This document shows, piece after piece, positions 1 through 64,000 of a DNA stretch of 64,000 bases. How positions within the stretch are numbered: position 1 is the first letter of the stretch; each line of letters starts with the position of its first letter. The translations under genes and the position numbers were made by a program. Source of the stretch: Bacillus sp. Marseille-Q1617 (lineage in GTDB: Bacteria > Bacillota > Bacilli > Bacillales > Bacillaceae_B); assembly GCF_903645295.1 (NCBI RefSeq), contig NZ_CAHJXM010000003.1, positions 310,001-374,000 of the forward strand, in the 5' to 3' direction. A model generated the notes under the pieces. That model did no database searches, was not told the origin of the DNA, and saw only the letters and a program-made list of their open reading frames with translations.

Positions 1-88
1 TTCCAAGAGCATTTTTGTTTTTGAATGTGCTCACTACTGCGAATAAAGCTAATAGTGTAACCAATGCTGTAATAATTACAAGACCCAT
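1..88 (-). CDS. yqgW: YqgW-like small membrane protein (DUF2759), partial
   Basis: The minus-strand frame starts at an ATG ending at position 88, preceded by a good ribosome binding site (GAAAGGGG). It encodes a hydrophobic N-terminal helix beginning MGLVIITALVTLLALFAVVS and then a basic stretch (TFKNKN) before it leaves the window. Length, hydrophobic start and position directly upstream of, and divergent from, yqgX match B. subtilis YqgW, a very small single-pass membrane protein of unknown function. Only about 29 residues are visible, so the assignment rests on start sequence and synteny. Confidence 0.7.
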   Translation of the reverse strand, partial: MGLVIITALVTLLALFAVVSTFKNKNALG

Positions 89-313
89 TTATATGACCCC
101 TTTCATTAAAAATGCGTTTTACTAACCGCTTACAAAATACAAATAATCATATGTACATAAATGCACTCATTAACATTTTATATTTTTTTCCTCTGTTTGT
201 CGAGGTCAAAAGTTTGACACTTCTATGGCAAAATCAATTTCTATTTGTTTTTATCTCGTAACGGCTTCTGCTACAATAACAGTATATTGTTAGTAATAGA
301 GGAGTGAAATCAA

Positions 314-946
314 ATGGAATGGAAACAGATTCCTTTAGGGCCGCTGCAAACAAATTGCTATATTCTATGGAACGATAGGAAAAAATGTTTGATCATCGAT
401 CCTGGTGCAGAAGGAGAAAAATTAGTAAATTGGCTGAATGAAAATAATCTTGAGCCGCTGGCGATTTTATTGACTCATGCTCATTTTGATCATATTGGCG
501 CAGTCGATACAGTCAGGGATACATATAAGGTACCGGTATATATCCATGAGAAGGAGTCGGGATGGCTGACTGACCCCGGCTTGAATGGTTCCGGTTTGTT
601 AGGGATGGGAAGTATTCAATGCAGTCCCGCAGAAAAAGTATTCTCTTCTGAAAAAACGGTCACCATTGAGGATTTTACGCTTGAACTTTTTCAAACGCCC
701 GGCCACTCTCCTGGAAGTCTTTCTTATTATGTACAAAATGAAGGAATAGTATTTGCCGGAGACACACTTTTTATGGGAAGCATCGGGCGTAGTGATCTGC
801 CTGGCGGGAATCATGAACAGCTGCTGTCCAGTATACATGACCATCTGCTCACCCTCCCGGAAGAAACAGTCGTCCTTCCCGGGCATGGTCCCACAACTAC
901 AGTTGGGCATGAGATGGACGGCAATCCATTCTTGAATGGGTTTTAA
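314..946 (+). CDS. yqgX: MBL-fold hydrolase YqgX (glyoxalase II-like)
   Basis: This 210-residue protein of the metallo-beta-lactamase superfamily carries the metal-binding motif THAHFDH at about residues 57-63, further ligands in the TPGHSPGS segment (His near 130) and GDTLF (Asp near 150), and a late LPGHGPTT histidine. The layout is that of glyoxalase II-like hydrolases, so a thioester or bacillithiol-conjugate substrate is likely, but the substrate is not shown by the sequence. It lies alone between the divergent yqgW and convergent yqgY, with a bidirectional terminator just downstream. The ATG is preceded by GAGGAGTG. Confidence 0.9.
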   Translation: MEWKQIPLGPLQTNCYILWNDRKKCLIIDPGAEGEKLVNWLNENNLEPLAILLTHAHFDHIGAVDTVRDTYKVPVYIHEKESGWLTDPGLNGSGLLGMGSIQCSPAEKVFSSEKTVTIEDFTLELFQTPGHSPGSLSYYVQNEGIVFAGDTLFMGSIGRSDLPGGNHEQLLSSIHDHLLTLPEETVVLPGHGPTTTVGHEMDGNPFLNGF

Positions 947-964
947 TATAAATTGGTGATGAAT

Positions 965-1004
965 AAAAAAATTCCCTTTAGCTTATGCTAAAGGGAATTT
1001 TTTT
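965..1004. terminator. bidirectional terminator between yqgX and yqgY
   Basis: A perfect stem, AATTCCCTTTAGC paired with GCTAAAGGGAATT around a TTAT loop, is flanked by A-tracts on the left and T-tracts on the right. It can therefore end transcription from both convergent genes. It overlaps the stop codon of yqgY. Confidence 0.9.
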
Positions 1005-1248
1005 AGTGTCCTCCTGCACCCGGAGTCATCATAAAGGTCGTCCAGTAAGTAAACCCAGCGAAGAACACAGTTAGATAGGCACCGAAAATATAAATATACA
1101 TACGTTCGGAAAGTTTTAAGTAGCTTAACATAATGAAGAATCCTGTTTGGCCTAAAAAGATTAATGATGTCGTTGTCATATCGCCAAGATAAAACATTAC
1201 AGCAAAAATTCCAGTCCAGAATCCAAGAACTCTGTACATACGATCCAT
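1003..1248 (-). CDS. yqgY: YqgY family protein (DUF2626)
   Basis: This is an 81-residue integral membrane protein with about three hydrophobic segments (residues 8-22, 26-43 and 50-70). It begins MDRMYRVLGFWTGIFAVMFY and ends in a Gly/Ala/His tail, and it closely resembles B. subtilis YqgY in sequence and length. An upstream in-frame ATG exists (at 1281), but the ATG at 1248 has the ribosome binding site GGAGGG eight bases away and matches the family start. The function is unknown. It sits between yqgX and mgsR as in B. subtilis. Confidence 0.88.
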   Translation of the reverse strand: MDRMYRVLGFWTGIFAVMFYLGDMTTTSLIFLGQTGFFIMLSYLKLSERMYIYIFGAYLTVFFAGFTYWTTFMMTPGAGGH

Positions 1249-1673
1249 ATGTAACCCTCCTTTGCACCCTAAGTCCATCATTCAATATTATAAATGAATC
1301 ATACTGCAAAAGTAAATATCTGTTTGATGATAGTTTGTGACGATTACGTGATATCTACTCTAAGAACTTCAATATATAGCATGATTTCTTACGGCAGCAT
1401 CCTGTTGAGACAGCGAAGCTTTATAATATGATACCCTCGTTTTTTTGATATAAGCTTATTTGTACAATTTTGTATAGCCTTTTTACAATTAAAAAGGTTC
1501 ATTAAAAAGCCGTAAAACCAGGTCCTGTATTAGGGAGCAGCGTTTATTTTAGTTTTTAAAAAAATAATCACAAAATCCTGAGTGAAAATACTGTACAAAA
1601 GTTATACAAAAAGTATACAATGAGTGTAATTAAAAAAGTAACTTGCTTATATACAAATTAAGGAGGATTTATA
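1249..1673. promoter_or_regulatory. intergenic region upstream of mgsR with 11-bp direct repeats
   Basis: About 420 bases separate the divergent yqgY and mgsR. I see no gene or clear SigB promoter (GTTT...GGGWAW) here. The only marked structure is three head-to-tail 11-bp units at 1594-1626 (TACAAAAGTTA, TACAAAAAGTA, TACAATGAGTG), spaced one helical turn apart, about 50 bases before the mgsR start. They could be an operator, but nothing in the sequence proves binding. Confidence 0.35.
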
Positions 1674-2054
1674 ATGGAAAACTTAACGTTCTTTACTTAT
1701 CCAAGCTGCACCTCTTGTAGAAAAGCAAAAAAATGGCTGAATGCAAACTCGATCGAATTTGATGAACGTCATCTTTTTAGGGATACACCCACTCATGAGG
1801 AACTGGTTCAATTACTCTCCCTCACGACAGAAGGACTTGATGAAATCCTGGCCACCCGGAGCCAGACATTCAAAAATTTAGGGAAAGATGTGGATGACCT
1901 CCCGCTATCCCAGGTGATTGACTTAATTGTTCAGGAACCGAAGCTTCTTCGCCGCCCTTTATTAACTGACGGAAAAAAGCTGGTTGTCGGATTTAATCCG
2001 GATGGCCTGAAAAGCTTTTCAGGCAAAAAGCCCAGTTTGAAGAAGAGCAGTTGA
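1674..2054 (+). CDS. mgsR: MgsR, Spx/ArsC-family stress regulator
   Basis: This 126-residue protein has the thioredoxin-like ArsC/Spx fold. The redox CxxC switch CTSC lies at residues 12-15, and the family motifs RDTPT (about 37-41) and RRPLL (about 91-95) are present. In B. subtilis MgsR (YqgZ) binds RNA polymerase and controls part of the general stress regulon, and it sits at this same place between yqgY and the comG operon. The ATG has a strong AAGGAGG site. Length equals the B. subtilis protein. Spx itself is the paralogous alternative, but context and motifs favour MgsR. Confidence 0.85.
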   Translation: MENLTFFTYPSCTSCRKAKKWLNANSIEFDERHLFRDTPTHEELVQLLSLTTEGLDEILATRSQTFKNLGKDVDDLPLSQVIDLIVQEPKLLRRPLLTDGKKLVVGFNPDGLKSFSGKKPSLKKSS

Positions 2055-2078
2055 TTGAAGGAATGATGAGGAGAATCG

Positions 2079-2114
2079 AAAAGGCAGGCACCTTATGGGA
2101 TGCCTGCCTTTTCT
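2079..2114 (+). terminator. terminator after mgsR
   Basis: The stem AAAAGGCAGGCA pairs with TGCCTGCCTTTT around a 10-base loop, 25 bases past the mgsR stop. Its 3' side runs directly into the right half of a hairpin-repeat unit. Confidence 0.8.
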
Positions 2115-2403
2115 TATGCTTGTCGTCTCTGAACGAGCCGCCTCCGCTTTTCTTGTATCCAGCTCCAGGGCTTAGAGGCTCGAGGTCATAAGTCAAGCCA
2201 CCCAAAAAGGCAAAGAACGCCTTTCCGGGTGGCTCGACTTATGCTTGTCGCCTCTGGGCGAAGCCCTTCCGCTTTTAATTGTGTCCAGCTCCGGCGGCTA
2301 GGAGCTCGAGGTCATAAGCTAAACTTACCAAAAAGGCAAAGAGCGCCTTTCCGGTAAGTTCATCTTATGCTTGTCGCTCCTGAACGAGCCGCCTCCGCTT
2401 TTC
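2113..2403 (+). repeat. HR1 hairpin repeats: right-half fragment plus two full units
   Basis: 2113-2152 is a lone right half (CTTATGCTTGTCG ... GCCTCCGCTTTTC). It is followed by a type-B unit at 2153-2277 and a type-A unit at 2281-2403. Each unit folds as nested arms. In unit B the outer arm is GGGCTTAGAGGC with GCCTCT...AAGCCC and the inner arm is AAGCCACCC with GGGTGGCTC. In unit A the outer arm is GGCTAGGAGC with GCTCCT...GAGCC and the inner arm is AACTTACC with GGTAAGTT. The shared centre is AAAAAGGCAAAG.RCGCCTTTCC. The cluster lies between convergent mgsR and tRNA-Gln. Confidence 0.9.
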
Positions 2404-2406
2404 GTA

Positions 2407-2478
2407 CTGGGCTAGCTGGATTCGAACCAACGCATGTCGCAGTCAAAGTGCGATGCCTTACCGCTTGGCTATAGCCCA
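2407..2478 (-). tRNA. tRNA-Gln (anticodon TTG)
   Basis: Read on the minus strand this is a complete cloverleaf. The acceptor arm is TGGGCTA with TAGCCCA, the D arm is GCC...GGC, and the anticodon stem TCGCA/TGCGA encloses the loop CTTTGAC (anticodon TTG). The T arm GTTGG/CCAGC encloses TTCGAAT. The discriminator is G and the CCA end is not encoded. It is a solitary tRNA gene lying tail-to-tail with mgsR. Confidence 0.95.
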
Positions 2479-2676
2479 TTGTTGTTGCTACATTGGATAG
2501 TATGAGAAGGCGGGCAAAAAAATATACAATGTTTTAAAAGTTTTCTTCAAATTTTAACTTAAGTGAGAAGTGTCCGCTATTTTTGAATCAAAATTGAACG
2601 AACTAAGCTTTAACATCAAAAAAAATAAAGGGTTTTGTAAATTTTTGTCGTATATATTATTTATAGAACATGAAAG

Positions 2677-3762
2677 GTGGTGCCAATCACGATTTATCAA
2701 TCGGTAGAGTCTCTTTCAGAAATTATGCTCAAAGATGCAATCAGTAATGATGCATCCGATATTCATCTGATTCCCCGACTCCATGATTACAACATCCAGT
2801 TCCGTAAAACGGGGGTGCTGTCCCCATTCCAATCGGTTCCTCTCGAACAAGGAGAGCGCCTGATCGCTCATCTAAAGTTCATGGCATCAATGGATATCGG
2901 AGAAAAACGGAAACCTCAAAGCGGTTCCTTCAACATGACCATCAGGAACTCACCCGTTTCCCTCAGAATATCGACCCTGCCAACCAATCACCTCAAAGAA
3001 AGCCTCGTCATACGGATACTCCCAACAAAGCTCCATATATCACTCGAACAAATGTCGCTTTATCCCTCTTCAGCCAAAAAACTCCTTGCCCTTCTGATGT
3101 ATTCCCATGGCCTCATCATTTTCACAGGACCGACCGGCAGCGGAAAAACCACTACCTTGTACTCGCTAGTCCATCACTGTTCATCCGCCCTCAACCGCAA
3201 TGTGATCACATTGGAAGATCCCATCGAAAAAGATCATGAAGATATGGTACAGATCCAAGTGAATGAAAAAGCGGGGATCACCTATTCAACAGGATTGAAA
3301 GCCATTTTGAGGCATGATCCCGATATCATCATGGTGGGCGAGATCCGCGATAAGGAAACGGCGGAAATTGCTATAAGGGCTAGTTTGACGGGGCATTTAG
3401 TATTGACAACATTACACACCAAAGACGCAAAGAGCGCTGTTTACAGGTTGATGGAATTGGGGATTCACTGGCATGATATCCAACAGACATTGATTGCGGT
3501 GTCGGCTCAACGGCTCCTGAAGCTACGCTGTCCAGTCTGTGACTTGGACTGTAAGGGTGAGTGCAAAGGAAGGGGAGCGGTTAAAAGGGCTTCAGTTTAT
3601 GAGATTGTGACGGGGAGCGCTCTAAAAGAAGTTATTAAAGAAGCAAGAGGGGAAGAGGCTTACTATCAGTATCCTACTCTTCGATCATTGATTAACAAGG
3701 GGGTGGCACTGGGATTTGTTCCAGAAGCTGAGTTCCGGAAATGGATTCATGAGGAAACCTGA
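2677..3762 (+). CDS. comGA: ComGA competence pseudopilus assembly ATPase
   Basis: This is the type II/IV secretion ATPase that powers the competence pseudopilus for DNA uptake. It has the Walker A GPTGSGKTTT (about residues 149-158), the Asp box around LEDPIE, Walker B DIIMVGEIRD (about 216-225) and the His box HLVLTTLHT. A late Cys cluster (CPVC...C...C, about 287-299) resembles the zinc site of PilB-like ATPases. The start is uncertain. GTG 2677 overlaps the GAAAGGTGG site, and ATC 2686 or ATT 2692 fit the spacing better, but all give nearly the same protein. It is the first gene of the seven-gene comG operon. The upstream AT-tracts include an imperfect AATA-N5-TTTT near 2626, not a clear ComK box pair. 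Confidence 0.95.
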   Translation: MVPITIYQSVESLSEIMLKDAISNDASDIHLIPRLHDYNIQFRKTGVLSPFQSVPLEQGERLIAHLKFMASMDIGEKRKPQSGSFNMTIRNSPVSLRISTLPTNHLKESLVIRILPTKLHISLEQMSLYPSSAKKLLALLMYSHGLIIFTGPTGSGKTTTLYSLVHHCSSALNRNVITLEDPIEKDHEDMVQIQVNEKAGITYSTGLKAILRHDPDIIMVGEIRDKETAEIAIRASLTGHLVLTTLHTKDAKSAVYRLMELGIHWHDIQQTLIAVSAQRLLKLRCPVCDLDCKGECKGRGAVKRASVYEIVTGSALKEVIKEARGEEAYYQYPTLRSLINKGVALGFVPEAEFRKWIHEET

Positions 3763-4771
3763 TGAACAGGGGAAATTTCTGAAGCGAATAGGTGATCTGC
3801 TTGAGAAAGGCTACACATTTTCAGAAGCGATTGATTTTTTACTTTTGCCTGGGAGGAATGGCCCTAAGAAATTAAGGAAGAGGATCACCCACTCCCTTCA
3901 AAAAGGAGAATCGCTTTCCACCATCTTTGACCGGCAGCTAAAACTGCCGAAACAGGTTTCCGCTCAAATTTTTTTCGCTGAACACCATGGTCAGATGGGG
4001 GAGACACTAATCGAAGCAGGCAGTTACCTCCTGAAAAAGAATGAGGAGAAACAAAAGGTACTCCGGGTCATTCAGTATCCAGTCTTATTGGTACTGGTGG
4101 CGATTATTTTGATGGTGCTCCTTCGCAATATCCTGTTTCCCCGTTTTCAAGCCTTATACAGTTCACTTGGATACGAACAGACAAGCAGCTTGAATTATCT
4201 GTTGTGGTTTATTGAAAGCTTTCCTACTTATTTTTTTGGATTCATGCTGATCCTGGCAATCGCTGCCCCCTTCCTGTACTTCTTCCAACACAAACTTTTT
4301 CGAGTGAAGCATTTCATTTTCCTTACAAAGATTCCGCTGCTGTCTTATTTCATCCAACACCATCATACTCACTTCTTTGCTAGGGAACTCAGCTTTCTCC
4401 TTAAAAACGGCGTGTCCATCACGGAATCTTTAACGATCATTGAAAAACAGTCATTCCGTCCTTCCATGCAATACATTTCGAAGAAGCTCCTGAATGGATT
4501 GAAAGAAGGAAAACCGCTGTATGAATGCACTGCGGGTTTGTCACTTTTTCAGCAAGAGTTTTCATATGTGGTTGCTCATGGTCAAAAGAACGGGAGGCTC
4601 GCCGATGAGTTGAAACTGTTCAGTGACATTTGCTTTACGGAACTTGAAGAAAAAGGGAATCAATTATTGAGGTACATCCAGCCAACGATTTTTGCCTTCG
4701 TCGGGTTATTCATCATGGCCATTTATTTTTCAATCATGATGCCGTTATTCCAAATGATGCAAGGGATCTAA
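3749..4771 (+). CDS. comGB: ComGB pseudopilus inner-membrane platform protein
   Basis: This type II secretion F-domain (GspF/PilC) protein of about 340 residues has two cytoplasmic four-helix F domains and three predicted membrane segments (roughly residues 105-130, 155-180 and 315-338). It recruits ComGA and assembles the pilins. The start is set at ATG 3749, overlapping comGA by 14 bases, because the product then starts MRKPDEQGKF just before the first F domain. An in-frame ATG lies further upstream inside comGA. It is translationally coupled to its neighbours. Confidence 0.92.
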   Translation: MRKPDEQGKFLKRIGDLLEKGYTFSEAIDFLLLPGRNGPKKLRKRITHSLQKGESLSTIFDRQLKLPKQVSAQIFFAEHHGQMGETLIEAGSYLLKKNEEKQKVLRVIQYPVLLVLVAIILMVLLRNILFPRFQALYSSLGYEQTSSLNYLLWFIESFPTYFFGFMLILAIAAPFLYFFQHKLFRVKHFIFLTKIPLLSYFIQHHHTHFFARELSFLLKNGVSITESLTIIEKQSFRPSMQYISKKLLNGLKEGKPLYECTAGLSLFQQEFSYVVAHGQKNGRLADELKLFSDICFTELEEKGNQLLRYIQPTIFAFVGLFIMAIYFSIMMPLFQMMQGI

Positions 4772-4798
4772 AGAAAAACATAAAGGGAGGAACACTTA

Positions 4799-5116
4799 AT
4801 GCTGAATAATGAAAAAGGATTTACCATGATCGAAATGATGATTGTCCTGCTTGTCATTTCGGTTCTATTATTTGTGACAATCCCAAATGTCACCAGTCAA
4901 AGTAACAAGATCAATTCCAAAGGGTGTGAAGCGTTCATGAACATGGTGGAGGGGCAGGTGGAAGCTTATAAAATGGATGGAAACACGGAACCGGTCAGTA
5001 TGGCTGAATTAGTGACAAAAAAGTATTTGAACCCAGAATATCAAAAATGTCCTGACGGCAGCTCCCTTACAATCGATGCGGGAGGGAACGTGGTAAAAGT
5101 AAGTGTGGGAGATTAA
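4799..5116 (+). CDS. comGC: ComGC major competence pseudopilin
   Basis: This 105-residue class III prepilin has a short basic leader and the prepilin peptidase site KGFTMIEMM (cleaved between Gly and Phe, with Glu at +5). A hydrophobic N-terminal helix follows (MIVLLVISVLLFVTI). Two later Cys residues (KGCEAF and QKCPDG) can form the intramolecular disulfide known in ComGC. It is the main subunit of the DNA-uptake pilus, processed by ComC and assembled by ComGA/GB. The ATG has AAAGGGAGG upstream. Confidence 0.95.
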   Translation: MLNNEKGFTMIEMMIVLLVISVLLFVTIPNVTSQSNKINSKGCEAFMNMVEGQVEAYKMDGNTEPVSMAELVTKKYLNPEYQKCPDGSSLTIDAGGNVVKVSVGD

Positions 5117-5558
5117 AAAACGCCTCCACACTCAAAATGGTTTTACTTTCATAGAAATGATGATTGTCTTACTTGTATTCTCCATCCTGATAAACTTCGC
5201 TGCTTTTTCAACAGAACCATTAAAAAAGCAGACTGTAAAAAGTCTGTTCATTTCCCAGCTCCAATCAGATCTCTACTTGATACAAAGCCACAGTATTTTC
5301 TCGCAATCTTCTCTCACTTTAGTTTTCTATCCCTATGCAAATAAATATATCGCGAAAGATTATTACGGGACCACTCTGGTTTCCAGGGAACTGCCGGCCG
5401 GAATTGAGCTTTCTGAACTGAACAGGTTGAATGAAATCGTATTTAACTCCTCTGGAAATACGAATCGGTTCGGTCCAGTGTATTTCAATTATGAAAGCTC
5501 CACTATTAAGCTATCATTTCAAATCGGGCAAGGGAGATTTTATGTACAGGAACTCTAA
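5103..5558 (+). CDS. comGD: ComGD minor pseudopilin
   Basis: This 151-residue minor prepilin has the processing motif NGFTFIEMM followed by the helix MIVLLVFSILINFAAF, and the rest is a soluble domain. GTG 5103 is the start; it overlaps the comGC stop by 14 bases, which implies translational coupling. The protein is part of the tip or initiation complex of the competence pilus. Confidence 0.9.
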   Translation: MWEIKKRLHTQNGFTFIEMMIVLLVFSILINFAAFSTEPLKKQTVKSLFISQLQSDLYLIQSHSIFSQSSLTLVFYPYANKYIAKDYYGTTLVSRELPAGIELSELNRLNEIVFNSSGNTNRFGPVYFNYESSTIKLSFQIGQGRFYVQEL

Positions 5559-5856
5559 TGGATTTTCAATGGCTGAGAATGTAATTGCCCTCAGCTGCTT
5601 TATGATGATAATGACTTTTTTCCTTCCTTTTTGCATAAAGATGATGATGACTCTGGAGGAAAAACAGCATAGGGTGGAAGCCTTGAAGTTTCTGCAGGAA
5701 GGAATGGAACAGGCGATTGTTACGAATGACTTCAAATCTTATAACCGTACGTTTGAAGGTATCCGCTACTCCTTCAGCTGGGAAGATGTGAACACGGATG
5801 CTTGTGTATCTTATACAAAGGGGAGTGTCATTAATGAAGTCTGTGCTGCAGAATAA
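5542..5856 (+). CDS. comGE: ComGE minor pseudopilin
   Basis: This 104-residue protein starts MYRNSNGFSMAENVIALSCF, with a prepilin-like NGFSMAEN motif and an N-terminal membrane helix. ATG 5542 is preferred over longer in-frame starts because the prepilin leader should be short and GGGAG precedes it. It overlaps comGD by 17 bases. Confidence 0.87.
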   Translation: MYRNSNGFSMAENVIALSCFMMIMTFFLPFCIKMMMTLEEKQHRVEALKFLQEGMEQAIVTNDFKSYNRTFEGIRYSFSWEDVNTDACVSYTKGSVINEVCAAE

Positions 5857-6289
5857 TAAGGGATTCACGCTTTTGGATGCACTCCTGTCCCTATTGGTAT
5901 TGTCGATTATTTCACTCAGCTTCCCACTGATCATGAAAGGATTCCAAACCATAAAAACAGTGAGCGTCCCGCCCCGTTATTATGAATGGAATTTGTTCAG
6001 CGAAAGTCTGAGGAATGAGATGTGGGGAAGCGGGAATATCATGATATCACCTGAGCAGCTCTCATTTGATAAAGAAGGTGAAAGAATTACCTATGAACGA
6101 TACCAAAACTCCATTCGCAGGAAAGTGAATGAAAGAGGACATGAAGTCGTGCTGCAATCGATTCATACCCTTGCTTTTTCCCAAGTGCCGCAAGGGGTAA
6201 AGGTGGAAATCAAATTTGAAAAAGGGGAGGGCATGGAAAGTGAGTTTTATTACTTTCAAAAGAATCCTACTTCGGAAATTCCTGGGTGA
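5834..6289 (+). CDS. comGF: ComGF competence pseudopilus protein
   Basis: This 151-residue protein begins MKSVLQNNKGFTLLDALLSL, with the prepilin-like KGFTLLDAL motif and a membrane helix ending near residue 35, followed by a ComGF-family soluble domain. In-frame starts lie upstream, but ATG 5834 has AAAGGGGAG at good distance and gives the standard short leader. It overlaps comGE by 23 bases. It is a minor pilin of the uptake machinery. Confidence 0.88.
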   Translation: MKSVLQNNKGFTLLDALLSLLVLSIISLSFPLIMKGFQTIKTVSVPPRYYEWNLFSESLRNEMWGSGNIMISPEQLSFDKEGERITYERYQNSIRRKVNERGHEVVLQSIHTLAFSQVPQGVKVEIKFEKGEGMESEFYYFQKNPTSEIPG

Positions 6290-6635
6290 AGATGGAATTA
6301 TCTTGCCTTATTCTCTCCTGCTCTTAATTTTGGTGATGATGACGGGGGCTGCCTCGACAAGCCTTTTTCTAAGCAAGTATCAATATTTAACCAACATGGG
6401 GAAAGTGTATGAGAGGAAAGTAAGCATTGCGCATGGCGTGCTGCTTGGGATTGAACGAGGAACGGAGGGAACCGTTCAGCTTATAGGACCTTATGGACAA
6501 ACCAAATTAACGACCACTCAACTGACTGAAGAGGAAATGATAATGGAAATCACCTATCAATCTAGTGATAAGGTTTTTAAGCCAGTCTCTGTTGTGTATA
6601 ATAAGGAAACAAAACACATTACAGATTGGAAGTAA
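6240..6635 (+). CDS. comGG: ComGG competence pseudopilus protein
   Basis: This is a 131-residue protein with one strongly hydrophobic segment (about residues 20-42, IILPYSLLLLILVMMTG) and a small soluble domain. As in B. subtilis ComGG, no prepilin GFTxxE motif is visible. GTG 6240 is chosen because AAAGGGGAGGG lies eight bases before it. It overlaps comGF by 50 bases, and it closes the comG operon. Confidence 0.85.
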   Translation: MSFITFKRILLRKFLGEDGIILPYSLLLLILVMMTGAASTSLFLSKYQYLTNMGKVYERKVSIAHGVLLGIERGTEGTVQLIGPYGQTKLTTTQLTEEEMIMEITYQSSDKVFKPVSVVYNKETKHITDWK

Positions 6636-6640
6636 TACGG

Positions 6641-7141
6641 ATGGCGATTTTTTTGGTAGGTTTTATGGGAGTCGGAAAGACCACGGTTGGTAAAGAGCTT
6701 GGGAAGCTGCAGCAGCTGCCTGTCATCGATATGGACCACTTCATAGAAGAGAAGGAAGACCGGGTCATCAAAGATATCTTCAGGGTGAAAGGGGAAGATC
6801 ACTTTCGTGCAATTGAAACAGAGGCATTGAAGGAACTGATGATAAAAGAAGCGGTCGTTACCACGGGAGGAGGAATTATTGAAAGAAAAGAGAACAGAGA
6901 AATGCTGGCAGCCGCTGAGACCGTGTTCCATTTGTTCTGTTCTTTTGAGGTTTTGTGGGAACGGCTGAAGGAAGACTCCGAGCGTCCGCTGGTACAATCA
7001 AATTCCATGGACGGCTTGCTTGAGCTATACAATCGCCGCTTGCCCCTATATAGGAGTGTCAGTAAGGCTGAAATTGATACTACGTACAAAACAATTGATG
7101 AAACGATAAATGAATTCAGGCGTAATCTCACTTTTGATTAA
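6641..7141 (+). CDS. aroK: shikimate kinase AroK
   Basis: This 166-residue P-loop kinase phosphorylates shikimate at the 3-OH with ATP, the fifth step to chorismate. It has Walker A GFMGVGKTTVG (about residues 7-17), the shikimate-binding region DMDHFIE (Asp near 32-34), the TTGGGI loop (about 76-81) and a lid segment ERPLVQ. ATG 6641 follows comGG by five bases, so it is probably read from the comG transcript as well as any own promoter. B. subtilis has no such gene here, so this position is a difference from the model order. Confidence 0.9.
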   Translation: MAIFLVGFMGVGKTTVGKELGKLQQLPVIDMDHFIEEKEDRVIKDIFRVKGEDHFRAIETEALKELMIKEAVVTTGGGIIERKENREMLAAAETVFHLFCSFEVLWERLKEDSERPLVQSNSMDGLLELYNRRLPLYRSVSKAEIDTTYKTIDETINEFRRNLTFD

Positions 7142-7188
7142 ATTCAGAAGCGCTGGATATACTGATAGAAGCGGAAGGTGGTGCCCTT

Positions 7189-7371
7189 GTGTCAGTAAAT
7201 GATTACGTGAAATTCATAACCCAGACATTTGTTCAGCATTATGATAAATCTCCCCATGAACGAAAATCACTCAAACACCAAAGGAAGAATCAGCGGCCCC
7301 CATTCTTATTCAGATGGTTTGGGATCGTGCCTTATGCATTTATGGTTTTGTTTAAAAAGAATAAAAAATAG
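7189..7371 (+). CDS. yqzE: YqzE-like small protein
   Basis: This 60-residue basic protein starts at GTG 7189 behind GGAAGGTGG. A polar N-terminus (SVNDYVKFITQTFVQHYD) leads to a short aromatic hydrophobic segment near the C-terminus (FLFRWFGIVPYAFMVLF) and a Lys-rich end. Size, sequence type and place right after the comG operon match B. subtilis YqzE, which has no known function. Confidence 0.8.
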   Translation: MSVNDYVKFITQTFVQHYDKSPHERKSLKHQRKNQRPPFLFRWFGIVPYAFMVLFKKNKK

Positions 7372-7403
7372 GAACCGCCGCTGTGGATTGCAGGGCGGTT
7401 TCC
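7371..7403. terminator. terminator between convergent yqzE and yqhG
   Basis: GGAACCGCC pairs with GGCGGTTTCC (one bulged base) across a 13-base loop. The T-tract is short, so termination may be weak. It serves the end of both the com/aroK/yqzE and yqhH/yqhG transcripts. Confidence 0.6.
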
Positions 7404-7414
7404 TTATGGCGGGA

Positions 7415-8206
7415 TCAATGTGAATGCTGTAAGTAGAAAATACCGCCATTGATGATATCAATCGATATTTTTGGTTCATATTGTTCCTTCAATGCCTGCT
7501 TTTCAAGATGATAAGATTCAGGTTTTTCCTCGTGGTCCCCATAGAAATGACTCAGCAGTTCCAAATCCTCATCCCATCTTTTCCGTGCCTCATCTGCCCA
7601 TTTGAATGATTCTTTTTCAAGTCCGTGCAGAAGGTAACTTTGAATGCGGTTTATCCCGCTTTTAGGTTTGATAATGGGTGTCAATGTAAAAGAAAAATCG
7701 GGTATTTTCGGCGTCAGCTTTTTCGATAACAAAAAATTGTGAAAGTCTTCTTGAATATGACCATTGATTAAATTAAGCCCGATGCTCCGGATGGTGTCTT
7801 TCTTTAAATTTGTCACATGGGAGATCTTTATATTCAATCCCAGCCATGGATGAAGCGGCACTTGCTGTCCATTGGCATTCATTCGCTCTTCATAAAGCCG
7901 GATGTAGCCTGCCAGATTTCCCGTGGAACGGAATATCTGGTGTAATCGCGGAGAGCCGAAGTGAATGAGCTCCCCTTTAAAGTCTTCAGGTGCTTTTTCA
8001 CCATTCGTCACTAAAGATAGTGTCATCGGATTCGGGGTGCCGCCTGTCTTTTCAAGATAGTGCCAATAAAAAGGCCGGTTCATCAACTCTTTATCCAAGT
8101 CGATTGTCAGTTGCACCGTCATATAGCCGTCCCCGTTTGCAACCAGCTCGCAGCCGTTTGCTGTAAAATAACGCTCAAGAAATCGATGAATTTCGTGCTG
8201 CTGCAT
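7415..8206 (-). CDS. yqhG: YqhG family protein
   Basis: This 263-residue protein starts MQQHEIHRFLERYFTANGCE and shows no signal peptide, membrane segment or catalytic motif that I recognise. It matches B. subtilis YqhG by length, sequence type and position next to the SNF2 helicase gene. Its start lies 32 bases inside the end of yqhH, so the two are co-translated. The pairing suggests it assists the helicase, but that is inference. Confidence 0.85.
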   Translation of the reverse strand: MQQHEIHRFLERYFTANGCELVANGDGYMTVQLTIDLDKELMNRPFYWHYLEKTGGTPNPMTLSLVTNGEKAPEDFKGELIHFGSPRLHQIFRSTGNLAGYIRLYEERMNANGQQVPLHPWLGLNIKISHVTNLKKDTIRSIGLNLINGHIQEDFHNFLLSKKLTPKIPDFSFTLTPIIKPKSGINRIQSYLLHGLEKESFKWADEARKRWDEDLELLSHFYGDHEEKPESYHLEKQALKEQYEPKISIDIINGGIFYLQHSH

Positions 8207-9875
8207 TAGCTTGTTCCTCCTTTAGTTCTTCTGCAAATTGAATCATGCTGGTGAGGTTCTCCATTTTGATTTTGAGTTCACCCTCTGTCTTGGATGAGGA
8301 AAGGATATCTGCCACATGCTCTTCAAAATCTGCAAAATCAAGCCGTGTCAAAATCTCATCCAGCTGCCCGATCACCCGCTCGAATAGGTTGATTTTTTCA
8401 TATAACAGTTTCAAAATATGTTCCTCTACAGTATCTCTCGTGGCGAAATTATAGATATGCACATCCTCGGTCTGTCCCAGACGATGTACACGTCCGATCC
8501 GCTGCTCCAAGCGCATAGGATTCCATGGGAGATCGAAGTTGATGACATGGTGGCAGAACTGCAGGTTGATGCCTTCTCCGCCGGCTTCTGTTGCGATCAA
8601 TACCTGGGCATGGTTTTGAAATAGCTGACGCATCCAATCTTTTTTACCCCGTTTGAACCCGCCCCTGAACGGTACGGAAGAAATGCCATGCTGCTTTAAA
8701 AACCATTGCAAGTACAACTGGGTCGCCCGGTACTCGGTGAAAATGATGACTTTGTTATTTATTTTCTGGATCAGTTCCAAAGCTTTCTGCGCCTTGGAGT
8801 TGGTCGTCACATTTTCTACTTTTTTCATGAGCGTCCCAATCGTATTCTCAAATGCTGCAGAAGGATTTTCCTTTTTCTCAAGCATGTTTTTAAGTGTATA
8901 AAAAACTGACTCCCTGCTGCTGCACGCTTCCCGCTGCAGGGTGAGAAGAGAAAATGAACTGGATGTGACCCACTCATCGTAGCTGCCTTTTAACATATTG
9001 ATGCTGTTGTATAGATCCCGTTCCTGTTCATTGAAGTCAATGAGTATCGTTTTTACATGACGCTTTGTCCACTCTATCCCTGTATCGCTCCTTCTGTTCC
9101 GGATCATGACTTTATTGATGAGGTGGTTTAAGCTTTCATCATCATGAACCGTCCGGTCACCTTTTTTATAACGGTCGGTAAAACCGGATTCGTTACCAAG
9201 ATGACCTGGCTTTAAAAGTGAGACAAGATGAAAAATTTCTTCGACCTTATTTTGGATGGGAGTGGCTGTAAGCAATAAACAAAACTTTTTCTTCAGATTT
9301 TGGACAAATTCATAGTTTTTGGTTTTATGATTTTTTAGTTTGTGAGCTTCATCAATGATGACGAGATCATAATCCTGTTCATATACTTTTTCCCGGTGAG
9401 GGCTCCGCTTGGCAGTGTCCATGGAAGAAACGACGATATCACATTGATCCCAGACATAGCTCTTGCGCTGCGCGACGGCAGGGATGAAGAATTTGCTGTT
9501 CAGTTCATAAGACCACTGTGAGACGAGTGAAGCGGGTACCAGTATCAACACTTTTTTCACAAGCCCGCGTATCATATATTCTTTCAATATCAAACCGGCT
9601 TCTATGGTCTTCCCGAGGCCCACCTCATCAGCAAGGATGGCTTTTCCATTCATTGTTTCCACTACCTGCCGTGCAGCTTCTAGCTGATGGGGGAGAGGAG
9701 TCACATTTGCCAAATGTTTTGGTGCCTGAAGCCCTTCAAAGTTCGGGATTGCGAGATGCTGCTCGCATTCCACTGCGAGCTTGTACAGCTCCCAATTCCC
9801 CCAAGGACCATCATTACTTATTAAAGTGTCCAGACCTTCGCCCCACTCCTCATTAAATAGAACATCAACATTCAT
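8175..9875 (-). CDS. yqhH: SNF2/RapA-like helicase YqhH
   Basis: This 566-residue superfamily 2 ATPase of the SNF2 class has motif I ILADEVGLGKT (about residues 79-89), motif II DEAH (about 175-178), motif III LLLTATPIQN and motif V ATEAGGEGINLQ. Motif VI, QRIGRVHRLGQ, lies near residues 458-468. It is expected to translocate on double-stranded DNA or remodel protein-DNA complexes, and RapA is the closest well-studied relative. It lacks the extra RapA N-terminal Tudor-like domains. It is transcribed with yqhG and divergent from the gcv operon. Confidence 0.9.
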   Translation of the reverse strand: MNVDVLFNEEWGEGLDTLISNDGPWGNWELYKLAVECEQHLAIPNFEGLQAPKHLANVTPLPHQLEAARQVVETMNGKAILADEVGLGKTIEAGLILKEYMIRGLVKKVLILVPASLVSQWSYELNSKFFIPAVAQRKSYVWDQCDIVVSSMDTAKRSPHREKVYEQDYDLVIIDEAHKLKNHKTKNYEFVQNLKKKFCLLLTATPIQNKVEEIFHLVSLLKPGHLGNESGFTDRYKKGDRTVHDDESLNHLINKVMIRNRRSDTGIEWTKRHVKTILIDFNEQERDLYNSINMLKGSYDEWVTSSSFSLLTLQREACSSRESVFYTLKNMLEKKENPSAAFENTIGTLMKKVENVTTNSKAQKALELIQKINNKVIIFTEYRATQLYLQWFLKQHGISSVPFRGGFKRGKKDWMRQLFQNHAQVLIATEAGGEGINLQFCHHVINFDLPWNPMRLEQRIGRVHRLGQTEDVHIYNFATRDTVEEHILKLLYEKINLFERVIGQLDEILTRLDFADFEEHVADILSSSKTEGELKIKMENLTSMIQFAEELKEEQANAAARNSSIS

Positions 9876-10010
9876 ATGAAAAACATCTCCTTATTTAATA
9901 GAAAAATGATTGCCGGGAACTCATGTTTAATGGTAGGATGAGAGTAGATTACCTAATGTTTTGAAAACTACAATAATCCGAACATTCACATCAATAACAT
10001 TTCTACTGTA

Positions 10011-10016
10011 TATACT
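10011..10016 (+). promoter_or_regulatory. probable -10 of the gcv operon promoter
   Basis: TATACT lies about 45 bases before the first riboswitch helix, in the AT-rich stretch between yqhH and the riboswitch. No close consensus -35 at ideal spacing is visible; TTCACA lies 20 bases upstream. Confidence 0.45.
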
Positions 10017-10060
10017 TCTAGTATGACCAAATGTTGCAAGGAATATTGGCGAATGATGGC

Positions 10061-10220
10061 AAGGGGAGAGACTGTAACTTACAGCGCCGAAGGAGCAAAC
10101 ATCTTAAGTGTGAATCTCTCAGGCAAAAAGACTCTTGGCGGACGCAGCTCTGGAGAGTGTTTCCATATGGAAACCACCAAAGGGGAAAGCCGTTTTACCG
10201 GTAAACTTTCAGGTGAAAGG
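10061..10220 (+). ncRNA. tandem glycine riboswitch (gcvT element)
   Basis: Two glycine aptamers sit in series. The first has GGGGAGAG, then GCGCCGAAGGAGCAA, then AATCTCTCAGGCAAAAAGAC. The second has TCTGGAGAGTG, CACCAAAGGGGAAAGCC and AACTTTCAGGTGAAAGGACAG. These are the conserved blocks of the Bacillus gcvT leader, which binds glycine cooperatively and switches the operon on. It stands directly before an intrinsic terminator and gcvT, so glycine binding should favour antitermination. Confidence 0.95.
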
Positions 10221-10266
10221 ACAGAGAAACTTCTTTTGGAAAAAGGGGTTTTTCTGTCCTTTTTTC
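10218..10266 (+). terminator. riboswitch-controlled terminator before gcvT
   Basis: GGACAGAGAAAC pairs with GGTTTTTCTGTCC and is followed by TTTTTT. The left arm shares bases with the end of the second glycine aptamer (AAAGGACAGAG), giving the mutually exclusive pairing expected of a glycine-ON switch. Confidence 0.88.
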
Positions 10267-10369
10267 ATGCGCGGAAACTGAGTGCTATGAACTTAGCAAA
10301 TGAGGCGCAGATATTTGGAGACAGGAAGCGGGCAGGAGAAAGTCTTGATGAAAATAAGGGGGAAGTCTA

Positions 10370-11473
10370 ATGGCAGATTTAAAGCAAACACCTCTATATG
10401 AAGTGTATAAAGAGTATGGGGGGAAAACGATCGACTTCGGAGGATGGGCTCTACCGGTTCAATTTTCAAGTATTAAAGAAGAACATGAAGCTGTCAGAAC
10501 ACGGGCAGGGCTTTTTGATGTATCCCATATGGGAGAAATCGAAGTCAAGGGTGAAGGGGCTCTCGAATACTTACAAAAAATGATGACCAATGATGTGTCC
10601 AAGATCAAAGACGGCGGTGCTCAATATACTGCAATGTGCTATGACGACGGGGGCACAGTGGACGATCTCCTGGTTTATAAAATAAAAGATAATGACTATT
10701 TATTGGTGGTCAATGCAGCGAACATCGATAAAGATTACGAATGGCTGAAACAGCATGAGACGGACGGGGTGGAGATCAATAATATCTCCGAGCATATGGC
10801 TCAGCTGGCTTTGCAGGGTCCGCTTGCTGAAAGTGTTTTACAAAGATTGACAGACGAACATTCTTTACGTGACATCGGTTTCTTTAAATTTCAGACCGAG
10901 GTGAATATAAACGGCCGTCATGCCCTTGTGTCCCGCACAGGATATACAGGAGAAGACGGGTTTGAAATTTATTGTGATGCAAAGGATGCAGTGGACATAT
11001 GGAAAGATATCCTTATTGAAGGCGGAAATGACGGGGTGCTTCCATGTGGACTTGGCGCCAGGGATACACTTCGCTTTGAAGCCAACCTTGCTTTATACGG
11101 CCAGGAGCTCTCTAAACATATTTCTCCTATCGAGGCCGGAATCGGATTCGCTGTTAAAGTGAATAAGGAAATACCATTTATCGGGCAAGAAGTGCTCAAG
11201 AAACAGAAAGAAGAAGGTGCTTCACGAAAGATTGCCGGCATTGAAATGATCGACCGGGGAATCCCTCGCCATGGATATAAAGTATTTTCGGGGGAAGAAG
11301 AAATCGGCGAAGTCACCACCGGGACCCAGTCTCCTACTTTGAAGAAGAATATCGGCCTTGCTCTATTAAAAAAAGAATTTACTTCAGTGGATACCGAAGT
11401 TCAGGTCGAAATCAGAGGGAAGAAATTAAACGCAAAAGTAGTTCCGACACCATTTTATAAGAGAACAAAATAA
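10370..11473 (+). CDS. gcvT: glycine cleavage T protein, aminomethyltransferase
   Basis: This 367-residue aminomethyltransferase moves the methylene group from the aminomethyl-lipoyl H protein to tetrahydrofolate, giving 5,10-methylene-THF and ammonia. Family motifs visible are [11 protein letters not shown] (about residues 22-32), LFDVSHMGE (Asp, about 48-56) and the [13 protein letters not shown] segment near 190. ATG 10370 follows GGGGGAAG. It is the first gene of gcvT-gcvPA-gcvPB, under the glycine riboswitch. The H-protein gene is not in the window. Confidence 0.96.
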
Positions 11474-11491
11474 TAGGGAGGAATGACGGTC

Positions 11492-12838
11492 ATGAAGCAT
11501 CGTTATTTACCGATGACAGAGCAAGATCAACGGGAAATGTTAGACAGCATAGGAGTAAACAGCATCGACGATTTATTTGAAGATATCCCTGAAAAGGTCC
11601 GTTTCAAAGGTGAGTACAATATTAAGCCGGCGAAGTCAGAAACCGGCCTTGTAAAAGAGCTGACTGCATTGGCTGCGAAAAATGCAGATTTGAAAAGTCA
11701 TACATCCTTCCTGGGAGCGGGTGTATACGATCATTATGCCCCGATCATCGTAGATCATGTTTTATCGCGCTCTGAATTTTATACAGCTTATACCCCGTAT
11801 CAGCCGGAAATATCACAAGGTGAACTGCAAGCGATCTTTGAATTTCAGACGATGATCTGCGAACTGACCGGAATGGACGTAGCGAACTCCTCCATGTACG
11901 ATGGCGGGACGGCACTAGCTGAAGCGGCCATGTTAAGCGCAGGACAGACGCGCCGCAAGAAAGTCCTGGTTTCAAGTACGGTTCACCCCGAATCGCGTGA
12001 TGTATTGAGAACATACGCGAATGGGCAATACATCGATGTTGTGGAAATCCCCCATAACAATGGAGTGACAGATGTTGAAGAACTGAAGAAATTAATGAGC
12101 AATGAAATTGCAGCTGTCATCGTGCAGTATCCTAATTTCTTTGGCAGAGTGGAAGAGTTGAAAGCGATTGAAGAGGTGGCACACAGTGAGAAAGCCATGT
12201 TTGTGGTCTCATCCAACCCTCTTGCGTTAGGTGCCCTGACACCTCCGGGGAAACTTGGAGCTGATATTGTAGTCGGTGATGCACAGCCGTTTGGGATTCC
12301 AAGCGCTTTCGGAGGCCCGCACTGCGGTTATTTTGCAGTAAGTAAGAAACTGATGCGTAAAGTACCTGGGCGTCTGGTTGGTCAAACGGTCGATGAAGAA
12401 GGGCGGAGAGGATTTGTTTTAACCCTTCAGGCACGTGAACAGCATATCCGCCGTGATAAAGCGACTTCCAATATCTGTTCGAATCAGGCATTGAATGCCC
12501 TTGCTGCTTCAGTTGCCATGACTGCCCTCGGTAAGCAAGGCGTGAAAGAGATGGCGCTTCAAAACATCCAAAAAGCTCACTACGCGAAAAAAGCACTCAA
12601 GGAAAAAGGATTTGAGATTGCATTTGAGGGTCCTTCTTTTAATGAATTCATCGTGAAAGTGAATGCTCCAGTAAAAGAAATAAACAAAAAGCTGTTAGGG
12701 AAAGAAATAATCGGCGGGTATGACCTGGGGCTTGTCGATGATAGTCTGAAAAATCACATGTTGGTTGCCGTTACAGAACTTCGCAGCAAAGAAGAAATAG
12801 ATGCATTTGCACAAGAATTGGGGGATTTTCATGAATAA
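11492..12838 (+). CDS. gcvPA: glycine dehydrogenase (decarboxylating) subunit 1
   Basis: This is the 448-residue N-terminal half of the P protein, which in Bacillus is split into two polypeptides. It has the PLP-fold type I aminotransferase layout but no PLP lysine, which is on gcvPB. ATG 11492 ([12 protein letters not shown]) is chosen over ATG 11483 because the GGGAGG site is then at correct spacing and the length equals the B. subtilis protein. With gcvPB it decarboxylates glycine and loads the aminomethyl group onto lipoyl-GcvH. Confidence 0.95.
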
Positions 12839-14303
12839 CAAACAAGATCAGCCTCTTATCTTTGAATTATCGAAAGAAGGACGGGTCGGCTACAGCCTGC
12901 CTGAACTCGATGTACCGGAAGTCGATGTTTCCGAATTGATTCCTTCCGACTATATCCGTACTGAGGAGCCGCATTTACCTGAAGTTTCAGAACTGGATAT
13001 CATGCGTCATTATACAGCATTATCCAAGCGCAACCACGGTGTTGATTCCGGGTTCTACCCACTTGGATCCTGTACGATGAAGTACAATCCTAAGGTGAAT
13101 GAAAATGTTGCGCGATTAAATGGCTTCGCTCATATCAATCCGCTGCAGGAACCTGAAAGTGTCCAAGGGGCTCTAGAGTTGATGTACGATCTCCAGGAAC
13201 ACCTGAAAGAGATCACGGGTATGGATGAAGTGACACTTCAGCCGGCTGCAGGGGCTCACGGCGAATGGACCGGTCTGATGATGATTCGTGCTTATCATGA
13301 AGCAAACGGCGACACGAAACGAACAAAAGTCATCGTGCCTGATTCAGCTCATGGAACAAACCCGGCAAGTGCAACTGTTGCAGGATTTGAAACGGTTACG
13401 GTTAAATCGGATGAAAATGGCCTGGTGGATCTGGAAGATTTAAAACGTGTGGTTGGTGAAGATACGGCAGCCCTTATGCTTACAAATCCGAATACATTGG
13501 GACTATTCGAAGAAAATATCCTGGAGATGGCTTCCATCATCCATGAAGCAGGCGGCAAGCTTTATTACGACGGAGCGAACTTGAATGCGGTATTATCGAA
13601 GGCAAGACCTGGAGATATGGGCTTTGACGTGGTTCATCTGAATCTTCATAAGACCTTTACGGGACCACACGGCGGAGGAGGACCGGGAAGCGGGCCGGTC
13701 GGAGTGAAAGAAGACCTGATCCGTTATCTGCCTAAACCGGTTCTTGTGAAAAACGGCGATCAGTTTGAATTTGATTACAATCGACCGGATTCAATCGGCC
13801 GTGTCAAACCTTATTACGGAAACTTTGGCATCAATGTCCGTGCCTATACGTATATCCGCACGATGGGACCTGACGGTTTAAAGGCGGTAACAGAAAATGC
13901 CGTCCTTAATGCAAACTATATGATGAGAAGATTGGCGCCTCATTTTGATCTTCCATATGACCGTCACTGCAAACATGAATTCGTCATCAGCGGTAAGCGC
14001 CAGAAAAAGCTTGGCGTCCGCACTCTCGATATTGCGAAACGACTGCTTGACTTCGGTTATCATCCGCCAACGATCTACTTCCCGTTGAATGTAGAGGAAT
14101 GCATGATGATCGAACCGACTGAAACAGAATCCAAAGAAACACTCGATTCATTCATCGATGCCATGATTCAAATCGCAAAAGAGGCAGAAGAAACACCTGA
14201 AATCGTCCAAGAGGCACCTCATACAACTGTGGTCAAACGAATGGACGAAACCCTTGCAGCAAGAAAACCGATCCTGCGATACACTCCAGAACCGGCGCAG
14301 TAA
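12831..14303 (+). CDS. gcvPB: glycine dehydrogenase (decarboxylating) subunit 2
   Basis: This 490-residue catalytic half of the P protein carries the PLP-binding lysine in [18 protein letters not shown] (Lys near residue 273). ATG 12831 overlaps the gcvPA stop by eight bases, so the two subunits are made in a coupled way. It is the last gene of the gcv operon, followed by a strong terminator. Confidence 0.96.
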
Positions 14304-14305
14304 CC

Positions 14306-14333
14306 CTTTAATGCACCGAGGGACGGGCGTTTA
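14306..14333 (+). repeat. 28-bp short dispersed repeat, copy 1
   Basis: This block has core GAGGGACGGGC and matches 25 of 28 bases with the copy at 23725-23752. Both copies lie just after an operon end (here after gcvPB, there after the efp terminator). Function unknown. Confidence 0.6.
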
Positions 14334-14352
14334 GCGCAGTAACGTATGAAAC

Positions 14353-14385
14353 AAAAAAAGGATTGCCGTCCCGGCAATCCTTTTT
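14353..14385 (+). terminator. terminator after gcvPB
   Basis: AAAAAAAGGATTGCC pairs with GGCAATCCTTTTT across a four-base loop. It is a near-perfect bidirectional intrinsic terminator. Confidence 0.92.
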
Positions 14386-14423
14386 GCATTAATAAAAAAG
14401 TCTACCTGTTCTTTGAGAACTGG

Positions 14424-14545
14424 TTGCAGCTACAGCGGGTAGAGACCCGGGGTCATAAGCCAAAAACCCCAAAAAGGCAAAGAACGCCTTTCCGGGGTTT
14501 CCGTTTTATGCTTGTCGTCTCTAAACGAGCCGCCGCCGCTTTTCT
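14424..14545 (+). repeat. HR1 hairpin repeat, single unit
   Basis: This is the only solitary unit of the family. It has the left end GCAGCTACAGCGGGTAGAGAC, the inner arms AAACCCC and GGGGTTT around the common AAAAAGGCAAAGAACGCCTTTCC core, and the right end GTCTCT...GAGCCGCCGCCGCTTTTC. It lies between convergent gcvPB and yqhL and touches the yqhL stop. Confidence 0.88.
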
Positions 14546-14928
14546 TATTTTTTATGCTTGATTTTACCTGTCCACTTTTTGAATCCGCCCTGCAGCTGGT
14601 GAAGATCACGGTAGCCTTTGCGACGAAGCATCTGTGCTGCACGTGCACTTCTCATGCCGCTTTGGCAGTATAAGTATACAGGCTGATCGTTGCGGATTTC
14701 TTTCTGCCTCATTTTCATTTGGGAAAGAGGGATATTGCGGGCCCCTAGGATATGACCATTGTCAAACTCATTGGATTCGCGCACATCGATCAACTGAGCT
14801 TTCCGGTAACCGGCTTTAAACTCTTCCTCTGTCAATGTGTTGACCACTCTTTTTTGATTGAAGTACGTAAAAAGGGAATATGCGATAATTCCTCCAAGTA
14901 CAACTAATAGAATAAATAAACCATCCAT
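14545..14928 (-). CDS. yqhL: YqhL, membrane-anchored rhodanese-like protein
   Basis: This 127-residue protein has an N-terminal membrane segment (residues 3-21), then a single rhodanese domain with the active-site loop CQSGMRS (Cys near 91) and the LIDVRESNEF start motif. Such proteins carry persulfide sulfur or act in sulfur relay, and the acceptor is not known. It is convergent with the gcv operon and divergent from lipM, as in B. subtilis. Confidence 0.88.
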   Translation of the reverse strand: MDGLFILLVVLGGIIAYSLFTYFNQKRVVNTLTEEEFKAGYRKAQLIDVRESNEFDNGHILGARNIPLSQMKMRQKEIRNDQPVYLYCQSGMRSARAAQMLRRKGYRDLHQLQGGFKKWTGKIKHKK

Positions 14929-15127
14929 CTTGCTTTCATGCTCCTTTCTGCAAATGCACTATCTCCTATTATATTCATGATTTCCCTTAGAATCAAAAGA
15001 AATTTACTATTTAAAGCAAAGACTTTCCAATCTGTTTTTCTTTGTTTTTGGTAGAGGATTTGGTAGACTAGTAACGGATTGAATACATAGTGTTTTTTAG
15101 AAGCTGATAATAAAAGAGGTATGTCAT

Positions 15128-15964
15128 ATGTCAAAAGAAACATGGAGATTCATCGACTCAGGCAATTGTTCCCCTTCTTATAACATGGCGCTTGATGAGG
15201 CGCTTCTTGATTGGCACAGTGAAGGAAAGATTCCTCCTACGATTCGTTTTTATGGTTGGGACCCGGCGACACTTTCTGTAGGATATTTCCAGAAAGTTGA
15301 AAAAGAAATCAACATGGATGCCGTGAATGAACATGGACTGGGCTTTGTAAGGCGCCCGACCGGAGGAAGGGGTGTCCTTCACGATGAGGAGCTCACTTAC
15401 AGCGTCATTGTGTCTGAAGATCACCCTGAAATGCCTAAAACCGTCACGGAAGCATATAGAGTCATATCTGAAGGAATTCTAAAGGGATTCCAGGGTCTAG
15501 GACTCGAAGCATACTTTGCTGTCCCGAAAACAGCCGAAGAGAGGGAAGGACTGAAAAATCCACGGTCCGCCGTCTGCTTTGATGCACCGAGCTGGTATGA
15601 ACTTGTAGTGGAAGGCAGGAAGGTTGCGGGCAGTGCACAGACTCGGCAAAAAGGGGTCATCCTTCAGCATGGATCCATCCTTTTGGATCTGGATGAAGAT
15701 AAGCTCTTCAGTCTGTTTAAGTATCCTTCCGAGCGGGTAAAGGAGCGTATGCAAAAAGCTTTCAAGAGCAAAGCTGTGGCCATGAATGAGATTTCTTCCG
15801 AGAGAATCACGATGGACATGGCTAAAGAGGCATTCAAGAAAGGTTTTGAAGATGGGTTGAATATTCATCTCGAGCCATATGTCCTCTCAGAGGAAGAAAC
15901 ACAATATGTAGAAACCCTGGCCAAAACTCGATATGAATCCGATGCATGGAATTTTAAACGTTAA
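15128..15964 (+). CDS. lipM: octanoyltransferase LipM
   Basis: This 278-residue protein of the biotin/lipoate ligase-like fold transfers octanoyl from acyl carrier protein to GcvH, the first step of lipoate assembly in Bacillus. The catalytic Cys is C150 in [12 protein letters not shown], the same number as in B. subtilis LipM. The [18 protein letters not shown] block (about residues 75-92) forms the lipoyl pocket. It lies beside the gcv operon, whose H protein is its substrate, and it also serves the bkd and pyruvate dehydrogenase E2 proteins through GcvH. Confidence 0.93.
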
Positions 15965-15981
15965 AAAATTTTGTTTGGAGG

Positions 15982-16006
15982 AAAGCGATGCTTGTCGCTT
16001 TTTTCC
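15982..16006 (+). terminator. terminator after lipM
   Basis: AAAGCGA pairs with TCGCTTT around TGCTTG and is followed by further T residues, about 20 bases after the lipM stop. Confidence 0.7.
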
Positions 16007-16158
16007 TATTTTACCAACTATTTTTGAAGGTGAAAGTTTAGCAACTCTCAAATTAATAGATTTCCGTTTGAAATAGGAATATTATCTATGAGATTCTCCG
16101 GATTTCTATTATTTTCTGCTTATTAGGAGTTTGACAAATATATAAAAATCTGACCTCA

Positions 16159-16207
16159 ACACAATATATGGTGTGTCGAAAAATATATTACACACCATAT
16201 ATTGTGT
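16159..16207 (+). promoter_or_regulatory. two NrdR boxes upstream of nrdJ
   Basis: ACACAATATATGGTGT (16159-16174) and ACACCATATATTGTGT (16192-16207) both fit the NrdR box consensus and are exact reverse complements of each other. Their centres are 33 bases apart, close to three helical turns, which is the usual pairing of NrdR sites. NrdR represses ribonucleotide reductase genes when dATP is high. The boxes start about 150 bases before the nrdJ ATG. Confidence 0.9.
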
Positions 16208-16312
16208 TTATTTATTGATTTTGGAATGAGCCTGTGATAACGTATTAATTGTTAAAGTTAAACAAGCTAATAAATGATAAATGAAATATTCAAGGTAGAA
16301 GGAGCTGTCTAT

Positions 16313-18877
16313 ATGACTGTTGCGTCGAAGAAAACGATGAAATTGAACAAAGAAAGATTGAATCAGGATATCGGATTGTTCCCCCAAGTGCATCCTGTCA
16401 CCCCGGAAATGAATACCACACATAAAGGTGTATCCCGACTGGTTATGATCGACCGCTATTCTTTCAAAGACACTGAGAAGATCACCCTATCAGCAGGCGA
16501 CTTTGTCGTATTGACAATCAAGGAAGATCCAAAATTCCCTGCCAGGGGGCTGGGCTTCATTACAGCCATCGATTGGGAAAACAAAAAAGCGGATGTCTGG
16601 ATTGAAGAGGAATACAGAAGTGCGATCGATAAAACGCATGAAATCGAAACGGGCGTAGTGACACGTACACTGGATGTCATTGAAAAACCATTGGAAGTCT
16701 ACTATGAACAAATTGCAAAGCGAAACGCAACAGGCTTGGCAGAAGTAGAAAAAACTCCTGAAAAGAAACAAGAATGGTTTGAAAAGTTTTATCATGAGCT
16801 CGTCAATTTGCATTTCGTACCTGCAGGACGCGTTTTGTACGGAGCGGGTGCGGGGACGGACGTAACCTATTTCAACTGTTATGTGATGCCGTTTGTTCAG
16901 GATTCGCGAGAAGGGATTTCAGAGCACCGCAAGCAGGTAATGGAGATCATGAGCCGCGGCGGCGGTGTCGGAACGAATGGATCGACTCTAAGACCGCGCA
17001 ACACGCTGGCAAAAGGAGTCAATGGTAAATCCTCGGGATCTGTATCCTGGCTGGATGATATCGCGAAACTGACTCATTTGGTCGAGCAGGGCGGATCAAG
17101 ACGCGGGGCCCAAATGATCATGTTATCGGATTGGCACCCTGACATCATCGAATTCATCATCTCTAAAATGCAAAATCCACGGATTCTGCGTTATCTATTA
17201 GAAAATACTGAAGATGAAAATATCAAAAAAGCAGCAGAAGATAAATTGAAGTTCACTCCCCTGACAGAACATGAAGAAGCGATGTATCAGGGAATCATCA
17301 ACTATAAACAGATTCCGGGCTACGGCGGTTTCAACGAGAAGATCATCAAGAATGCCGAGGAAAAGCTGCGGACGGGCGGTACATACAGTGTACACAACCC
17401 GGAATTCCTGACAGGCGCAAACATCTCCGTCTGCCTGACAAGTGATTTCATGGATGCTGTCGAAAAAGATGAAGAATATGAACTGCGATTCCCTGATGTA
17501 GAGAGCTATGATGCCGACCAAATGAAGTATTACAACGAAAATTGGCACGAAATCGGTGATGTCCGCGAATGGGAAAAGCTCGGCTACAAGGTAAGGACAT
17601 ACAAGAAAATCAAGGCGAAAGAACTTTGGAACCTTGTCAATGTTTGTGCAACATACTCTGCAGAACCGGGAATCTTCTTTATTGATAATGCGAATGATAT
17701 GACCAATGCGAAAGCATACGGTCAGAAGGTTGTCGCAACAAACCCATGTGGAGAACAACCCCTTGCACCATTTTCCGTCTGCAACTTGGCAGCCGTTAAC
17801 CTGGCTCGATTCGCAGACAAAGAAACGAAGACCGTCGATTTTGAAAAATTGAAAAAAACCGTTGAAGTCGGTGTGCGCATGCAGGATAACGTCATCGATG
17901 CAACGCCGTACTTCCTGGAAGAAAACAAGAAGCAGGCGCTCGGTGAACGCCGTGTCGGTTTGGGTGTCATGGGTCTTGCGGACCTTCTTATCTATTGTGA
18001 AAAGGAATACGGGTCCGAAGAAGGTAACAAGCTTGTGGATGAGGTGTTCGAAGTCATCGCTACAACTGCTTACCGCGCTTCCGTTGAACTTTCGAAGGAA
18101 AAAGGAAGTTTTCCATTCCTGACAGGTGAAACGGAAGAGGAGACCGAGAGACTGAGGAAAGCCTTCACCAATACTGGCTTCATGAAAAAGATGCCTGAGG
18201 ATGTAAGGGAAGACATCCTGTCTCACGGTATCCGAAACTCTCACTTACTGACGGTAGCGCCTACTGGATCTACGGGAACGATGGTGGGGGTATCAACCGG
18301 GCTTGAACCTTACTTCTCGTTCACCTACTACAGAAGCGGACGACTTGGCAAGTTCATTGAAGTAAAAGCGGATATCGTGGAAGATTATCTGAAGCGCAAT
18401 CCTGATGCTGATGCAAACGACCTGCCTGAATGGTTCATTTCATCAATGAACCTTGCTCCGGAAGCACATGCCGATGTACAGTGCGTCATCCAGAACTGGA
18501 TCGACAGCTCCATTTCCAAAACAGTTAATGCACCAAGAGGATATACTGTAGAAGAAGTACAAAAAGTGTATGAACGCCTGTACAAAGGTGGAGCGAAAGG
18601 CGGTACCGTTTATGTCGATGGAAGCCGTGATTCACAGGTGTTAACGCTGAAGGCAGAAGAAAACAGCTTTGACGAAGATGACGTTCAAGAAGAAGTAAAA
18701 ACAGAAAACAAACCAATCGTGCTGCTGGATACCATCCAGGACGTACGTTCAACAGATGTAACGATAGGATCTGAAGTGGGGAATACATGCCCTGTCTGCC
18801 GTAAAGGTACCGTAAAAGACATGGGCGGATGCAATACATGTACCAACTGTGGTGCACAGCTTAAATGCGGATTATAA
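16313..18877 (+). CDS. nrdJ: class II (adenosylcobalamin-dependent) ribonucleotide reductase
   Basis: This 854-residue protein reduces ribonucleotides with a radical generated from adenosylcobalamin and needs no oxygen or second subunit. The reductase barrel carries NPCGEQPLAPFSVCNLAAVNL (active Cys and Glu), the FNCYV reduction Cys near the N-terminal part and the PTGSTG loop late in the domain. A C-terminal tail CPVC...CNTCTNC...CGL holds the zinc-ribbon-like and redox cysteines. ATG 16313 is chosen (AAGGAGC at the right distance) over a longer ATG at 16274. B. subtilis has mntR at this place and no NrdJ, so this is an inserted or retained alternative. Regulation by NrdR is indicated by the two boxes. 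Confidence 0.94.
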   Translation: MTVASKKTMKLNKERLNQDIGLFPQVHPVTPEMNTTHKGVSRLVMIDRYSFKDTEKITLSAGDFVVLTIKEDPKFPARGLGFITAIDWENKKADVWIEEEYRSAIDKTHEIETGVVTRTLDVIEKPLEVYYEQIAKRNATGLAEVEKTPEKKQEWFEKFYHELVNLHFVPAGRVLYGAGAGTDVTYFNCYVMPFVQDSREGISEHRKQVMEIMSRGGGVGTNGSTLRPRNTLAKGVNGKSSGSVSWLDDIAKLTHLVEQGGSRRGAQMIMLSDWHPDIIEFIISKMQNPRILRYLLENTEDENIKKAAEDKLKFTPLTEHEEAMYQGIINYKQIPGYGGFNEKIIKNAEEKLRTGGTYSVHNPEFLTGANISVCLTSDFMDAVEKDEEYELRFPDVESYDADQMKYYNENWHEIGDVREWEKLGYKVRTYKKIKAKELWNLVNVCATYSAEPGIFFIDNANDMTNAKAYGQKVVATNPCGEQPLAPFSVCNLAAVNLARFADKETKTVDFEKLKKTVEVGVRMQDNVIDATPYFLEENKKQALGERRVGLGVMGLADLLIYCEKEYGSEEGNKLVDEVFEVIATTAYRASVELSKEKGSFPFLTGETEEETERLRKAFTNTGFMKKMPEDVREDILSHGIRNSHLLTVAPTGSTGTMVGVSTGLEPYFSFTYYRSGRLGKFIEVKADIVEDYLKRNPDADANDLPEWFISSMNLAPEAHADVQCVIQNWIDSSISKTVNAPRGYTVEEVQKVYERLYKGGAKGGTVYVDGSRDSQVLTLKAEENSFDEDDVQEEVKTENKPIVLLDTIQDVRSTDVTIGSEVGNTCPVCRKGTVKDMGGCNTCTNCGAQLKCGL

Positions 18878-18887
18878 GCTTATTTTG

Positions 18888-18921
18888 AAAAAGAAGGGGA
18901 CTATGTTCCTCTTCTTTTTTT
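18888..18921 (+). terminator. terminator after nrdJ
   Basis: AAAAAGAAGGGGA pairs imperfectly with TTCCTCTTCTTTTT and is followed by T residues, 10 bases after the nrdJ stop. Confidence 0.75.
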
Positions 18922-18931
18922 GTGCGTGGAT

Positions 18932-19202
18932 TCCGGCGGGCCCTTCTGCTTTTCTAGTGTCCAGCTGCAGCGGCTAGGCCCTCGAGGTCATAAGCTAAAT
19001 TGGCCAAGAAGGCAAAAAGCGCCTTCACGGCCAATCCATCTTATGCTTGTCGGGCCTGAACGAGCCGCCTCCGCTTTTCTAGTGTCCAGCTGCAGGGCTT
19101 AGAGGCACATGTCATAAGCCAAATCGACCAAGAAGGCAAAGAGCGCCTTCATGGCCGATTCGTCTTATGCCACACGCCTCTACCAAAGCCCTTCTGCTTT
19201 TC
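18932..19202 (+). repeat. HR1 hairpin repeats: fragment plus two full units
   Basis: A right-end scrap (GGGCCCTTCTGCTTTTC) is followed by a type-A unit at 18957-19079 and a type-B unit at 19082-19202. Unit A has outer arms GGCTAGGCCC and GGGCCT...GAGCC and inner arms ATTGGCC and GGCCAAT. Unit B has outer arms GGGCTTAGAGGC and GCCTCT...AAAGCCC and inner arms AATCGACC and GGCCGATT (one mismatch). It sits between the nrdJ terminator and yqhO. Confidence 0.9.
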
Positions 19203-19264
19203 TTGTTCTATTTTCAACTTTTTAAAATTAAAGATGTATAAAGAGCTTTGAAGGAGTGGAGCCT

Positions 19265-20146
19265 GTGGACATCGATGGAGTATTTTCTGGCGGAGGGGTA
19301 AAAGGGCTCGCCTTGATAGGTGCTTACCAAGCAATTGAAGAAAGAGGATTAAGAATCAAGAGGGTTGCAGGAACCAGTGCCGGCGCCATTGTGGCAGCTT
19401 TTATTGCAGCTGGGTACTCAAGCAGTGAGCTGAAAGATATTATGGAAGAAATGGATATCAAGAAGTTATTGGATACCAATGCATTCGTCTCGCTTCCCTT
19501 TATTAAGTGGTTCAGGATTTATTATCGGTTAGGATTGTACAAGGGAATAGCTCTTGAGAATTGGATCGAACAAAAACTTAAAGCACGGGGGATTTACACG
19601 TTCGCGGATCTTCCTGAAAAATCCTTGAGAGTCATCGCTTCCGATTTATCGAACGGGAGACTTCTTGTATTGCCTGATGATTTGGAGAAGTACGGAATTT
19701 CGCCAAAGACATTTCCGGTTGCACGAGCCATCCGGATGAGTGCAAGTCTCCCGTACTTTTTTGAGCCTGTGAAACTGCGTTCGCTCGAGGGCACCAGTTT
19801 ACTTGTGGACGGAGGTGTCCTCAGTAACTTTCCGATGTGGCTGTTTGACAGGGAGAATATAAAAAAGGTTCGGCCGGTCATTGGGGTGAAGTTAAGTCAT
19901 AATTCAATCGAGCGGCCGAAAAATAAAATCAAAAATGCAATCGAGTTGTACAATGCTCTTTTCCAGACAATGAAAGACGCTCATGATTCGCGCTATATTT
20001 CAAGAAAGCATGAGAAGAATATCATTTTTATACCGACTGAAGGGGTGCAGACGACTGAATTTGAATTATCGAAAGAAAAAAGGAGTGAGTTGTTTCAAAT
20101 GGGGAAATTTCAGGGAGAACTTTTTCTGAAACAATGGACGTATTAG
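19265..20146 (+). CDS. yqhO: patatin-like phospholipase YqhO
   Basis: This 293-residue patatin-family lipid acyl hydrolase has the oxyanion loop GGGVKG (about residues 9-14), the nucleophile elbow GTSAG (Ser near 37) and the catalytic Asp in DGGVLSNFP (near 180). It has no signal peptide and probably acts on phospholipids or acyl-thioesters in the cytosol; the substrate is unknown. GTG 19265 is chosen over GTG 19256 because AAGGAG is then eight bases away. Confidence 0.9.
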   Translation: MDIDGVFSGGGVKGLALIGAYQAIEERGLRIKRVAGTSAGAIVAAFIAAGYSSSELKDIMEEMDIKKLLDTNAFVSLPFIKWFRIYYRLGLYKGIALENWIEQKLKARGIYTFADLPEKSLRVIASDLSNGRLLVLPDDLEKYGISPKTFPVARAIRMSASLPYFFEPVKLRSLEGTSLLVDGGVLSNFPMWLFDRENIKKVRPVIGVKLSHNSIERPKNKIKNAIELYNALFQTMKDAHDSRYISRKHEKNIIFIPTEGVQTTEFELSKEKRSELFQMGKFQGELFLKQWTY

Positions 20147-20156
20147 GGTTTTGTGC

Positions 20157-20206
20157 AAAAAACAATCGGGCACTCATTTTAAAAGGAGGCCCGATTGTTT
20201 TTTTTA
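20157..20206. terminator. bidirectional terminator between yqhO and yqhP
   Basis: AAAAAACAATCGGGC pairs with GCCCGATTGTTTTTTTT around an 18-base loop. It serves both convergent genes and overlaps the yqhP stop codon. Confidence 0.88.
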
Positions 20207-20550
20207 TTCTTTTTTCCTTCTATGACCGTTAAGTTAGCACTGGATTTTTTACGGTGGGAACGCTTTTTTGAAAGCGGAGAGACAGTGGGTTTTTGTGTCT
20301 TAGCGGTCGATTTTTTCTTCAGTCTCTTTTTTGATTGTTTGGCTGCTTTAAGAAACGCTCTTTGTTCGTTGCTTCCAGCACCGCGTCTATTACTGAACCA
20401 TCTGCGGTAAATAAAGTATATGACGCCTATGACGGCTGCAGTGACGAGTATTTTTCGAAGAAGTCCGAGGGGATTTCCAATCAGCCACGATCCCAATCCT
20501 ACAATCGCTAATACAACCAGGGTGAATACCAAGATATTGCGAGCGTTCAA
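20179..20550 (-). CDS. yqhP: YqhP-like membrane protein
   Basis: This 123-residue protein has two hydrophobic segments (about residues 8-25 and 30-48) followed by a long, very basic, Ser/Lys-rich cytoplasmic tail. The TTG at 20550 is taken as start because AAGGAGG lies eight bases before it; a longer ATG start (20574) has no such site. It matches B. subtilis YqhP (SA1362-like family) in size and place, and its function is unknown. Confidence 0.78.
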   Translation of the reverse strand: MNARNILVFTLVVLAIVGLGSWLIGNPLGLLRKILVTAAVIGVIYFIYRRWFSNRRGAGSNEQRAFLKAAKQSKKRLKKKSTAKTQKPTVSPLSKKRSHRKKSSANLTVIEGKKNKKNNRASF

Positions 20551-20879
20551 CAAAGCCACCTCCTTACGATTCAATCGTTCTTTAAACTTTTATATTATTA
20601 TTATTTTAGACAATTTATATTCATTTTAATCGTCGGTTTGGATAGTTTTTCGGGTGTGGGGATTCAAGGGTTACAGTAAACATATTCACTTTATCCGAGT
20701 CCGATAAACATGGAAAAGATGTATGTAATATAAACATCCTTATATTCTATTTTACTAAAAATTCTCAAAAAGAGCCAGACTGCGGATTCGAAATTTAAAA
20801 AATGAAATTTTGCATCATAAGGAATTATTATGCAAAGTGTTTCGGTGAATGGGACATACTATGAGCGGAGGTGTTCAAG
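20551..20879. other. intergenic region between divergent yqhP and yqhR
   Basis: About 330 AT-rich bases hold the promoters of both genes. I find no RNA gene, no repeat and no recognisable operator in it. B. subtilis has yqhQ near this place; no remnant of it is visible. Confidence 0.5.
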
Positions 20880-21437
20880 ATGTCCGAAGATAAAAATCAA
20901 CCGGAAAGAGTGAAAGGTGACCAATCCAATCCTGAACTGGAGCAGAATAAAAGTGAACAACCAATGTCGTTCATTGGAATGGTGATGGTGACGGGTTTTA
21001 TTGGGGGATTATTATGGAGTGCGATTGCGTATCTTTGTTATTATTTTTCCTTTACCAAAATCGAACCTAATATTATTTTCGAGCCTTGGGCGGTTGGGGA
21101 TTGGAAGGATCGCTGGATCGGAATTGCTTTATCCATCTTAGCCTACGGCATCATATCCGTAGGAGCAGCTCTGGTTTATTATGGGGTCCTGAGAAAATTT
21201 AAGTCCATGTGGGTAGGCGCAGGGTATGGGGTCGTATTGTTTTTAGCCGTATTCTTACTGTTGAAACCCCTGTTCCCCAGCATGAAGTCCTTGACGGCAA
21301 TCGATTATCATACTTTGATCACAACAGTGTGTATCTATATCCTATATGGAGTGTTCGTCGGATATTCGATATCGTATGAAGAAAATGAGCTGCGGCATCA
21401 GGAACAAAAGGAAAAGAGCGGGGAAGTAGTATCATGA
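20880..21437 (+). CDS. yqhR: YqhR family membrane protein
   Basis: This 185-residue protein has a polar N-terminus of about 30 residues and four predicted membrane helices (roughly residues 32-55, 77-102, 110-128 and 145-165). It resembles B. subtilis YqhR, of unknown function. ATG 20880 has GGAGGTG upstream and is preferred to GTG 20871. Confidence 0.82.
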   Translation: MSEDKNQPERVKGDQSNPELEQNKSEQPMSFIGMVMVTGFIGGLLWSAIAYLCYYFSFTKIEPNIIFEPWAVGDWKDRWIGIALSILAYGIISVGAALVYYGVLRKFKSMWVGAGYGVVLFLAVFLLLKPLFPSMKSLTAIDYHTLITTVCIYILYGVFVGYSISYEENELRHQEQKEKSGEVVS

Positions 21438-21486
21438 CCTTCTTGTTATCAGATAATTTAGTAGGTATAGGTAAAAGGTTTATGTT

Positions 21487-21517
21487 AGAATGTTCATGTT
21501 GAACATTCTATTTTTTT
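21487..21517 (+). terminator. terminator between yqhR and aroQ
   Basis: AGAATGTTCA pairs with TGAACATTCT around a three-base loop and is followed by ATTTTTTT. It ends only 12 bases before the aroQ ATG and touches its ribosome binding region. It may therefore act as an attenuator or 5' stem of aroQ rather than only ending yqhR. Confidence 0.7.
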
Positions 21518-21528
21518 AGGGGTTATCT

Positions 21529-21975
21529 ATGAAAAAAATATTGTTACTAAACGGCCCTAATTTAAACAGGTTAGGAAAACGTGAACCTGAAATCTATGGG
21601 CACACCACACTTCAGGAGCTAGAAGAGAAACTGAAGGAACAGGCAAAGGAAAAAGGCTATCAGTTACGAACCGCTCAATCGAATCACGAGGGGGAAATGA
21701 TTGATCATATCCATAAAGCTGAGGACGAAGGATTTTCAGGCATCATTCTGAATCCGGGAGCTTATACTCATTACTCTTATGCATTAAGAGATGGTGTAGC
21801 TTCGGTATCAGTGCCTGTCATAGAAGTCCACATATCAAATATCCATCAGCGGGAAAGTTTCAGGCATCATTCCGTCATTGCGGCGGAAACGGTCGGGCAA
21901 ATTGTCGGTTTGGGACTTTTCGGATATGAACTAGCCTTGGACGCAATCATTAATTACATAAAAGGGAGAGTGTAA
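21529..21975 (+). CDS. aroQ: type II 3-dehydroquinate dehydratase AroQ
   Basis: This 148-residue dodecameric enzyme removes water from 3-dehydroquinate to give 3-dehydroshikimate in the shikimate pathway. Motifs are LLLNGPNLNRLGKREPEIYG (residues 5-24, with the active Tyr), QSNHEGEMID, LNPGAYTHYSYALRD and the VEVHISN-type segment IEVHISNIHQRE. It is followed by pepQ after four bases, as in B. subtilis yqhS-yqhT. Confidence 0.95.
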   Translation: MKKILLLNGPNLNRLGKREPEIYGHTTLQELEEKLKEQAKEKGYQLRTAQSNHEGEMIDHIHKAEDEGFSGIILNPGAYTHYSYALRDGVASVSVPVIEVHISNIHQRESFRHHSVIAAETVGQIVGLGLFGYELALDAIINYIKGRV

Positions 21976-21979
21976 GGGG

Positions 21980-23044
21980 ATGAAGATTGATCGATTACGT
22001 AATACATTTTCTGAAAGCGGTATAGACGGGATGTTGATCACAAGTACATACAACCGCCGTTATATGACAAACTTCACCGGTTCTTCAGGTGTTGTATTGT
22101 TATCTCATGATAAGGCTTTGTTCATCACAGATTTCCGATATACCGAGCAGGCGGCGGAGCAGGCAGCTGATTATGAAATTGTCCAGCACACCGGCCCTAT
22201 TCAGGAAGAAGTGGCAAAACAAGTCAAGGAATTGGGAATCAAAAAACTCGGCTTTGAAAAAAATTATATGACATACAGTGCATTTGAGAGCTATCAAAAG
22301 GTACTTGAGGCTGAACTTGTCCCTGTAGCCGGTACGATTGAAAAGTTACGCTTGATTAAGACACCTGAAGAGCTTAAGATAATTAAGGATGCGGCTGACA
22401 TAGCGGATGCGGCATTCAAGCACATATTAGATTTCATTAAACCGGGTGTTACCGAACTGGAAGTGTCGAATGAATTGGAATTTTTCATGAGAAAAGCGGG
22501 AGCCGCTTCTTCATCTTTTGACATCATTGTGGCATCAGGGAACCGCTCCGCACTGCCTCATGGAGTGGCAAGTGATAAAGTCATTGAAAAAGGTGATTTT
22601 GTTACATTGGATTATGGTGCATACTATAAAGGCTATTGTTCTGACATGACTCGTACCTTATCAGTGGGAGAACCAAGTGATAAGCTGAAGGAAATTTATG
22701 ATGTTGTCCTTCAATCCCAGCTCCTGGCTATGGAAAAGATCAAGCCTGGTATGACAGGGAAAGAAGCAGATGCGATTTCACGCGATTACATAACAGAAAA
22801 AGGTTATGGTGAGTGCTTCGGACATTCGCTGGGTCATGGAATCGGTCTTGAAGTTCATGAGGGACCTGGCCTTTCCTCCCGATCCGAAGTAGTACTTGAG
22901 CCTGGCATGATTGTAACGGTTGAACCGGGGGTGTACGTACCTGGGGTCGGCGGTGTGCGTATTGAAGATGATACACTCATCACTGAGGATTCCAATGAAA
23001 CATTGACACACTCAACTAAAGATCTAATCATTCTACCATTTTAG
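21980..23044 (+). CDS. yqhT: Xaa-Pro aminopeptidase/dipeptidase YqhT (M24 family)
   Basis: This 354-residue metallopeptidase of the creatinase/prolidase fold has an N-terminal domain (residues 1-125) and a C-terminal pita-bread domain. The metal ligands are visible as [17 protein letters not shown] (two Asp), [16 protein letters not shown] (His), [10 protein letters not shown] (Glu) and RIEDD (Glu). It cleaves peptide bonds before proline. It lies between aroQ and efp; EF-P helps ribosomes through proline runs, so the neighbours share a proline theme, though that link is only suggestive. Confidence 0.92.
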
Positions 23045-23083
23045 TCCTTGCAAGAGGTCTAATTGACAATAGGAGGAACAAAC

Positions 23084-23641
23084 ATGATTTCAGTAAATGA
23101 TTTTCGTACAGGTTTAACAATCGAAGTGGATAATGGGATTTGGAGAGTTATGGACTTCCAACATGTTAAGCCGGGGAAAGGGGCAGCATTCGTCCGCTCT
23201 AAACTTCGTAATCTTCGCACCGGAGCAGTGCAGGAAAAGACTTTCCGCGCAGGTGAAAAAGTAGCGAAAGCTCAGATTGATAACCGCAGAATGCAATACC
23301 TGTATGCCAACGGTGACATGCATGTATTCATGGATAATGAAAGCTACGAACAAATCGAATTACCGGCAGCATCTATCGAGTATGAATTGAAATTCCTGAA
23401 AGAAAACATGGAAGTTCAAATCATGATGTATGAAGGTGAGACTCTTGGAGTTGAACTTCCGAATACGGTCGAATTGACTGTAACGGAAACAGAACCTGGA
23501 ATCAAAGGGGACACAGCTTCAGGCGGGTCTAAACCTGCAACAGTCGAAACTGGATTAGTCGTGAACGTACCATTCTTCGTTAACGAAGGGGATGTACTCG
23601 TCGTCAATACGACTGACGGCACATACGTTTCACGCGGATAA
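23084..23641 (+). CDS. efp: translation elongation factor P
   Basis: This 185-residue EF-P consists of a KOW-like N-terminal domain and two OB domains. The loop that reaches the peptidyl centre reads [12 protein letters not shown] with the modified lysine at K32. ATG 23084 ([10 protein letters not shown]) follows ATAGGAGG and is preferred to an upstream in-frame start (23063). It relieves stalling at polyproline, and it is the last gene before a strong terminator. Confidence 0.96.
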
Positions 23642-23665
23642 TCGAGTTTAAATCATAACGTAATC

Positions 23666-23707
23666 AAAAAAAGCCTAAACAGATCTCATTCTGTTTAGGC
23701 TTTTTTT
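23666..23707 (+). terminator. terminator after efp
   Basis: AAAAAAAGCCTAAACAGA pairs perfectly with TCTGTTTAGGCTTTTTTT around a six-base loop. Confidence 0.95.
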
Positions 23708-23724
23708 CTTTTTCCTCTTTACTG

Positions 23725-23752
23725 CTTTAACGCATCGAGGGACGGGCCTTTA
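23725..23752 (+). repeat. 28-bp short dispersed repeat, copy 2
   Basis: This copy (core CGAGGGACGGGC) is 25/28 identical to 14306-14333. It lies between the efp terminator and the spoIIIA promoter. Confidence 0.6.
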
Positions 23753-23760
23753 ATTTCTTG

Positions 23761-23789
23761 TCATATTCTATTTTCATTAGAAATACATT
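23761..23789 (+). promoter_or_regulatory. SigE-type promoter of the spoIIIA operon
   Basis: TCATATT (23761-23767), a 14-base spacer and AATACATT (23782-23789) match the mother-cell SigE consensus closely (7 of 8 in the -10). The spoIIIA operon is a known SigE target, and this site lies 68 bases before the first codon. Confidence 0.85.
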
Positions 23790-23856
23790 GTATTATCTGG
23801 GGGCTTGTACGTTGTTATTGATAAAGCCCGGTGGAAATAGATAAGGAGGTACATTC

Positions 23857-24780
23857 ATGCAAGAAGTTCTAGCCCTGCTACCCAGCACAATTTCTGAAAG
23901 AATCCTGTCCCTTCCACAAGACGTTCTGGATACAACCGAAGAAATCAGAGTACGTACCAACAGGGTATTGGAAGTCACTGCAAGGGGGAAACCTTATTTT
24001 CTGCCATACACTGTCACCCCTGAAGACTCTGAACAGCTGATAAATAAATTATCCCATCATTCATTTTATACACTTGAGGAAGAACTCAAGAGAGGCTATA
24101 TCACTATAGATGGAGGACATAGGGTGGGACTTGCGGGAAAAGTCATCCTGGAGTCCGGCAATGTGAAAGGGATCCGTCACCTGTCATCCTTCAATATCCG
24201 TATTGCAAGGCAAAAGATCGGAATCGCTCAGCCGCTTCTTCCATTTGTCTATAAAGGGGGCTGGAAGCACACAATGATCATCGGTTCTCCCCAAACAGGT
24301 AAAACGACCCTGCTAAGGGATCTTGCGAGAATCATCTCAACCGGTGACCGTGAACAAAACATTCCTCCCTATAAAGTGGGAATCGTGGACGAACGTTCCG
24401 AAATCGCTGGTTGTGTGAACGGGGTTCCGCAGCTTCTATTCGGTCCGAGAGTCGATGTCCTTGATGCTTGTCCAAAAGCCGAAGGCATGATGATGCTTAT
24501 ACGTTCCATGAGTCCAGATGTCCTGATCATCGACGAAATAGGCCGCGTGGAAGACGGACAGGCCATTCAAGAAGCGGTAAATGCAGGCATTACATTGATG
24601 ATGACAACCCACGGGGCTTCTTTGGAGGAAGTGAAAAAGAGACCTGTCATAAGGGATATTATCGGAATGAAGAGTATTGAACGATTCATTGAGCTAAATA
24701 GAGAAACGGACCCTGGACAAGTATCTGAAGTTTGGAATGAGCATGGAGAATCTTTATTGAACAAAGTGAGTGTGACGTAA
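23857..24780 (+). CDS. spoIIIAA: SpoIIIAA, stage III sporulation ATPase
   Basis: This 307-residue mother-cell ATPase is related to secretion ATPases, with Walker A GSPQTGKTTLL (about residues 147-157) and Walker B VLIIDEIGR. It powers the SpoIIIA-SpoIIQ channel (feeding tube) between mother cell and forespore. It is the first gene of an eight-gene operon behind the SigE promoter. Confidence 0.95.
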   Translation: MQEVLALLPSTISERILSLPQDVLDTTEEIRVRTNRVLEVTARGKPYFLPYTVTPEDSEQLINKLSHHSFYTLEEELKRGYITIDGGHRVGLAGKVILESGNVKGIRHLSSFNIRIARQKIGIAQPLLPFVYKGGWKHTMIIGSPQTGKTTLLRDLARIISTGDREQNIPPYKVGIVDERSEIAGCVNGVPQLLFGPRVDVLDACPKAEGMMMLIRSMSPDVLIIDEIGRVEDGQAIQEAVNAGITLMMTTHGASLEEVKKRPVIRDIIGMKSIERFIELNRETDPGQVSEVWNEHGESLLNKVSVT

Positions 24781-25296
24781 ATGATAAAAATTTTAGGTGC
24801 GATCTTCATTCTTCTCTCTACTTCATGGGCAGGTTTTGAAGTCTCGAAATATTTGACAGAAAGGCCCCGGCAGCTTCGGCTGCTTAAAGTGGCACTTCAA
24901 TCCCTGGAGGCTGAAATCACCTACAGCCATACACCTCTTCATGAGGCTACTAGAAAAATATCTAAACAGCTTCAGAAGCCGGTCTCTTGGTTTTTTGAGA
25001 ATTTTTCAAAGAAGTTGACCGAACAGGAGATTTCGGTGAAAAAAGCATGGGAAGACAGCCTGGATGAGGTATGGAAGCTGACGGCCTTTAAATCTGGAGA
25101 ATATGAAATTTTGAAGCAATTCGGTGAAAACCTTGGGAAACATGATTTGGTCACGCAGCAAAAACACATTCATTTGGCTTTGAAACACTTGGAAAGAGAA
25201 GAGACAGAAGCAGTGGAAAGACAAAGGAAATATGAAAAGATGACAAAGAGTCTTGGATTCCTATCAGGTCTTCTTCTTATCATCCTGCTGCTTTAA
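24781..25296 (+). CDS. spoIIIAB: SpoIIIAB, stage III sporulation protein
   Basis: This 171-residue protein has an N-terminal hydrophobic segment, a long helical middle part and a C-terminal membrane helix (SLGFLSGLLLIILLL). It resembles the GspF-like platform role in the SpoIIIA channel. The ATG directly follows the spoIIIAA stop codon. Confidence 0.93.
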   Translation: MIKILGAIFILLSTSWAGFEVSKYLTERPRQLRLLKVALQSLEAEITYSHTPLHEATRKISKQLQKPVSWFFENFSKKLTEQEISVKKAWEDSLDEVWKLTAFKSGEYEILKQFGENLGKHDLVTQQKHIHLALKHLEREETEAVERQRKYEKMTKSLGFLSGLLLIILLL

Positions 25297-25361
25297 TGAA
25301 GTTAGACGGCCATGTCCGTGTAACCCACAATGTGCGAGTCAAAAGATCAGGAGGGAAAATT

Positions 25362-25568
25362 ATGGGAATCGATGTGGACATTATTTTTAAAATAGCAGGG
25401 GTGGGGATCGTCGTCGCCTTTTTGCACACCATCTTAGATCAAGTCGGAAAAAAAGAATACGCACAATGGGTCACGCTTTTTGGCTTTATTTATATTCTCT
25501 TTATGGTCGCATCCATCGTGGATGATTTATTTCAGAAGATCAAATCTGTCTTTTTATTCCAAGGGTAA
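25362..25568 (+). CDS. spoIIIAC: SpoIIIAC, stage III sporulation protein
   Basis: This 68-residue protein with two membrane helices starts MGIDVDIIFKIAGVGIVVAF. ATG 25362 has CAGGAGGG upstream, so a longer in-frame start at 25296 is rejected. It is a small membrane component of the SpoIIIA channel. Confidence 0.93.
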   Translation: MGIDVDIIFKIAGVGIVVAFLHTILDQVGKKEYAQWVTLFGFIYILFMVASIVDDLFQKIKSVFLFQG

Positions 25569-25582
25569 AGGGGGAGTCAGCG

Positions 25583-25975
25583 ATTGAAATCATCCAAATT
25601 GTCGGTATCGCCCTTGTATCCACTTTTCTTGCATTAATTGTAAAGGAGCAAAAGCCGAACTTTGCTTTTTTGCTCATCGTATTCGTCGGCTGCTCCATAT
25701 TCCTGTTTTTAATCGATCAGATTTATACCATCATTCACATGCTCGAGAAGCTTGCGGCAAACGCAAACGTAAATCTTGTCTATGTTGAAACGATCCTGAA
25801 AATAATCGGCATCGCTTACATAGCGGAATTTGCTTCTCATATCACGAAAGACGCAGGTCAGGGTGCGATTGCAGCAAAGGTCGAGCTTGCAGGCAAGATC
25901 TTGATTCTGGCAATGGCTGTCCCGATCCTGACAGTGATCATTGAAACAATCATCAATATGATTCCAACCGGATAA
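25583..25975 (+). CDS. spoIIIAD: SpoIIIAD, stage III sporulation protein, ATT start
   Basis: The full 130-residue protein needs a start at ATT 25583 (then Glu-Ile-Ile-Gln-Ile-Val-Gly), six bases after the perfect site GGGGGAG. No ATG, GTG or TTG lies in this frame near it. The first in-frame ATG, at 25670, would cut off the first membrane helix and the conserved LIVKEQKPNFAFLL segment. An overlapping TTG at 25584 is in another frame and meets a stop after 17 codons. The protein has three to four membrane helices and belongs to the SpoIIIA channel. The rare start codon is unusual, although length and sequence fit the family. Confidence 0.88.
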   Translation: MEIIQIVGIALVSTFLALIVKEQKPNFAFLLIVFVGCSIFLFLIDQIYTIIHMLEKLAANANVNLVYVETILKIIGIAYIAEFASHITKDAGQGAIAAKVELAGKILILAMAVPILTVIIETIINMIPTG

Positions 25976-25989
25976 GAGAGGATGAAGAG

Positions 25990-27192
25990 GTGGGATATTT
26001 GCAGCAATTAAACCGAATACTCGTCGTGGCACTATTTTTCTTTTTCATGGGAAGCCCAATCGGACAGGCAGAAGAAAACAAAGAACAGGATGATAACGGT
26101 GTGCAGCAGCAGGTCATCAATCAGCAGCTCGAAAGCTTGGGAATCGATGAGCTGAAGAGCTTTTGGACAAGCATCGTGGATCAATATGGGGGATATCTGC
26201 CTGAGAGTCAAAAAGGGAGCTTGATGGACTTCATTCAAGGAGAGAAGGAGTTTTCTTTAAAAGCCTGGTTCAGCGGAGTACTTAAATTTGCATTTCAAGA
26301 GTTGGTCATGAATGGAAAGCTTTTAGGCACATTGATCCTGCTTACGATTTTCAGCATGTTCCTTCAATCTCTGCAAAACGCGTTTGAAGGAGGGAACGTA
26401 AGCAAGGTGGCTTACGGAATCATCTTCATGGTGTTGATCATCATCGCTTTGAACAGCTTCCACGTGGCAATCGATTATACACAGGAAGCGATTTCCACCA
26501 TGATCAATTTCATCATCGCCCTCATTCCTTTACTGCTTGCATTGATCGCAGCTTCAGGAGGAGTCGTATCTGCCGCATTTTTCCACCCTGTCATCCTGTT
26601 TCTGATGAACACAAGCGGCCTGCTCATTCAAAATGTGGTCCTGCCGCTCCTATTCCTTTCCGCTCTATTGAGCATCGTCAGCACCCTGTCGCCGCATTAC
26701 AAAGTGACACAGCTCGCCCATTTATTGCGTACCTGGAGCATCGGGCTCCTCGGTGCATTCATGACCGTCTTTCTCGGTGTCATCTCGGTGCAAGGCGCAA
26801 CAGCGGCAGTCACCGACGGCATCACGATCCGTACCGCTAAATTCATTACCGGCAACTTTGTACCTGTCATTGGCAGGATGTTTACCGATGCGACCGACAC
26901 TGTCATTAGTGCTTCCGTGCTTTTAAAGAACACTGTAGGAATTGCGGGAGTGGCTATCGTCCTTATCATCGCAGCATTTCCCGCCATAAAGATCCTCATG
27001 ATCGCCTTTATTTACAAGCTGGCTGCCGCCCTTCTTCAGCCGCTTGGAGGGGGGCCCGTCATCGAGTGTCTCGATACGATCGCGAAAAGTGTCATCTACG
27101 TGTTCGCAGCACTTGCGATTGTATCATTCATGTTCTTCTTAAGCATTACCGTCATCATTGCAGCCGGCAATATAACCATGATGGTTCGATGA
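25990..27192 (+). CDS. spoIIIAE: SpoIIIAE, stage III sporulation membrane protein
   Basis: This 400-residue protein has a signal peptide (residues 1-27, ending GQAEE), an extracytoplasmic region to about residue 85, and about seven membrane helices to the end. It is the largest membrane subunit of the mother cell to forespore channel. GTG 25990 is the start behind AAGAGG. Confidence 0.93.
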   Translation: MGYLQQLNRILVVALFFFFMGSPIGQAEENKEQDDNGVQQQVINQQLESLGIDELKSFWTSIVDQYGGYLPESQKGSLMDFIQGEKEFSLKAWFSGVLKFAFQELVMNGKLLGTLILLTIFSMFLQSLQNAFEGGNVSKVAYGIIFMVLIIIALNSFHVAIDYTQEAISTMINFIIALIPLLLALIAASGGVVSAAFFHPVILFLMNTSGLLIQNVVLPLLFLSALLSIVSTLSPHYKVTQLAHLLRTWSIGLLGAFMTVFLGVISVQGATAAVTDGITIRTAKFITGNFVPVIGRMFTDATDTVISASVLLKNTVGIAGVAIVLIIAAFPAIKILMIAFIYKLAAALLQPLGGGPVIECLDTIAKSVIYVFAALAIVSFMFFLSITVIIAAGNITMMVR

Positions 27193-27205
27193 AGGAGGAG
27201 CGCCC

Positions 27206-27826
27206 ATGTCATTTCTAACTGAATGGATCACCAATATTATCGTCTTTGTCCTGCTGGCAACCGTCATTGACATGCTTCTTCCAAGCTCAAATATGCAAAA
27301 ATACGTAAAGATCGTGACGGGGCTATTATTGATCACCATCATCCTTACACCATTGTTGAAGCTGATGACAGCAGATGTTGATTCTGTTATGGAATCGTTC
27401 CGTGTAAATGGACGTTCCCAGAATAATTCTGTAGAAAATTTAATAGAAATGAAGAAAAAAGAAATACAAGCTTCACAACGTGCATATATTTTAGAACAGA
27501 TGGCTGTCCAAATGAAACAACAAGCTGAAAAGGAGTTGATGGATGAACACGGTAAAGTCATTGAGAAGGTCAGTATAGCAGCATCCGATTTGGAGAACAT
27601 CCCAGATAGCATCACAGAAGTGACGGTTTATCTTTCTTCCAGTCAGGGGGAAAACGCAATTGAAGCCGTCCAGAATGTGGAGATCGATACGGGAGATAAG
27701 ACAAGAGTACAGAAGACAGATGAGAATGTGTCCCTGGTGACCTCCTTACTAGCGGAAGAGTGGAACCTTTCACCCGAAAAAATAATCATAGCCGAGGGAG
27801 GGACGGGAAGCGACAATGAACTTTAG
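27206..27826 (+). CDS. spoIIIAF: SpoIIIAF, stage III sporulation protein
   Basis: This 206-residue protein has two N-terminal membrane helices (about residues 8-26 and 33-52) and a soluble ring-building-motif-like domain that faces the space between the two membranes. ATG 27206 has GAAGGAGG. It overlaps spoIIIAG by 11 bases. Confidence 0.92.
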   Translation: MSFLTEWITNIIVFVLLATVIDMLLPSSNMQKYVKIVTGLLLITIILTPLLKLMTADVDSVMESFRVNGRSQNNSVENLIEMKKKEIQASQRAYILEQMAVQMKQQAEKELMDEHGKVIEKVSIAASDLENIPDSITEVTVYLSSSQGENAIEAVQNVEIDTGDKTRVQKTDENVSLVTSLLAEEWNLSPEKIIIAEGGTGSDNEL

Positions 27827-28466
27827 CAAAGGACCCGTAAATCTGATAAAAGAGTGGCTGTCAAAGGAAAATGCGCATACACCTCCGGAAAACAAAAAAG
27901 GAAAAAAGTTTCAGTACTTTCTGATCGTCCTGCTGCTCGGGGTCGCCTTCATGCTGATCAGCGATCTTTGGAATAAAGCACCCAGCATTGCAGTAGACAA
28001 GACCCTCCAGGAAGAGGGGGAAGAAAACGTGCCTGCATTCGGCAAGAATCACAATGATGATTCATTGATGCGGAGCTATGAAGATCAATATGAAAACCAG
28101 CTGAAAGAGGCACTCGATCAAATCACCGGGGTCAGTGAAGCCCTTGTCGTAGTCAATGTTGAATCCTCTGAACAGAAAGTGTACGAAAAAAATGAAAACA
28201 AACAGTCCCAGCATACAAACGAGGAGGACAAAGAGGGTGGAAAACGCTCGATAGAAGAAAAGTCAAGTGAAGAACAGATTGTCATCATACAGGACGGTGA
28301 AAATGAAGTGCCCGTCATCAGTGAAACCAGAAAACCTAAAGTCAGCGGCGTCCTTGTCGTAGCAAAGGGAGCCGATAACATACAAATCAAAAAAATGATA
28401 TTGGAAGCTGTTACCCGCGTTCTGGATGTACCGGTTCACAGGGTATCGGTCCAACCTAAAGATTAA
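27816..28466 (+). CDS. spoIIIAG: SpoIIIAG, channel ring protein
   Basis: This 216-residue protein has an N-terminal membrane helix (about residues 33-48) and a ring-building domain of the EscJ/PrgK type interrupted by a charged Lys/Glu/Gln-rich insertion. It forms the large ring of the SpoIIIA channel in the intermembrane space. Confidence 0.93.
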   Translation: MNFSKGPVNLIKEWLSKENAHTPPENKKGKKFQYFLIVLLLGVAFMLISDLWNKAPSIAVDKTLQEEGEENVPAFGKNHNDDSLMRSYEDQYENQLKEALDQITGVSEALVVVNVESSEQKVYEKNENKQSQHTNEEDKEGGKRSIEEKSSEEQIVIIQDGENEVPVISETRKPKVSGVLVVAKGADNIQIKKMILEAVTRVLDVPVHRVSVQPKD

Positions 28467-28480
28467 GGGGGAAATAATAG

Positions 28481-29038
28481 ATGTTATTAAAAAAACAAAC
28501 AGTGTGGCTTTTAACGATGTTGAGTCTTGTGATCGTCCTATCCGTTTATTACATCACTTCACCTACCCAGCAGGTAACGGACATGGCAGCGGAGCAGAAT
28601 GAAGGCGGCAAGAAAGCGGCAGAAGGAGATAATAAAGAAACAATGACCAATGGCGATGTGGAAGTCGTCACGGATTCTGCCGGCAATGAAATGTTCGAAG
28701 CGATGAGAATGGAAGTGGAAGATCAGCGTGCTCAGCTCCGTGAAGAACTTGAAGCGAAAGTAGGAGATCCTGAATTGTCTGCAGAAGAGAAAAGTGCAGC
28801 CTATGAGCAAATGGAGAACCTGCGTGAGCTGGCAATGACAGAATCAGTACTTGAGACGACAATCAAGACGATCGGGTACGATGATGCACTCGTAAGAGCA
28901 AATGGAGACAGCATCCGCATCACGGTCAAAACAGATAAAGAGCACACAACGGCAAATGCCAATGAAATCATCCGCCTGGTCATGAGTGAAGTAGGAAATG
29001 TGAAGCCTGTAGCGGTGGAATTCCAGCCGACAAACTAA
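28481..29038 (+). CDS. spoIIIAH: SpoIIIAH, channel protein binding SpoIIQ
   Basis: This 185-residue protein has an N-terminal membrane helix (residues 8-25), an acidic linker and a YscJ-like ring domain at the C-terminus. It binds forespore SpoIIQ across the septal space. It is the last gene of the operon. Confidence 0.94.
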   Translation: MLLKKQTVWLLTMLSLVIVLSVYYITSPTQQVTDMAAEQNEGGKKAAEGDNKETMTNGDVEVVTDSAGNEMFEAMRMEVEDQRAQLREELEAKVGDPELSAEEKSAAYEQMENLRELAMTESVLETTIKTIGYDDALVRANGDSIRITVKTDKEHTTANANEIIRLVMSEVGNVKPVAVEFQPTN

Positions 29039-29048
29039 TAAATGAAAA

Positions 29049-29085
29049 AGGACGATCCTTAGATGATAAAGGGTCGTCCTATTTA
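29049..29085 (+). terminator. terminator after spoIIIAH
   Basis: AGGACGATCC pairs with GGGTCGTCCT and is followed by ATTTATTTT, 10 bases after the spoIIIAH stop. Confidence 0.75.
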
Positions 29086-29266
29086 TTTTAGCTTCATAAT
29101 GAAGTCTTGCACACAAAAGGGCAGCGGTGTGAACAGTGTTATTCAATGAATAGGACAATCAGACAACCATTCCAGATAAATCATCTATTATTTTATTTTT
29201 TTGAAAAAAAGAGATAGAATAGAAAGGGAGCATGAATGCGCTTTATGGAATAGCTCGAAACACATA

Positions 29267-29315
29267 TTGAATTTATACGAGATATTATCGTATGATATTA
29301 GTAGCTAGTCATAAT
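29267..29315 (+). promoter_or_regulatory. accB promoter with FapR-like operator
   Basis: TTGAAT (29267-29272), an 18-base spacer and TATGAT (29291-29296) form a SigA-type promoter. Directly after the -10 stands ATTAGTAGCTAGTCATAAT (29297-29315), which matches the 17-base FapR operator TTAGTACCTRRTACTAA at 14 positions and would cover the transcription start. FapR is the malonyl-CoA-sensing repressor of fatty-acid genes. The match is by eye and binding is inferred. Confidence 0.6.
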
Positions 29316-29343
29316 TTTTTAAACTATAAGAGGGGTGTCCAAA

Positions 29344-29853
29344 GTGTTAAAAATCCAAGAAATTCGTGAAATTATAAAACTCGTCGATAATTCCAGCGTG
29401 GATGAGTTTTCATATGAGTATGAAGGATCAAAAATCGAACTAAAGAAAAATAATGGAGCCGTTCCAGCACCGCAATTCGTTCAAGCTGCAGAAGAAGTGA
29501 AGCAGCCGGCTCAACAAGCGGTTCAGCAAGCACCTGCTGCTGTTCATACAGAAGCGGCGCCTGCACCGGGAGAAGAAAATAAACCTTCTGAAGCAAAAGC
29601 GGATGATGCAAACTTACATAAAATCACATCCCCGATGGTAGGGACGTTCTATCAATCTTCTTCCCCTGACGCGGATGTATATGTGAAAGTCGGTTCAAAA
29701 GTAGATGACAGCACAGTCGTCTGTATCGTTGAAGCGATGAAGCTGTTCAACGAAATTGAAGCGGAAGTAAAAGGCGAAATTGTAGAAATCTTGGTGAAAG
29801 ACGGTCAACTTGTTGAATATGGACAGCCGTTATTCTTAGTCAAACCTGAATAA
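29344..29853 (+). CDS. accB: acetyl-CoA carboxylase biotin carboxyl carrier protein
   Basis: This 169-residue carrier has a conserved N-terminal helix region, a Pro/Ala/Gln-rich flexible linker (about residues 35-80) and a biotinyl domain with the biotinylated lysine in [14 protein letters not shown] 29344 is chosen over GTG 29335 because the GAGGGG site then has correct spacing. It carries CO2 between biotin carboxylase (accC) and the carboxyltransferase in the first step of fatty acid synthesis. Confidence 0.95.
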
Positions 29854-29868
29854 GGAGCGATAAACTTT

Positions 29869-31221
29869 ATGATAAAAAAGGTATTGATTGCCAATAGAGG
29901 AGAAATAGCGGTTCGAATTATACGTGCTTGCCGCGAATTGAACGTAGAAAGTGTAGCTGTCTATTCTGAAGCAGATAAAGAAGCATTGCATGTCCAGCTT
30001 GCAGATGAAGCCTATTGTATCGGGCCTACTTCGTCGAAGGACAGTTATTTGAACTTTACTAATATTATTTCAGTAGCAAAATTGACAGACTGTGATGCCA
30101 TTCATCCCGGTTACGGCTTCCTGGCTGAGAATTCCGACTTCGCAGAGCTTTGCCGTGAGTGTAATATCACATTCATCGGGCCATCTCCTGAAGCCATTTC
30201 AAAAATGGGGACAAAGGATGTCGCAAGAGAAACGATGCGTGAAGCGGGGGTTCCGATCGTACCTGGTTCTAAAGGGATCGTCAAAGACGCAGATGAAGCT
30301 GTTAAACTTGCGGAATCAATGGGATACCCAGTCATCATCAAAGCCACTGCAGGCGGAGGCGGTAAAGGGATCCGTGTGGCGAAGACCGAGGAAGACCTTG
30401 TGAAGGGTGTCAACATCACCCAGCAGGAAGCAATGACAGCATTTGGTAATCCAGGCGTGTATATTGAAAAGTTCATCGAGGACTTCAGGCACGTGGAAAT
30501 CCAAGTCATGGCTGACAATTTTGGCAACGTGATTCACCTTGGAGAGCGCGATTGCACCATCCAGCGCCGTCTTCAAAAATTGATCGAAGAAACACCATCT
30601 CCTGCACTGAACGAAGAAATTCGGGCCCAAATGGGAGAAGCCGCGGTAAAAGCAGCCCAAGCGGTTGATTATACAGGTGCAGGCACGGTAGAATTTATTT
30701 ATGACTACAACAACCAATCATTCTATTTCATGGAGATGAATACCCGTATCCAGGTAGAGCATCCTGTCACCGAACAGGTTACCGGTGTTGATTTGATAAA
30801 AGAACAGATCAAAGTGGCTTCCGGAGAAAAATTATCTATCACCCAGGAAGAAGTAACCTTTACAGGGTGGGCGATGGAGTGCCGGATCAATGCAGAAAAC
30901 CCGGAAAAGAATTTCATGCCGTCAGCAGGAAGAATAGAAATGTATCTCCCTCCCGGCGGTCTTGGCGTAAGAGTGGATTCTGCTGCATATCCTGGTTATA
31001 TGATCCCTCCTTACTATGATAGTATGATTGCAAAAGTCATCACTTATGGAGCGACTCGTGAAGAGGCGATCTCCCGTATGAAGCGTGCCCTGAGTGAGTT
31101 TGTTGTAGAAGGGGTGCACACGACCATCCCGTTCCATTTAAGAGTATTGGAACATGAAACCTTTGTAGACGGAGAATTTAATACGAAGTTCTTAGAAAAA
31201 TATGATGTAATGAAATCCTAG
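29869..31221 (+). CDS. accC: biotin carboxylase AccC
   Basis: This 450-residue ATP-grasp enzyme carboxylates the biotin on AccB using bicarbonate and ATP. It has the N-terminal [17 protein letters not shown], the Gly-rich ATP loop [13 protein letters not shown], the [14 protein letters not shown] block and the active-site [14 protein letters not shown]. It is cotranscribed with accB and yqhY. Confidence 0.97.
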
Positions 31222-31244
31222 TGTGAATTCAGGAGGTGCCTTAC

Positions 31245-31655
31245 ATGGCGGAAAATCAAAACCTTTTACAAATGTCTCACGGTAAAGACGGCCTTGGGAA
31301 GATAGAAATCGCACCTGAAGTGATCGAAGTCATCGCTGGAATTGCTGCTTCAGAAGTAGAAGGCGTATCACAAATGCGCGGTAGCTTCGCGACAGGTGTA
31401 GTCGAACGTCTGGGCAAGAAGAACCACGGTAAGGGAGTCAAGGTTGAACTGGCGGAAGAAGGAATCATCATTGATGTATACTGCATCATGAAGTTCGGCG
31501 TCTCTATCCCGACAGTCGCTCAAAAAATCCAGGATAATATCCGTCAAGCCTTAATGAACATGACTGCTTTGGAAGCAGATGAGGTCAATGTTCATATCGT
31601 GGGTGTCCAGTTTGAAAATCAGACACTTGAAGCTGAAATTGATGAAGAGATGTAA
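31245..31655 (+). CDS. yqhY: YqhY, Asp23/Gls24 family protein
   Basis: This 136-residue protein has the Asp23 domain (IEIAPEVIEVIAGIAASEVEGV ... GVKVEL ... VYCIMKFG). In B. subtilis YqhY is linked to acetyl-CoA carboxylase activity control, and loss of it is tolerated only with acc mutations. ATG 31245 follows AGGAGG and is preferred to GTG 31236. It is the last gene of the acc operon. Confidence 0.92.
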   Translation: MAENQNLLQMSHGKDGLGKIEIAPEVIEVIAGIAASEVEGVSQMRGSFATGVVERLGKKNHGKGVKVELAEEGIIIDVYCIMKFGVSIPTVAQKIQDNIRQALMNMTALEADEVNVHIVGVQFENQTLEAEIDEEM

Positions 31656-31671
31656 ATGTGATTAAGAAGGG

Positions 31672-31700
31672 AGAACGGCCATTTGGGCCGTTCTTTTTTT
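31672..31700 (+). terminator. terminator after yqhY
   Basis: AGAACGGCC pairs with GGCCGTTCT and is followed by seven T residues. Confidence 0.93.
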
Positions 31701-31904
31701 ATGGAAGGGTGAGCTTGGTGGAGGGAGGGAATCTGCATTTTTTTAGTAAGATAATCGAAGCGACTCCTTTTTACGTCATTTTTATCTGCTGAGCCCTATG
31801 TTTCAACGTTTATTAGAAGGATTTCTATTCATTTTCAATAAAAAATTCTTTTAGCTGTGCCGGATTTTATGTTTTTCAACTGAAATATTAATATATTTAT
31901 TTTT

Positions 31905-31972
31905 ATTGTGCCATTATTGGAATAATTGTGCCGGTATTTAAATAATTGTGCCAAAATCCCAATTATTGTGCC
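31905..31972 (+). repeat. four ATTGTGCC units at exact 20-bp spacing
   Basis: ATTGTGCC begins at 31905, 31925, 31945 and 31965. The eight-base core is constant, the flanks are AT-rich, and the remaining bases vary between units. A related CTGTGCC lies at 31855-31861. The array is upstream of nusB but about 430 bases before its start, and I do not recognise a binding protein for it. Confidence 0.8.
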
Positions 31973-32006
31973 ACTTGTCGAATTTTCTTCATTTCTGTCT
32001 TCCTGG

Positions 32007-32293
32007 TCGCTTGTCGCTCCTGCCCAAGCCGCCTCTGCTTTTTGATTGTCCAGCTGCAGGGCTTAGAGGCAAATATCATAAGGCCAAACCGGCCAAGGAG
32101 GCAAAGAACGCCATCATGTCCGATTCGCCTTATGCCACCCGCCTCTAACCAAAGCCCTTCCGCATTTCAATTATCCAGCTCCGGCGGCTAGGAGCTCGAG
32201 GTCATAAGCTAAACTTACCAAAAAGGCAAAAAACGCCTTTCCGGTAAGTTCATCTTATGCTTGTCGCTCCTGCCCAAGCCGCCTGCGCTTTTA
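32007..32293 (+). repeat. HR1 hairpin repeats: fragment plus two full units
   Basis: A right-half fragment (32007-32043) precedes a type-B unit at 32046-32168 and a type-A unit at 32171-32293. The A unit has the same inner arms (AACTTACC and GGTAAGTT) as the unit at 2281-2403, but its right outer arm carries GCTCCTGCCCAAGCC. The B unit has weaker inner pairing (AAACCGGCC against GTCCGATT). With the array before it, this fills most of the 700-base gap between yqhY and nusB. Confidence 0.9.
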
Positions 32294-32400
32294 GTTTCAG
32301 AATATTATTTTTTCTCCATTCACGTGCGTACAGGCATTGATTTGTGCTATTATCAAAGGTATGAAAAATTGACAAACGTTAAAAGGAGTTATTAGAAGAT

Positions 32401-32784
32401 ATGAAGAGAAGAGTTGCCCGTGAGAAAGCTCTGCAAGCCTTATTTCAAATAGATATGAGTGGTATGGAACCAGAAGAAGCGTTGAAAAATGTGGTGGATG
32501 GAGAAGAAGTAGACGCCTTTTTGAAAGACCTCGTACTTGGTTTTGTAAAACATCAGGATATGGTAGACGGCAAAATCAGGGATAATTTAGAAAAATGGTC
32601 TTTTGACCGCCTCGCGAAAGTAGATCGGAATATTTTGAGGATCGGCGCTTATGAGTTATTATTTGTTGAAGATGTACCGGATAAAGTCGTCATCAATGAA
32701 GCCGTTGAAATTGCAAAAACCTTTGGCGATGATCAATCAAGCAAGTTCGTGAATGGTGTACTCTCTAAGGTAAGTCAATCTTAA
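32401..32784 (+). CDS. nusB: transcription antitermination factor NusB
   Basis: This 127-residue all-helical protein starts MKRRVAREKALQALFQID. With NusE/S10 it binds boxA RNA and supports antitermination in rRNA operons. Key family segments are the N-terminal RxxAxxxLFQ motif and the central NWSFDRLAKVDRNILRIGAYEL type block (here EKWSFDRLAKVDRNILRI). ATG 32401 follows AAAAGGAG. It heads the run nusB-folD-xseA-xseB-ispA. Confidence 0.95.
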   Translation: MKRRVAREKALQALFQIDMSGMEPEEALKNVVDGEEVDAFLKDLVLGFVKHQDMVDGKIRDNLEKWSFDRLAKVDRNILRIGAYELLFVEDVPDKVVINEAVEIAKTFGDDQSSKFVNGVLSKVSQS

Positions 32785-32805
32785 CAATGATAGGGGGCTG
32801 GTTAT

Positions 32806-33672
32806 ATGTCAGCTGATCTTATTGATGGCAAGCTTATTGCGAATTATTATCGTGAACAATTGAAAGAAACCATTTCTGAATTAAAAGCAAATGATGTGAT
32901 CCCCGGATTGGCTGTTATTCTTGTTGGGGATAATCATGCCTCCCACACCTATGTGAGAATGAAGAGAAAAGCCTGCAGCAAGTTGGGAATCCATTCAGAG
33001 CTTTATCAGTTTGATGAATCATTAACGCAGGAAGAACTTGTCGATAAAATAGAAGAATTAAATCGAAGGGATCATATTCATGGTATCCTGGTTCAATTGC
33101 CTCTGCCTCAGCATATTAATCCGATCACAATCATTGAAACCATATCTCCCTCTAAGGACGTGGATGGATTTCACCCGGTTTCAATCGGAAAGATGGTTAC
33201 GAATCAAGATACTTTCTATTCATGCACCCCTCTCGGCATCATCAAGATGCTCGAGTATGAGAATATTGATATCAAGGGAAAGCACGTGGTGATCTTAGGG
33301 AGAAGCAACATCGTCGGAAAGCCTGCCGGTCAACTTTTCCTGAATCGGGATGCAACCGTCACGTATTGTCATTCTAAAACAACGGGCCTCTCCGACTATA
33401 CTAGAAATGCTGATATTCTCGTTTCCGCTGTCGGGAAGGCAAAATTGATACGAGCAGAAGATATCAAAAAAGGTGCAGTCGTCATAGACGTCGGAATGAA
33501 CCGGGATGAGGAAGGGCAATTATGCGGTGATGTCGATTTTAATGGAGTAAAGGAAGTGGCAGGGAAAATTACACCTGTTCCAGGTGGAGTAGGACCGATG
33601 ACCATTACTATGCTTCTTTACAACACGGTAAAATCAGCTCGATGGTGGCTGGTTGATCGCCAAAACCGATAA
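32806..33672 (+). CDS. folD: FolD, methylene-THF dehydrogenase/cyclohydrolase
   Basis: This 288-residue bifunctional enzyme oxidises 5,10-methylene-THF to methenyl-THF and hydrolyses it to 10-formyl-THF. It carries VILVGDNHASHTYVRMKRKA (Tyr and Lys of the active site), the KDVDGFHPVSIGKM segment, the NADP loop ILGRSNIVGKP and the C-terminal PVPGGVGPMTITMLL signature. It would use the methylene-THF made by the glycine cleavage system. The neighbouring order nusB-folD-xseA is that of B. subtilis. Confidence 0.96.
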   Translation: MSADLIDGKLIANYYREQLKETISELKANDVIPGLAVILVGDNHASHTYVRMKRKACSKLGIHSELYQFDESLTQEELVDKIEELNRRDHIHGILVQLPLPQHINPITIIETISPSKDVDGFHPVSIGKMVTNQDTFYSCTPLGIIKMLEYENIDIKGKHVVILGRSNIVGKPAGQLFLNRDATVTYCHSKTTGLSDYTRNADILVSAVGKAKLIRAEDIKKGAVVIDVGMNRDEEGQLCGDVDFNGVKEVAGKITPVPGGVGPMTITMLLYNTVKSARWWLVDRQNR

Positions 33673-33835
33673 AAAATAGTACACTATATACAACAACTCA
33701 GAAGGGACGGCACATCAGCTTGTCCCTTTACGTATTCCTGCATGATAAAATCAGTGCAGAAAGTTGATTTTGGAGCGATTTATGCAACAACGTCACTCAA
33801 TAAAGAATATGCATGGTCAAAGGAGTCAGGTGAGC

Positions 33836-35203
33836 ATGGAACAGGATCAGTCGCGATATTTAACGGTACAAGCTCTGACAAAGTACATAAAACGAAAATT
33901 CGATAGGGATCCGCATTTGTCTAATATTTTTGTAAGGGGAGAAATTTCAAATTTCAAGCAGCATTCCAGCGGTCATATGTACTTCACTTTAAAAGATGAC
34001 CGTGCAAGGATTCTCTCAGTCATGTTTTCAAGTAATAACCAACATCTCAAGTTCCGGCCAGAAAGCGGAATGAATGTATTGATACGGGGAGATCTGTCCG
34101 TCTATGAAGCAGGCGGACAGTATCAGATCTATGTGAAAGAAATGCAGCCGGATGGAATCGGTGAACTTTACCTGGCGTATGAACAATTAAAGGAAAAGCT
34201 TGAGAAAGCAGGTTACTTTGATCAAAGCAGAAAAAGAATGATACCGAAGTTCCCCTCAAGAATTGCGGTTGTGACTTCCCCGACGGGTGCTGCCATACGG
34301 GATATCATTACAACAATAAAGAGAAGGTACCCAATCTGTGAAATCCTGATTTTTCCTGCCCTGGTACAAGGCGAGAGGGCTGCCGGCTCTATTGCGGAAG
34401 CCATCAGAAAAGCGAATGAATATGAGGGAGTCGATGTGCTGATTGCAGGAAGGGGAGGCGGCTCCATCGAAGAACTTTGGGCATTCAATGAGGAAATAGT
34501 GGCCAAAGCAATTGTCGATTCGGCTATCCCTGTCATATCCGCTGTCGGGCATGAAACAGACTTTACGATTGCAGATTTTGTTGCAGACCTTAGGGCACCG
34601 ACCCCCACCGGTGCGGGAGAGCTGGCTGTCCCTCACATCGATGACCTGCTTGAAAGGATCATGAACCGAAAATTAAGGATGATTAAATCATTTAAGGTGA
34701 AAATTCAAAGTGAGCGGAATCGATTGGACAGTTTATCAAAATCCTATTCGTTAAGGAATCCGCGTATCCTGTATCAACAAAAAGTTGAGCATGTAGACAG
34801 GCTGACGGACCAGCTGCAAAAAAATATCACACTGCATGTCAGGCAGCAAAAGGATGTTCTTACCGGACTGCACTCCAGACTTCAGCGTGTTCACCCTTCA
34901 CAGATCCTGAAGATTCAGGAAGAAAGGGTGACATTTTTGCAGGGACAAGTGAACAAGCAGTTTAGAGCAGTGCTGAGGGAAAAGGGACATCGGTTTCAAT
35001 CGGTCATTTCCACCTTGGATGCACTGAGTCCACTGAAAATCATGGACAGGGGATACAGCCTTGTCTATGGGTCAGATGGGGGATTGATAAAATCCTCACA
35101 GCAGGTAGCGAAAGGTGATAAACTCAAAATAGATGTAAAAGACGGAACAATACAATGTGAAGTAGATTTGGTAAAGGAGCGGGTTGAAAATGGCAAAAAC
35201 TAA
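33836..35203 (+). CDS. xseA: exodeoxyribonuclease VII large subunit
   Basis: This 455-residue protein has an OB-fold N-terminal domain (about residues 10-105), a catalytic domain with RIAVVTSPTGAAIRDI, the GRGGGSIEELWAFN motif and HETDFTIADFVADLRAPTPT, and a long coiled-coil C-terminal part that binds XseB. It degrades single-stranded DNA from both ends. ATG 33836 is chosen (AAGGAG ten bases away); GTG 33830 is also possible, and a further in-frame start at 33764 lacks support. Confidence 0.94.
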   Translation: MEQDQSRYLTVQALTKYIKRKFDRDPHLSNIFVRGEISNFKQHSSGHMYFTLKDDRARILSVMFSSNNQHLKFRPESGMNVLIRGDLSVYEAGGQYQIYVKEMQPDGIGELYLAYEQLKEKLEKAGYFDQSRKRMIPKFPSRIAVVTSPTGAAIRDIITTIKRRYPICEILIFPALVQGERAAGSIAEAIRKANEYEGVDVLIAGRGGGSIEELWAFNEEIVAKAIVDSAIPVISAVGHETDFTIADFVADLRAPTPTGAGELAVPHIDDLLERIMNRKLRMIKSFKVKIQSERNRLDSLSKSYSLRNPRILYQQKVEHVDRLTDQLQKNITLHVRQQKDVLTGLHSRLQRVHPSQILKIQEERVTFLQGQVNKQFRAVLREKGHRFQSVISTLDALSPLKIMDRGYSLVYGSDGGLIKSSQQVAKGDKLKIDVKDGTIQCEVDLVKERVENGKN

Positions 35204-35423
35204 AGAAGAACTGTCATTTGAAGAGGCAATGGAGCAATTGGAAGGCATTGTTGAGCAATTGGAAGAAGGCGAGGTGCCTTTGGAAAAGGCATTGCAGTTC
35301 TATCAAAAAGGAATGGAACTTTCAAAGTATTGTCATGATACCCTCAACAAAGCAGAAAAACAGCTAACAAAAATGATCACGGATGAAGGAGAAAAAACCT
35401 TCGAAATCAAAGAGGGGGAGTAA
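35190..35423 (+). CDS. xseB: exodeoxyribonuclease VII small subunit
   Basis: This 77-residue helical hairpin protein has the signature LSFEEAMEQLEGIVEQLEEGEVPLE (given here as its start and end positions 9-33). Several copies bind the XseA coiled coil. ATG 35190 follows AAAGGAG and overlaps xseA by 14 bases. Confidence 0.93.
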   Translation: MAKTKEELSFEEAMEQLEGIVEQLEEGEVPLEKALQFYQKGMELSKYCHDTLNKAEKQLTKMITDEGEKTFEIKEGE

Positions 35424-35426
35424 TGG

Positions 35427-36317
35427 GTGAGCCTTCATGTTGATCTAGGTACTTTTCAGCAAAAGTATAAACAAAAGATTGAAGAAGAGATGATCGGTTC
35501 TGTCCAGGAGAAAGCCATGCCCTCAACATTAAAAAATGCCATGGCGTACTCTTTGGAAGCCGGCGGAAAAAGAATCAGACCGCTTCTCTTATTAGCTGTC
35601 ATTAAAGGATATGGAAAGGATCCACAGCTTGGAATGAAGACAGCGGCTGCGCTTGAAATGATTCATACATATTCTCTCATCCATGATGATCTCCCATCGA
35701 TGGATGATGATGACTTAAGAAGGGGAAAGCCGACAAATCACAAGGTATTTGGTGAAGCTATGGCAATCCTCGCCGGGGATGGTCTGCTTACGCAAAGCTT
35801 TCAGCTTATTGCAGAAGACACCTTTCTTACCAGTGATCAAAAAATTAAGTTAGTGGGCCTCTTGAGCCGCTGTGCAGGCCCTGAAGGTATGGTTGGCGGG
35901 CAGGCAGCTGATCTTGAAGGGGAAAATAAAAAGCTGTCTGTTGCAGAATTGGAATCGATCCATGTTCATAAAACAGGGAAGTTACTTATTTTCAGTGCGC
36001 TTGCGGGAGCAATCATTTCAGGTGCTTCAGATGAAGAACAACACAAACTTGAAGAATTTGCCTATCATATCGGCCTGGCATTTCAAATTCAGGATGATAT
36101 CCTCGATATTGAAGGAGCAGAAGAATTGATCGGAAAGCGGACCGGGAGCGATGAATCCAAACAGAAAAGCACCTATCCAGGGCTCTTGTCCATGCATGGA
36201 GCCAAGGGAAAACTTACGTTTCATTTTGATGAAGCATTGGTTTCCCTGGATGGACTCAGTATGGATACGGAATTGCTTAGGCAAATTGCCCATCTCATAG
36301 TCAACCGCAACCATTAA
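35427..36317 (+). CDS. ispA: farnesyl diphosphate synthase IspA
   Basis: This 296-residue trans-prenyltransferase condenses isopentenyl diphosphate with dimethylallyl and geranyl diphosphate. The first Asp-rich motif is DDLPSMDDDD (about residues 85-94), with GGKRIRP before it. The second is the QIQDDILD block (about 220-227). GTG 35427 starts three bases after xseB behind GAGGGGGAG. It lies just before the OLE RNA and oapA and then dxs, so isoprenoid genes flank the RNA. Confidence 0.95.
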   Translation: MSLHVDLGTFQQKYKQKIEEEMIGSVQEKAMPSTLKNAMAYSLEAGGKRIRPLLLLAVIKGYGKDPQLGMKTAAALEMIHTYSLIHDDLPSMDDDDLRRGKPTNHKVFGEAMAILAGDGLLTQSFQLIAEDTFLTSDQKIKLVGLLSRCAGPEGMVGGQAADLEGENKKLSVAELESIHVHKTGKLLIFSALAGAIISGASDEEQHKLEEFAYHIGLAFQIQDDILDIEGAEELIGKRTGSDESKQKSTYPGLLSMHGAKGKLTFHFDEALVSLDGLSMDTELLRQIAHLIVNRNH

Positions 36318-36330
36318 GGTTCTTTATTAT

Positions 36331-36358
36331 TTGAGGAAATCATAAAATATGATATAAT
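36331..36358 (+). promoter_or_regulatory. SigA promoter for the OLE RNA
   Basis: TTGAGG (36331-36336), a 16-base spacer and a perfect TATAAT (36353-36358) lie 13 bases after ispA. Transcription would start near 36365, right where the conserved RNA begins. Confidence 0.75.
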
Positions 36359-36364
36359 GTGATT

Positions 36365-36950
36365 ATAAACATTTGGGTGGTGCAGTATTCTAGTCAACCC
36401 ACCAATCCTGAAGGTGGGCCTAAAAATCCACTAAAGGGCACATCGATGAAGTTCCTGGACTTGGCTTGAGGCGCCCAGCTTTGGGTCATATCTGGGAGTA
36501 AGGCTTGAGGGCGATCCACAATGGCATGTGGGCGTTGACCCGCAAGCCGCGGAGGCTCTGTATCTTACGCTGGCATAAAGCATGTGCAATAAGTGCAGAG
36601 TATGAACCTGCGATTGTGATTTTGATCACTAGCAGCGTAGCCTGCCTTGAGTGAAGAGAGAGGGGATTATGGTTACAAAGTACACATCAGTTGGCCATTG
36701 ATATGTGCTTTTTCGTCCATATGAAATCCTTTTTGCAAAAGAGGCTAAGGATTGTGTTAAGGGTTGTTGAGGAAAACTCCTAGACTGTTCATTGGACATA
36801 TATCGGGGATTATAGTGCGGACTAAGTGGTAATCCAGTCTAGCTTGTGGTGACGCGGCTAAGTCGGGTTTAAAGGGAAACCGCCGGTATGGCAACATCCG
36901 GTACCTGATTGGGAAAACCTACTGGACCTAAGCTGCAATTTTTACCCTAT
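36365..36950 (+). ncRNA. ole: OLE RNA (ornate, large, extremophilic RNA)
   Basis: About 590 bases between ispA and oapA hold no reading frame of note but many helices. Examples are CCCACC/GGTGGG (36398-36417), AGCC/GGCT around GCGGA near 36545, GTGAT/ATCAC (36616-36629), CACATCA with TGATATGTG (36683-36707) and GGTTT/AAACC (36866-36881). Size, purine-rich conserved 3' section and location directly upstream of oapA in an ispA-dxs operon are those of OLE RNA. In Alkalihalobacillus halodurans this RNA forms a membrane ribonucleoprotein with OapA and is needed for growth in cold, ethanol and altered magnesium. The ends are estimates: the 5' end from the promoter, the 3' end from the last conserved-looking block. 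No terminator separates it from oapA. Confidence 0.88.
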
Positions 36951-37020
36951 ATATGACCATCCAATTACATAGAATTCGAATGAATATTTTACACAGTAGA
37001 AACGGTGTGTGTAGACGATA

Positions 37021-37641
37021 ATGAATGATACATTGAAAAACTCAATAAAATGGAGTGTCAGTATTGCCGTTATCACATTCGTGTTAGCGGCTATTTTTTC
37101 AGTTACATCCAATATGGTATTAAACGGTGTGGCCTGGGGTACGGGGTTATTCGTAGTGCTCATCATCGTATGCATCGGGATCTTCTTTGACATGTTGGGG
37201 ATTGCTTCCACTGCTGCTGATGAAACCCCTTTTCATGCAATGGCAGCCAAGAAAGTATACGGTGCGAAATATTCGATCAAGATCGTAAGGAATGCGGATC
37301 GATTTGCAAGTTTCTGTAATGATGTAATCGGGGATATCTCAGGAATCATAAGCGGTACAGCCTCCGCCATCGTCATCATTCAATTAGCGGTTTCCTTCCA
37401 GCTGGAAGGCGGATCGATCAAGGAATATATAGTCAGTGTTACATTGACAAGTATCATCGCCTCTCTGACCGTTGGCGGCAAAGCTCTTGGGAAAACGTTT
37501 GCGATTACGTATTCAAAGGATATAATATTTAGAGTTGGCACCGTGCTTCAATTTATAGAAGATCGGTTCCATATTGTTCTGATTAAAGATAAAAAAGATC
37601 AAAAAAAGAAAAAGCGCAAAATCGAGAAACAAAATATATAG
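37021..37641 (+). CDS. oapA: OapA, OLE-associated membrane protein
   Basis: This 206-residue protein has four predicted membrane helices (about residues 11-30, 40-60, 104-128 and 133-153), very hydrophobic and basic, with a Lys-rich tail. A DxxxD pair (D101 and D105 in CNDVIGDISG) matches the conserved motif of OapA. It binds OLE RNA and anchors it to the membrane. The gene starts about 70 bases after the RNA. Its ribosome binding site is weak (GGTGTG), so expression may depend on RNA processing or coupling. It is followed by dxs. Confidence 0.9.
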   Translation: MNDTLKNSIKWSVSIAVITFVLAAIFSVTSNMVLNGVAWGTGLFVVLIIVCIGIFFDMLGIASTAADETPFHAMAAKKVYGAKYSIKIVRNADRFASFCNDVIGDISGIISGTASAIVIIQLAVSFQLEGGSIKEYIVSVTLTSIIASLTVGGKALGKTFAITYSKDIIFRVGTVLQFIEDRFHIVLIKDKKDQKKKKRKIEKQNI

Positions 37642-37662
37642 TCATGAAAGTGAGTGGACCCA

Positions 37663-39555
37663 ATGGATTTACTATCAATAAAGGAGCCTTCTTTTTTGAA
37701 AAACATGAGTAAAGAGCAATTAGAAGAGCTCAGTCAAGAGATACGCCAGTTTTTAATTGAGAATTTATCGAAAACTGGAGGTCATATTGGTCCAAACTTG
37801 GGTGTCGTGGAACTGACTGTTTCCCTTCATAAACATTTTAACAGCCCCGTTGATAAAATCATTTGGGATGTAGGCCATCAATCTTATGTACATAAGATAT
37901 TAACAGGGCGTGCGTGTCAGTTTGATTCGTTAAGGCAATATAAAGGGTTGTGCGGTTTTCCGAAGAGAAATGAAAGCGAGCATGATGTCTGGGAAACCGG
38001 CCATAGTTCAACCTCTCTCTCTGCAGCTATGGGAATGGCGATTGCGCGTGATGTGAAAAAAGAGAAATCATTCATCATACCTGTAATCGGGGACGGGGCA
38101 TTGACAGGCGGAATGGCTTTGGAGGCATTGAACCATATCGGGCATGAAAAGAAAGATATGATCGTAGTCCTGAATGATAATGAAATGTCGATTGCCCCTA
38201 ATGTAGGAGCCCTTCATAGTGTGCTTGGAAGGCTGCGCACTGCCGGTAAATACAATTGGGTTAAAGATGAACTCGAGTATATCCTTAAACGTATCCCTGC
38301 AGTCGGCGGGAAACTTGCAAGTACGGCGGAACGGGTGAAGGACAGCCTGAAGTATCTGTTTGTATCCGGCATGTTCTTCGAAGAACTTGGATTTACTTAT
38401 CTAGGCCCGATTGACGGTCATGACTTTGAGGAGCTGGATGAAAACATCCAGTATGCCAAGAAGACGAAAGGACCTGTACTGCTCCACGTCATCACGAAAA
38501 AAGGAAAGGGATTCCATCCTGCCGAGTCTGACAAAAAAGGAGACTGGCATGGTACCGGACCTTATAAAATCGATACCGGTGATATTATTAAACCGGTCAA
38601 TGCACCCCCTTCCTGGAGCGGTCTGGTGAGTGAAACGGTGAGAAAGATCGCGAGAGAAGATGATCGTGTAGTTGCCATCACTCCGGCAATGCCTGTCGGA
38701 TCAAAACTTTTAGGATTTGCTGAAGAATTTCCTGAGCGGATGTTTGATGTAGGTATTGCAGAACAGCATGCAACAACAGTGGCTGCAGGTCTTGCGACTC
38801 AGAATATGAAGCCATTTTTGGCCATTTATTCTACTTTCCTGCAAAGGGCATATGATCAGGTCGTTCACGATATCTGCCGTCAAAACCTGAATGTTTTCAT
38901 CGGAATCGACCGAGCAGGGCTGGTCGGGGCTGATGGAGAAACACACCAAGGTGTATTCGATATCGCCTTCTTGAGACATCTGCCTAATATCGTCATCATG
39001 ATGCCGAAAGATGAAAATGAAGGCCAGCACCTGGTCAATACGGCAATGAATTATGATGACGGTCCGATTGCATTAAGATATCCAAGAGGAAACGGATATG
39101 GGGTTCCCATGGATCAGGAGTTGAAAACCATCCCGATCGGGAAATGGGAAGTGTTGAAAGAGGGCAATGACGTCGCAGTCCTTACTTTCGGCACTACAAT
39201 ACCGATGGCACTTGAAGCAGCCAATGAACTGGAAGACCAAGGAGTTTCAGTCCGTGTAATCAACGCTAGATTCATCAAACCGATGGATGAAGAGATGCTG
39301 AAATCAATCTTTGATGAAGACATTCCGGTCCTGACGGTTGAAGAAGCTGTCCTGCAAGGCGGATTCGGCAGTTCTGTGCTTGAATATGTCCAGGAAAACG
39401 GCTACCGGAATGCGGTAATCGAAAGAATCGGAATCCCTGATTATTTCATCGAGCACGGAAGCGTCAAAGAATTGTTAAACGAGATCGGTATGACGAAAGA
39501 AAATATCATGGATCGAATCCTGACAATCACTCCAAAAAAACAAAAAAGGGCTTAA
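37663..39555 (+). CDS. dxs: 1-deoxy-D-xylulose-5-phosphate synthase
   Basis: This 630-residue thiamine-diphosphate enzyme condenses pyruvate and glyceraldehyde-3-phosphate, the first step of the MEP isoprenoid pathway. Motifs are [14 protein letters not shown] (near 40-53), [11 protein letters not shown] (near 68-78), the ThDP-binding GDGALTGGM...LNDNEMSI and the [15 protein letters not shown] block of the transketolase central domain. ATG 37663 ([10 protein letters not shown]) is taken as start over GTG 37654 because it matches the family. Confidence 0.95.
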
Positions 39556-39562
39556 CTAATAT

Positions 39563-40381
39563 ATGAAGTCAAAAAAACAACGTGTAGACGTACTCTTGGT
39601 TGAAAGAGGACTTATTGATACAAGAGAAAAAGCAAAAAGAGCAATCATGGCAGGGCTTGTCTATTCAAATGAGGAGAGGCTGGACAAACCAGGTGAAAAA
39701 GTAAGTGAAGATGCCCAGCTTACAATCAAGGGTAAAATGATGCCATATGTGAGCCGGGGCGGACTGAAGCTTGAAAAGGCGTTGAAGGTGTTTGATATTG
39801 AGGTTGAAGATAAAGTCATGATCGATATCGGATCTTCGACAGGCGGATTTACTGACTGCGCCCTTCAAAATGGTGCAAAAATGTCCTATGCCATCGATGT
39901 CGGCTACAACCAGTTAGCCTGGAAGTTAAGACAGGATGAAAGGGTTGTGGTAATGGAAAGAACCAATTTCCGATATGTCACCCCCGCTGATTTACCGGGT
40001 GACATGCCCTCATTTGCATCGATTGATGTTTCATTCATTTCACTTTCATTAATTCTGCCGGTCCTAAAAACACTCCTGGTTCCGGGTGGAGATTGCATCG
40101 CACTGATTAAACCTCAATTCGAAGCGGGTAAAGAACAAGTCGGCAAGAAAGGGATCGTCCGCGATCCCAAAGTTCATAACGCTGTTATTGATAAAATCAT
40201 GGACCTTGCTGTGAAAGAAGGATATGACATCCATGGGTTGTCATATTCCCCTATTACCGGCGGGGACGGCAACATAGAATTCCTTATCCATATCCGCTGG
40301 ACTGGAAAAGAAAGTGAAGGGAAATCACTTCTCACCATCACTCCTCAACAAGTTATTGAAGAGGCACATAGTCAGTTTTAA
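39563..40381 (+). CDS. yqxC: TlyA-family rRNA methyltransferase (YqxC)
   Basis: This 272-residue protein has an N-terminal S4 RNA-binding domain (about residues 5-65, RVDVLLVERGLIDTREKAKR) and an FtsJ-like methyltransferase domain with the SAM motif IDIGSSTGGFTDC (about 92-104) and the catalytic K-D-K-like residues. TlyA proteins 2'-O-methylate 16S/23S rRNA; hemolysin activity has been reported in some species. The order dxs-yqxC-ahrC-recN is conserved. Confidence 0.92.
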   Translation: MKSKKQRVDVLLVERGLIDTREKAKRAIMAGLVYSNEERLDKPGEKVSEDAQLTIKGKMMPYVSRGGLKLEKALKVFDIEVEDKVMIDIGSSTGGFTDCALQNGAKMSYAIDVGYNQLAWKLRQDERVVVMERTNFRYVTPADLPGDMPSFASIDVSFISLSLILPVLKTLLVPGGDCIALIKPQFEAGKEQVGKKGIVRDPKVHNAVIDKIMDLAVKEGYDIHGLSYSPITGGDGNIEFLIHIRWTGKESEGKSLLTITPQQVIEEAHSQF

Positions 40382-40400
40382 GCTAATAATCAATGAAAGA

Positions 40401-40437
40401 GCAGACTGCCCTGAAGAGGGCAGTCTGTATTTTTTTG
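40401..40437 (+). terminator. terminator after yqxC
   Basis: GCAGACTGCCC pairs with GGGCAGTCTG around a six-base loop and is followed by TATTTTTTTG. Confidence 0.93.
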
Positions 40438-40487
40438 TTTCGTTTTCTATCTGAATAATAGGTATGCTTGATTGTAAAGTCTATCTA

Positions 40488-40616
40488 GCTGTTGGTTGGA
40501 GTGCAAGGCGAAGACTCCTGTGGGAAAAGCGGTGCAGGAGAGACCCCGCAGACGGAACGTCGAGGAGGCTCACCGCCCGCCCGCGGAAAGCGAAGTCTTG
40601 CACGTAAACCAACAGC
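40488..40616 (+). repeat. HR2 hairpin repeat, full copy
   Basis: This 129-base element has complementary ends. GCTGTTGGTT and GTGCAAG on the left pair with CTTGCAC and AACCAACAGC on the right, and AGACT pairs with AGTCT inside. The inner part is GC-rich, with GACCCCGCAGACGG and CCGCGGAAAGCGAAG. I recognise similar 'GCGGAAAGCGAAGTCTTGCAC' type elements as common in Bacillaceae intergenic regions. It is unrelated in sequence to HR1, which follows it directly. Confidence 0.85.
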
Positions 40617-40631
40617 GGTATGTAAGCTTGT

Positions 40632-40954
40632 GGCCGCCTCCGCTTTCATTGTCCAGCTCCGGGGCTTATGCCACCCGCCTCTGAGCAAAGCCGCCTCCGC
40701 TTTTCACTGTCCAGCTCCGGCGGCTAGCCCCTCGAGGTCATAAGCTAAATGGTCCTAGAAGGCAAAAGGCCGCCTTCTAGGCCCATTCATCTTATGCTTG
40801 TCGGGGCTGAGCGAGCCGCCTCCGCTTTTCATTGTCCAGCTCCGGGGCTTAGAGGCACATGTCATAAGCCAAAGCGGCCAAGAAGGCAAAAAGCGCCTTC
40901 CTGTCCGCTTTGGCTTATGCCACCCGCCTCTGAGCAAAGCCGCCTCCGCTTTTC
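40632..40954 (+). repeat. HR1 hairpin repeats: deleted unit plus two full units
   Basis: After a short right-end scrap (40632-40646) comes a type-B unit with its centre missing (40649-40705). A full type-A unit follows at 40707-40830, with outer arms GGCTAGCCCC and GGGGCT...GAGCC and extended inner arms ATGGTCCTAGAAGGC and GCCTTCTAGGCCCAT. A full type-B unit at 40832-40954 has inner arms AAAGCGGCC and GTCCGCTTT. With HR2 this fills the 660-base gap between yqxC and argR. Confidence 0.9.
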
Positions 40955-41042
40955 TGTTGTACTTATCCTTTAAATAGGCTACTATAAGCGTAGAGGTATA
41001 AATATACAGGTTTAATTCTAGGTAAGAGGTGTGAGTTCTATG

Positions 41043-41492
41043 ATGAACAAGGGACAAAGACATATAAAAATAAGAGAAATCATTACAAATAGAGATGTGG
41101 AAACACAGGATGAGCTGGTTGACAGCCTTAAGAACGCAGGCTTCAATGTGACACAGGCCACGGTGTCAAGGGATATCAAAGAATTGCATTTAGTCAAAGT
41201 GCCATTGATGGATGGGAGATATAAATACAGCCTCCCAGCGGATCAGCGGTTCAATCCTCTTCAAAAATTGAAAAGAACCCTGACGGATGCATTTGTCAAG
41301 ATTGACACTGCAGGCCACATGCTTGTTATGAAGACTCTGCCTGGTAATGCGAATGCCATCGGTGCCCTTATTGATAATCTGGACTGGGAAGAAATCCTTG
41401 GTACGATTTGCGGGGATGACACATGCTTGATCATTTGCAGAACAGAAGACGAAACGAAGGTCATCACAGAACGCTTTCTCGAAATGTTATAG
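41043..41492 (+). CDS. ahrC: arginine repressor AhrC/ArgR
   Basis: This 149-residue hexameric regulator has an N-terminal winged helix (residues 1-70, with [16 protein letters not shown] as recognition part) and a C-terminal arginine-binding and trimer domain ([15 protein letters not shown] and [12 protein letters not shown]). It represses arginine synthesis and activates its breakdown when arginine is bound. ATG 41043 matches the B. subtilis start and length; an ATG lies just before it at 41040. Confidence 0.95.
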
Positions 41493-41539
41493 GCTGCAGT
41501 TTCGTTGCATTGAAACTGAATCAAAATCATTCTTTATGA

Positions 41540-41568
41540 GACGGGTGAAATCGATTTCACCCGCTTTT
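41540..41568 (+). terminator. terminator after ahrC
   Basis: CGGGTGAAATC and GATTTCACCCG form a perfect 22-base palindrome, followed by CTTTTCC. The T-tract is short. Confidence 0.75.
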
Positions 41569-41686
41569 CCACTTTTAAAAAGAAATATTGTTTACAAAAG
41601 TGGAAAAAAGGTTAGAAATTCATAAACCACATTTTTACAGGAAGACAAATAAAAATAAAGACCTTATTAACTGAGGTGAATGTTTC

Positions 41687-43393
41687 TTGTTACAGGAATT
41701 ATCCATTAAAAATTTTGCCATCATCGACTCTTTGGCCCTCTCGTTTGAAGAGGGACTCACTGTGCTGTCAGGAGAAACAGGTGCAGGTAAATCCATCATC
41801 ATCGACGCAATCCATCTTCTTGTGGGAGGAAGGGGATCTGCTGAGTATGTTCGGCATGGAGAGAAAAAAGCAGAGATAGAAGGTTTATTTATTCTTGATG
41901 ATGATGCGCATCCTTGTTATGAAAAAGCTTCAAGTTTCGGAATTGAGATTGAAGAAGGAATGATCGTTCTCAGGCGTGAAATATCCAATAGCGGAAAAAG
42001 TGTCTGCAGAGTAAACGGCAAGTTAGTCACAATTGCCATCATGAGGGAAATCGGCGGTGCGCTGATTGATATACATGGTCAGCATGAGCATCAGGAATTG
42101 ATGAATGAACATCTGCACTTATCCCTTCTCGATCAATTCGGGGGTAAAGAAATACATGCTAATTTAGTCTCTTATCGGGAAATCTATAAAGAATACAGCA
42201 CCATACACAAGCAATTGACCAGGATGAATGAAAATGAACAAGAGATGGCACATCGATTGGATCTTATTACGTTTCAATTGAAAGAAATTCAGGAAGCCGA
42301 TTTAAAGCTGAAAGAGGACGAAGAGCTGCTTGATGAGAAACGGAAACTGATGAATTTCGAGAAATTATATGAAGCCCTTCAAACTTCTTATAACAGTATC
42401 CAGGGTGAAGGGAAAGGCCTGGATTGGACAGGCTTGGCTATGAGTCACCTGGAAACCGCTGCAGACCTAGACGCACAGCATAAAAAAACGCTCGAGGCGG
42501 TAACGAATGCCTTTTATGTATTGGAAGATGCTGTTCACCAAATAAGCGGAGAGTTGGATCAGCTGGAATTTGAGCCTGATCGCTTAGACCTCATCGAAAC
42601 CAGATTGAATGAGATAAATGGATTGAAGAGGAAATACGGCACTTCAGTAGAGGAGATTCTTGCATATGGTTCCAAGATCGAAGAAGAAATCGAGACGATC
42701 TTGAATAAGGATTCACATATCGCAGAACTTCAAAATAAATTGCAGTCCCTTGAGAAAGACTTAACCATAGAAGCAAAAAACCTGACTCAATCCAGGAAGA
42801 AATGGGCAAAGAAATTAACTGTGAGCATTCATGAACAGTTAAAGCAGCTCTATATGGATAAAACAAAATTTGAAGTGCGCTTCAGCGGAAAAGATGAAGA
42901 ACCTTTCTCCTTTTCCCATTTTAAAAAGGATGGATGGGATCAGGTGGAATTTTATATTTCCACCAACCCTGGCGAGCCGCTGAAGCCGCTATCCAAGGTT
43001 GCTTCAGGAGGAGAGCTTTCAAGAATCATGCTTGCGCTTAAGACGATTTTTTCGAAACATCAAGGAATCACATCCATTATCTTTGACGAAGTGGATACCG
43101 GTGTAAGCGGAAGGGTGGCCCAGGCCATTGCCGAAAAGATTTACCAGGTTGCAATCCATTCACAGGTGATGTGTATCTCCCATTTACCGCAAGTGGCTGC
43201 AATGGCTGACAGTCATTTGTTTATATCCAAAAAACTGATTAAAGGGCGCACGAGCACATCTGTCAAGCGTTTGGAAGAAGACGAAAAGGTAAAAGAAATT
43301 TCCCGGATGATTTCGGGTGTGGAAATCACCGATTTGACACAAGAGCATGCAAAAGAGCTGCTGCAATTGGCAAGTTCCATAAAAGAGACATGA
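41687..43393 (+). CDS. recN: DNA repair protein RecN
   Basis: This 568-residue SMC-like ATPase acts early in double-strand break repair. It has Walker A GETGAGKSI (about residues 28-36), a coiled-coil middle (about 160-370), the ABC signature ASGGELSR and Walker B IIFDEVDTGVSG. The start is TTG 41687 behind GAGGTG. It directly follows ahrC as in B. subtilis. Confidence 0.95.
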   Translation: MLQELSIKNFAIIDSLALSFEEGLTVLSGETGAGKSIIIDAIHLLVGGRGSAEYVRHGEKKAEIEGLFILDDDAHPCYEKASSFGIEIEEGMIVLRREISNSGKSVCRVNGKLVTIAIMREIGGALIDIHGQHEHQELMNEHLHLSLLDQFGGKEIHANLVSYREIYKEYSTIHKQLTRMNENEQEMAHRLDLITFQLKEIQEADLKLKEDEELLDEKRKLMNFEKLYEALQTSYNSIQGEGKGLDWTGLAMSHLETAADLDAQHKKTLEAVTNAFYVLEDAVHQISGELDQLEFEPDRLDLIETRLNEINGLKRKYGTSVEEILAYGSKIEEEIETILNKDSHIAELQNKLQSLEKDLTIEAKNLTQSRKKWAKKLTVSIHEQLKQLYMDKTKFEVRFSGKDEEPFSFSHFKKDGWDQVEFYISTNPGEPLKPLSKVASGGELSRIMLALKTIFSKHQGITSIIFDEVDTGVSGRVAQAIAEKIYQVAIHSQVMCISHLPQVAAMADSHLFISKKLIKGRTSTSVKRLEEDEKVKEISRMISGVEITDLTQEHAKELLQLASSIKET

Positions 43394-43422
43394 GAAGCTA
43401 TCCATACAGGGTAGCTTTTTTT
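43394..43422 (+). terminator. terminator after recN
   Basis: AAGCTATCC pairs with GGGTAGCTT around ATACA and is followed by T residues. The stem starts just after the recN stop. Confidence 0.8.
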
Positions 43423-43516
43423 CTTTATTACCAGTTATAAATACAGCTTTTAAAGGCAAAATTAAAACTGTAGCCAAGTAAGTGATTGTGCATTTGAAGC
43501 GAGGAGAGTGAAAATA

Positions 43517-44806
43517 GTGAGTTTAGACTGTTTAAGGAAATATATAGGTGGAATTCTCCTTGTTTCGCTTTGTTTTTTTGGTTTTTATGAACCTGTTCAA
43601 CAATTAGTCAATATACCGAATTCGATCAGAGTAATGGAAGGGGATCAAGTTGCTCTCCCCAAGACAGCATCCGTTACTGCTATGAGTTCGTTTACCAATA
43701 AGAATGTACAAGTCGGCGAAGAAAAAGGACTTCTGTCCATCCAGGGAAAATCGGTTGGAAAAGATGAAGTCGTGCTTGAGTTGGCCGGTCTTCCGATCAA
43801 GAAAGTCAATGTGGAAGTACTGAAGGATTTCAAAGTCATCCCAGGCGGTCAATCAATTGGAGTCAAATTAAATACTGTTGGGGTGCTGGTGGTAGGCCAC
43901 CATTTAGTCGACACAGCAGAAGGTAAAGTATCTCCCGGTGAAAAGGCCGGTATCCAGGTTGGGGATATGATCACTGAAATTAACGGCAAGAAAATTGAAC
44001 AGCTTGCAGATGTTGCTCCTTTTGTTCAAAAAGCTGGAGAAGATGCCAAAAGTATGGAAGTTGTTATTAAACGTGAAGATGAAATTGTAAAAACGTCGCT
44101 GCTGCCCCTGAAAGAAAAAGGGGAGGACGCATATAAACTCGGATTGTATATCCGCGATTCTGCAGCCGGGATCGGAACGATGACATTTTTTGATCCTCTC
44201 TCCAAGAAATATGGAGCACTTGGACATGTAATTTCAGATATGGATACGAAAAAGCCGATTGTGGTGGAAGACGGTGAAATCGTTCATTCCGAGGTAACTT
44301 CCATTGAGAAAGGCAGCGGAGGGAAGCCGGGAGAGAAACTTGCTCGTTTTTCGGCAGACAGAAATGTAATCGGAAATATTACGCGGAATAGCCCATTTGG
44401 AATCTTCGGGGAGCTCAATCAATCGGTTGAAAATGATATTTTGGATAAGCCGATGAAGATTGCGCTGTCACATCAGGTAAAAGAAGGTCCTGCAGAGATC
44501 CTTACGGTTGTGGATGGAAATAAAGTGGAGAAATACGGTGTTGAAATTGTGAGTACGATTCCTCAAAAATTTCCTGCCACTAAAGGGATGGTCATCAAAG
44601 TCACTGACCCTGAGTTATTAGAAAAAACCGGTGGGATTGTGCAAGGGATGAGCGGCAGTCCGATTATTCAAAATGGCAGGCTGATCGGTGCAGTCACGCA
44701 TGTATTCGTCAACGACCCAACAAGCGGATATGGTGTCCATATCGAATGGATGCTGAGCGAAGCGGGAATCGATATCTATAAACAAAACCATGAAAGAGCA
44801 AGTTAA
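43517..44806 (+). CDS. spoIVB: SpoIVB, sporulation signalling serine peptidase
   Basis: This 429-residue protein has an N-terminal signal/anchor (residues 8-25), a PDZ domain (about 100-190, with [18 protein letters not shown]) and a chymotrypsin-like S55 peptidase domain. The active His lies in [10 protein letters not shown] and the Ser in [10 protein letters not shown]. Made in the forespore, it cuts SpoIVFA in the intermembrane space and so triggers SigK activation. GTG 43517 is chosen because AGGAGA is then nine bases away; GTG 43508 is too close. Confidence 0.95.
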
Positions 44807-44813
44807 CTTTTTC

Positions 44814-44866
44814 AAACCCTTATATAGTGCCGGTACAAACGGTGCTTTAGAGGGTTCTTTTTTTAT
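44814..44866 (+). terminator. terminator after spoIVB
   Basis: A long stem with outer AACCCT and AGGGTT and inner AGTGCCG/CGGTGCT is followed by CTTTTTTT. Confidence 0.75.
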
Positions 44867-44877
44867 TATACCAAGGA

Positions 44878-44955
44878 ACCCGCAGATAGTATGCGACCAA
44901 GAAGGCTTACGTCCATCCGCGGAAAGCGAAGTCTTGTATGGAAATGAACATCGGT
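44878..44955 (+). repeat. HR2 hairpin repeat, decayed half copy
   Basis: CGCGGAAAGCGAAGTCTTG and flanking blocks (CGCAGA at the left, AACATCGGT at the right) align with the right part of the 40488-40616 element. The left half is absent. It lies between the spoIVB terminator and the spo0A promoter. Confidence 0.75.
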
Positions 44956-45024
44956 GATTTAAGGGATTTAACATTCGATACAAGCATTTGTAAGAACTCC
45001 AAAAAATTGATAAAATAAAGATTA

Positions 45025-45152
45025 TTCGACAAAAGCTCAAGCGAATAGCGAAAGAGGTCGAAAAATAAAGGAAAACAAAGTAAATGAGAGAAAATAATAT
45101 ATTTTTTGGTATTTTTTAAAAAATAAAAGGATTTTTGGTTGCATTGTCGAAA
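45025..45152 (+). promoter_or_regulatory. spo0A promoter region with 0A boxes and SigH-like promoter
   Basis: Perfect 0A boxes occur as TTCGACA (45025-45031, reverse) and TGTCGAA (45145-45151), with a one-mismatch GGTCGAA at 45056-45062. AAAGGATTT (45126-45134), an 11-base spacer and GTCGAAA (45146-45152) fit the SigH pattern RNAGGAWWW-N11-RNNGAAT, with one mismatch. This means the last 0A box sits on the -10. This matches the known autoregulation of spo0A from a SigH promoter. Confidence 0.75.
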
Positions 45153-45226
45153 AAGTAATTTAGAATAAAAATATAGACATGAAAATATACACATGAATTA
45201 AAATGGATTCGAGGAGGAAACCTGTA

Positions 45227-46006
45227 GTGAAATCAATTAAAGTATGTGTCGTGGATGATAACCGGGAATTAACTTCCTTACTGGAAGACTACATTGCTTC
45301 ACAGGACGATATGGAAGTGGTGGGAATCGCCCATAATGGTCAGGAGTGCCTGGACTTAATGGAAGAAGTGGATCCGGATGTATTAGTGCTCGATATAATC
45401 ATGCCTCATTTGGACGGTCTCGCTGTACTTGAGCGTCTTCGCGAAAAGAAGAAAATTCCCAATGTCATCATGCTTACGGCATTCGGTCAGGAAGATGTAA
45501 CGAAAAAGGCTGTCGACCTTGGTGCGTCCTATTTTATCCTGAAGCCTTTTGATATGGAAAATCTCGTCAGTCATATCAGGCAAGTGAGCGGAAAATCAAA
45601 TCCGATCATTAAAAAACATTCCTCATCCAGATTAACTACAGAATCAAAACCTAGAAACTTAGATGCAAGCATCACAAGCATCATCCATGAAATCGGGGTC
45701 CCTGCACATATTAAAGGTTACCTTTACTTGAGAGAAGCCATTTCTATGGTATATAACGATATCGAGCTGCTTGGTTCCATCACAAAAGTTCTTTATCCTG
45801 ATATTGCAAAGAAGTACAATACAACCGCATCCCGTGTTGAACGTGCGATCCGCCATGCCATTGAAGTCGCCTGGAGCCGCGGAAATATAGATTCGATTTC
45901 CTCATTGTTCGGTTATACTGTAAGCATGTCCAAAGCGAAGCCGACCAATAGTGAGTTTATTGCGATGGTGGCAGATAAACTGAGACTTGAGCACAAGGCT
46001 TCTTGA
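45227..46006 (+). CDS. spo0A: Spo0A, sporulation master regulator
   Basis: This 259-residue response regulator has a receiver domain with the acidic pocket (D10, D11), phospho-acceptor D56 in LVLDIIMPH and the LKPFD lysine. A short variable linker (about 122-150) leads to the sigma-factor-like DNA-binding domain, which ends KLRLEHKAS as in B. subtilis. The linker is about eight residues shorter than in B. subtilis. GTG 45227 follows GAGGAGG. Phosphorylated Spo0A binds 0A boxes and starts sporulation. Confidence 0.97.
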
Positions 46007-46158
46007 AAGGGTAAGTAATCATACTGCATCTTTAATAGTAATGAACCCGATGAATCCATGATTTATTGGGTTTTTTATTTCTTTGCGAATTTGCTGGACA
46101 TATAATAAAAGGAAAAAGGGTAAATAAGAAAATAAAACTAACACGGGAAGTGACGAGC

Positions 46159-46887
46159 GTGACGTTGATATTTGCACACAGGGGCTCAGCGGGAACTCAT
46201 CCTGAAAATACAATGGATGCTTTTATGGAAGCGGAGAGAGTGGGGGCAGACGGCATTGAACTCGATGTTCAATTGACCAAGGATGGTGAAATCGTGGTCA
46301 TCCATGATGAAACGGTTGACCGGACCACTAATGGTAAGGGATACATAAAAGATTATCACTTAAGGGACCTTAGAAAATTACATGCGAATTATACCTTTAA
46401 AAAGAAATTCTTCAATAAACAAAGAATCCCGACACTTAATGAGGTATTTGATTGGATGAAGGATAACAGCCTTATATGTAATATTGAACTGAAAAACAGC
46501 ATCATGGACTATCAGGGACTCGAAGAGAAGGTCATTCAGTTGATCAGCAAATATGACTATTCAAACCGTGTTGTCATTTCTTCTTTCAATCACTATTCCA
46601 TCGTGGCTTGCAGACGCCTGGATCCGTCGATAGAAATTGCACCATTATACTCCACTGGTCTATATATGCCTTGGGTCTATGCAAAATCTCTCGGAGCGAA
46701 GGCGATTCATCCAAACCAGAAAGTGGCTTCAGATGAGATCATATCAGAGTCGATGAAAAATGGAATTGCAGTCAGGCCCTATACCGTCAATAAAGAAAAT
46801 CAGCTGAATCGTCTGTTCAATATCGGCTGCTCTGCCATAGTGACCGATTATCCTGAAAAGGCAATCAACATGAGAGCAGACCTCTAA
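46159..46887 (+). CDS. yqiK: glycerophosphodiester phosphodiesterase YqiK
   Basis: This 242-residue GDPD-family TIM barrel has the catalytic FAHRGSAGTHPENT segment (His near 7), GIELDVQLTKDGEIVVIHDE (Glu, Asp, His) and a NIELKN metal ligand. It hydrolyses glycerophosphodiesters to glycerol-3-phosphate and alcohol. GTG 46159 gives the family length; longer in-frame starts (from 46066) lack a good site. No signal peptide is seen, so it is probably cytosolic. Confidence 0.9.
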   Translation: MTLIFAHRGSAGTHPENTMDAFMEAERVGADGIELDVQLTKDGEIVVIHDETVDRTTNGKGYIKDYHLRDLRKLHANYTFKKKFFNKQRIPTLNEVFDWMKDNSLICNIELKNSIMDYQGLEEKVIQLISKYDYSNRVVISSFNHYSIVACRRLDPSIEIAPLYSTGLYMPWVYAKSLGAKAIHPNQKVASDEIISESMKNGIAVRPYTVNKENQLNRLFNIGCSAIVTDYPEKAINMRADL

Positions 46888-46890
46888 TGT

Positions 46891-46926
46891 AAAAAAAGCT
46901 AGCGTTATAAATAACGCTAGCTTTTA
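46891..46926. terminator. bidirectional terminator between yqiK and yqzF
   Basis: AAAAAAAGCTAGCGTT pairs with AACGCTAGCTTTT around ATAAAT. Confidence 0.92.
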
Positions 46927-47156
46927 TTGTTGAAACGATCCTGCACTTTGTTTCGTTTCCTGTCACGGTGCAATACAAATCCTGCGATGAAGCCAAGACC
47001 TGCTAAAAAGAAAACTAACCCTATAATAAATTGCAGTCCCAAAAACGGAATGGGAGGCTGCAGAATGCCAAAAAGCATATCTCTCATTAACTTGATACCC
47101 AGTGCTGCCAATGCACCGGGAATCAGCATGATAATCAATGCAATAATACGTACCAT
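46917..47156 (-). CDS. yqzF: YqzF family membrane protein (DUF2627)
   Basis: This 79-residue protein with two membrane helices (about residues 2-20 and 38-62) ends in a basic tail (HRDRKRNKVQDRF). It matches B. subtilis YqzF by sequence and place. ATG 47156 is chosen: AAGGAG lies about 11 bases before it, and the earlier ATG (47165) is too close. Function unknown. Confidence 0.85.
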   Translation of the reverse strand: MVRIIALIIMLIPGALAALGIKLMRDMLFGILQPPIPFLGLQFIIGLVFFLAGLGFIAGFVLHRDRKRNKVQDRFNNKS

Positions 47157-47293
47157 TATGGACATATCTCCTTTTTTCCTCACTACTAAAAATTCTAACT
47201 TCATCTTGAAAATTGTCAAGCTGTTCAACATTGTTGTAAAATAAACATGGATATGAAAAAAATTGCAGATATCCTGTAATGAGGTGAAAGAAA

Positions 47294-49360
47294 TTGCAAA
47301 AAGTTCTAATCATCGGGGGAGGCAAAGGCGGAACCGCCATATTAAAAATCCTCCATGAAGTCTCCTTGATGAAAGTGGTCGCTATAACAGATCTGAACAA
47401 AGATGCGTTGGGACTTCGTCTGGCAAAGGAGTGGGGTATCCCATACGGAAGCGACTGGAGAGATTTCCTGAATGATTCTGTTGATATCGTGATTGAAGTC
47501 ACTGGGGATCGACAAGTCTTTGAAGACGTTAGAGAAGTAAGAGGGAAAAACACTGTTCTCATCCCAGGCAGCGTCGCATTTCTTATATCTAAACTCCTGG
47601 AAGAAAAAGAAGATCTCATTCACCAATTGACGAGTGAGTCATTTAAAAGGGATTTGATTTTTAATTCCACTGACGATGGAATGGTCGGTATAGATTCAAA
47701 AGGGATTGTCATGCTGTTCAATAAAAGTGCTGAACGTATGATAGGAATAAGCAGTGAACATGTCATCGGAAAGCATATCAATGATGTGATTCCTGAAAGT
47801 AAACTCACCACGACCCTTGAAACCAGACGTACCGAAATCAATCAGGAAGTGGTATTGGAGAATGGGTTAAAAATCATTTCCAACCGTATACCGATGATTA
47901 CGGAAAATGATGAGATAATAGGAGCGTTCACTGTCTTCAAGGATATTACAGAAGTCGTGAATCTTGCGGAAGAAATAACAAATCTGAAAGAAATCCAAAC
48001 CATGCTTGAAGCTATCATACATTCAAGTGATGATGCCATTTCGGTGGTTGATGAAGAAGGAAAAGGGATCATGATCAATCCTGCATATACAAGAATTACC
48101 GGGCTGACCCGCGATGAGGTCATAGGAAAGCCTGCCACCGCTGATATTTCAGAAGGTGAGAGTATCCATCTGAAAGTACTCCAGACAAGAAGGGCGATCC
48201 GTGGTACGAAAATGAGAGTGGGTCCAAAACGTAAAGAAGTTATCGTGAATGTCGCTCCCATCATAGTGAACGGTAAGTTGAAAGGAAGTGTCGGGGTCAT
48301 TCACGACATGTCGGAGATTCAGTCCCTGACTCAGGAGTTGGACAGGGCCAGGAGGATCATTCGCACCCTTGAAGCCAAATATATGTTTGAGGATATCATC
48401 GGGGAATCTGAAGAGATGCAGATTGCCGTTGAACAAGCGAAACTGGGAGCCAAAACCCCGGCGACGGTCTTATTGAGAGGGGAGTCGGGAACGGGAAAGG
48501 AACTATTTGCACACGCGATACATAATGCAAGTGACCGCAAATTCAACAAGTTTCTGCGTGTAAACTGTGCCGCCCTATCTGAAAATTTGCTTGAAAGTGA
48601 ATTATTTGGATATGAAGAAGGGGCATTTTCAGGTGCGAAGCGCGGAGGTAAACGGGGGTTATTTGAAGAAGCTGATAAAGGCAGTATCTTTCTGGATGAA
48701 ATCGGTGAACTCAGTGCCAATACCCAGGCGAAATTATTAAGGGTGCTGCAGGAAAATGAAATCGTTAGAGTCGGAGGAACGAAATCAATAAGTATCAATG
48801 TGCGGGTTATAGCTGCAACAAATGTCAATTTAGAAAAAGGAATTGCTGACGGATCCTTCAGGGAAGATCTGTATTACCGGCTGAACCGGATGCCGATTCA
48901 AATCCCGCCGCTCAGGAATCGTAAGAGTGACATTCCACTTATTACTGAAAGTTTGATTGCTAAGCTTAATCAGGACTATGGTAGAAATGTTGAAGGAATT
49001 ACTGAAAGTGCTGTAAACAGGCTGATGGATTATCACTGGCCTGGAAATGTGAGAGAACTTGAGAATGTTCTTGGCCGGGCGATGATCTTTATGAAATATA
49101 ATGAAATGACCATAGACTTGCATCACCTGCCTCCGCTGGAAAGGACGTTGAAAGAAGAAGCCGGTAAAACGTCCGCCCCGCTCACTGATGCGCTGGATTT
49201 AAATTCTCAGCTTGAAAAATATGAAAAAAAGATAATTCAAGAAGTTTTAGAGCAGAATAATGGTAACAAAACAGCTGCTGCAAAAAAGTTGAATGTTTCA
49301 GTCAGAAATTTGTATTACAAGCTTGAAAAATATAACATTGAAATAAATAGCATGAAATAA
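47294..49360 (+). CDS. bkdR: BkdR, SigL (sigma-54)-dependent activator of the bkd operon
   Basis: This 688-residue enhancer-binding protein has an N-terminal Rossmann-like region ([12 protein letters not shown], residues 4-15) and two PAS domains (about 120-230 and 240-350). The AAA+ domain has Walker A GESGTGKE and the sigma-54 contact loop reading GAFSGA instead of GAFTGA. A Fis-type helix-turn-helix ([20 protein letters not shown]) closes the protein. The start is TTG 47294 after GAGGTG. It activates the downstream SigL promoter, probably in response to branched-chain amino acids. Confidence 0.94.
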
Positions 49361-49385
49361 ATTGCATGGTGTGAAATAAATTGCA
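49339..49385 (+). promoter_or_regulatory. candidate BkdR enhancer repeats
   Basis: TGAAATAAATAGCA (49339-49352), TGAAATAAATTGCA (49353-49366) and TGAAATAAATTGCA (49372-49385) are direct repeats that begin inside the bkdR end and run into the gap. They lie 45-90 bases before the SigL promoter, where an activator site is expected. Assignment to BkdR is inference. Confidence 0.5.
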
Positions 49386-49428
49386 CGGTAATACAGTGTA
49401 AAATAAAGCGTTTTCAAGGATTGGAAAG

Positions 49429-49445
49429 TTGGCACGCTTCTTGCA
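49429..49445 (+). promoter_or_regulatory. SigL (sigma-54) promoter of the bkd operon
   Basis: TTGGCACGCTTCTTGCA matches the sigma-54 consensus YTGGCACGRNNNTTGCW at nearly every position, with GG at 49431 and GC at 49443. It lies about 50 bases before ptb and just after the gene for its activator. Confidence 0.95.
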
Positions 49446-49496
49446 TGTATTTAAAGTGGGAACAATATTTTTTTGAAGGGGTTGAAACATACATTC

Positions 49497-50405
49497 ATGA
49501 ATCTACAGTCTTTAGTGGAAAAAGCAACCCAACAAGAACATTCTGTTGTTGCTGTTGCGGCAGCAGAAGATAAAGAAGTACTTGGGGCTGTCGGTATGGC
49601 AGTAGACAGGGATATGGCAGAATTTATTCTATTTGGTGACAAAGAAAAGATTGAAGCCATAATAGAAGAGAGTGTGCCGCATTTGAAGTCCAGCGATGCT
49701 GTGAAAATCAAACATGCACCTTCCCCTCTGAAAGCAGCTGAATTGGCTGTGAAAGCTGTCAGAGAAAACGAAGCAGGTGCTTTGATGAAAGGTAATGTCC
49801 CTACAGCAGTCATTTTGAAGGCTGTATTGAATAAAGAATGGGGCCTTCGTACTGGAAATGTGCTTTCGCATGTAGCGGCTTTTGAAATATCTGGCTTCGA
49901 TAAATTGGTGTTTGTGACAGATGCCGCAATGAATATCACTCCTGATTTGAATCAAAAGACTCAAATCATCGAAAATGCAGTCAGCGTTGCATCTTCAATA
50001 GGTGTTTCACTGCCTAAAGTAGCGCCGCTTGCTGCAGTGGAAGTGGTGAATCCGGCGATGCAGGCGACCATTGATGCTGCCTCTCTAACGATGATGAATA
50101 AAAGAGGACAAATTAAAGGTTGTGTGGTGGATGGTCCGCTGGCTCTTGATAATGCCATCTCGCATCATGCAGCAGGACATAAAGGGATTCAAAGCGAAGT
50201 AGCTGGACAAGCAGATATATTACTCGTCCCTAATATTGAAACGGGCAATGCATTATATAAATCACTCATTTACTTTGCCAAAGCAAAAGTAGGGGCAGTG
50301 ATTGCAGGGGCAAAAGCACCGATTGTGTTAACATCCAGAGCGGACAGTGCCGAAAGTAAATTATATTCACTTGCACTGGCAATATGCTCTGCTTCAAATA
50401 ATTGA
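49497..50405 (+). CDS. ptb: phosphate butyryltransferase (branched acyl type)
   Basis: This 302-residue enzyme exchanges CoA for phosphate on butyryl- and branched acyl-CoA. It belongs to the phosphate acetyl/butyryltransferase family, with LMKGNVPT, VDGPLALDNA and ALTSRADSAE-type (here VLTSRADSAE) blocks. ATG 49497 matches the family start; in-frame TTG codons upstream (from 49473) are rejected. It is the first gene of the bkd operon. Confidence 0.93.
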   Translation: MNLQSLVEKATQQEHSVVAVAAAEDKEVLGAVGMAVDRDMAEFILFGDKEKIEAIIEESVPHLKSSDAVKIKHAPSPLKAAELAVKAVRENEAGALMKGNVPTAVILKAVLNKEWGLRTGNVLSHVAAFEISGFDKLVFVTDAAMNITPDLNQKTQIIENAVSVASSIGVSLPKVAPLAAVEVVNPAMQATIDAASLTMMNKRGQIKGCVVDGPLALDNAISHHAAGHKGIQSEVAGQADILLVPNIETGNALYKSLIYFAKAKVGAVIAGAKAPIVLTSRADSAESKLYSLALAICSASNN

Positions 50406-50455
50406 AATACCCGATGTGAAAAATTTATTTAAAAGATCCTGGGGAGGAATTATAA

Positions 50456-51553
50456 ATGAAAATTTTTAGCTATATGGAAAAATACGATTATGAGCAATTA
50501 GTATTCTGTCAAGACGAAGTATCTGGATTAAAAGCGATCATTGCGATTCATGATACCACTCTTGGACCTGCACTTGGCGGGACACGCATGTGGACATATG
50601 AGTCAGAAGAAGCGGCGATTGAAGACGCTCTTCGCTTAGCAAGAGGAATGACATACAAAAATGCTGCTGCAGGCCTTAACCTTGGCGGAGGGAAAACAGT
50701 GATCATCGGTGATCCGCGCAAGGACAAAAATGAAGAAATGTTCCGTGCATTCGGACGTTATATCCAAGGGTTGAATGGCCGCTACATCACAGCTGAAGAT
50801 GTAGGTACCACTGTGGCTGATATGGACCTTATCCACGAGGAAACAGATTACGTTACAGGTATTTCTCCGGCATTCGGATCATCAGGAAACCCTTCTCCTG
50901 TAACAGCATACGGTGTATACCGCGGGATGAAGGCTGCTGCTAAAGCGGCGTTCGGCACAGATTCACTTGAAGGTAAGACAATCGCGGTTCAAGGTGTAGG
51001 TAACGTAGCGTACAACATGTGTAAGCATCTTCATGAAGAAGGCGCAAACCTCATCGTTACGGATATTCATAAAGAGTCGGTAGACCGCGCCGTAAACGAC
51101 TTCGGTGCTAAAGCAGTTGATCCTTCAGAAATTTACAGTGTTGATTGTGATATTTTCGCTCCATGTGCACTGGGAGCCATCATCAATGATGAAACAATCT
51201 CTCAAATCAAGGCGAAAGTAATTGCCGGGGCTGCTAATAACCAATTAAAAGAAACCCGCCATGGAGATGCTATCCATGAGATGGGCATCGTTTATGCTCC
51301 GGACTATGTCATCAACGCCGGGGGCGTAATCAATGTAGCAGACGAACTATACGGTTATAACAGTGAAAGAGCAATGAAAAAGGTAGAACAGGTTTACAAC
51401 AACGTTGAGCGTGTAATTGAAATTGCGAAGCGTGATAACGTACCTACTTATGTTGCTGCAGACAAAATGGCGGAAGAAAGAATTGAAAAAATGCGCCGTT
51501 CAAGAAGCCAATTCTTGCAAAACGGGCAACACATTTTAAGCAGACGCGGATAA
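50456..51553 (+). CDS. bcd: leucine dehydrogenase (branched-chain amino acid dehydrogenase)
   Basis: This 365-residue NAD-dependent enzyme oxidatively deaminates Leu, Val and Ile to 2-keto acids. It has the catalytic lysines in [11 protein letters not shown] and [14 protein letters not shown], and the NAD-binding [12 protein letters not shown]. It feeds the keto acids to the dehydrogenase encoded downstream. The ATG follows GGGGAGG. Confidence 0.95.
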
Positions 51554-51562
51554 TAAATACAG

Positions 51563-51592
51563 AACGCTTGACTTCTTTTGAAGTGAAGCGTT
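51563..51592 (+). terminator. intercistronic hairpin between bcd and buk
   Basis: AACGCTTGACTTC pairs almost perfectly with GAAGTGAAGCGTT around TTTT. No T-tract follows, so it is more likely a processing or stability stem, or a weak attenuator, than a full terminator. Confidence 0.5.
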
Positions 51593-51698
51593 TCTTACCT
51601 GGTAACAGGATATAGATGGGAACAAGGGGTTATCTATCATAGGGGGAAATTTCAATACAGAACAACACATTACAGCTACCCAAATGGAGGTAACAGCA

Positions 51699-52805
51699 GT
51701 GCAGGAAACGAAACATCGAATATTAGTCATAAATCCAGGATCGACATCAACGAAGATTGGTGTTTTCGATAATGATCGATCCATTTTTGAAAAAACGATC
51801 CGTCATGATACAGATCAAATAAACGAATTCCCGAATATCATCGATCAGTATGAATTCCGTAAAAATACGATTCTGCAAACGCTGGATGAAGAAGGCATCA
51901 ACATCAGCAAATTAAGTGCGGTCTGCGGCCGCGGAGGGTTGTTACGACCGATTGAAGGCGGGACATATTTGGTTAACGATGAAATGCTTAAAGATCTCAG
52001 GGACGGTTTTTCAGGTCAACACGCTTCCAATCTAGGGGGCATATTGGCTTTTGAAATTGCATCAGGACTGAATATCCCTTCTTATATCGTTGATCCTGTC
52101 GTAGTGGACGAGCTTCAGCCGTTGGCAAGGATATCCGGTTTCTCTTTGATTGAAAGAAAAAGTATCTTCCATGCGTTAAACCAAAAAGCTGTAGCAAGAA
52201 GAGTCGCAAAGCAATTAGGAAAAAAATACGACGAACTTAACTTAATCATCACTCATATGGGCGGTGGTATCACTGTCGGAACTCATCAAAATGGAAAAGT
52301 GATCGATGTAAACAATGGTTTGCATGGAGACGGTCCATTCAGTCCTGAAAGAGCGGGTACGGTACCTGCAGGAGATCTGGTCGATCTATGTTTCTCAGGA
52401 GATTATTATCGGGACGAGATCATGAAAAAGCTGGTCGGTCAAGGTGGACTGGTTGGGTATCTCGGCACTAGTGATGCTGTAAAAGTAGAGAAAATGATTG
52501 AAAACGGTGATGAAAAAGCGAAAAAAGTATACGATGCCATGGCTTATCAAATTGCTAAGGAAATCGGCTCTGCAAGTGCGGTACTGAATGGTAAGGTTGA
52601 TGCGATCGTCTTAACAGGCGGACTCGCATATGGTAAAGAATTCGTCAAAGCGATTCAAGAACGCATCAATTGGATAGCGGATGTCATTATCCATCCAGGA
52701 GAGAATGAACTGCAGGCATTGGCTGAAGGGGCACTCAGAGTACTGAAAGAGGAAGAAAGCTATAAGGTTTATCCAGGAACGGTAAAAAAAGAAGCGACAG
52801 TATAA
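51699..52805 (+). CDS. buk: butyrate kinase (branched-chain)
   Basis: This 368-residue acetokinase-family enzyme converts (branched) acyl phosphate and ADP to the acid and ATP. Motifs are [16 protein letters not shown], the [11 protein letters not shown] segment and [13 protein letters not shown] 51699 has GGAGG at eight bases; an in-frame ATG at 51684 lies before that site. With ptb it can turn acyl-CoAs into acids with energy gain. Confidence 0.94.
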
Positions 52806-52824
52806 GATTGAGGAGGATGCAGCA

Positions 52825-54249
52825 TTGGCACAAGAATATGATTTAGTCATTCTGGGCGGAGGAACAGGCGGTTATGTTGCCGCTATCCGCGCATCACAAT
52901 TAGGTTTAAAGACAGCAATCGTTGAAAAAGGGAAGCTGGGAGGAACTTGCCTCCACAGAGGGTGCATTCCGAGTAAGGCTCTTTTAAGAAGCGCTGAGGT
53001 TTATGCAACGGCAAAGCACAGTGACAGCTTCGGTGTTAAGATCAACGGTGTAGAGCTTGATTTTGAAAAAGTTCAATCCCGTAAGGACGGAATCGTCGAA
53101 CAGCTTCATAAAGGCGTTCAGCATTTAATGAAACAAGGGAAAATCGATGTATTTGAAGGAATCGGCCGTATTTTGGGCCCTTCTATTTTCTCTCCGATGC
53201 CTGGTACGATTTCAGTCGAGATGAATAACGGTGAAGAGAATGAAATGCTGATTCCGAAAAACGTCATTGTAGCAACAGGTTCACGTCCCCGCTCGCTGCC
53301 GGGTCTGGATATCGACGGAGACTATGTATTATCTTCAGATGAAGCGCTGTCACTTGAACAGCTGCCGAAGTCGATCATCATTGTCGGCGGCGGTGTGATC
53401 GGAATCGAGTGGGCTTCCATGTTATCCGACTTTGACGTTGAAGTGACAGTGGTAGAGTATGCTGACAAAATCGTACCGACGGAAGACCATGAAATTTCTA
53501 AAGAAATGCAGCGTTTGATGAAGAAAAAAGGCGTGAAAATCGTAACAGGTGCAAAGGTACTTCCGGAATCCCTGCAAAAAGGTGACGGAAATGTAACGAT
53601 CAATGCTGAACATAAGGGCGAAGAGAAGTCATTCACTGCTGAAAAAATTCTTGTCTCTGTGGGCAGGCAGGCAAATGTAGAAGGAATAGGCCTGGAAAAC
53701 ACCGACATCAAAATAGAAAAAGGCTTTGTTGAAGTAAATGATTACTTCCAAACGAAAGAATCTCATATCTACGCTATCGGTGATGTCATCGGCGGTCTTC
53801 AATTGGCCCATGTTGCTTCTCATGAGGGTATTACAGCAGTCGAGCACATGGCAAATGAAAACCCTGGTCCCATTGATTACTCACTTATTTCTAAGTGTAT
53901 ATACAGCAACCCGGAAATTGCCAGCGTAGGCATGACCGAACAAGAGGCGAAGGAAAAAGGCTTTGAACTCAAGGTAGGAAAATTCAGTTTCAGGGCCATC
54001 GGGAAGGCACTGGTATACGGTGAATCTGATGGTTTCGTTAAGATCATTGCTGATAAGGATACTGACGACATCCTCGGCGTACACATGATCGGTCCTCATG
54101 TAACCGATATGATTTCTGAAGCAGGACTTGCACGTGTGCTGGATGCCACACCATGGGAAATCGGTCATACCATCCACCCGCACCCATCCCTGTCTGAAGC
54201 GATCGGGGAAGCTGCACTTGCAGTGGATGGAAAAGCGATCCATTCATAA
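52825..54249 (+). CDS. lpdV: dihydrolipoamide dehydrogenase, E3 of the branched-chain complex
   Basis: This 474-residue flavoprotein has the FAD motif GGGTGGYVAAIRASQ (about 11-25), the redox disulfide GGTCLHRGCIPSK (Cys pair near 42 and 47), the NAD motif IVGGGVIGIEWAS and the C-terminal active-site HPHPSLSE. It reoxidises the lipoyl group of BkdB. The start is TTG 52825 with AGGAGG. Confidence 0.95.
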   Translation: MAQEYDLVILGGGTGGYVAAIRASQLGLKTAIVEKGKLGGTCLHRGCIPSKALLRSAEVYATAKHSDSFGVKINGVELDFEKVQSRKDGIVEQLHKGVQHLMKQGKIDVFEGIGRILGPSIFSPMPGTISVEMNNGEENEMLIPKNVIVATGSRPRSLPGLDIDGDYVLSSDEALSLEQLPKSIIIVGGGVIGIEWASMLSDFDVEVTVVEYADKIVPTEDHEISKEMQRLMKKKGVKIVTGAKVLPESLQKGDGNVTINAEHKGEEKSFTAEKILVSVGRQANVEGIGLENTDIKIEKGFVEVNDYFQTKESHIYAIGDVIGGLQLAHVASHEGITAVEHMANENPGPIDYSLISKCIYSNPEIASVGMTEQEAKEKGFELKVGKFSFRAIGKALVYGESDGFVKIIADKDTDDILGVHMIGPHVTDMISEAGLARVLDATPWEIGHTIHPHPSLSEAIGEAALAVDGKAIHS

Positions 54250-54268
54250 TAAATTTCAACTTATTCAG

Positions 54269-54289
54269 AAGGGGGAATCATTCCCCCTT
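54269..54289 (+). other. intercistronic hairpin between lpdV and bkdAA
   Basis: AAGGGGGAA pairs perfectly with TTCCCCCTT around TCA, followed by only a short T-stretch. It may protect or process the mRNA inside the operon. Confidence 0.6.
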
Positions 54290-54322
54290 ATTAAGACTTT
54301 AACCCGCAGGAGGTAAATAAAT

Positions 54323-55321
54323 ATGGCAGAGAATCGTCATGAAGAATTAGGTCTCTCTAATGAAAAAGTATTAGAAATGTATGAAACGATGCTACTTGCT
54401 AGAAAAATTGATGAGCGTATGTGGTTATTGAACCGCTCTGGTAAAATCCCATTCGTCATCTCATGTCAGGGTCAGGAAGCTGCACAAATCGGGGCAGCCT
54501 TCGCACTGGATAAAGAAAAGGACTATGTCCTTCCATACTACCGTGATATGGGTGTTGTGCTGACATTCGGCATGACGGCTCAGGAATTGATGCTTTCTGG
54601 ATTTGCCAAAGCTGAAGATCCAAACTCAGGCGGACGCCAGATGCCTGGTCACTTCGGTCAAAAGAAAAATAACATCGTAACCGGGTCTTCACCTGTTACA
54701 ACTCAGGTCCCGCACGCAGTAGGAATTGCACTTGCAGGGAAAATGGAAAAGAAAGACCTTGTCACTTTCGTAACGTTCGGTGAAGGTTCTTCAAACCAGG
54801 GTGACTTCCATGAAGGTGCTAACTTCGCAGGGGTACATAAGCTTCCGGTTATCTTTATGTGTGAAAACAATAAATACGCAATCTCTGTTCCAATTGAGAA
54901 GCAATTGGCATGTGAAAATGTATCAGATCGTGCTATCGGGTACGGAATGCCTGGATACACGGTTGATGGAAATGATCCTCTGGAAGTATACAAGGCTGTT
55001 AAAGAAGCAGCAGACCGCGGCCGCCGCGGGGAAGGTCCTACTCTGATCGAAACGGTTTCATACCGCTTGACTCCTCACTCTTCAGACGATGATGATCGAA
55101 GCTATCGTTCTCCGGATGAAGTGGCAAAAGCGAAAACGAACGACCCGATCATTACATTTGGTGCTTACTTGAAAGAAACCGGCGTGATGGATGATGAGCT
55201 TGAAAAAGAAATCAACGATCGTGTTATGAAGCAAGTGAACGAAGCAACAGACTATGCAGAAAACGCTCCATATGCTGAGCCTGAATCAGCAATGAAGTAT
55301 GTGTACGCAGAAGAGAAGTAA
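54323..55321 (+). CDS. bkdAA: branched-chain 2-oxo acid dehydrogenase E1 alpha
   Basis: This 332-residue thiamine-diphosphate-binding subunit has the GDG-type motif in FGEGSSNQGDFHEG with CENNKYAIS, and the phosphorylation-loop region SYRLTPHSSDDDDRSYR. With BkdAB it decarboxylates the keto acids of Val, Leu and Ile. Confidence 0.95.
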   Translation: MAENRHEELGLSNEKVLEMYETMLLARKIDERMWLLNRSGKIPFVISCQGQEAAQIGAAFALDKEKDYVLPYYRDMGVVLTFGMTAQELMLSGFAKAEDPNSGGRQMPGHFGQKKNNIVTGSSPVTTQVPHAVGIALAGKMEKKDLVTFVTFGEGSSNQGDFHEGANFAGVHKLPVIFMCENNKYAISVPIEKQLACENVSDRAIGYGMPGYTVDGNDPLEVYKAVKEAADRGRRGEGPTLIETVSYRLTPHSSDDDDRSYRSPDEVAKAKTNDPIITFGAYLKETGVMDDELEKEINDRVMKQVNEATDYAENAPYAEPESAMKYVYAEEK

Positions 55322-55334
55322 GGGGGAATAGATT

Positions 55335-56318
55335 ATGCCAGTAATTTCATACATTGATGCAGTAACAATGGCAATTAGAGAAGAAATGGAACGAGATGAA
55401 AAAGTATTCGTTCTTGGTGAGGATGTCGGAAAAAAAGGCGGAGTATTCAAAGCGACTCACGGATTATATGACCAATTCGGGGAAGAGCGTGTCATCGATA
55501 CCCCCCTGGCTGAATCAGCAATCGCAGGTGTCGGGATCGGTGCTGCAATGTACGGCATGAGACCGATCGCTGAAATGCAGTTTGCAGATTTCATCATGCC
55601 TGCCGTGAACCAGATCATTTCTGAAGCGGCACGTATTCGTTACCGTTCAAATAACGACTGGAGCTGCCCGATGGTCATCCGTGCTCCTTACGGGGGCGGT
55701 GTTCACGGGGCCCTCTATCACTCTCAATCGGTAGAAGCTGTATTTGCCAATCAGCCAGGATTGAAAATCGTGATGCCATCTACTCCTTACGACGTTAAAG
55801 GTTTGCTGAAAGCGGCTATCCGTGATGAAGATCCGGTACTATTCTTTGAGCATAAACGTGCATACCGCTTAATCAAAGGTGAAGTACCTGAAGATGATTA
55901 CACCCTGCCAATCGGGAAAGCGGACGTGAAACGGGAAGGTGAAGATATTACTGTCATCACATACGGATTATCCGTCCACTTCGCTCTCCAAGCAGCAGAA
56001 AAGCTCGCCCAGGATGGAATCGAAGCCCATATTCTTGATTTAAGAACGATTTATCCATTAGATAAGGAAGCCATCATCGAAGCAGCTTCTAAAACGGGCA
56101 AAGTACTGCTGGTTACTGAAGATAATAAAGAAGGAAGCATCATGGGTGAGGTTTCGGCAATCATTGCAGAACATTGCTTATTCGAACTTGATGCTCCAAT
56201 CAAGCGTCTTGCCGGACCTGATGTTCCTGCAATGCCTTATGCACCTACAATGGAAAAATACTTTATGATCAACCCGGACAAAGTAGAAAAAGCTATGCGT
56301 GAGCTGGCAGAATTTTAA
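55335..56318 (+). CDS. bkdAB: branched-chain 2-oxo acid dehydrogenase E1 beta
   Basis: This 327-residue transketolase-like subunit starts MPVISYIDAVTMAIREEM and has GEDVGKKGGVFKAT, DTPLAESAIAGVGIGAA and the C-terminal transketolase domain. The ATG lies 13 bases after bkdAA. Confidence 0.95.
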   Translation: MPVISYIDAVTMAIREEMERDEKVFVLGEDVGKKGGVFKATHGLYDQFGEERVIDTPLAESAIAGVGIGAAMYGMRPIAEMQFADFIMPAVNQIISEAARIRYRSNNDWSCPMVIRAPYGGGVHGALYHSQSVEAVFANQPGLKIVMPSTPYDVKGLLKAAIRDEDPVLFFEHKRAYRLIKGEVPEDDYTLPIGKADVKREGEDITVITYGLSVHFALQAAEKLAQDGIEAHILDLRTIYPLDKEAIIEAASKTGKVLLVTEDNKEGSIMGEVSAIIAEHCLFELDAPIKRLAGPDVPAMPYAPTMEKYFMINPDKVEKAMRELAEF

Positions 56319-56360
56319 TCCATCAAACACACTGAATGCAAAACGTTAGGAGGGTTCCTC

Positions 56361-57761
56361 ATGGGTATAGAAAATATGAAGATGCCGCAGTTAGGGGAAA
56401 GTGTTACGGAAGGTACAATTAGTAAATGGCTGGTATCGCCCGGTGATACTGTAAATAAATATGATCCGATTGCAGAAGTGCAGACGGATAAAGTGAATGC
56501 TGAAGTTCCATCTTCTTTTACTGGGACGATCAAAGAACTGATCGCTGAAGAAGGGGACACATTGGAAGTCGGCGAAATTATCTGCTCAATCGAAGTGGAA
56601 GGGGCCGGTTCTGCTCCTTCTGAGGAAGCACCCAAAGAAGAGAAAAAGGAAACTGCAGAATCTTCACAGGCAGCTGCGAAATCCTCTCAGCAAGCTGCGA
56701 AACCATCGCAGCCAGCTGCGAAACCATCGCAGCCAGCTGCGAAACCATCGCAGCCAGCTGCGAAACCATCGCAGCCAGCGAAGAAAGAAGCCGGAAATAA
56801 AGCAAGATATTCCCCGGCTGTACTTAAGCTTTCTCAAGAACATGATATCGACTTGAATCAGGTGGAAGGTACCGGTAACGACGGCCGTATCACTAGAAAA
56901 GATCTTAAGAAGATCATCGAGTCAGGCAATATCCCTAAAGCTGGAGATGCACCTGCATCACAACCAGCGGAAGCAGCACCTGCACCTGTAAAAGAACAGG
57001 CACAACCGGCTGCAGCTCAGAAGCAGGCAGCACCTGCACCGAATGTACCGGTTATGCCAGGGGATATCGAAATCCCTGTGACTGGGGTTAGAAAGGCGAT
57101 CGCTTCCAATATGGTGAGAAGCAAGCACGAAGCTCCTCACGCTTGGACAATGATGGAAGTCGATGTTACAAACCTTGTAGAATACAGAAATTCACTCAAG
57201 ACAGAATTCAAACAACGTGAAGGGTTTAACCTGACATTCTTCGCTTTCTTCGTGAAAGCTGTATCACAAGCCCTTAAGGAATTCCCGCAAATCAATTCCA
57301 TGTGGGCAGGGGATAAAATCATCCAGAAGAAAGACATCAATATCTCGATCGCTGTTGCCACGGATGATGCTTTATTCGTTCCTGTCATCAAAAATGCAGA
57401 TGAAAAAACAATCAAAGGCATTGCTCGTGAAATCACGGACCTTGCCGGTAAAGTACGAAGCGGCAAGCTGAAGTCGGAAGATATGCAGGGCGGAACCTTT
57501 ACGGTGAATAACACAGGGTCTTTCGGCTCTGTCCAATCAATGGGTATTATCAACTATCCGCAGGCTGCAATCCTTCAGGTTGAATCAATCGTCAAGCGTC
57601 CTGTTGTCATGAATAATGGGATGATTGCCGTCCGTGATATGGTGAATTTGTGTATGTCACTCGATCATCGTGTACTTGACGGCCTGGTTTGCGGCAGATT
57701 CCTGCAGCGAATCAAAGAAATTTTGGAGAATACTTCTAAAGAAACCACTTCTGTATATTAA
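56361..57761 (+). CDS. bkdB: branched-chain 2-oxo acid dehydrogenase E2, with repeat linker
   Basis: This 466-residue lipoyl acyltransferase has an N-terminal lipoyl domain (residues 1-80, lipoyl Lys in VQTDKVNAEVPS), then a Ser/Pro/Ala linker with an AAKPSQP tandem repeat (about 104-140). A peripheral subunit-binding domain (ARYSPAVLKLSQ, about 148-185), a second Ala/Pro linker and the catalytic domain ending in SLDHRVLDGLVCGRFL follow. It passes the branched acyl group to CoA. It is the last gene of the bkd operon. Confidence 0.95.
   Translation: MGIENMKMPQLGESVTEGTISKWLVSPGDTVNKYDPIAEVQTDKVNAEVPSSFTGTIKELIAEEGDTLEVGEIICSIEVEGAGSAPSEEAPKEEKKETAESSQAAAKSSQQAAKPSQPAAKPSQPAAKPSQPAAKPSQPAKKEAGNKARYSPAVLKLSQEHDIDLNQVEGTGNDGRITRKDLKKIIESGNIPKAGDAPASQPAEAAPAPVKEQAQPAAAQKQAAPAPNVPVMPGDIEIPVTGVRKAIASNMVRSKHEAPHAWTMMEVDVTNLVEYRNSLKTEFKQREGFNLTFFAFFVKAVSQALKEFPQINSMWAGDKIIQKKDINISIAVATDDALFVPVIKNADEKTIKGIAREITDLAGKVRSGKLKSEDMQGGTFTVNNTGSFGSVQSMGIINYPQAAILQVESIVKRPVVMNNGMIAVRDMVNLCMSLDHRVLDGLVCGRFLQRIKEILENTSKETTSVY
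56673..56777 (+). repeat. 21-bp tandem repeat inside bkdB
   Basis: Five head-to-tail 21-base units start at 56673, 56694, 56715, 56736 and 56757. The last four are identical (GCTGCGAAACCATCGCAGCC plus A) and the first has diverged. Each codes AAKPSQP in the E2 linker, so copy changes keep the frame. Confidence 0.95.
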
Positions 57762-57802
57762 TAATAGGATCTTACCTTGCAGATAAGGTAAAACGACATC
57801 GA

Positions 57803-57838
57803 TAAAAGGACTAACCTAAGCGGTTAGTCCTTTTTTTG
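57803..57838 (+). terminator. terminator of the bkd operon
   Basis: AAAAGGACTAACC pairs with GGTTAGTCCTTTTTTT around TAAGC. Confidence 0.94.
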
Positions 57839-58312
57839 TTTTTATCAAATGGTTATTTTTTCCTTATTTGAGTTGGTTTTTCCTGGAAATCCCGGGATAA
57901 AACGACGGTTTATTCCCAGAAGAATAATCTTCCATGAACATTACATATTCACGTAGTACTTTTTTTGCGACTGATTTTTATGAAAAAACATTCCTAACCC
58001 CTATTTCTTATTTTTTTGAATCATAATTTCTGTGCTGAAGAAAACGTGTCTTTTTGCCCCTGTTTTTTTACCTGAAATCAAAGAATATTCCTGCAGTTAT
58101 GGAATACACATGACTTTCGTCTTCTCATAAAATGATCGGAATCAGACCATTCGTTCATTTTCCGAAAATTCAGATTAATAATGACAAAAAGTTACAACAT
58201 TTTACAATTGCAGTTGGTTATCTTTGGTGTAACACCTACATTTTACCAGGTGACACTGAATGAGGAGGTGAATCTTGAAAGGAAACATCAAATGATATCG
58301 GGAGGGAATTAA
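57839..58312 (+). other. intergenic region before bpr
   Basis: About 470 AT-rich bases separate the bkd terminator from the protease gene. The promoter of the latter should lie here, but I cannot fix it. The one clear element is a possible six-codon leader frame (58275-58295) with its own strong GAGGAGGTG site, just before the bpr ribosome binding site. Confidence 0.45.
58275..58295 (+). CDS. possible six-codon leader peptide
   Basis: TTG AAA GGA AAC ATC AAA then TGA is preceded by GAGGAGGTGAATC, a better ribosome binding site than that of most genes here. The stop lies 17 bases before the bpr ATG. It could couple translation into bpr or be chance. Confidence 0.3.
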   Translation: MKGNIK

Positions 58313-61300
58313 ATGAGGGGAAAAAGTAAAAGAAAGTGGTTTTCAATCGTATTGACCCTAGTAATGTTCATTCCACTAATGTTTCCATTCAATTCAAACG
58401 CAGCAAGCACTTCCATGCAAAGTGCAGCAAAAGGAAAAGCTTCTACATCAGTAAATGATACTGCAAAGGTAAGTCCGCAATCGAAGATCACCTCTAAACT
58501 GCAGGAGCAATTCAAGAAAGATAAGCACGTCACATACTTAGTGAAGTTCAAGGAGCAGGTCGACACTAAGGGCGTAGCGAAAAAAGCGGCTGAAAAAGCT
58601 GAGAAACAGAAGCTTACTGCAAACAGTAAGAAGCTGTTGAAGCGTAATATGGTTGTTTCAGAGCTGCGTGCCACTGCACTTGAAACTCAAGCAGAAGTAA
58701 AAAAATACTTAAACAAAGAGAAAAAGAGCGGTGCCGTTAAAAATGTTAAAGACTTTTATGTCGTAAATGGTATGGCTGTTACAAGTACAAAGGAAGTCAT
58801 GGAGAAGATCGCTAAATTCCCTGAAGTAGCGAAAATTTTACCGAATGAAACGCGACAGCTCATCCAGCCGGTCAAAGCAGAAGGATCTCAAGCGGCGCTG
58901 GATGTAAAGAAGGCTGAGAAAGCTGACAACAAGCCGGCTTCCATCGAGTGGAACATCGAGCAGATCGGTGCCCCGGCGGTATGGGATATGGGAATCGACG
59001 GAGCAGGTACAGTTGTTGCTTCAATCGATACCGGTGTTCAATGGAATCATCCGGCATTGAAGGAGAAATACAGAGGGTTCGATCCTCAAAATCCGGATAC
59101 TCCGGAAAACGAATTCAACTGGTTTGATGCTACAGCAGGTCAGGGCACACCTTATGATGATCAGGGGCATGGTACACATGTTACTGGTACAATGGTAGGA
59201 TCTGAACCAGATGGAAATAACCAGATCGGTGTAGCTCCGGGAGCGAAGTGGATCGCGGTTAAAGCATTCACAGCCAATGGAGGAACAGATGTCGATTTGC
59301 TTGCAGCAGGAGAATGGATCCTTGCACCAACTGATGCAGAAGGCAATCCGCATCCTGAAATGGCACCGGATGTGGTCAACAACTCATGGGGAGGCGGACC
59401 TGGTTTAGATGAGTGGTACCGCCCAATGGTTAATGCATGGAGAGCGGCTGAGATCTTCCCTGAGTTCTCTGCAGGAAACACTACGTTATTCAATCCTGGA
59501 GGACCAGGTTCGGTTGCAACACCGGCAAACTATCCTGAGTCATTTGCTACAGGGGCGACTGACAGCAGTAATAACCTGGCCGGTTTCTCTCTTCAAGGAC
59601 CATCCCCGTATGATGAGGTGAAGCCTGAAATATCTGCCCCGGGCGTGAACATCCGTTCTTCCGTTCCTGGGAGCAATTATGAAGGCGGATGGAATGGTAC
59701 ATCGATGGCCGGTCCTCACGTATCGGCGGTTGCCGCACTTTTAAGGCAGGTCAATTCAGACTTGACTGTTGATGATATTGAAGAAATCTTAATGGCGACT
59801 GCAATCCCATTGACTGATGGAACATTCCCTGAGTCTCCGAATAATGGGTATGGCCATGGGCTTGTAAACGCATTTGATGCAGTTTCGTCAGTAATGAGCG
59901 GTATCGGAAAGATTGAAGGTAACGTTTCGAAAGAAGGCGATGATACAGAAGCACCTGCCATTACACATGAGGCCCCTGCAGAAGCATTTAAAGAAATGAA
60001 TTTACCGCTTCAAGCGGATGTAAGCGATAATGTCAGTGTAACGAATGTTTCGCTTGACTATCAAAATGCGGATGGCGAATGGGTTTCGGTTGAAGCTTCA
60101 AGAACATCCGGCGACTACACAGAAGGCACCTACGAAGCCGCCATTCCTGGTGAGGATTTAACCGGTGACAGTGTGAATTATAAATGGAGTGCGCTGGACT
60201 TCGGCGGGAATGAAGTTGAAAGTGATACGTACACGGTTCCTTTACTGCCTGGAATCACAGTTGGTTATGAGCAGGACTTTGAATCAACTCCGGCTGGCTG
60301 GACTACTTATGGAGAGGCAAACAGCTGGGAATGGGGCTCACCGACTACAGGTCCTGAAAGCGCAGTTTCCGGAGAAAAAGTGTATGCAACGAATCTCGAT
60401 GGAAACTATGATAATCGAGCAAACATGTCCCTGCAGATGCCTCCTATCGATCTGCCGGAAGGAAACAGCTTCTTGCAGTTCAAGCAGTGGCATGAACTAG
60501 AACGCAACTACGATTATGGTCACGTATTTGTCTCTACGGATGGAGAGAACTGGACACAGGCTCTTCGCGTAAACAATGTGACAGACGGCTGGGTGGACGG
60601 CGAGGTTGACTTAAGTGCCTATGCAGGCCAGCGAGTATACGTAGCATTCAATGTGACAACTGATGGGAGTGTCGTGAAACAAGGTTGGTATCTGGATGAT
60701 GTCAAACTGAGTGCAGAATCCATTTTGCCGGCTGGTAAGGCTCAGTTAGGGCTGCAGTCGAAGAGTGACAGCTCTTCATCGGTTTCCAAGAAGCCTAGTG
60801 TGAACCCTAATAAGATCGAAATGGTGAAACCTGCGAAGAAAGAAGCACCTGCGGATGGTACTGCACCTGCACCGGTATTATTACCGTTACAAGCTGAGGT
60901 GACAGTGCTTGAAACAGGACGCTCTGCATACACAAACCCTGCAGACGGGTCTTATCAAATGACGCATGCAGCGGGAGAATTCACGCTTCAAGCTTCAACC
61001 TACGGCTTCAGATCCCAGACACAAAATGTCACAGTGGAAGCGGATGGAACATCTACAGCCAACTTCACGCTGGAGGAAATTCCTCGTGGTACTGTGTCGG
61101 GTGTCGTAACGAATCAAGTAACCGGTGAACCTGTTGAAGGGGCTACGGTCTTCCTGATGGAAGACGCAGTCGTGACACCGGTGGAAACCAATGCAGATGG
61201 TGAATATGAACTTGAAGCCTATGAGGGTGAGTATACGCTTAAAATCGTTGCCCCTTACTACTACAGCCAAGAAGTGAGTGTGACGATTGAAGGCGGGGAA

Positions 61301-62671
61301 GCTGCTGCAGCGGATGTTTCACTTGAACCGTTCATCGGCTACCCTGGCGAAATCGGATACGATGATGGAACGGCAGAAAACGCACGTGCCTTCTACGATG
61401 CAGGCAATGGATGGGCCGTTAAGATGTCACTTGAAGAAGGAAATGATTCAGCGATGGTAACCGGAGGTCTATTCCGATTCTGGGATACAGAGTGGCCGGT
61501 GCCGGGGGGAACTGATTTCCAAGTGGCCATCTATGACGCTTCCGGAACTGATGGGGCACCTGGTAATAAAATTGCAGGCCCAATTGATGCAACTGCCCTG
61601 AGAAATGGCGAATGGACGCATGTAGATCTTAGTGAACACGGAATCATGGTCGATGGAGACTTCTATATGGTCTACATCCAATCTGCCCCTAACCCTAACG
61701 CACCTGGATTGGGTACAGATGAAGACGGCGAATACGCTGCGCGCAGCTGGCAGCTGGTCGGCGGAGCATGGTCGCCTTCTCCAGAAGATGAAGGAAACTA
61801 TATGATCCGTGCAACGGTGAATTACGAAGTGACTGCACCAGTCATCACTTCACCTAAAGACGGTTCATATACGAAGGACGAATCGGTGACCGTTGAAGGT
61901 ACTTCAGCACCTACTACTACCGTCCATCTATACAATGGGGATGAAGAAGTGGCTCAAGCCGAAACGGCTGAAGACGGTACATTCTCTGCAGATGTTACCT
62001 TGAACGACGGGGAGAATGTCATTTCGGCAAAAGCTGCAACAGAGCAGGGTATGACGGGGGCTTCCGAACCTGTCACAATCACGCTCGATCAAGTGAAACC
62101 GGAACTCGCGATCACTTCTCCTGAGGAAGGACTGAAAACAAATCGTGAAGCCATTACAGTGAAAGGAACCATTAACGAGGATCACCTTGCGTGGGTGAAA
62201 GTGAATGGTGAAAAAGCAACTGTGAAAGACGGCGAATTCAGCCACAGGCTTCTTCTCAATGAAGGGGAAAATGTCATTCAAGTCGTTGCAAAAGATAAAG
62301 CCGGCAACAAAAAGAAGAAATCGGTGACGGTCTTTGCCAAGTTCGGGGACATTGAAATCGATCATCTTCTTCCGGCTGAAGATAAAGAATTGAAAAAAGG
62401 TGAATCGGTCAAAATCGAATTTGACAGCGAACCTGGCCTGGATGCAACATTCGTCATCCACATGCCGTTGACCAATGCAGGAGGGCAGTTGACAAACGCA
62501 ACTGAACTTCCGATGATGGAAACATCTGAAGGTCATTATGTAGGGTACTATACAGCCATATCTGATGTTAAGGCAGCAGGTGCAGTGGTTGAAGTGAAAA
62601 TTTCTGATGACTTCGGTAATGTATCCACCAAACGTGCAGATGGAAAGTTATATATCAACACAAAAAAATAA
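58313..62671 (+). CDS. bpr: bacillopeptidase F-like secreted S8 serine protease
   Basis: This 1452-residue secreted protease has a signal peptide (residues 1-30, cut after SNA), an I9-type inhibitory propeptide (about 60-190) and a subtilisin domain. Its triad is D239 (SIDTGVQWNH), H286 (GHGTHV) and S464 (NGTSMAGPH), with the oxyanion Asn at 389 in FSAGN. C-terminal modules follow: an Ig-like/MAM-type region (about 550-820), two carboxypeptidase-regulatory-like repeats (about 870-1000) and Ig-like Big repeats (about 1180-1350). Length is close to B. subtilis Bpr (1433). The gene lies alone behind the bkd terminator, whereas in B. subtilis bpr is elsewhere, so the locus was rearranged. Confidence 0.92.
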   Translation: MRGKSKRKWFSIVLTLVMFIPLMFPFNSNAASTSMQSAAKGKASTSVNDTAKVSPQSKITSKLQEQFKKDKHVTYLVKFKEQVDTKGVAKKAAEKAEKQKLTANSKKLLKRNMVVSELRATALETQAEVKKYLNKEKKSGAVKNVKDFYVVNGMAVTSTKEVMEKIAKFPEVAKILPNETRQLIQPVKAEGSQAALDVKKAEKADNKPASIEWNIEQIGAPAVWDMGIDGAGTVVASIDTGVQWNHPALKEKYRGFDPQNPDTPENEFNWFDATAGQGTPYDDQGHGTHVTGTMVGSEPDGNNQIGVAPGAKWIAVKAFTANGGTDVDLLAAGEWILAPTDAEGNPHPEMAPDVVNNSWGGGPGLDEWYRPMVNAWRAAEIFPEFSAGNTTLFNPGGPGSVATPANYPESFATGATDSSNNLAGFSLQGPSPYDEVKPEISAPGVNIRSSVPGSNYEGGWNGTSMAGPHVSAVAALLRQVNSDLTVDDIEEILMATAIPLTDGTFPESPNNGYGHGLVNAFDAVSSVMSGIGKIEGNVSKEGDDTEAPAITHEAPAEAFKEMNLPLQADVSDNVSVTNVSLDYQNADGEWVSVEASRTSGDYTEGTYEAAIPGEDLTGDSVNYKWSALDFGGNEVESDTYTVPLLPGITVGYEQDFESTPAGWTTYGEANSWEWGSPTTGPESAVSGEKVYATNLDGNYDNRANMSLQMPPIDLPEGNSFLQFKQWHELERNYDYGHVFVSTDGENWTQALRVNNVTDGWVDGEVDLSAYAGQRVYVAFNVTTDGSVVKQGWYLDDVKLSAESILPAGKAQLGLQSKSDSSSSVSKKPSVNPNKIEMVKPAKKEAPADGTAPAPVLLPLQAEVTVLETGRSAYTNPADGSYQMTHAAGEFTLQASTYGFRSQTQNVTVEADGTSTANFTLEEIPRGTVSGVVTNQVTGEPVEGATVFLMEDAVVTPVETNADGEYELEAYEGEYTLKIVAPYYYSQEVSVTIEGGEAAAADVSLEPFIGYPGEIGYDDGTAENARAFYDAGNGWAVKMSLEEGNDSAMVTGGLFRFWDTEWPVPGGTDFQVAIYDASGTDGAPGNKIAGPIDATALRNGEWTHVDLSEHGIMVDGDFYMVYIQSAPNPNAPGLGTDEDGEYAARSWQLVGGAWSPSPEDEGNYMIRATVNYEVTAPVITSPKDGSYTKDESVTVEGTSAPTTTVHLYNGDEEVAQAETAEDGTFSADVTLNDGENVISAKAATEQGMTGASEPVTITLDQVKPELAITSPEEGLKTNREAITVKGTINEDHLAWVKVNGEKATVKDGEFSHRLLLNEGENVIQVVAKDKAGNKKKKSVTVFAKFGDIEIDHLLPAEDKELKKGESVKIEFDSEPGLDATFVIHMPLTNAGGQLTNATELPMMETSEGHYVGYYTAISDVKAAGAVVEVKISDDFGNVSTKRADGKLYINTKK

Positions 62672-62683
62672 CAGATTGAGAAA

Positions 62684-62716
62684 GGGAAGAGCCGGCATTC
62701 AGGCTCTTCTTTTTCT
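62684..62716 (+). terminator. terminator after bpr
   Basis: GAAGAGCC pairs with GGCTCTTC around GGCATTCA and is followed by TTTTTCTTT. Confidence 0.88.
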
Positions 62717-62892
62717 TTATTTGTTTTCAGAGGGGAATTGAAGATAAGAGAGTTTTTTTATATACTAAAATAGTATTAGAATAAAAATTTAGAATTTTCA
62801 TCAAAAAGATCCAAAGAAAAAAGAGAGCAAATGGGATGACTAAACATTATTTTGTAAACGATTTCAAAAATGCGAAATGAAAGAGGGGTACT

Positions 62893-64000
62893 ATGAAGCT
62901 TAGTGAGATGAAAGAGCAAACATTCAATCCTCCCAGTTTAGAAGAATGGCAGGAAGCGGCTGAAAGAGCCTTGAAAGGGAGAAGTGTGGAAGCGTTACAT
63001 ACTAAAACGTATGAAGGAATCGATCTGAAACCACTTTTCACCCAAGAAGATATTTCAGCTATCAATCGTGTGGATTCCTATATACCGGATATAAATAAAA
63101 AATTATCAACCCTCAATGAGTGGAGAATCGCTCAGCAATTAAAAAGGAAGACGTGGGTAGAATTAGCCGATGCTATGCAGCAGGCAGTCTCCAGGGGACA
63201 AAACTGTCTGGCATTTTCAATGGAAGGAATGGAAATCGGAGAAGGATTTGACTCCTTTATCGAACGGTTTGCAGGGGAAGCCCTGCCGGTTTTTAACATA
63301 GAGAAAAATAATGCTGAGTTAGTTGACCGATTATCCTTTCTTGCGGTTGGTGATGAGTCCTTCAGAGAGCTTAGAGGAGTGATTGGATTTGATCCCCTTT
63401 CAGAAATCGGACTTGAACAGGGGGAATACCAGCTTGACGGTTGGATAGAAAAGGCCGCTGCAGCAGCATCTCATCTTCCTGAAATCAAAACCATCGTAAT
63501 AAATACGTCTCCTTACCATGAACAGGGGGCGAATGCCGTACAGGAACTTGCCTATGCTTTGAGTACAGGAGTCTTTTATCTTGAAAGGTTGCAAGAGAAG
63601 GGCTGGTCCCCTGAGGAAATCGCCCAAAAGATTCATGTTCATTTTTCTTTAGGAAGTCACTTTTTTATGGAAGTGGCCAAGATGAGGGCATTCAAAAAGT
63701 TATGGAAGGACGTCCTTGCCTCCTACGGCCTCACTAAAGAAGTCTGTGATGATTGCATCAGTATAAGTGCAGAAACCTCAAAGTTCAATAAATCGGGGCT
63801 CGATCAGCATGTCAATTTGCTTCGGACGGGGGGAGAGGCATTTTCTGCTGTTCTTGGCGGCGTCGATTACCTGGTTGTCCATCCTTTTGACAGTATAAAA
63901 GGCGAAACAACTCCATTTTCTGAGAGGGTGGCACGCAACTTACAGTTGATCCTTGGGGAAGAAGCCCATTTAAATAAAGTCTTCGATCCTGCAGGCGGCT
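62893..64000 (+). CDS. mutA: methylmalonyl-CoA mutase small subunit, partial
   Basis: The first 369 residues of the beta (small) subunit are visible and the frame continues past the window end. It has the mutase TIM-barrel segments (PPSLEEWQEAAERALKG, HVNLLRTGGEAFSAVLGGVDYLVVHPFD). The small subunit usually lacks the catalytic residues and pairs with MutB, which binds adenosylcobalamin and should follow. The pathway turns methylmalonyl-CoA (from propionyl-CoA, a product of Val and Ile breakdown) into succinyl-CoA, so its place after the bkd operon makes sense. ATG 62893 follows GAGGGG. Confidence 0.88.
   Translation, partial: MKLSEMKEQTFNPPSLEEWQEAAERALKGRSVEALHTKTYEGIDLKPLFTQEDISAINRVDSYIPDINKKLSTLNEWRIAQQLKRKTWVELADAMQQAVSRGQNCLAFSMEGMEIGEGFDSFIERFAGEALPVFNIEKNNAELVDRLSFLAVGDESFRELRGVIGFDPLSEIGLEQGEYQLDGWIEKAAAAASHLPEIKTIVINTSPYHEQGANAVQELAYALSTGVFYLERLQEKGWSPEEIAQKIHVHFSLGSHFFMEVAKMRAFKKLWKDVLASYGLTKEVCDDCISISAETSKFNKSGLDQHVNLLRTGGEAFSAVLGGVDYLVVHPFDSIKGETTPFSERVARNLQLILGEEAHLNKVFDPAGG

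Follow-up and report, generated by a model that had tools for sequence, protein, structure and literature searches.

Does transcription that starts at a bacterial OLE RNA gene run on into the protein gene behind it? The question is raised by a locus of Bacillus sp. Marseille-Q1617 in which an OLE RNA and the gene for the membrane protein OapA are placed between ispA and dxs. An initial annotation, made from the letters alone, had proposed that a single transcript probably carries both, as no terminator lies between the RNA and oapA. Here, we examine this locus within the window, i.e. the whole stretch of 64,000 nucleotides that was analysed (contig NZ_CAHJXM010000003.1, positions 310,001 to 374,000 of the forward strand), and compare it with related loci and genomes.

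The OLE RNA, its promoter and OapA

The features of the locus are given below in window coordinates.

35427..36317, plus strand: ispA (farnesyl diphosphate synthase), the upstream neighbour; Pfam PF00348 and NCBIfam FPPsyn above cut-off
36331..36358, plus strand: ole promoter, TTGAGG, 16-nt spacer and extended -10 TGATATAAT; from sequence and conservation upstream of OLE
36365..36365, plus strand: predicted transcription start, an A, 7 nt past the -10 box; offset kept among motif-bearing loci
36361..36976, plus strand: OLE RNA (RF01071); cmscan 517.1 bits, full length
36373..36381, plus strand: terminal helix, 5′ strand TTGGGTGGT; pairs with 36956-36964, unpaired in the Rfam model
36693..36696, plus strand: GGCC of loop L9.3; from sequence, with the kissing-loop role in the OLE dimer taken from PMC12286853
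36956..36964, plus strand: terminal helix, 3′ strand ACCATCCAA; pairs with 36373-36381
36966..36971, plus strand: TACATA just 3′ of the terminal helix, in the OLE 3′ tail; from conservation
37021..37641, plus strand: oapA, 206 aa; homology to the ole-adjacent protein of L133
37066..37091, plus strand: hairpin in oapA, GCCGTTATCAC-ATTC-GTGTTAGCGGC, codons 16-24; from fold energy, near-invariant stem and single copy
37092..37099, plus strand: T-tract TATTTTTT behind the hairpin, codons 24-27; from conservation
37654..39555, plus strand: dxs; NCBIfam TIGR00204, 966.7 bits

The covariance model RF01071 matches positions 36361-36976 of the plus strand over model positions 1-616 of 616, with 517.1 bits (cut-off 50) and an E-value of 8.9e-149, which settles the proposed identity of the RNA by the very check that the initial annotation had named. 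Variant OLE RNAs 1 and 2, described in PMC11332333, belong to the same RNA class; the window RNA fills 616 of 616 model positions and is thus of the full-length type. The GGCC expected in L9.3 is present at 36693-36696. Between the window and its relatives L001, L002 and L035 the RNA is 96-98% identical, above the 74-87% of the flanking coding genes, as strong selection on an RNA would predict. The locus L133 matches Halalkalibacterium halodurans: all seven OLE primer sequences of this species, as given in PMC12054373, are present in it with a spacing of exactly 637 nt.

Both ends of the RNA are unpaired in the Rfam model. A helix between 36373-36381 and 36956-36964 nevertheless closes the molecule, as 408 of 460 cells are paired against a shuffled maximum of 348 (46 distinct rows of 69; four rows were skipped for want of an anchor) and most outer positions show several pair types. 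The terminal helix is probably P1 of the literature, by an inferred numbering. The hexamer TACATA behind it is absent from the Rfam consensus though strongly conserved in Bacillales: it occurs in 28/28 Rossellomorea and near-kin loci, in 15/46 others (0.7 expected) and in 25/29 loci of a second set (2.0 expected). Its reading as a site outside OLE was dropped, since the 637-nt RNA of L133 includes it.

OLE RNAs had been called rare. This does not hold within the order, where 174 of 299 genomes drawn carry a match even under stricter search filters, with which weak matches can be lost. The close relative G004 also encodes an OapB relative (PDB 7k9b, E 2.7e-32) and a YbxF/OapC relative (PDB 4lck, E 9.3e-28). 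A dxs tree places the window near Rossellomorea, with [Bacillus] enclensis (L002) and R. aquimaris AcN35-5 (L035) as nearest rows. Elsewhere in the window, a tandem glycine riboswitch lies at 10053-10226 (two aptamers, 69.4 and 43.2 bits), and dispersed intergenic repeats at 31984-32292 and 40631-40941 flank the operon on both sides; their families measure 39-103 nt and are 61-90% alike.

The promoter that had been proposed at the 5′ end of the RNA is found as described, TTGAGG-16-TATAAT at 36331-36358, with a TG preceding the -10 box, and this extended -10 is conserved upstream of OLE. The motif TGNTATAAT occurs within 85 nt upstream of OLE in 59 of 75 loci (0.96 expected; L062 left out, and L080, which has the motif on its proper strand, scored as a miss), and 45 of these 59 have an A at the predicted start offset. 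A second set comprised 29 loci, after three of 32 that have no anchor had been set aside; there the motif is exact in 13 (0.4 expected), and the relaxed form TGNTA[TA]ANT is found in 26. L079 and L080 stand in both sets, species may recur across them and many loci are closely related, so that these counts are not independent. A generic promoter scan of the region did no better than shuffles (7 found, 6.1 expected); the evidence for the promoter is therefore its conservation. A candidate conserved promoter in the 3′ part of oapA (37499-37526) was rejected, as codon conservation around it is unremarkable save for F160.

The 206-aa product of 37021-37641 shares 54% identity over 194 residues (E 2e-78) with the protein encoded next to ole in L133, in agreement with its annotation as OapA. 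The DxxxD pair attributed to it is present as well: D101 and D105 are among the columns conserved to at least 98% in 55 aligned OapA sequences. The Pfam CNNM match is weak (19.8 bits, under the cut-off of 28.4). The start codon lies 44 nt past the end of the OLE match. The Shine-Dalgarno sequence before oapA is weak in Rossellomorea; the segment GAAACGGTGTGT at 36999-37010, 5′ of oapA, is kept in most Rossellomorea and near-kin loci. Among 78 loci gathered by OapA similarity, 73 have an OLE match upstream. Two of the other five (L059, L076) are at contig ends, and L051, L053 and L077 represent a second OapA. These last three loci (positions 5001-5600) harbor a second OapA-like gene without adjoining OLE or hairpin; their hosts, two Virgibacillus and one filed as Roseburia, have OLE and a closer OapA elsewhere in the genome.

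CNNM proteins were also counted in the genus group. Each of its 33 OLE-positive genomes has two to four CNNM matches, and each of the three OLE-negative ones has seven. The latter, G017-G019 (loci L156-L158), lack OLE and OapA, and their seven CNNM (MpfA-type) matches each provide a within-genus case of the published anticorrelation. Two of the CNNM-matching proteins of the group, both from G004, were examined: each contains CBS domains, and the complete one also contains CorC_HlyC.

Taken as a whole, the locus consists of a gene for a full-length OLE RNA, preceded by an extended -10 promoter of its own, and of oapA behind it. The H. halodurans locus likewise has a full-length OLE RNA, an own promoter and oapA directly behind; the window differs in its host, a Rossellomorea relative, and in an OapA that is 54% identical. 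The locus is thus a new member of a known system in this relative. An own promoter of H. halodurans ole is already in print (PMC9723947), so that the promoter here is a confirmed instance and no discovery.

A conserved hairpin within oapA

The interval between the OLE match and oapA (36977-37020) contains no terminator that we could find, and this part of the initial proposal stands. The conclusion that one transcript carries both is incomplete, as a terminator-like hairpin lies inside the gene at 37066-37099. This element covers oapA codons 16-27. Its stem of 11 bases has one fixed mismatch and encloses a 4-base loop that is free to vary, and a T-tract follows. In the window, the hairpin folds with -14.1 kcal/mol (z -5.0, shuffle mean -4.4), and the 26-mers of the other copies listed reach -12.0 to -13.8 kcal/mol. 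With a d'Aubenton-type score of our own, it is the best plus-strand terminator-like site of 35000-40400 (7.5; the next scores -15.5). A minus-strand site at 40168 scores 14.6, above the hairpin, which means that the score is not specific by itself. A generic promoter and terminator scan did not list the hairpin, probably because the internal mismatch leaves only three perfect pairs beside the loop.

The hairpin is present in 75 of 78 Bacillales-type OLE loci (the window, L001-L045, L079, L080 and L126-L155), 72 of them without a mismatch in 22 fixed letters. The H. halodurans-matching L133 carries the same oapA hairpin with no mismatch. The three loci that lack it are two of Thermoactinomycetaceae (L041, L043) and L144. 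In the 32 distant loci (L046-L078 except L076), it was seen in the oapA of none. A run of TTTTT follows within 12 nt in all 75 OLE-positive copies. Across 51 distinct aligned sequences, all ten stem pairs are kept (510/510 cells); seven pairs are invariant, three vary on one side, and none changes on both. For lack of two-sided changes, the shuffle control is silent on structure and covariation gives no proof of an RNA form. Positions 8 and 19 of the hairpin fail to pair in every one of 17 OLE-positive and 22 OLE-negative distinct sequences, of which some are common to both groups; the mismatch is T.T, A.C, T.C or C.T.

As the element lies within a coding sequence, its letters might be fixed solely because the first transmembrane segment of OapA is constrained as protein, together with codon bias, and the residues IAVIT.VLAAIFS are indeed well conserved in Bacillales OapA. 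Codon usage speaks against this. In an alignment of 55 oapA genes, a single codon accounts for 96-100% of the sequences with the same residue at each of codons 16-18, 21-23 and 25-27, compared with a mean of 53% at 131 other codons. Outside the element only F160 is equally codon-fixed, and the neighbouring residue 20 is free. Codons 25 and 26 are fixed as ATT and TTT; the loop codons vary freely. Protein constraint is contradicted directly by the copies that stand outside an intact oapA, described below, and we regard it as extremely improbable.

Known RNA families do not account for the hairpin: no Rfam match above cut-off was obtained at 36940-37300, where the best was a greA leader (27.1 against a cut-off of 60), and none in 20 OLE-negative loci. 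A viral origin was considered and rejected, as the pattern has no exact match in viral contigs. Pairing of the OLE segment GUGGUAAU with a hairpin arm was likewise set aside, as a rough estimate gives several such matches by chance.

Thirty OLE loci are without the hairpin (L041, L043 and the distant OLE-matching loci). In 11 of them another terminator-like site occurs between the OLE end and about codon 87 of oapA, compared with 9 of 180 windows drawn at random from these loci; several of the 30 are close kin, and the control windows differ in spacer content. The Clostridium-type loci L058, L066 and L069 share a different hairpin in oapA (about +92 to +125), GCTACTAA/TTAGTAGC, with a varied loop and a T-run, perhaps a separate intragenic terminator.

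The hairpin in genomes without OLE

A single hairpin copy (up to two mismatches) per genome is found in 36/36 genomes of the genus, 33 with OLE and three without OLE and OapA. At the same threshold, among 299 genomes of the order, the hairpin is present in 167 of 174 OLE-positive and 40 of 125 OLE-negative genomes, and is missing from the remaining 7 and 85, respectively. A reversed control pattern gave 0 matches in the same genomes.

What surrounds the OLE-negative copies is informative. In the three genomes of the genus group without OLE and OapA, the gap between ispA and dxs retains an ole-like promoter and an almost unchanged stretch of about 33 nt of oapA. Of the 40 hairpin-bearing OLE-negative genomes, two are the scars L157 and L158, G268 and G309 were left out, and the remaining 36 were fetched. 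In 33 of these 36, ispA and dxs flank the hairpin and the stretch contains no intact oapA. The other three are L193, where it stands before dxs on a cut contig, L194, whose cut contig has an almost complete oapA, and L171, where the site is unrelated. Protein comparison found at most short oapA remnants (L160, L183, L156-L158). Reading frames across the element were checked in L159-L178, and oapA elsewhere in the genome in the genus group. In L170 (minus strand, 1944-3950 of the reversed locus) a hairpin-bearing oapA remnant runs in frame into dxs, an apparent loss of OLE. Among 37 OLE-negative copies, 22 have no hairpin mismatch at all; a five-T run within 12 nt follows in 29 and is absent in 8. 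When every second of 39 OLE-negative rows was scored, the hairpin ranked first among the plus-strand terminator-like sites over 2.6 kb in 18 of these 19 loci.

In these relatives the first gene to follow the hairpin is dxs. A TTGA/TATANT promoter precedes the hairpin in 30 of 36 leaders (the 33 above and L156-L158; 0.7 expected). A lax scan, run with no control of its own, found promoter-like sites between hairpin and dxs in 18 of the 36. Hence, a short dxs leader made of promoter and hairpin can persist in genomes that have neither ole nor an intact oapA at this place. As the OLE-negative genomes were picked for carrying the element, they show that the hairpin can stand without oapA and not how often it does so. 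Its persistence between ispA and dxs without an intact oapA indicates that selection acts on it irrespective of OapA.

A quick dxs tree of 90 rows requires at least nine changes of OLE status, at least three of them forced by starred branches; this is not a species tree, the branch of L031 is implausible and the count is blind to gain versus loss. The oapA remnants speak for loss of OLE over gain.

Could the element act as DNA? A dimer of a DNA-binding protein on the near-palindrome GCCGTTATCAC-N4-GTGTTAGCGGC might control transcription into dxs. Such an operator would fit the free 4-bp centre between nearly fixed half-sites, the single copy and the stem without compensatory double changes, and some OLE-negative variants shift towards symmetry (GTGTTAACGGC). 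However, an operator has no need of the T-tract, which is conserved on the dxs-sense side, and the distance from promoter to site ranges from about 20 to more than 700 nt. Moreover, the rare stem changes preserve RNA pairing while the same position stays mismatched. We consider the operator unlikely.

Alternatively, the hairpin could be a processing or protein-binding site on the oapA-dxs transcript, serving mRNA stability or autoregulation by OapA, OapB or another factor. The stem letters, fixed beyond what pairing needs, and the internal mismatch that is kept in all copies examined resemble specifically bound hairpins. Against such a site, oapA genes conserve the T-tract as strictly as the stem. 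Nor can OapA alone be the factor, since the element persists without an intact oapA beside it. A processing or binding site is thus quite improbable.

A proposed transcription gate before dxs

Structure and T-tract argue for a terminator, and the fixed letters argue for selection beyond pairing. We therefore favor an intrinsic terminator or attenuator gate, formed by the oapA hairpin and its T-tract, to which we assign from the sequence comparisons a probability of roughly 70%. With so strongly conserved a terminator-like hairpin over codons 16-27, OLE transcripts probably end at this point, and oapA is reached only by read-through.

The gate would operate as follows. Polymerase would start near 36365, transcribe the OLE RNA and continue through codon 15 of oapA. 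Most transcripts would then stop near 37099, giving a predicted precursor of about 735 nt that may be trimmed at its 3′ end to an OLE RNA of about 640 nt. For H. halodurans OLE RNA, 3′ processing is stated in PMC11332333. The fraction that reads through, together with read-through from the upstream operon, would yield the oapA-dxs mRNA. In this way, the hairpin could set how much of the abundant OLE RNA is made relative to OapA and to Dxs, the enzyme that opens the isoprenoid pathway. In Bacillus, RNA polymerase reportedly moves faster than ribosomes (PMC13323073), which would allow an intragenic terminator to act despite translation. A strong terminator in oapA would lower the output of OapA and Dxs unless read-through or another promoter compensates.

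The hairpin is akin to the intrinsic (Rho-independent) terminators and attenuators of Bacillus leaders in combining a hairpin with a close sense-strand T-tract between a promoter and the genes served. It differs from both in that it overlaps a coding sequence, its stem is near-invariant across genera and an internal mismatch is found in every copy examined; no aptamer or leader peptide was recognised, and no Rfam family matched. The near-fixed stem letters suggest that something reads the sequence itself. A more far-reaching and tentative reading, which we hold to be somewhat less probable than its negation, is a new family of regulated Bacillales attenuators. In these, a dedicated factor would read the stem and sense the membrane or isoprenoid state, gating dxs in its carriers and, where OLE is present, also the ratio of OLE to OapA, thereby tying the OLE complex to isoprenoid supply; the element, lodged in a protein gene, would have outlived that gene several times.

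What seems to be new here is a terminator-like hairpin inside oapA that persists without OLE and intact oapA. The abstracts, passages and parts of the OLE literature that were consulted contain no mention of a hairpin inside oapA, and listings of work on dxs leaders, attenuators and intragenic terminators show nothing recognisable for the site. The terminator passages found in PMC10898510 concern the ykoY riboswitch.

The hairpin offers a testable answer to two questions: how OLE RNA is balanced with OapA, and why ole sits among isoprenoid genes. Furthermore, ole-oapA knock-outs made with or without the hairpin may differ in dxs expression, a possible confounder of published phenotypes.
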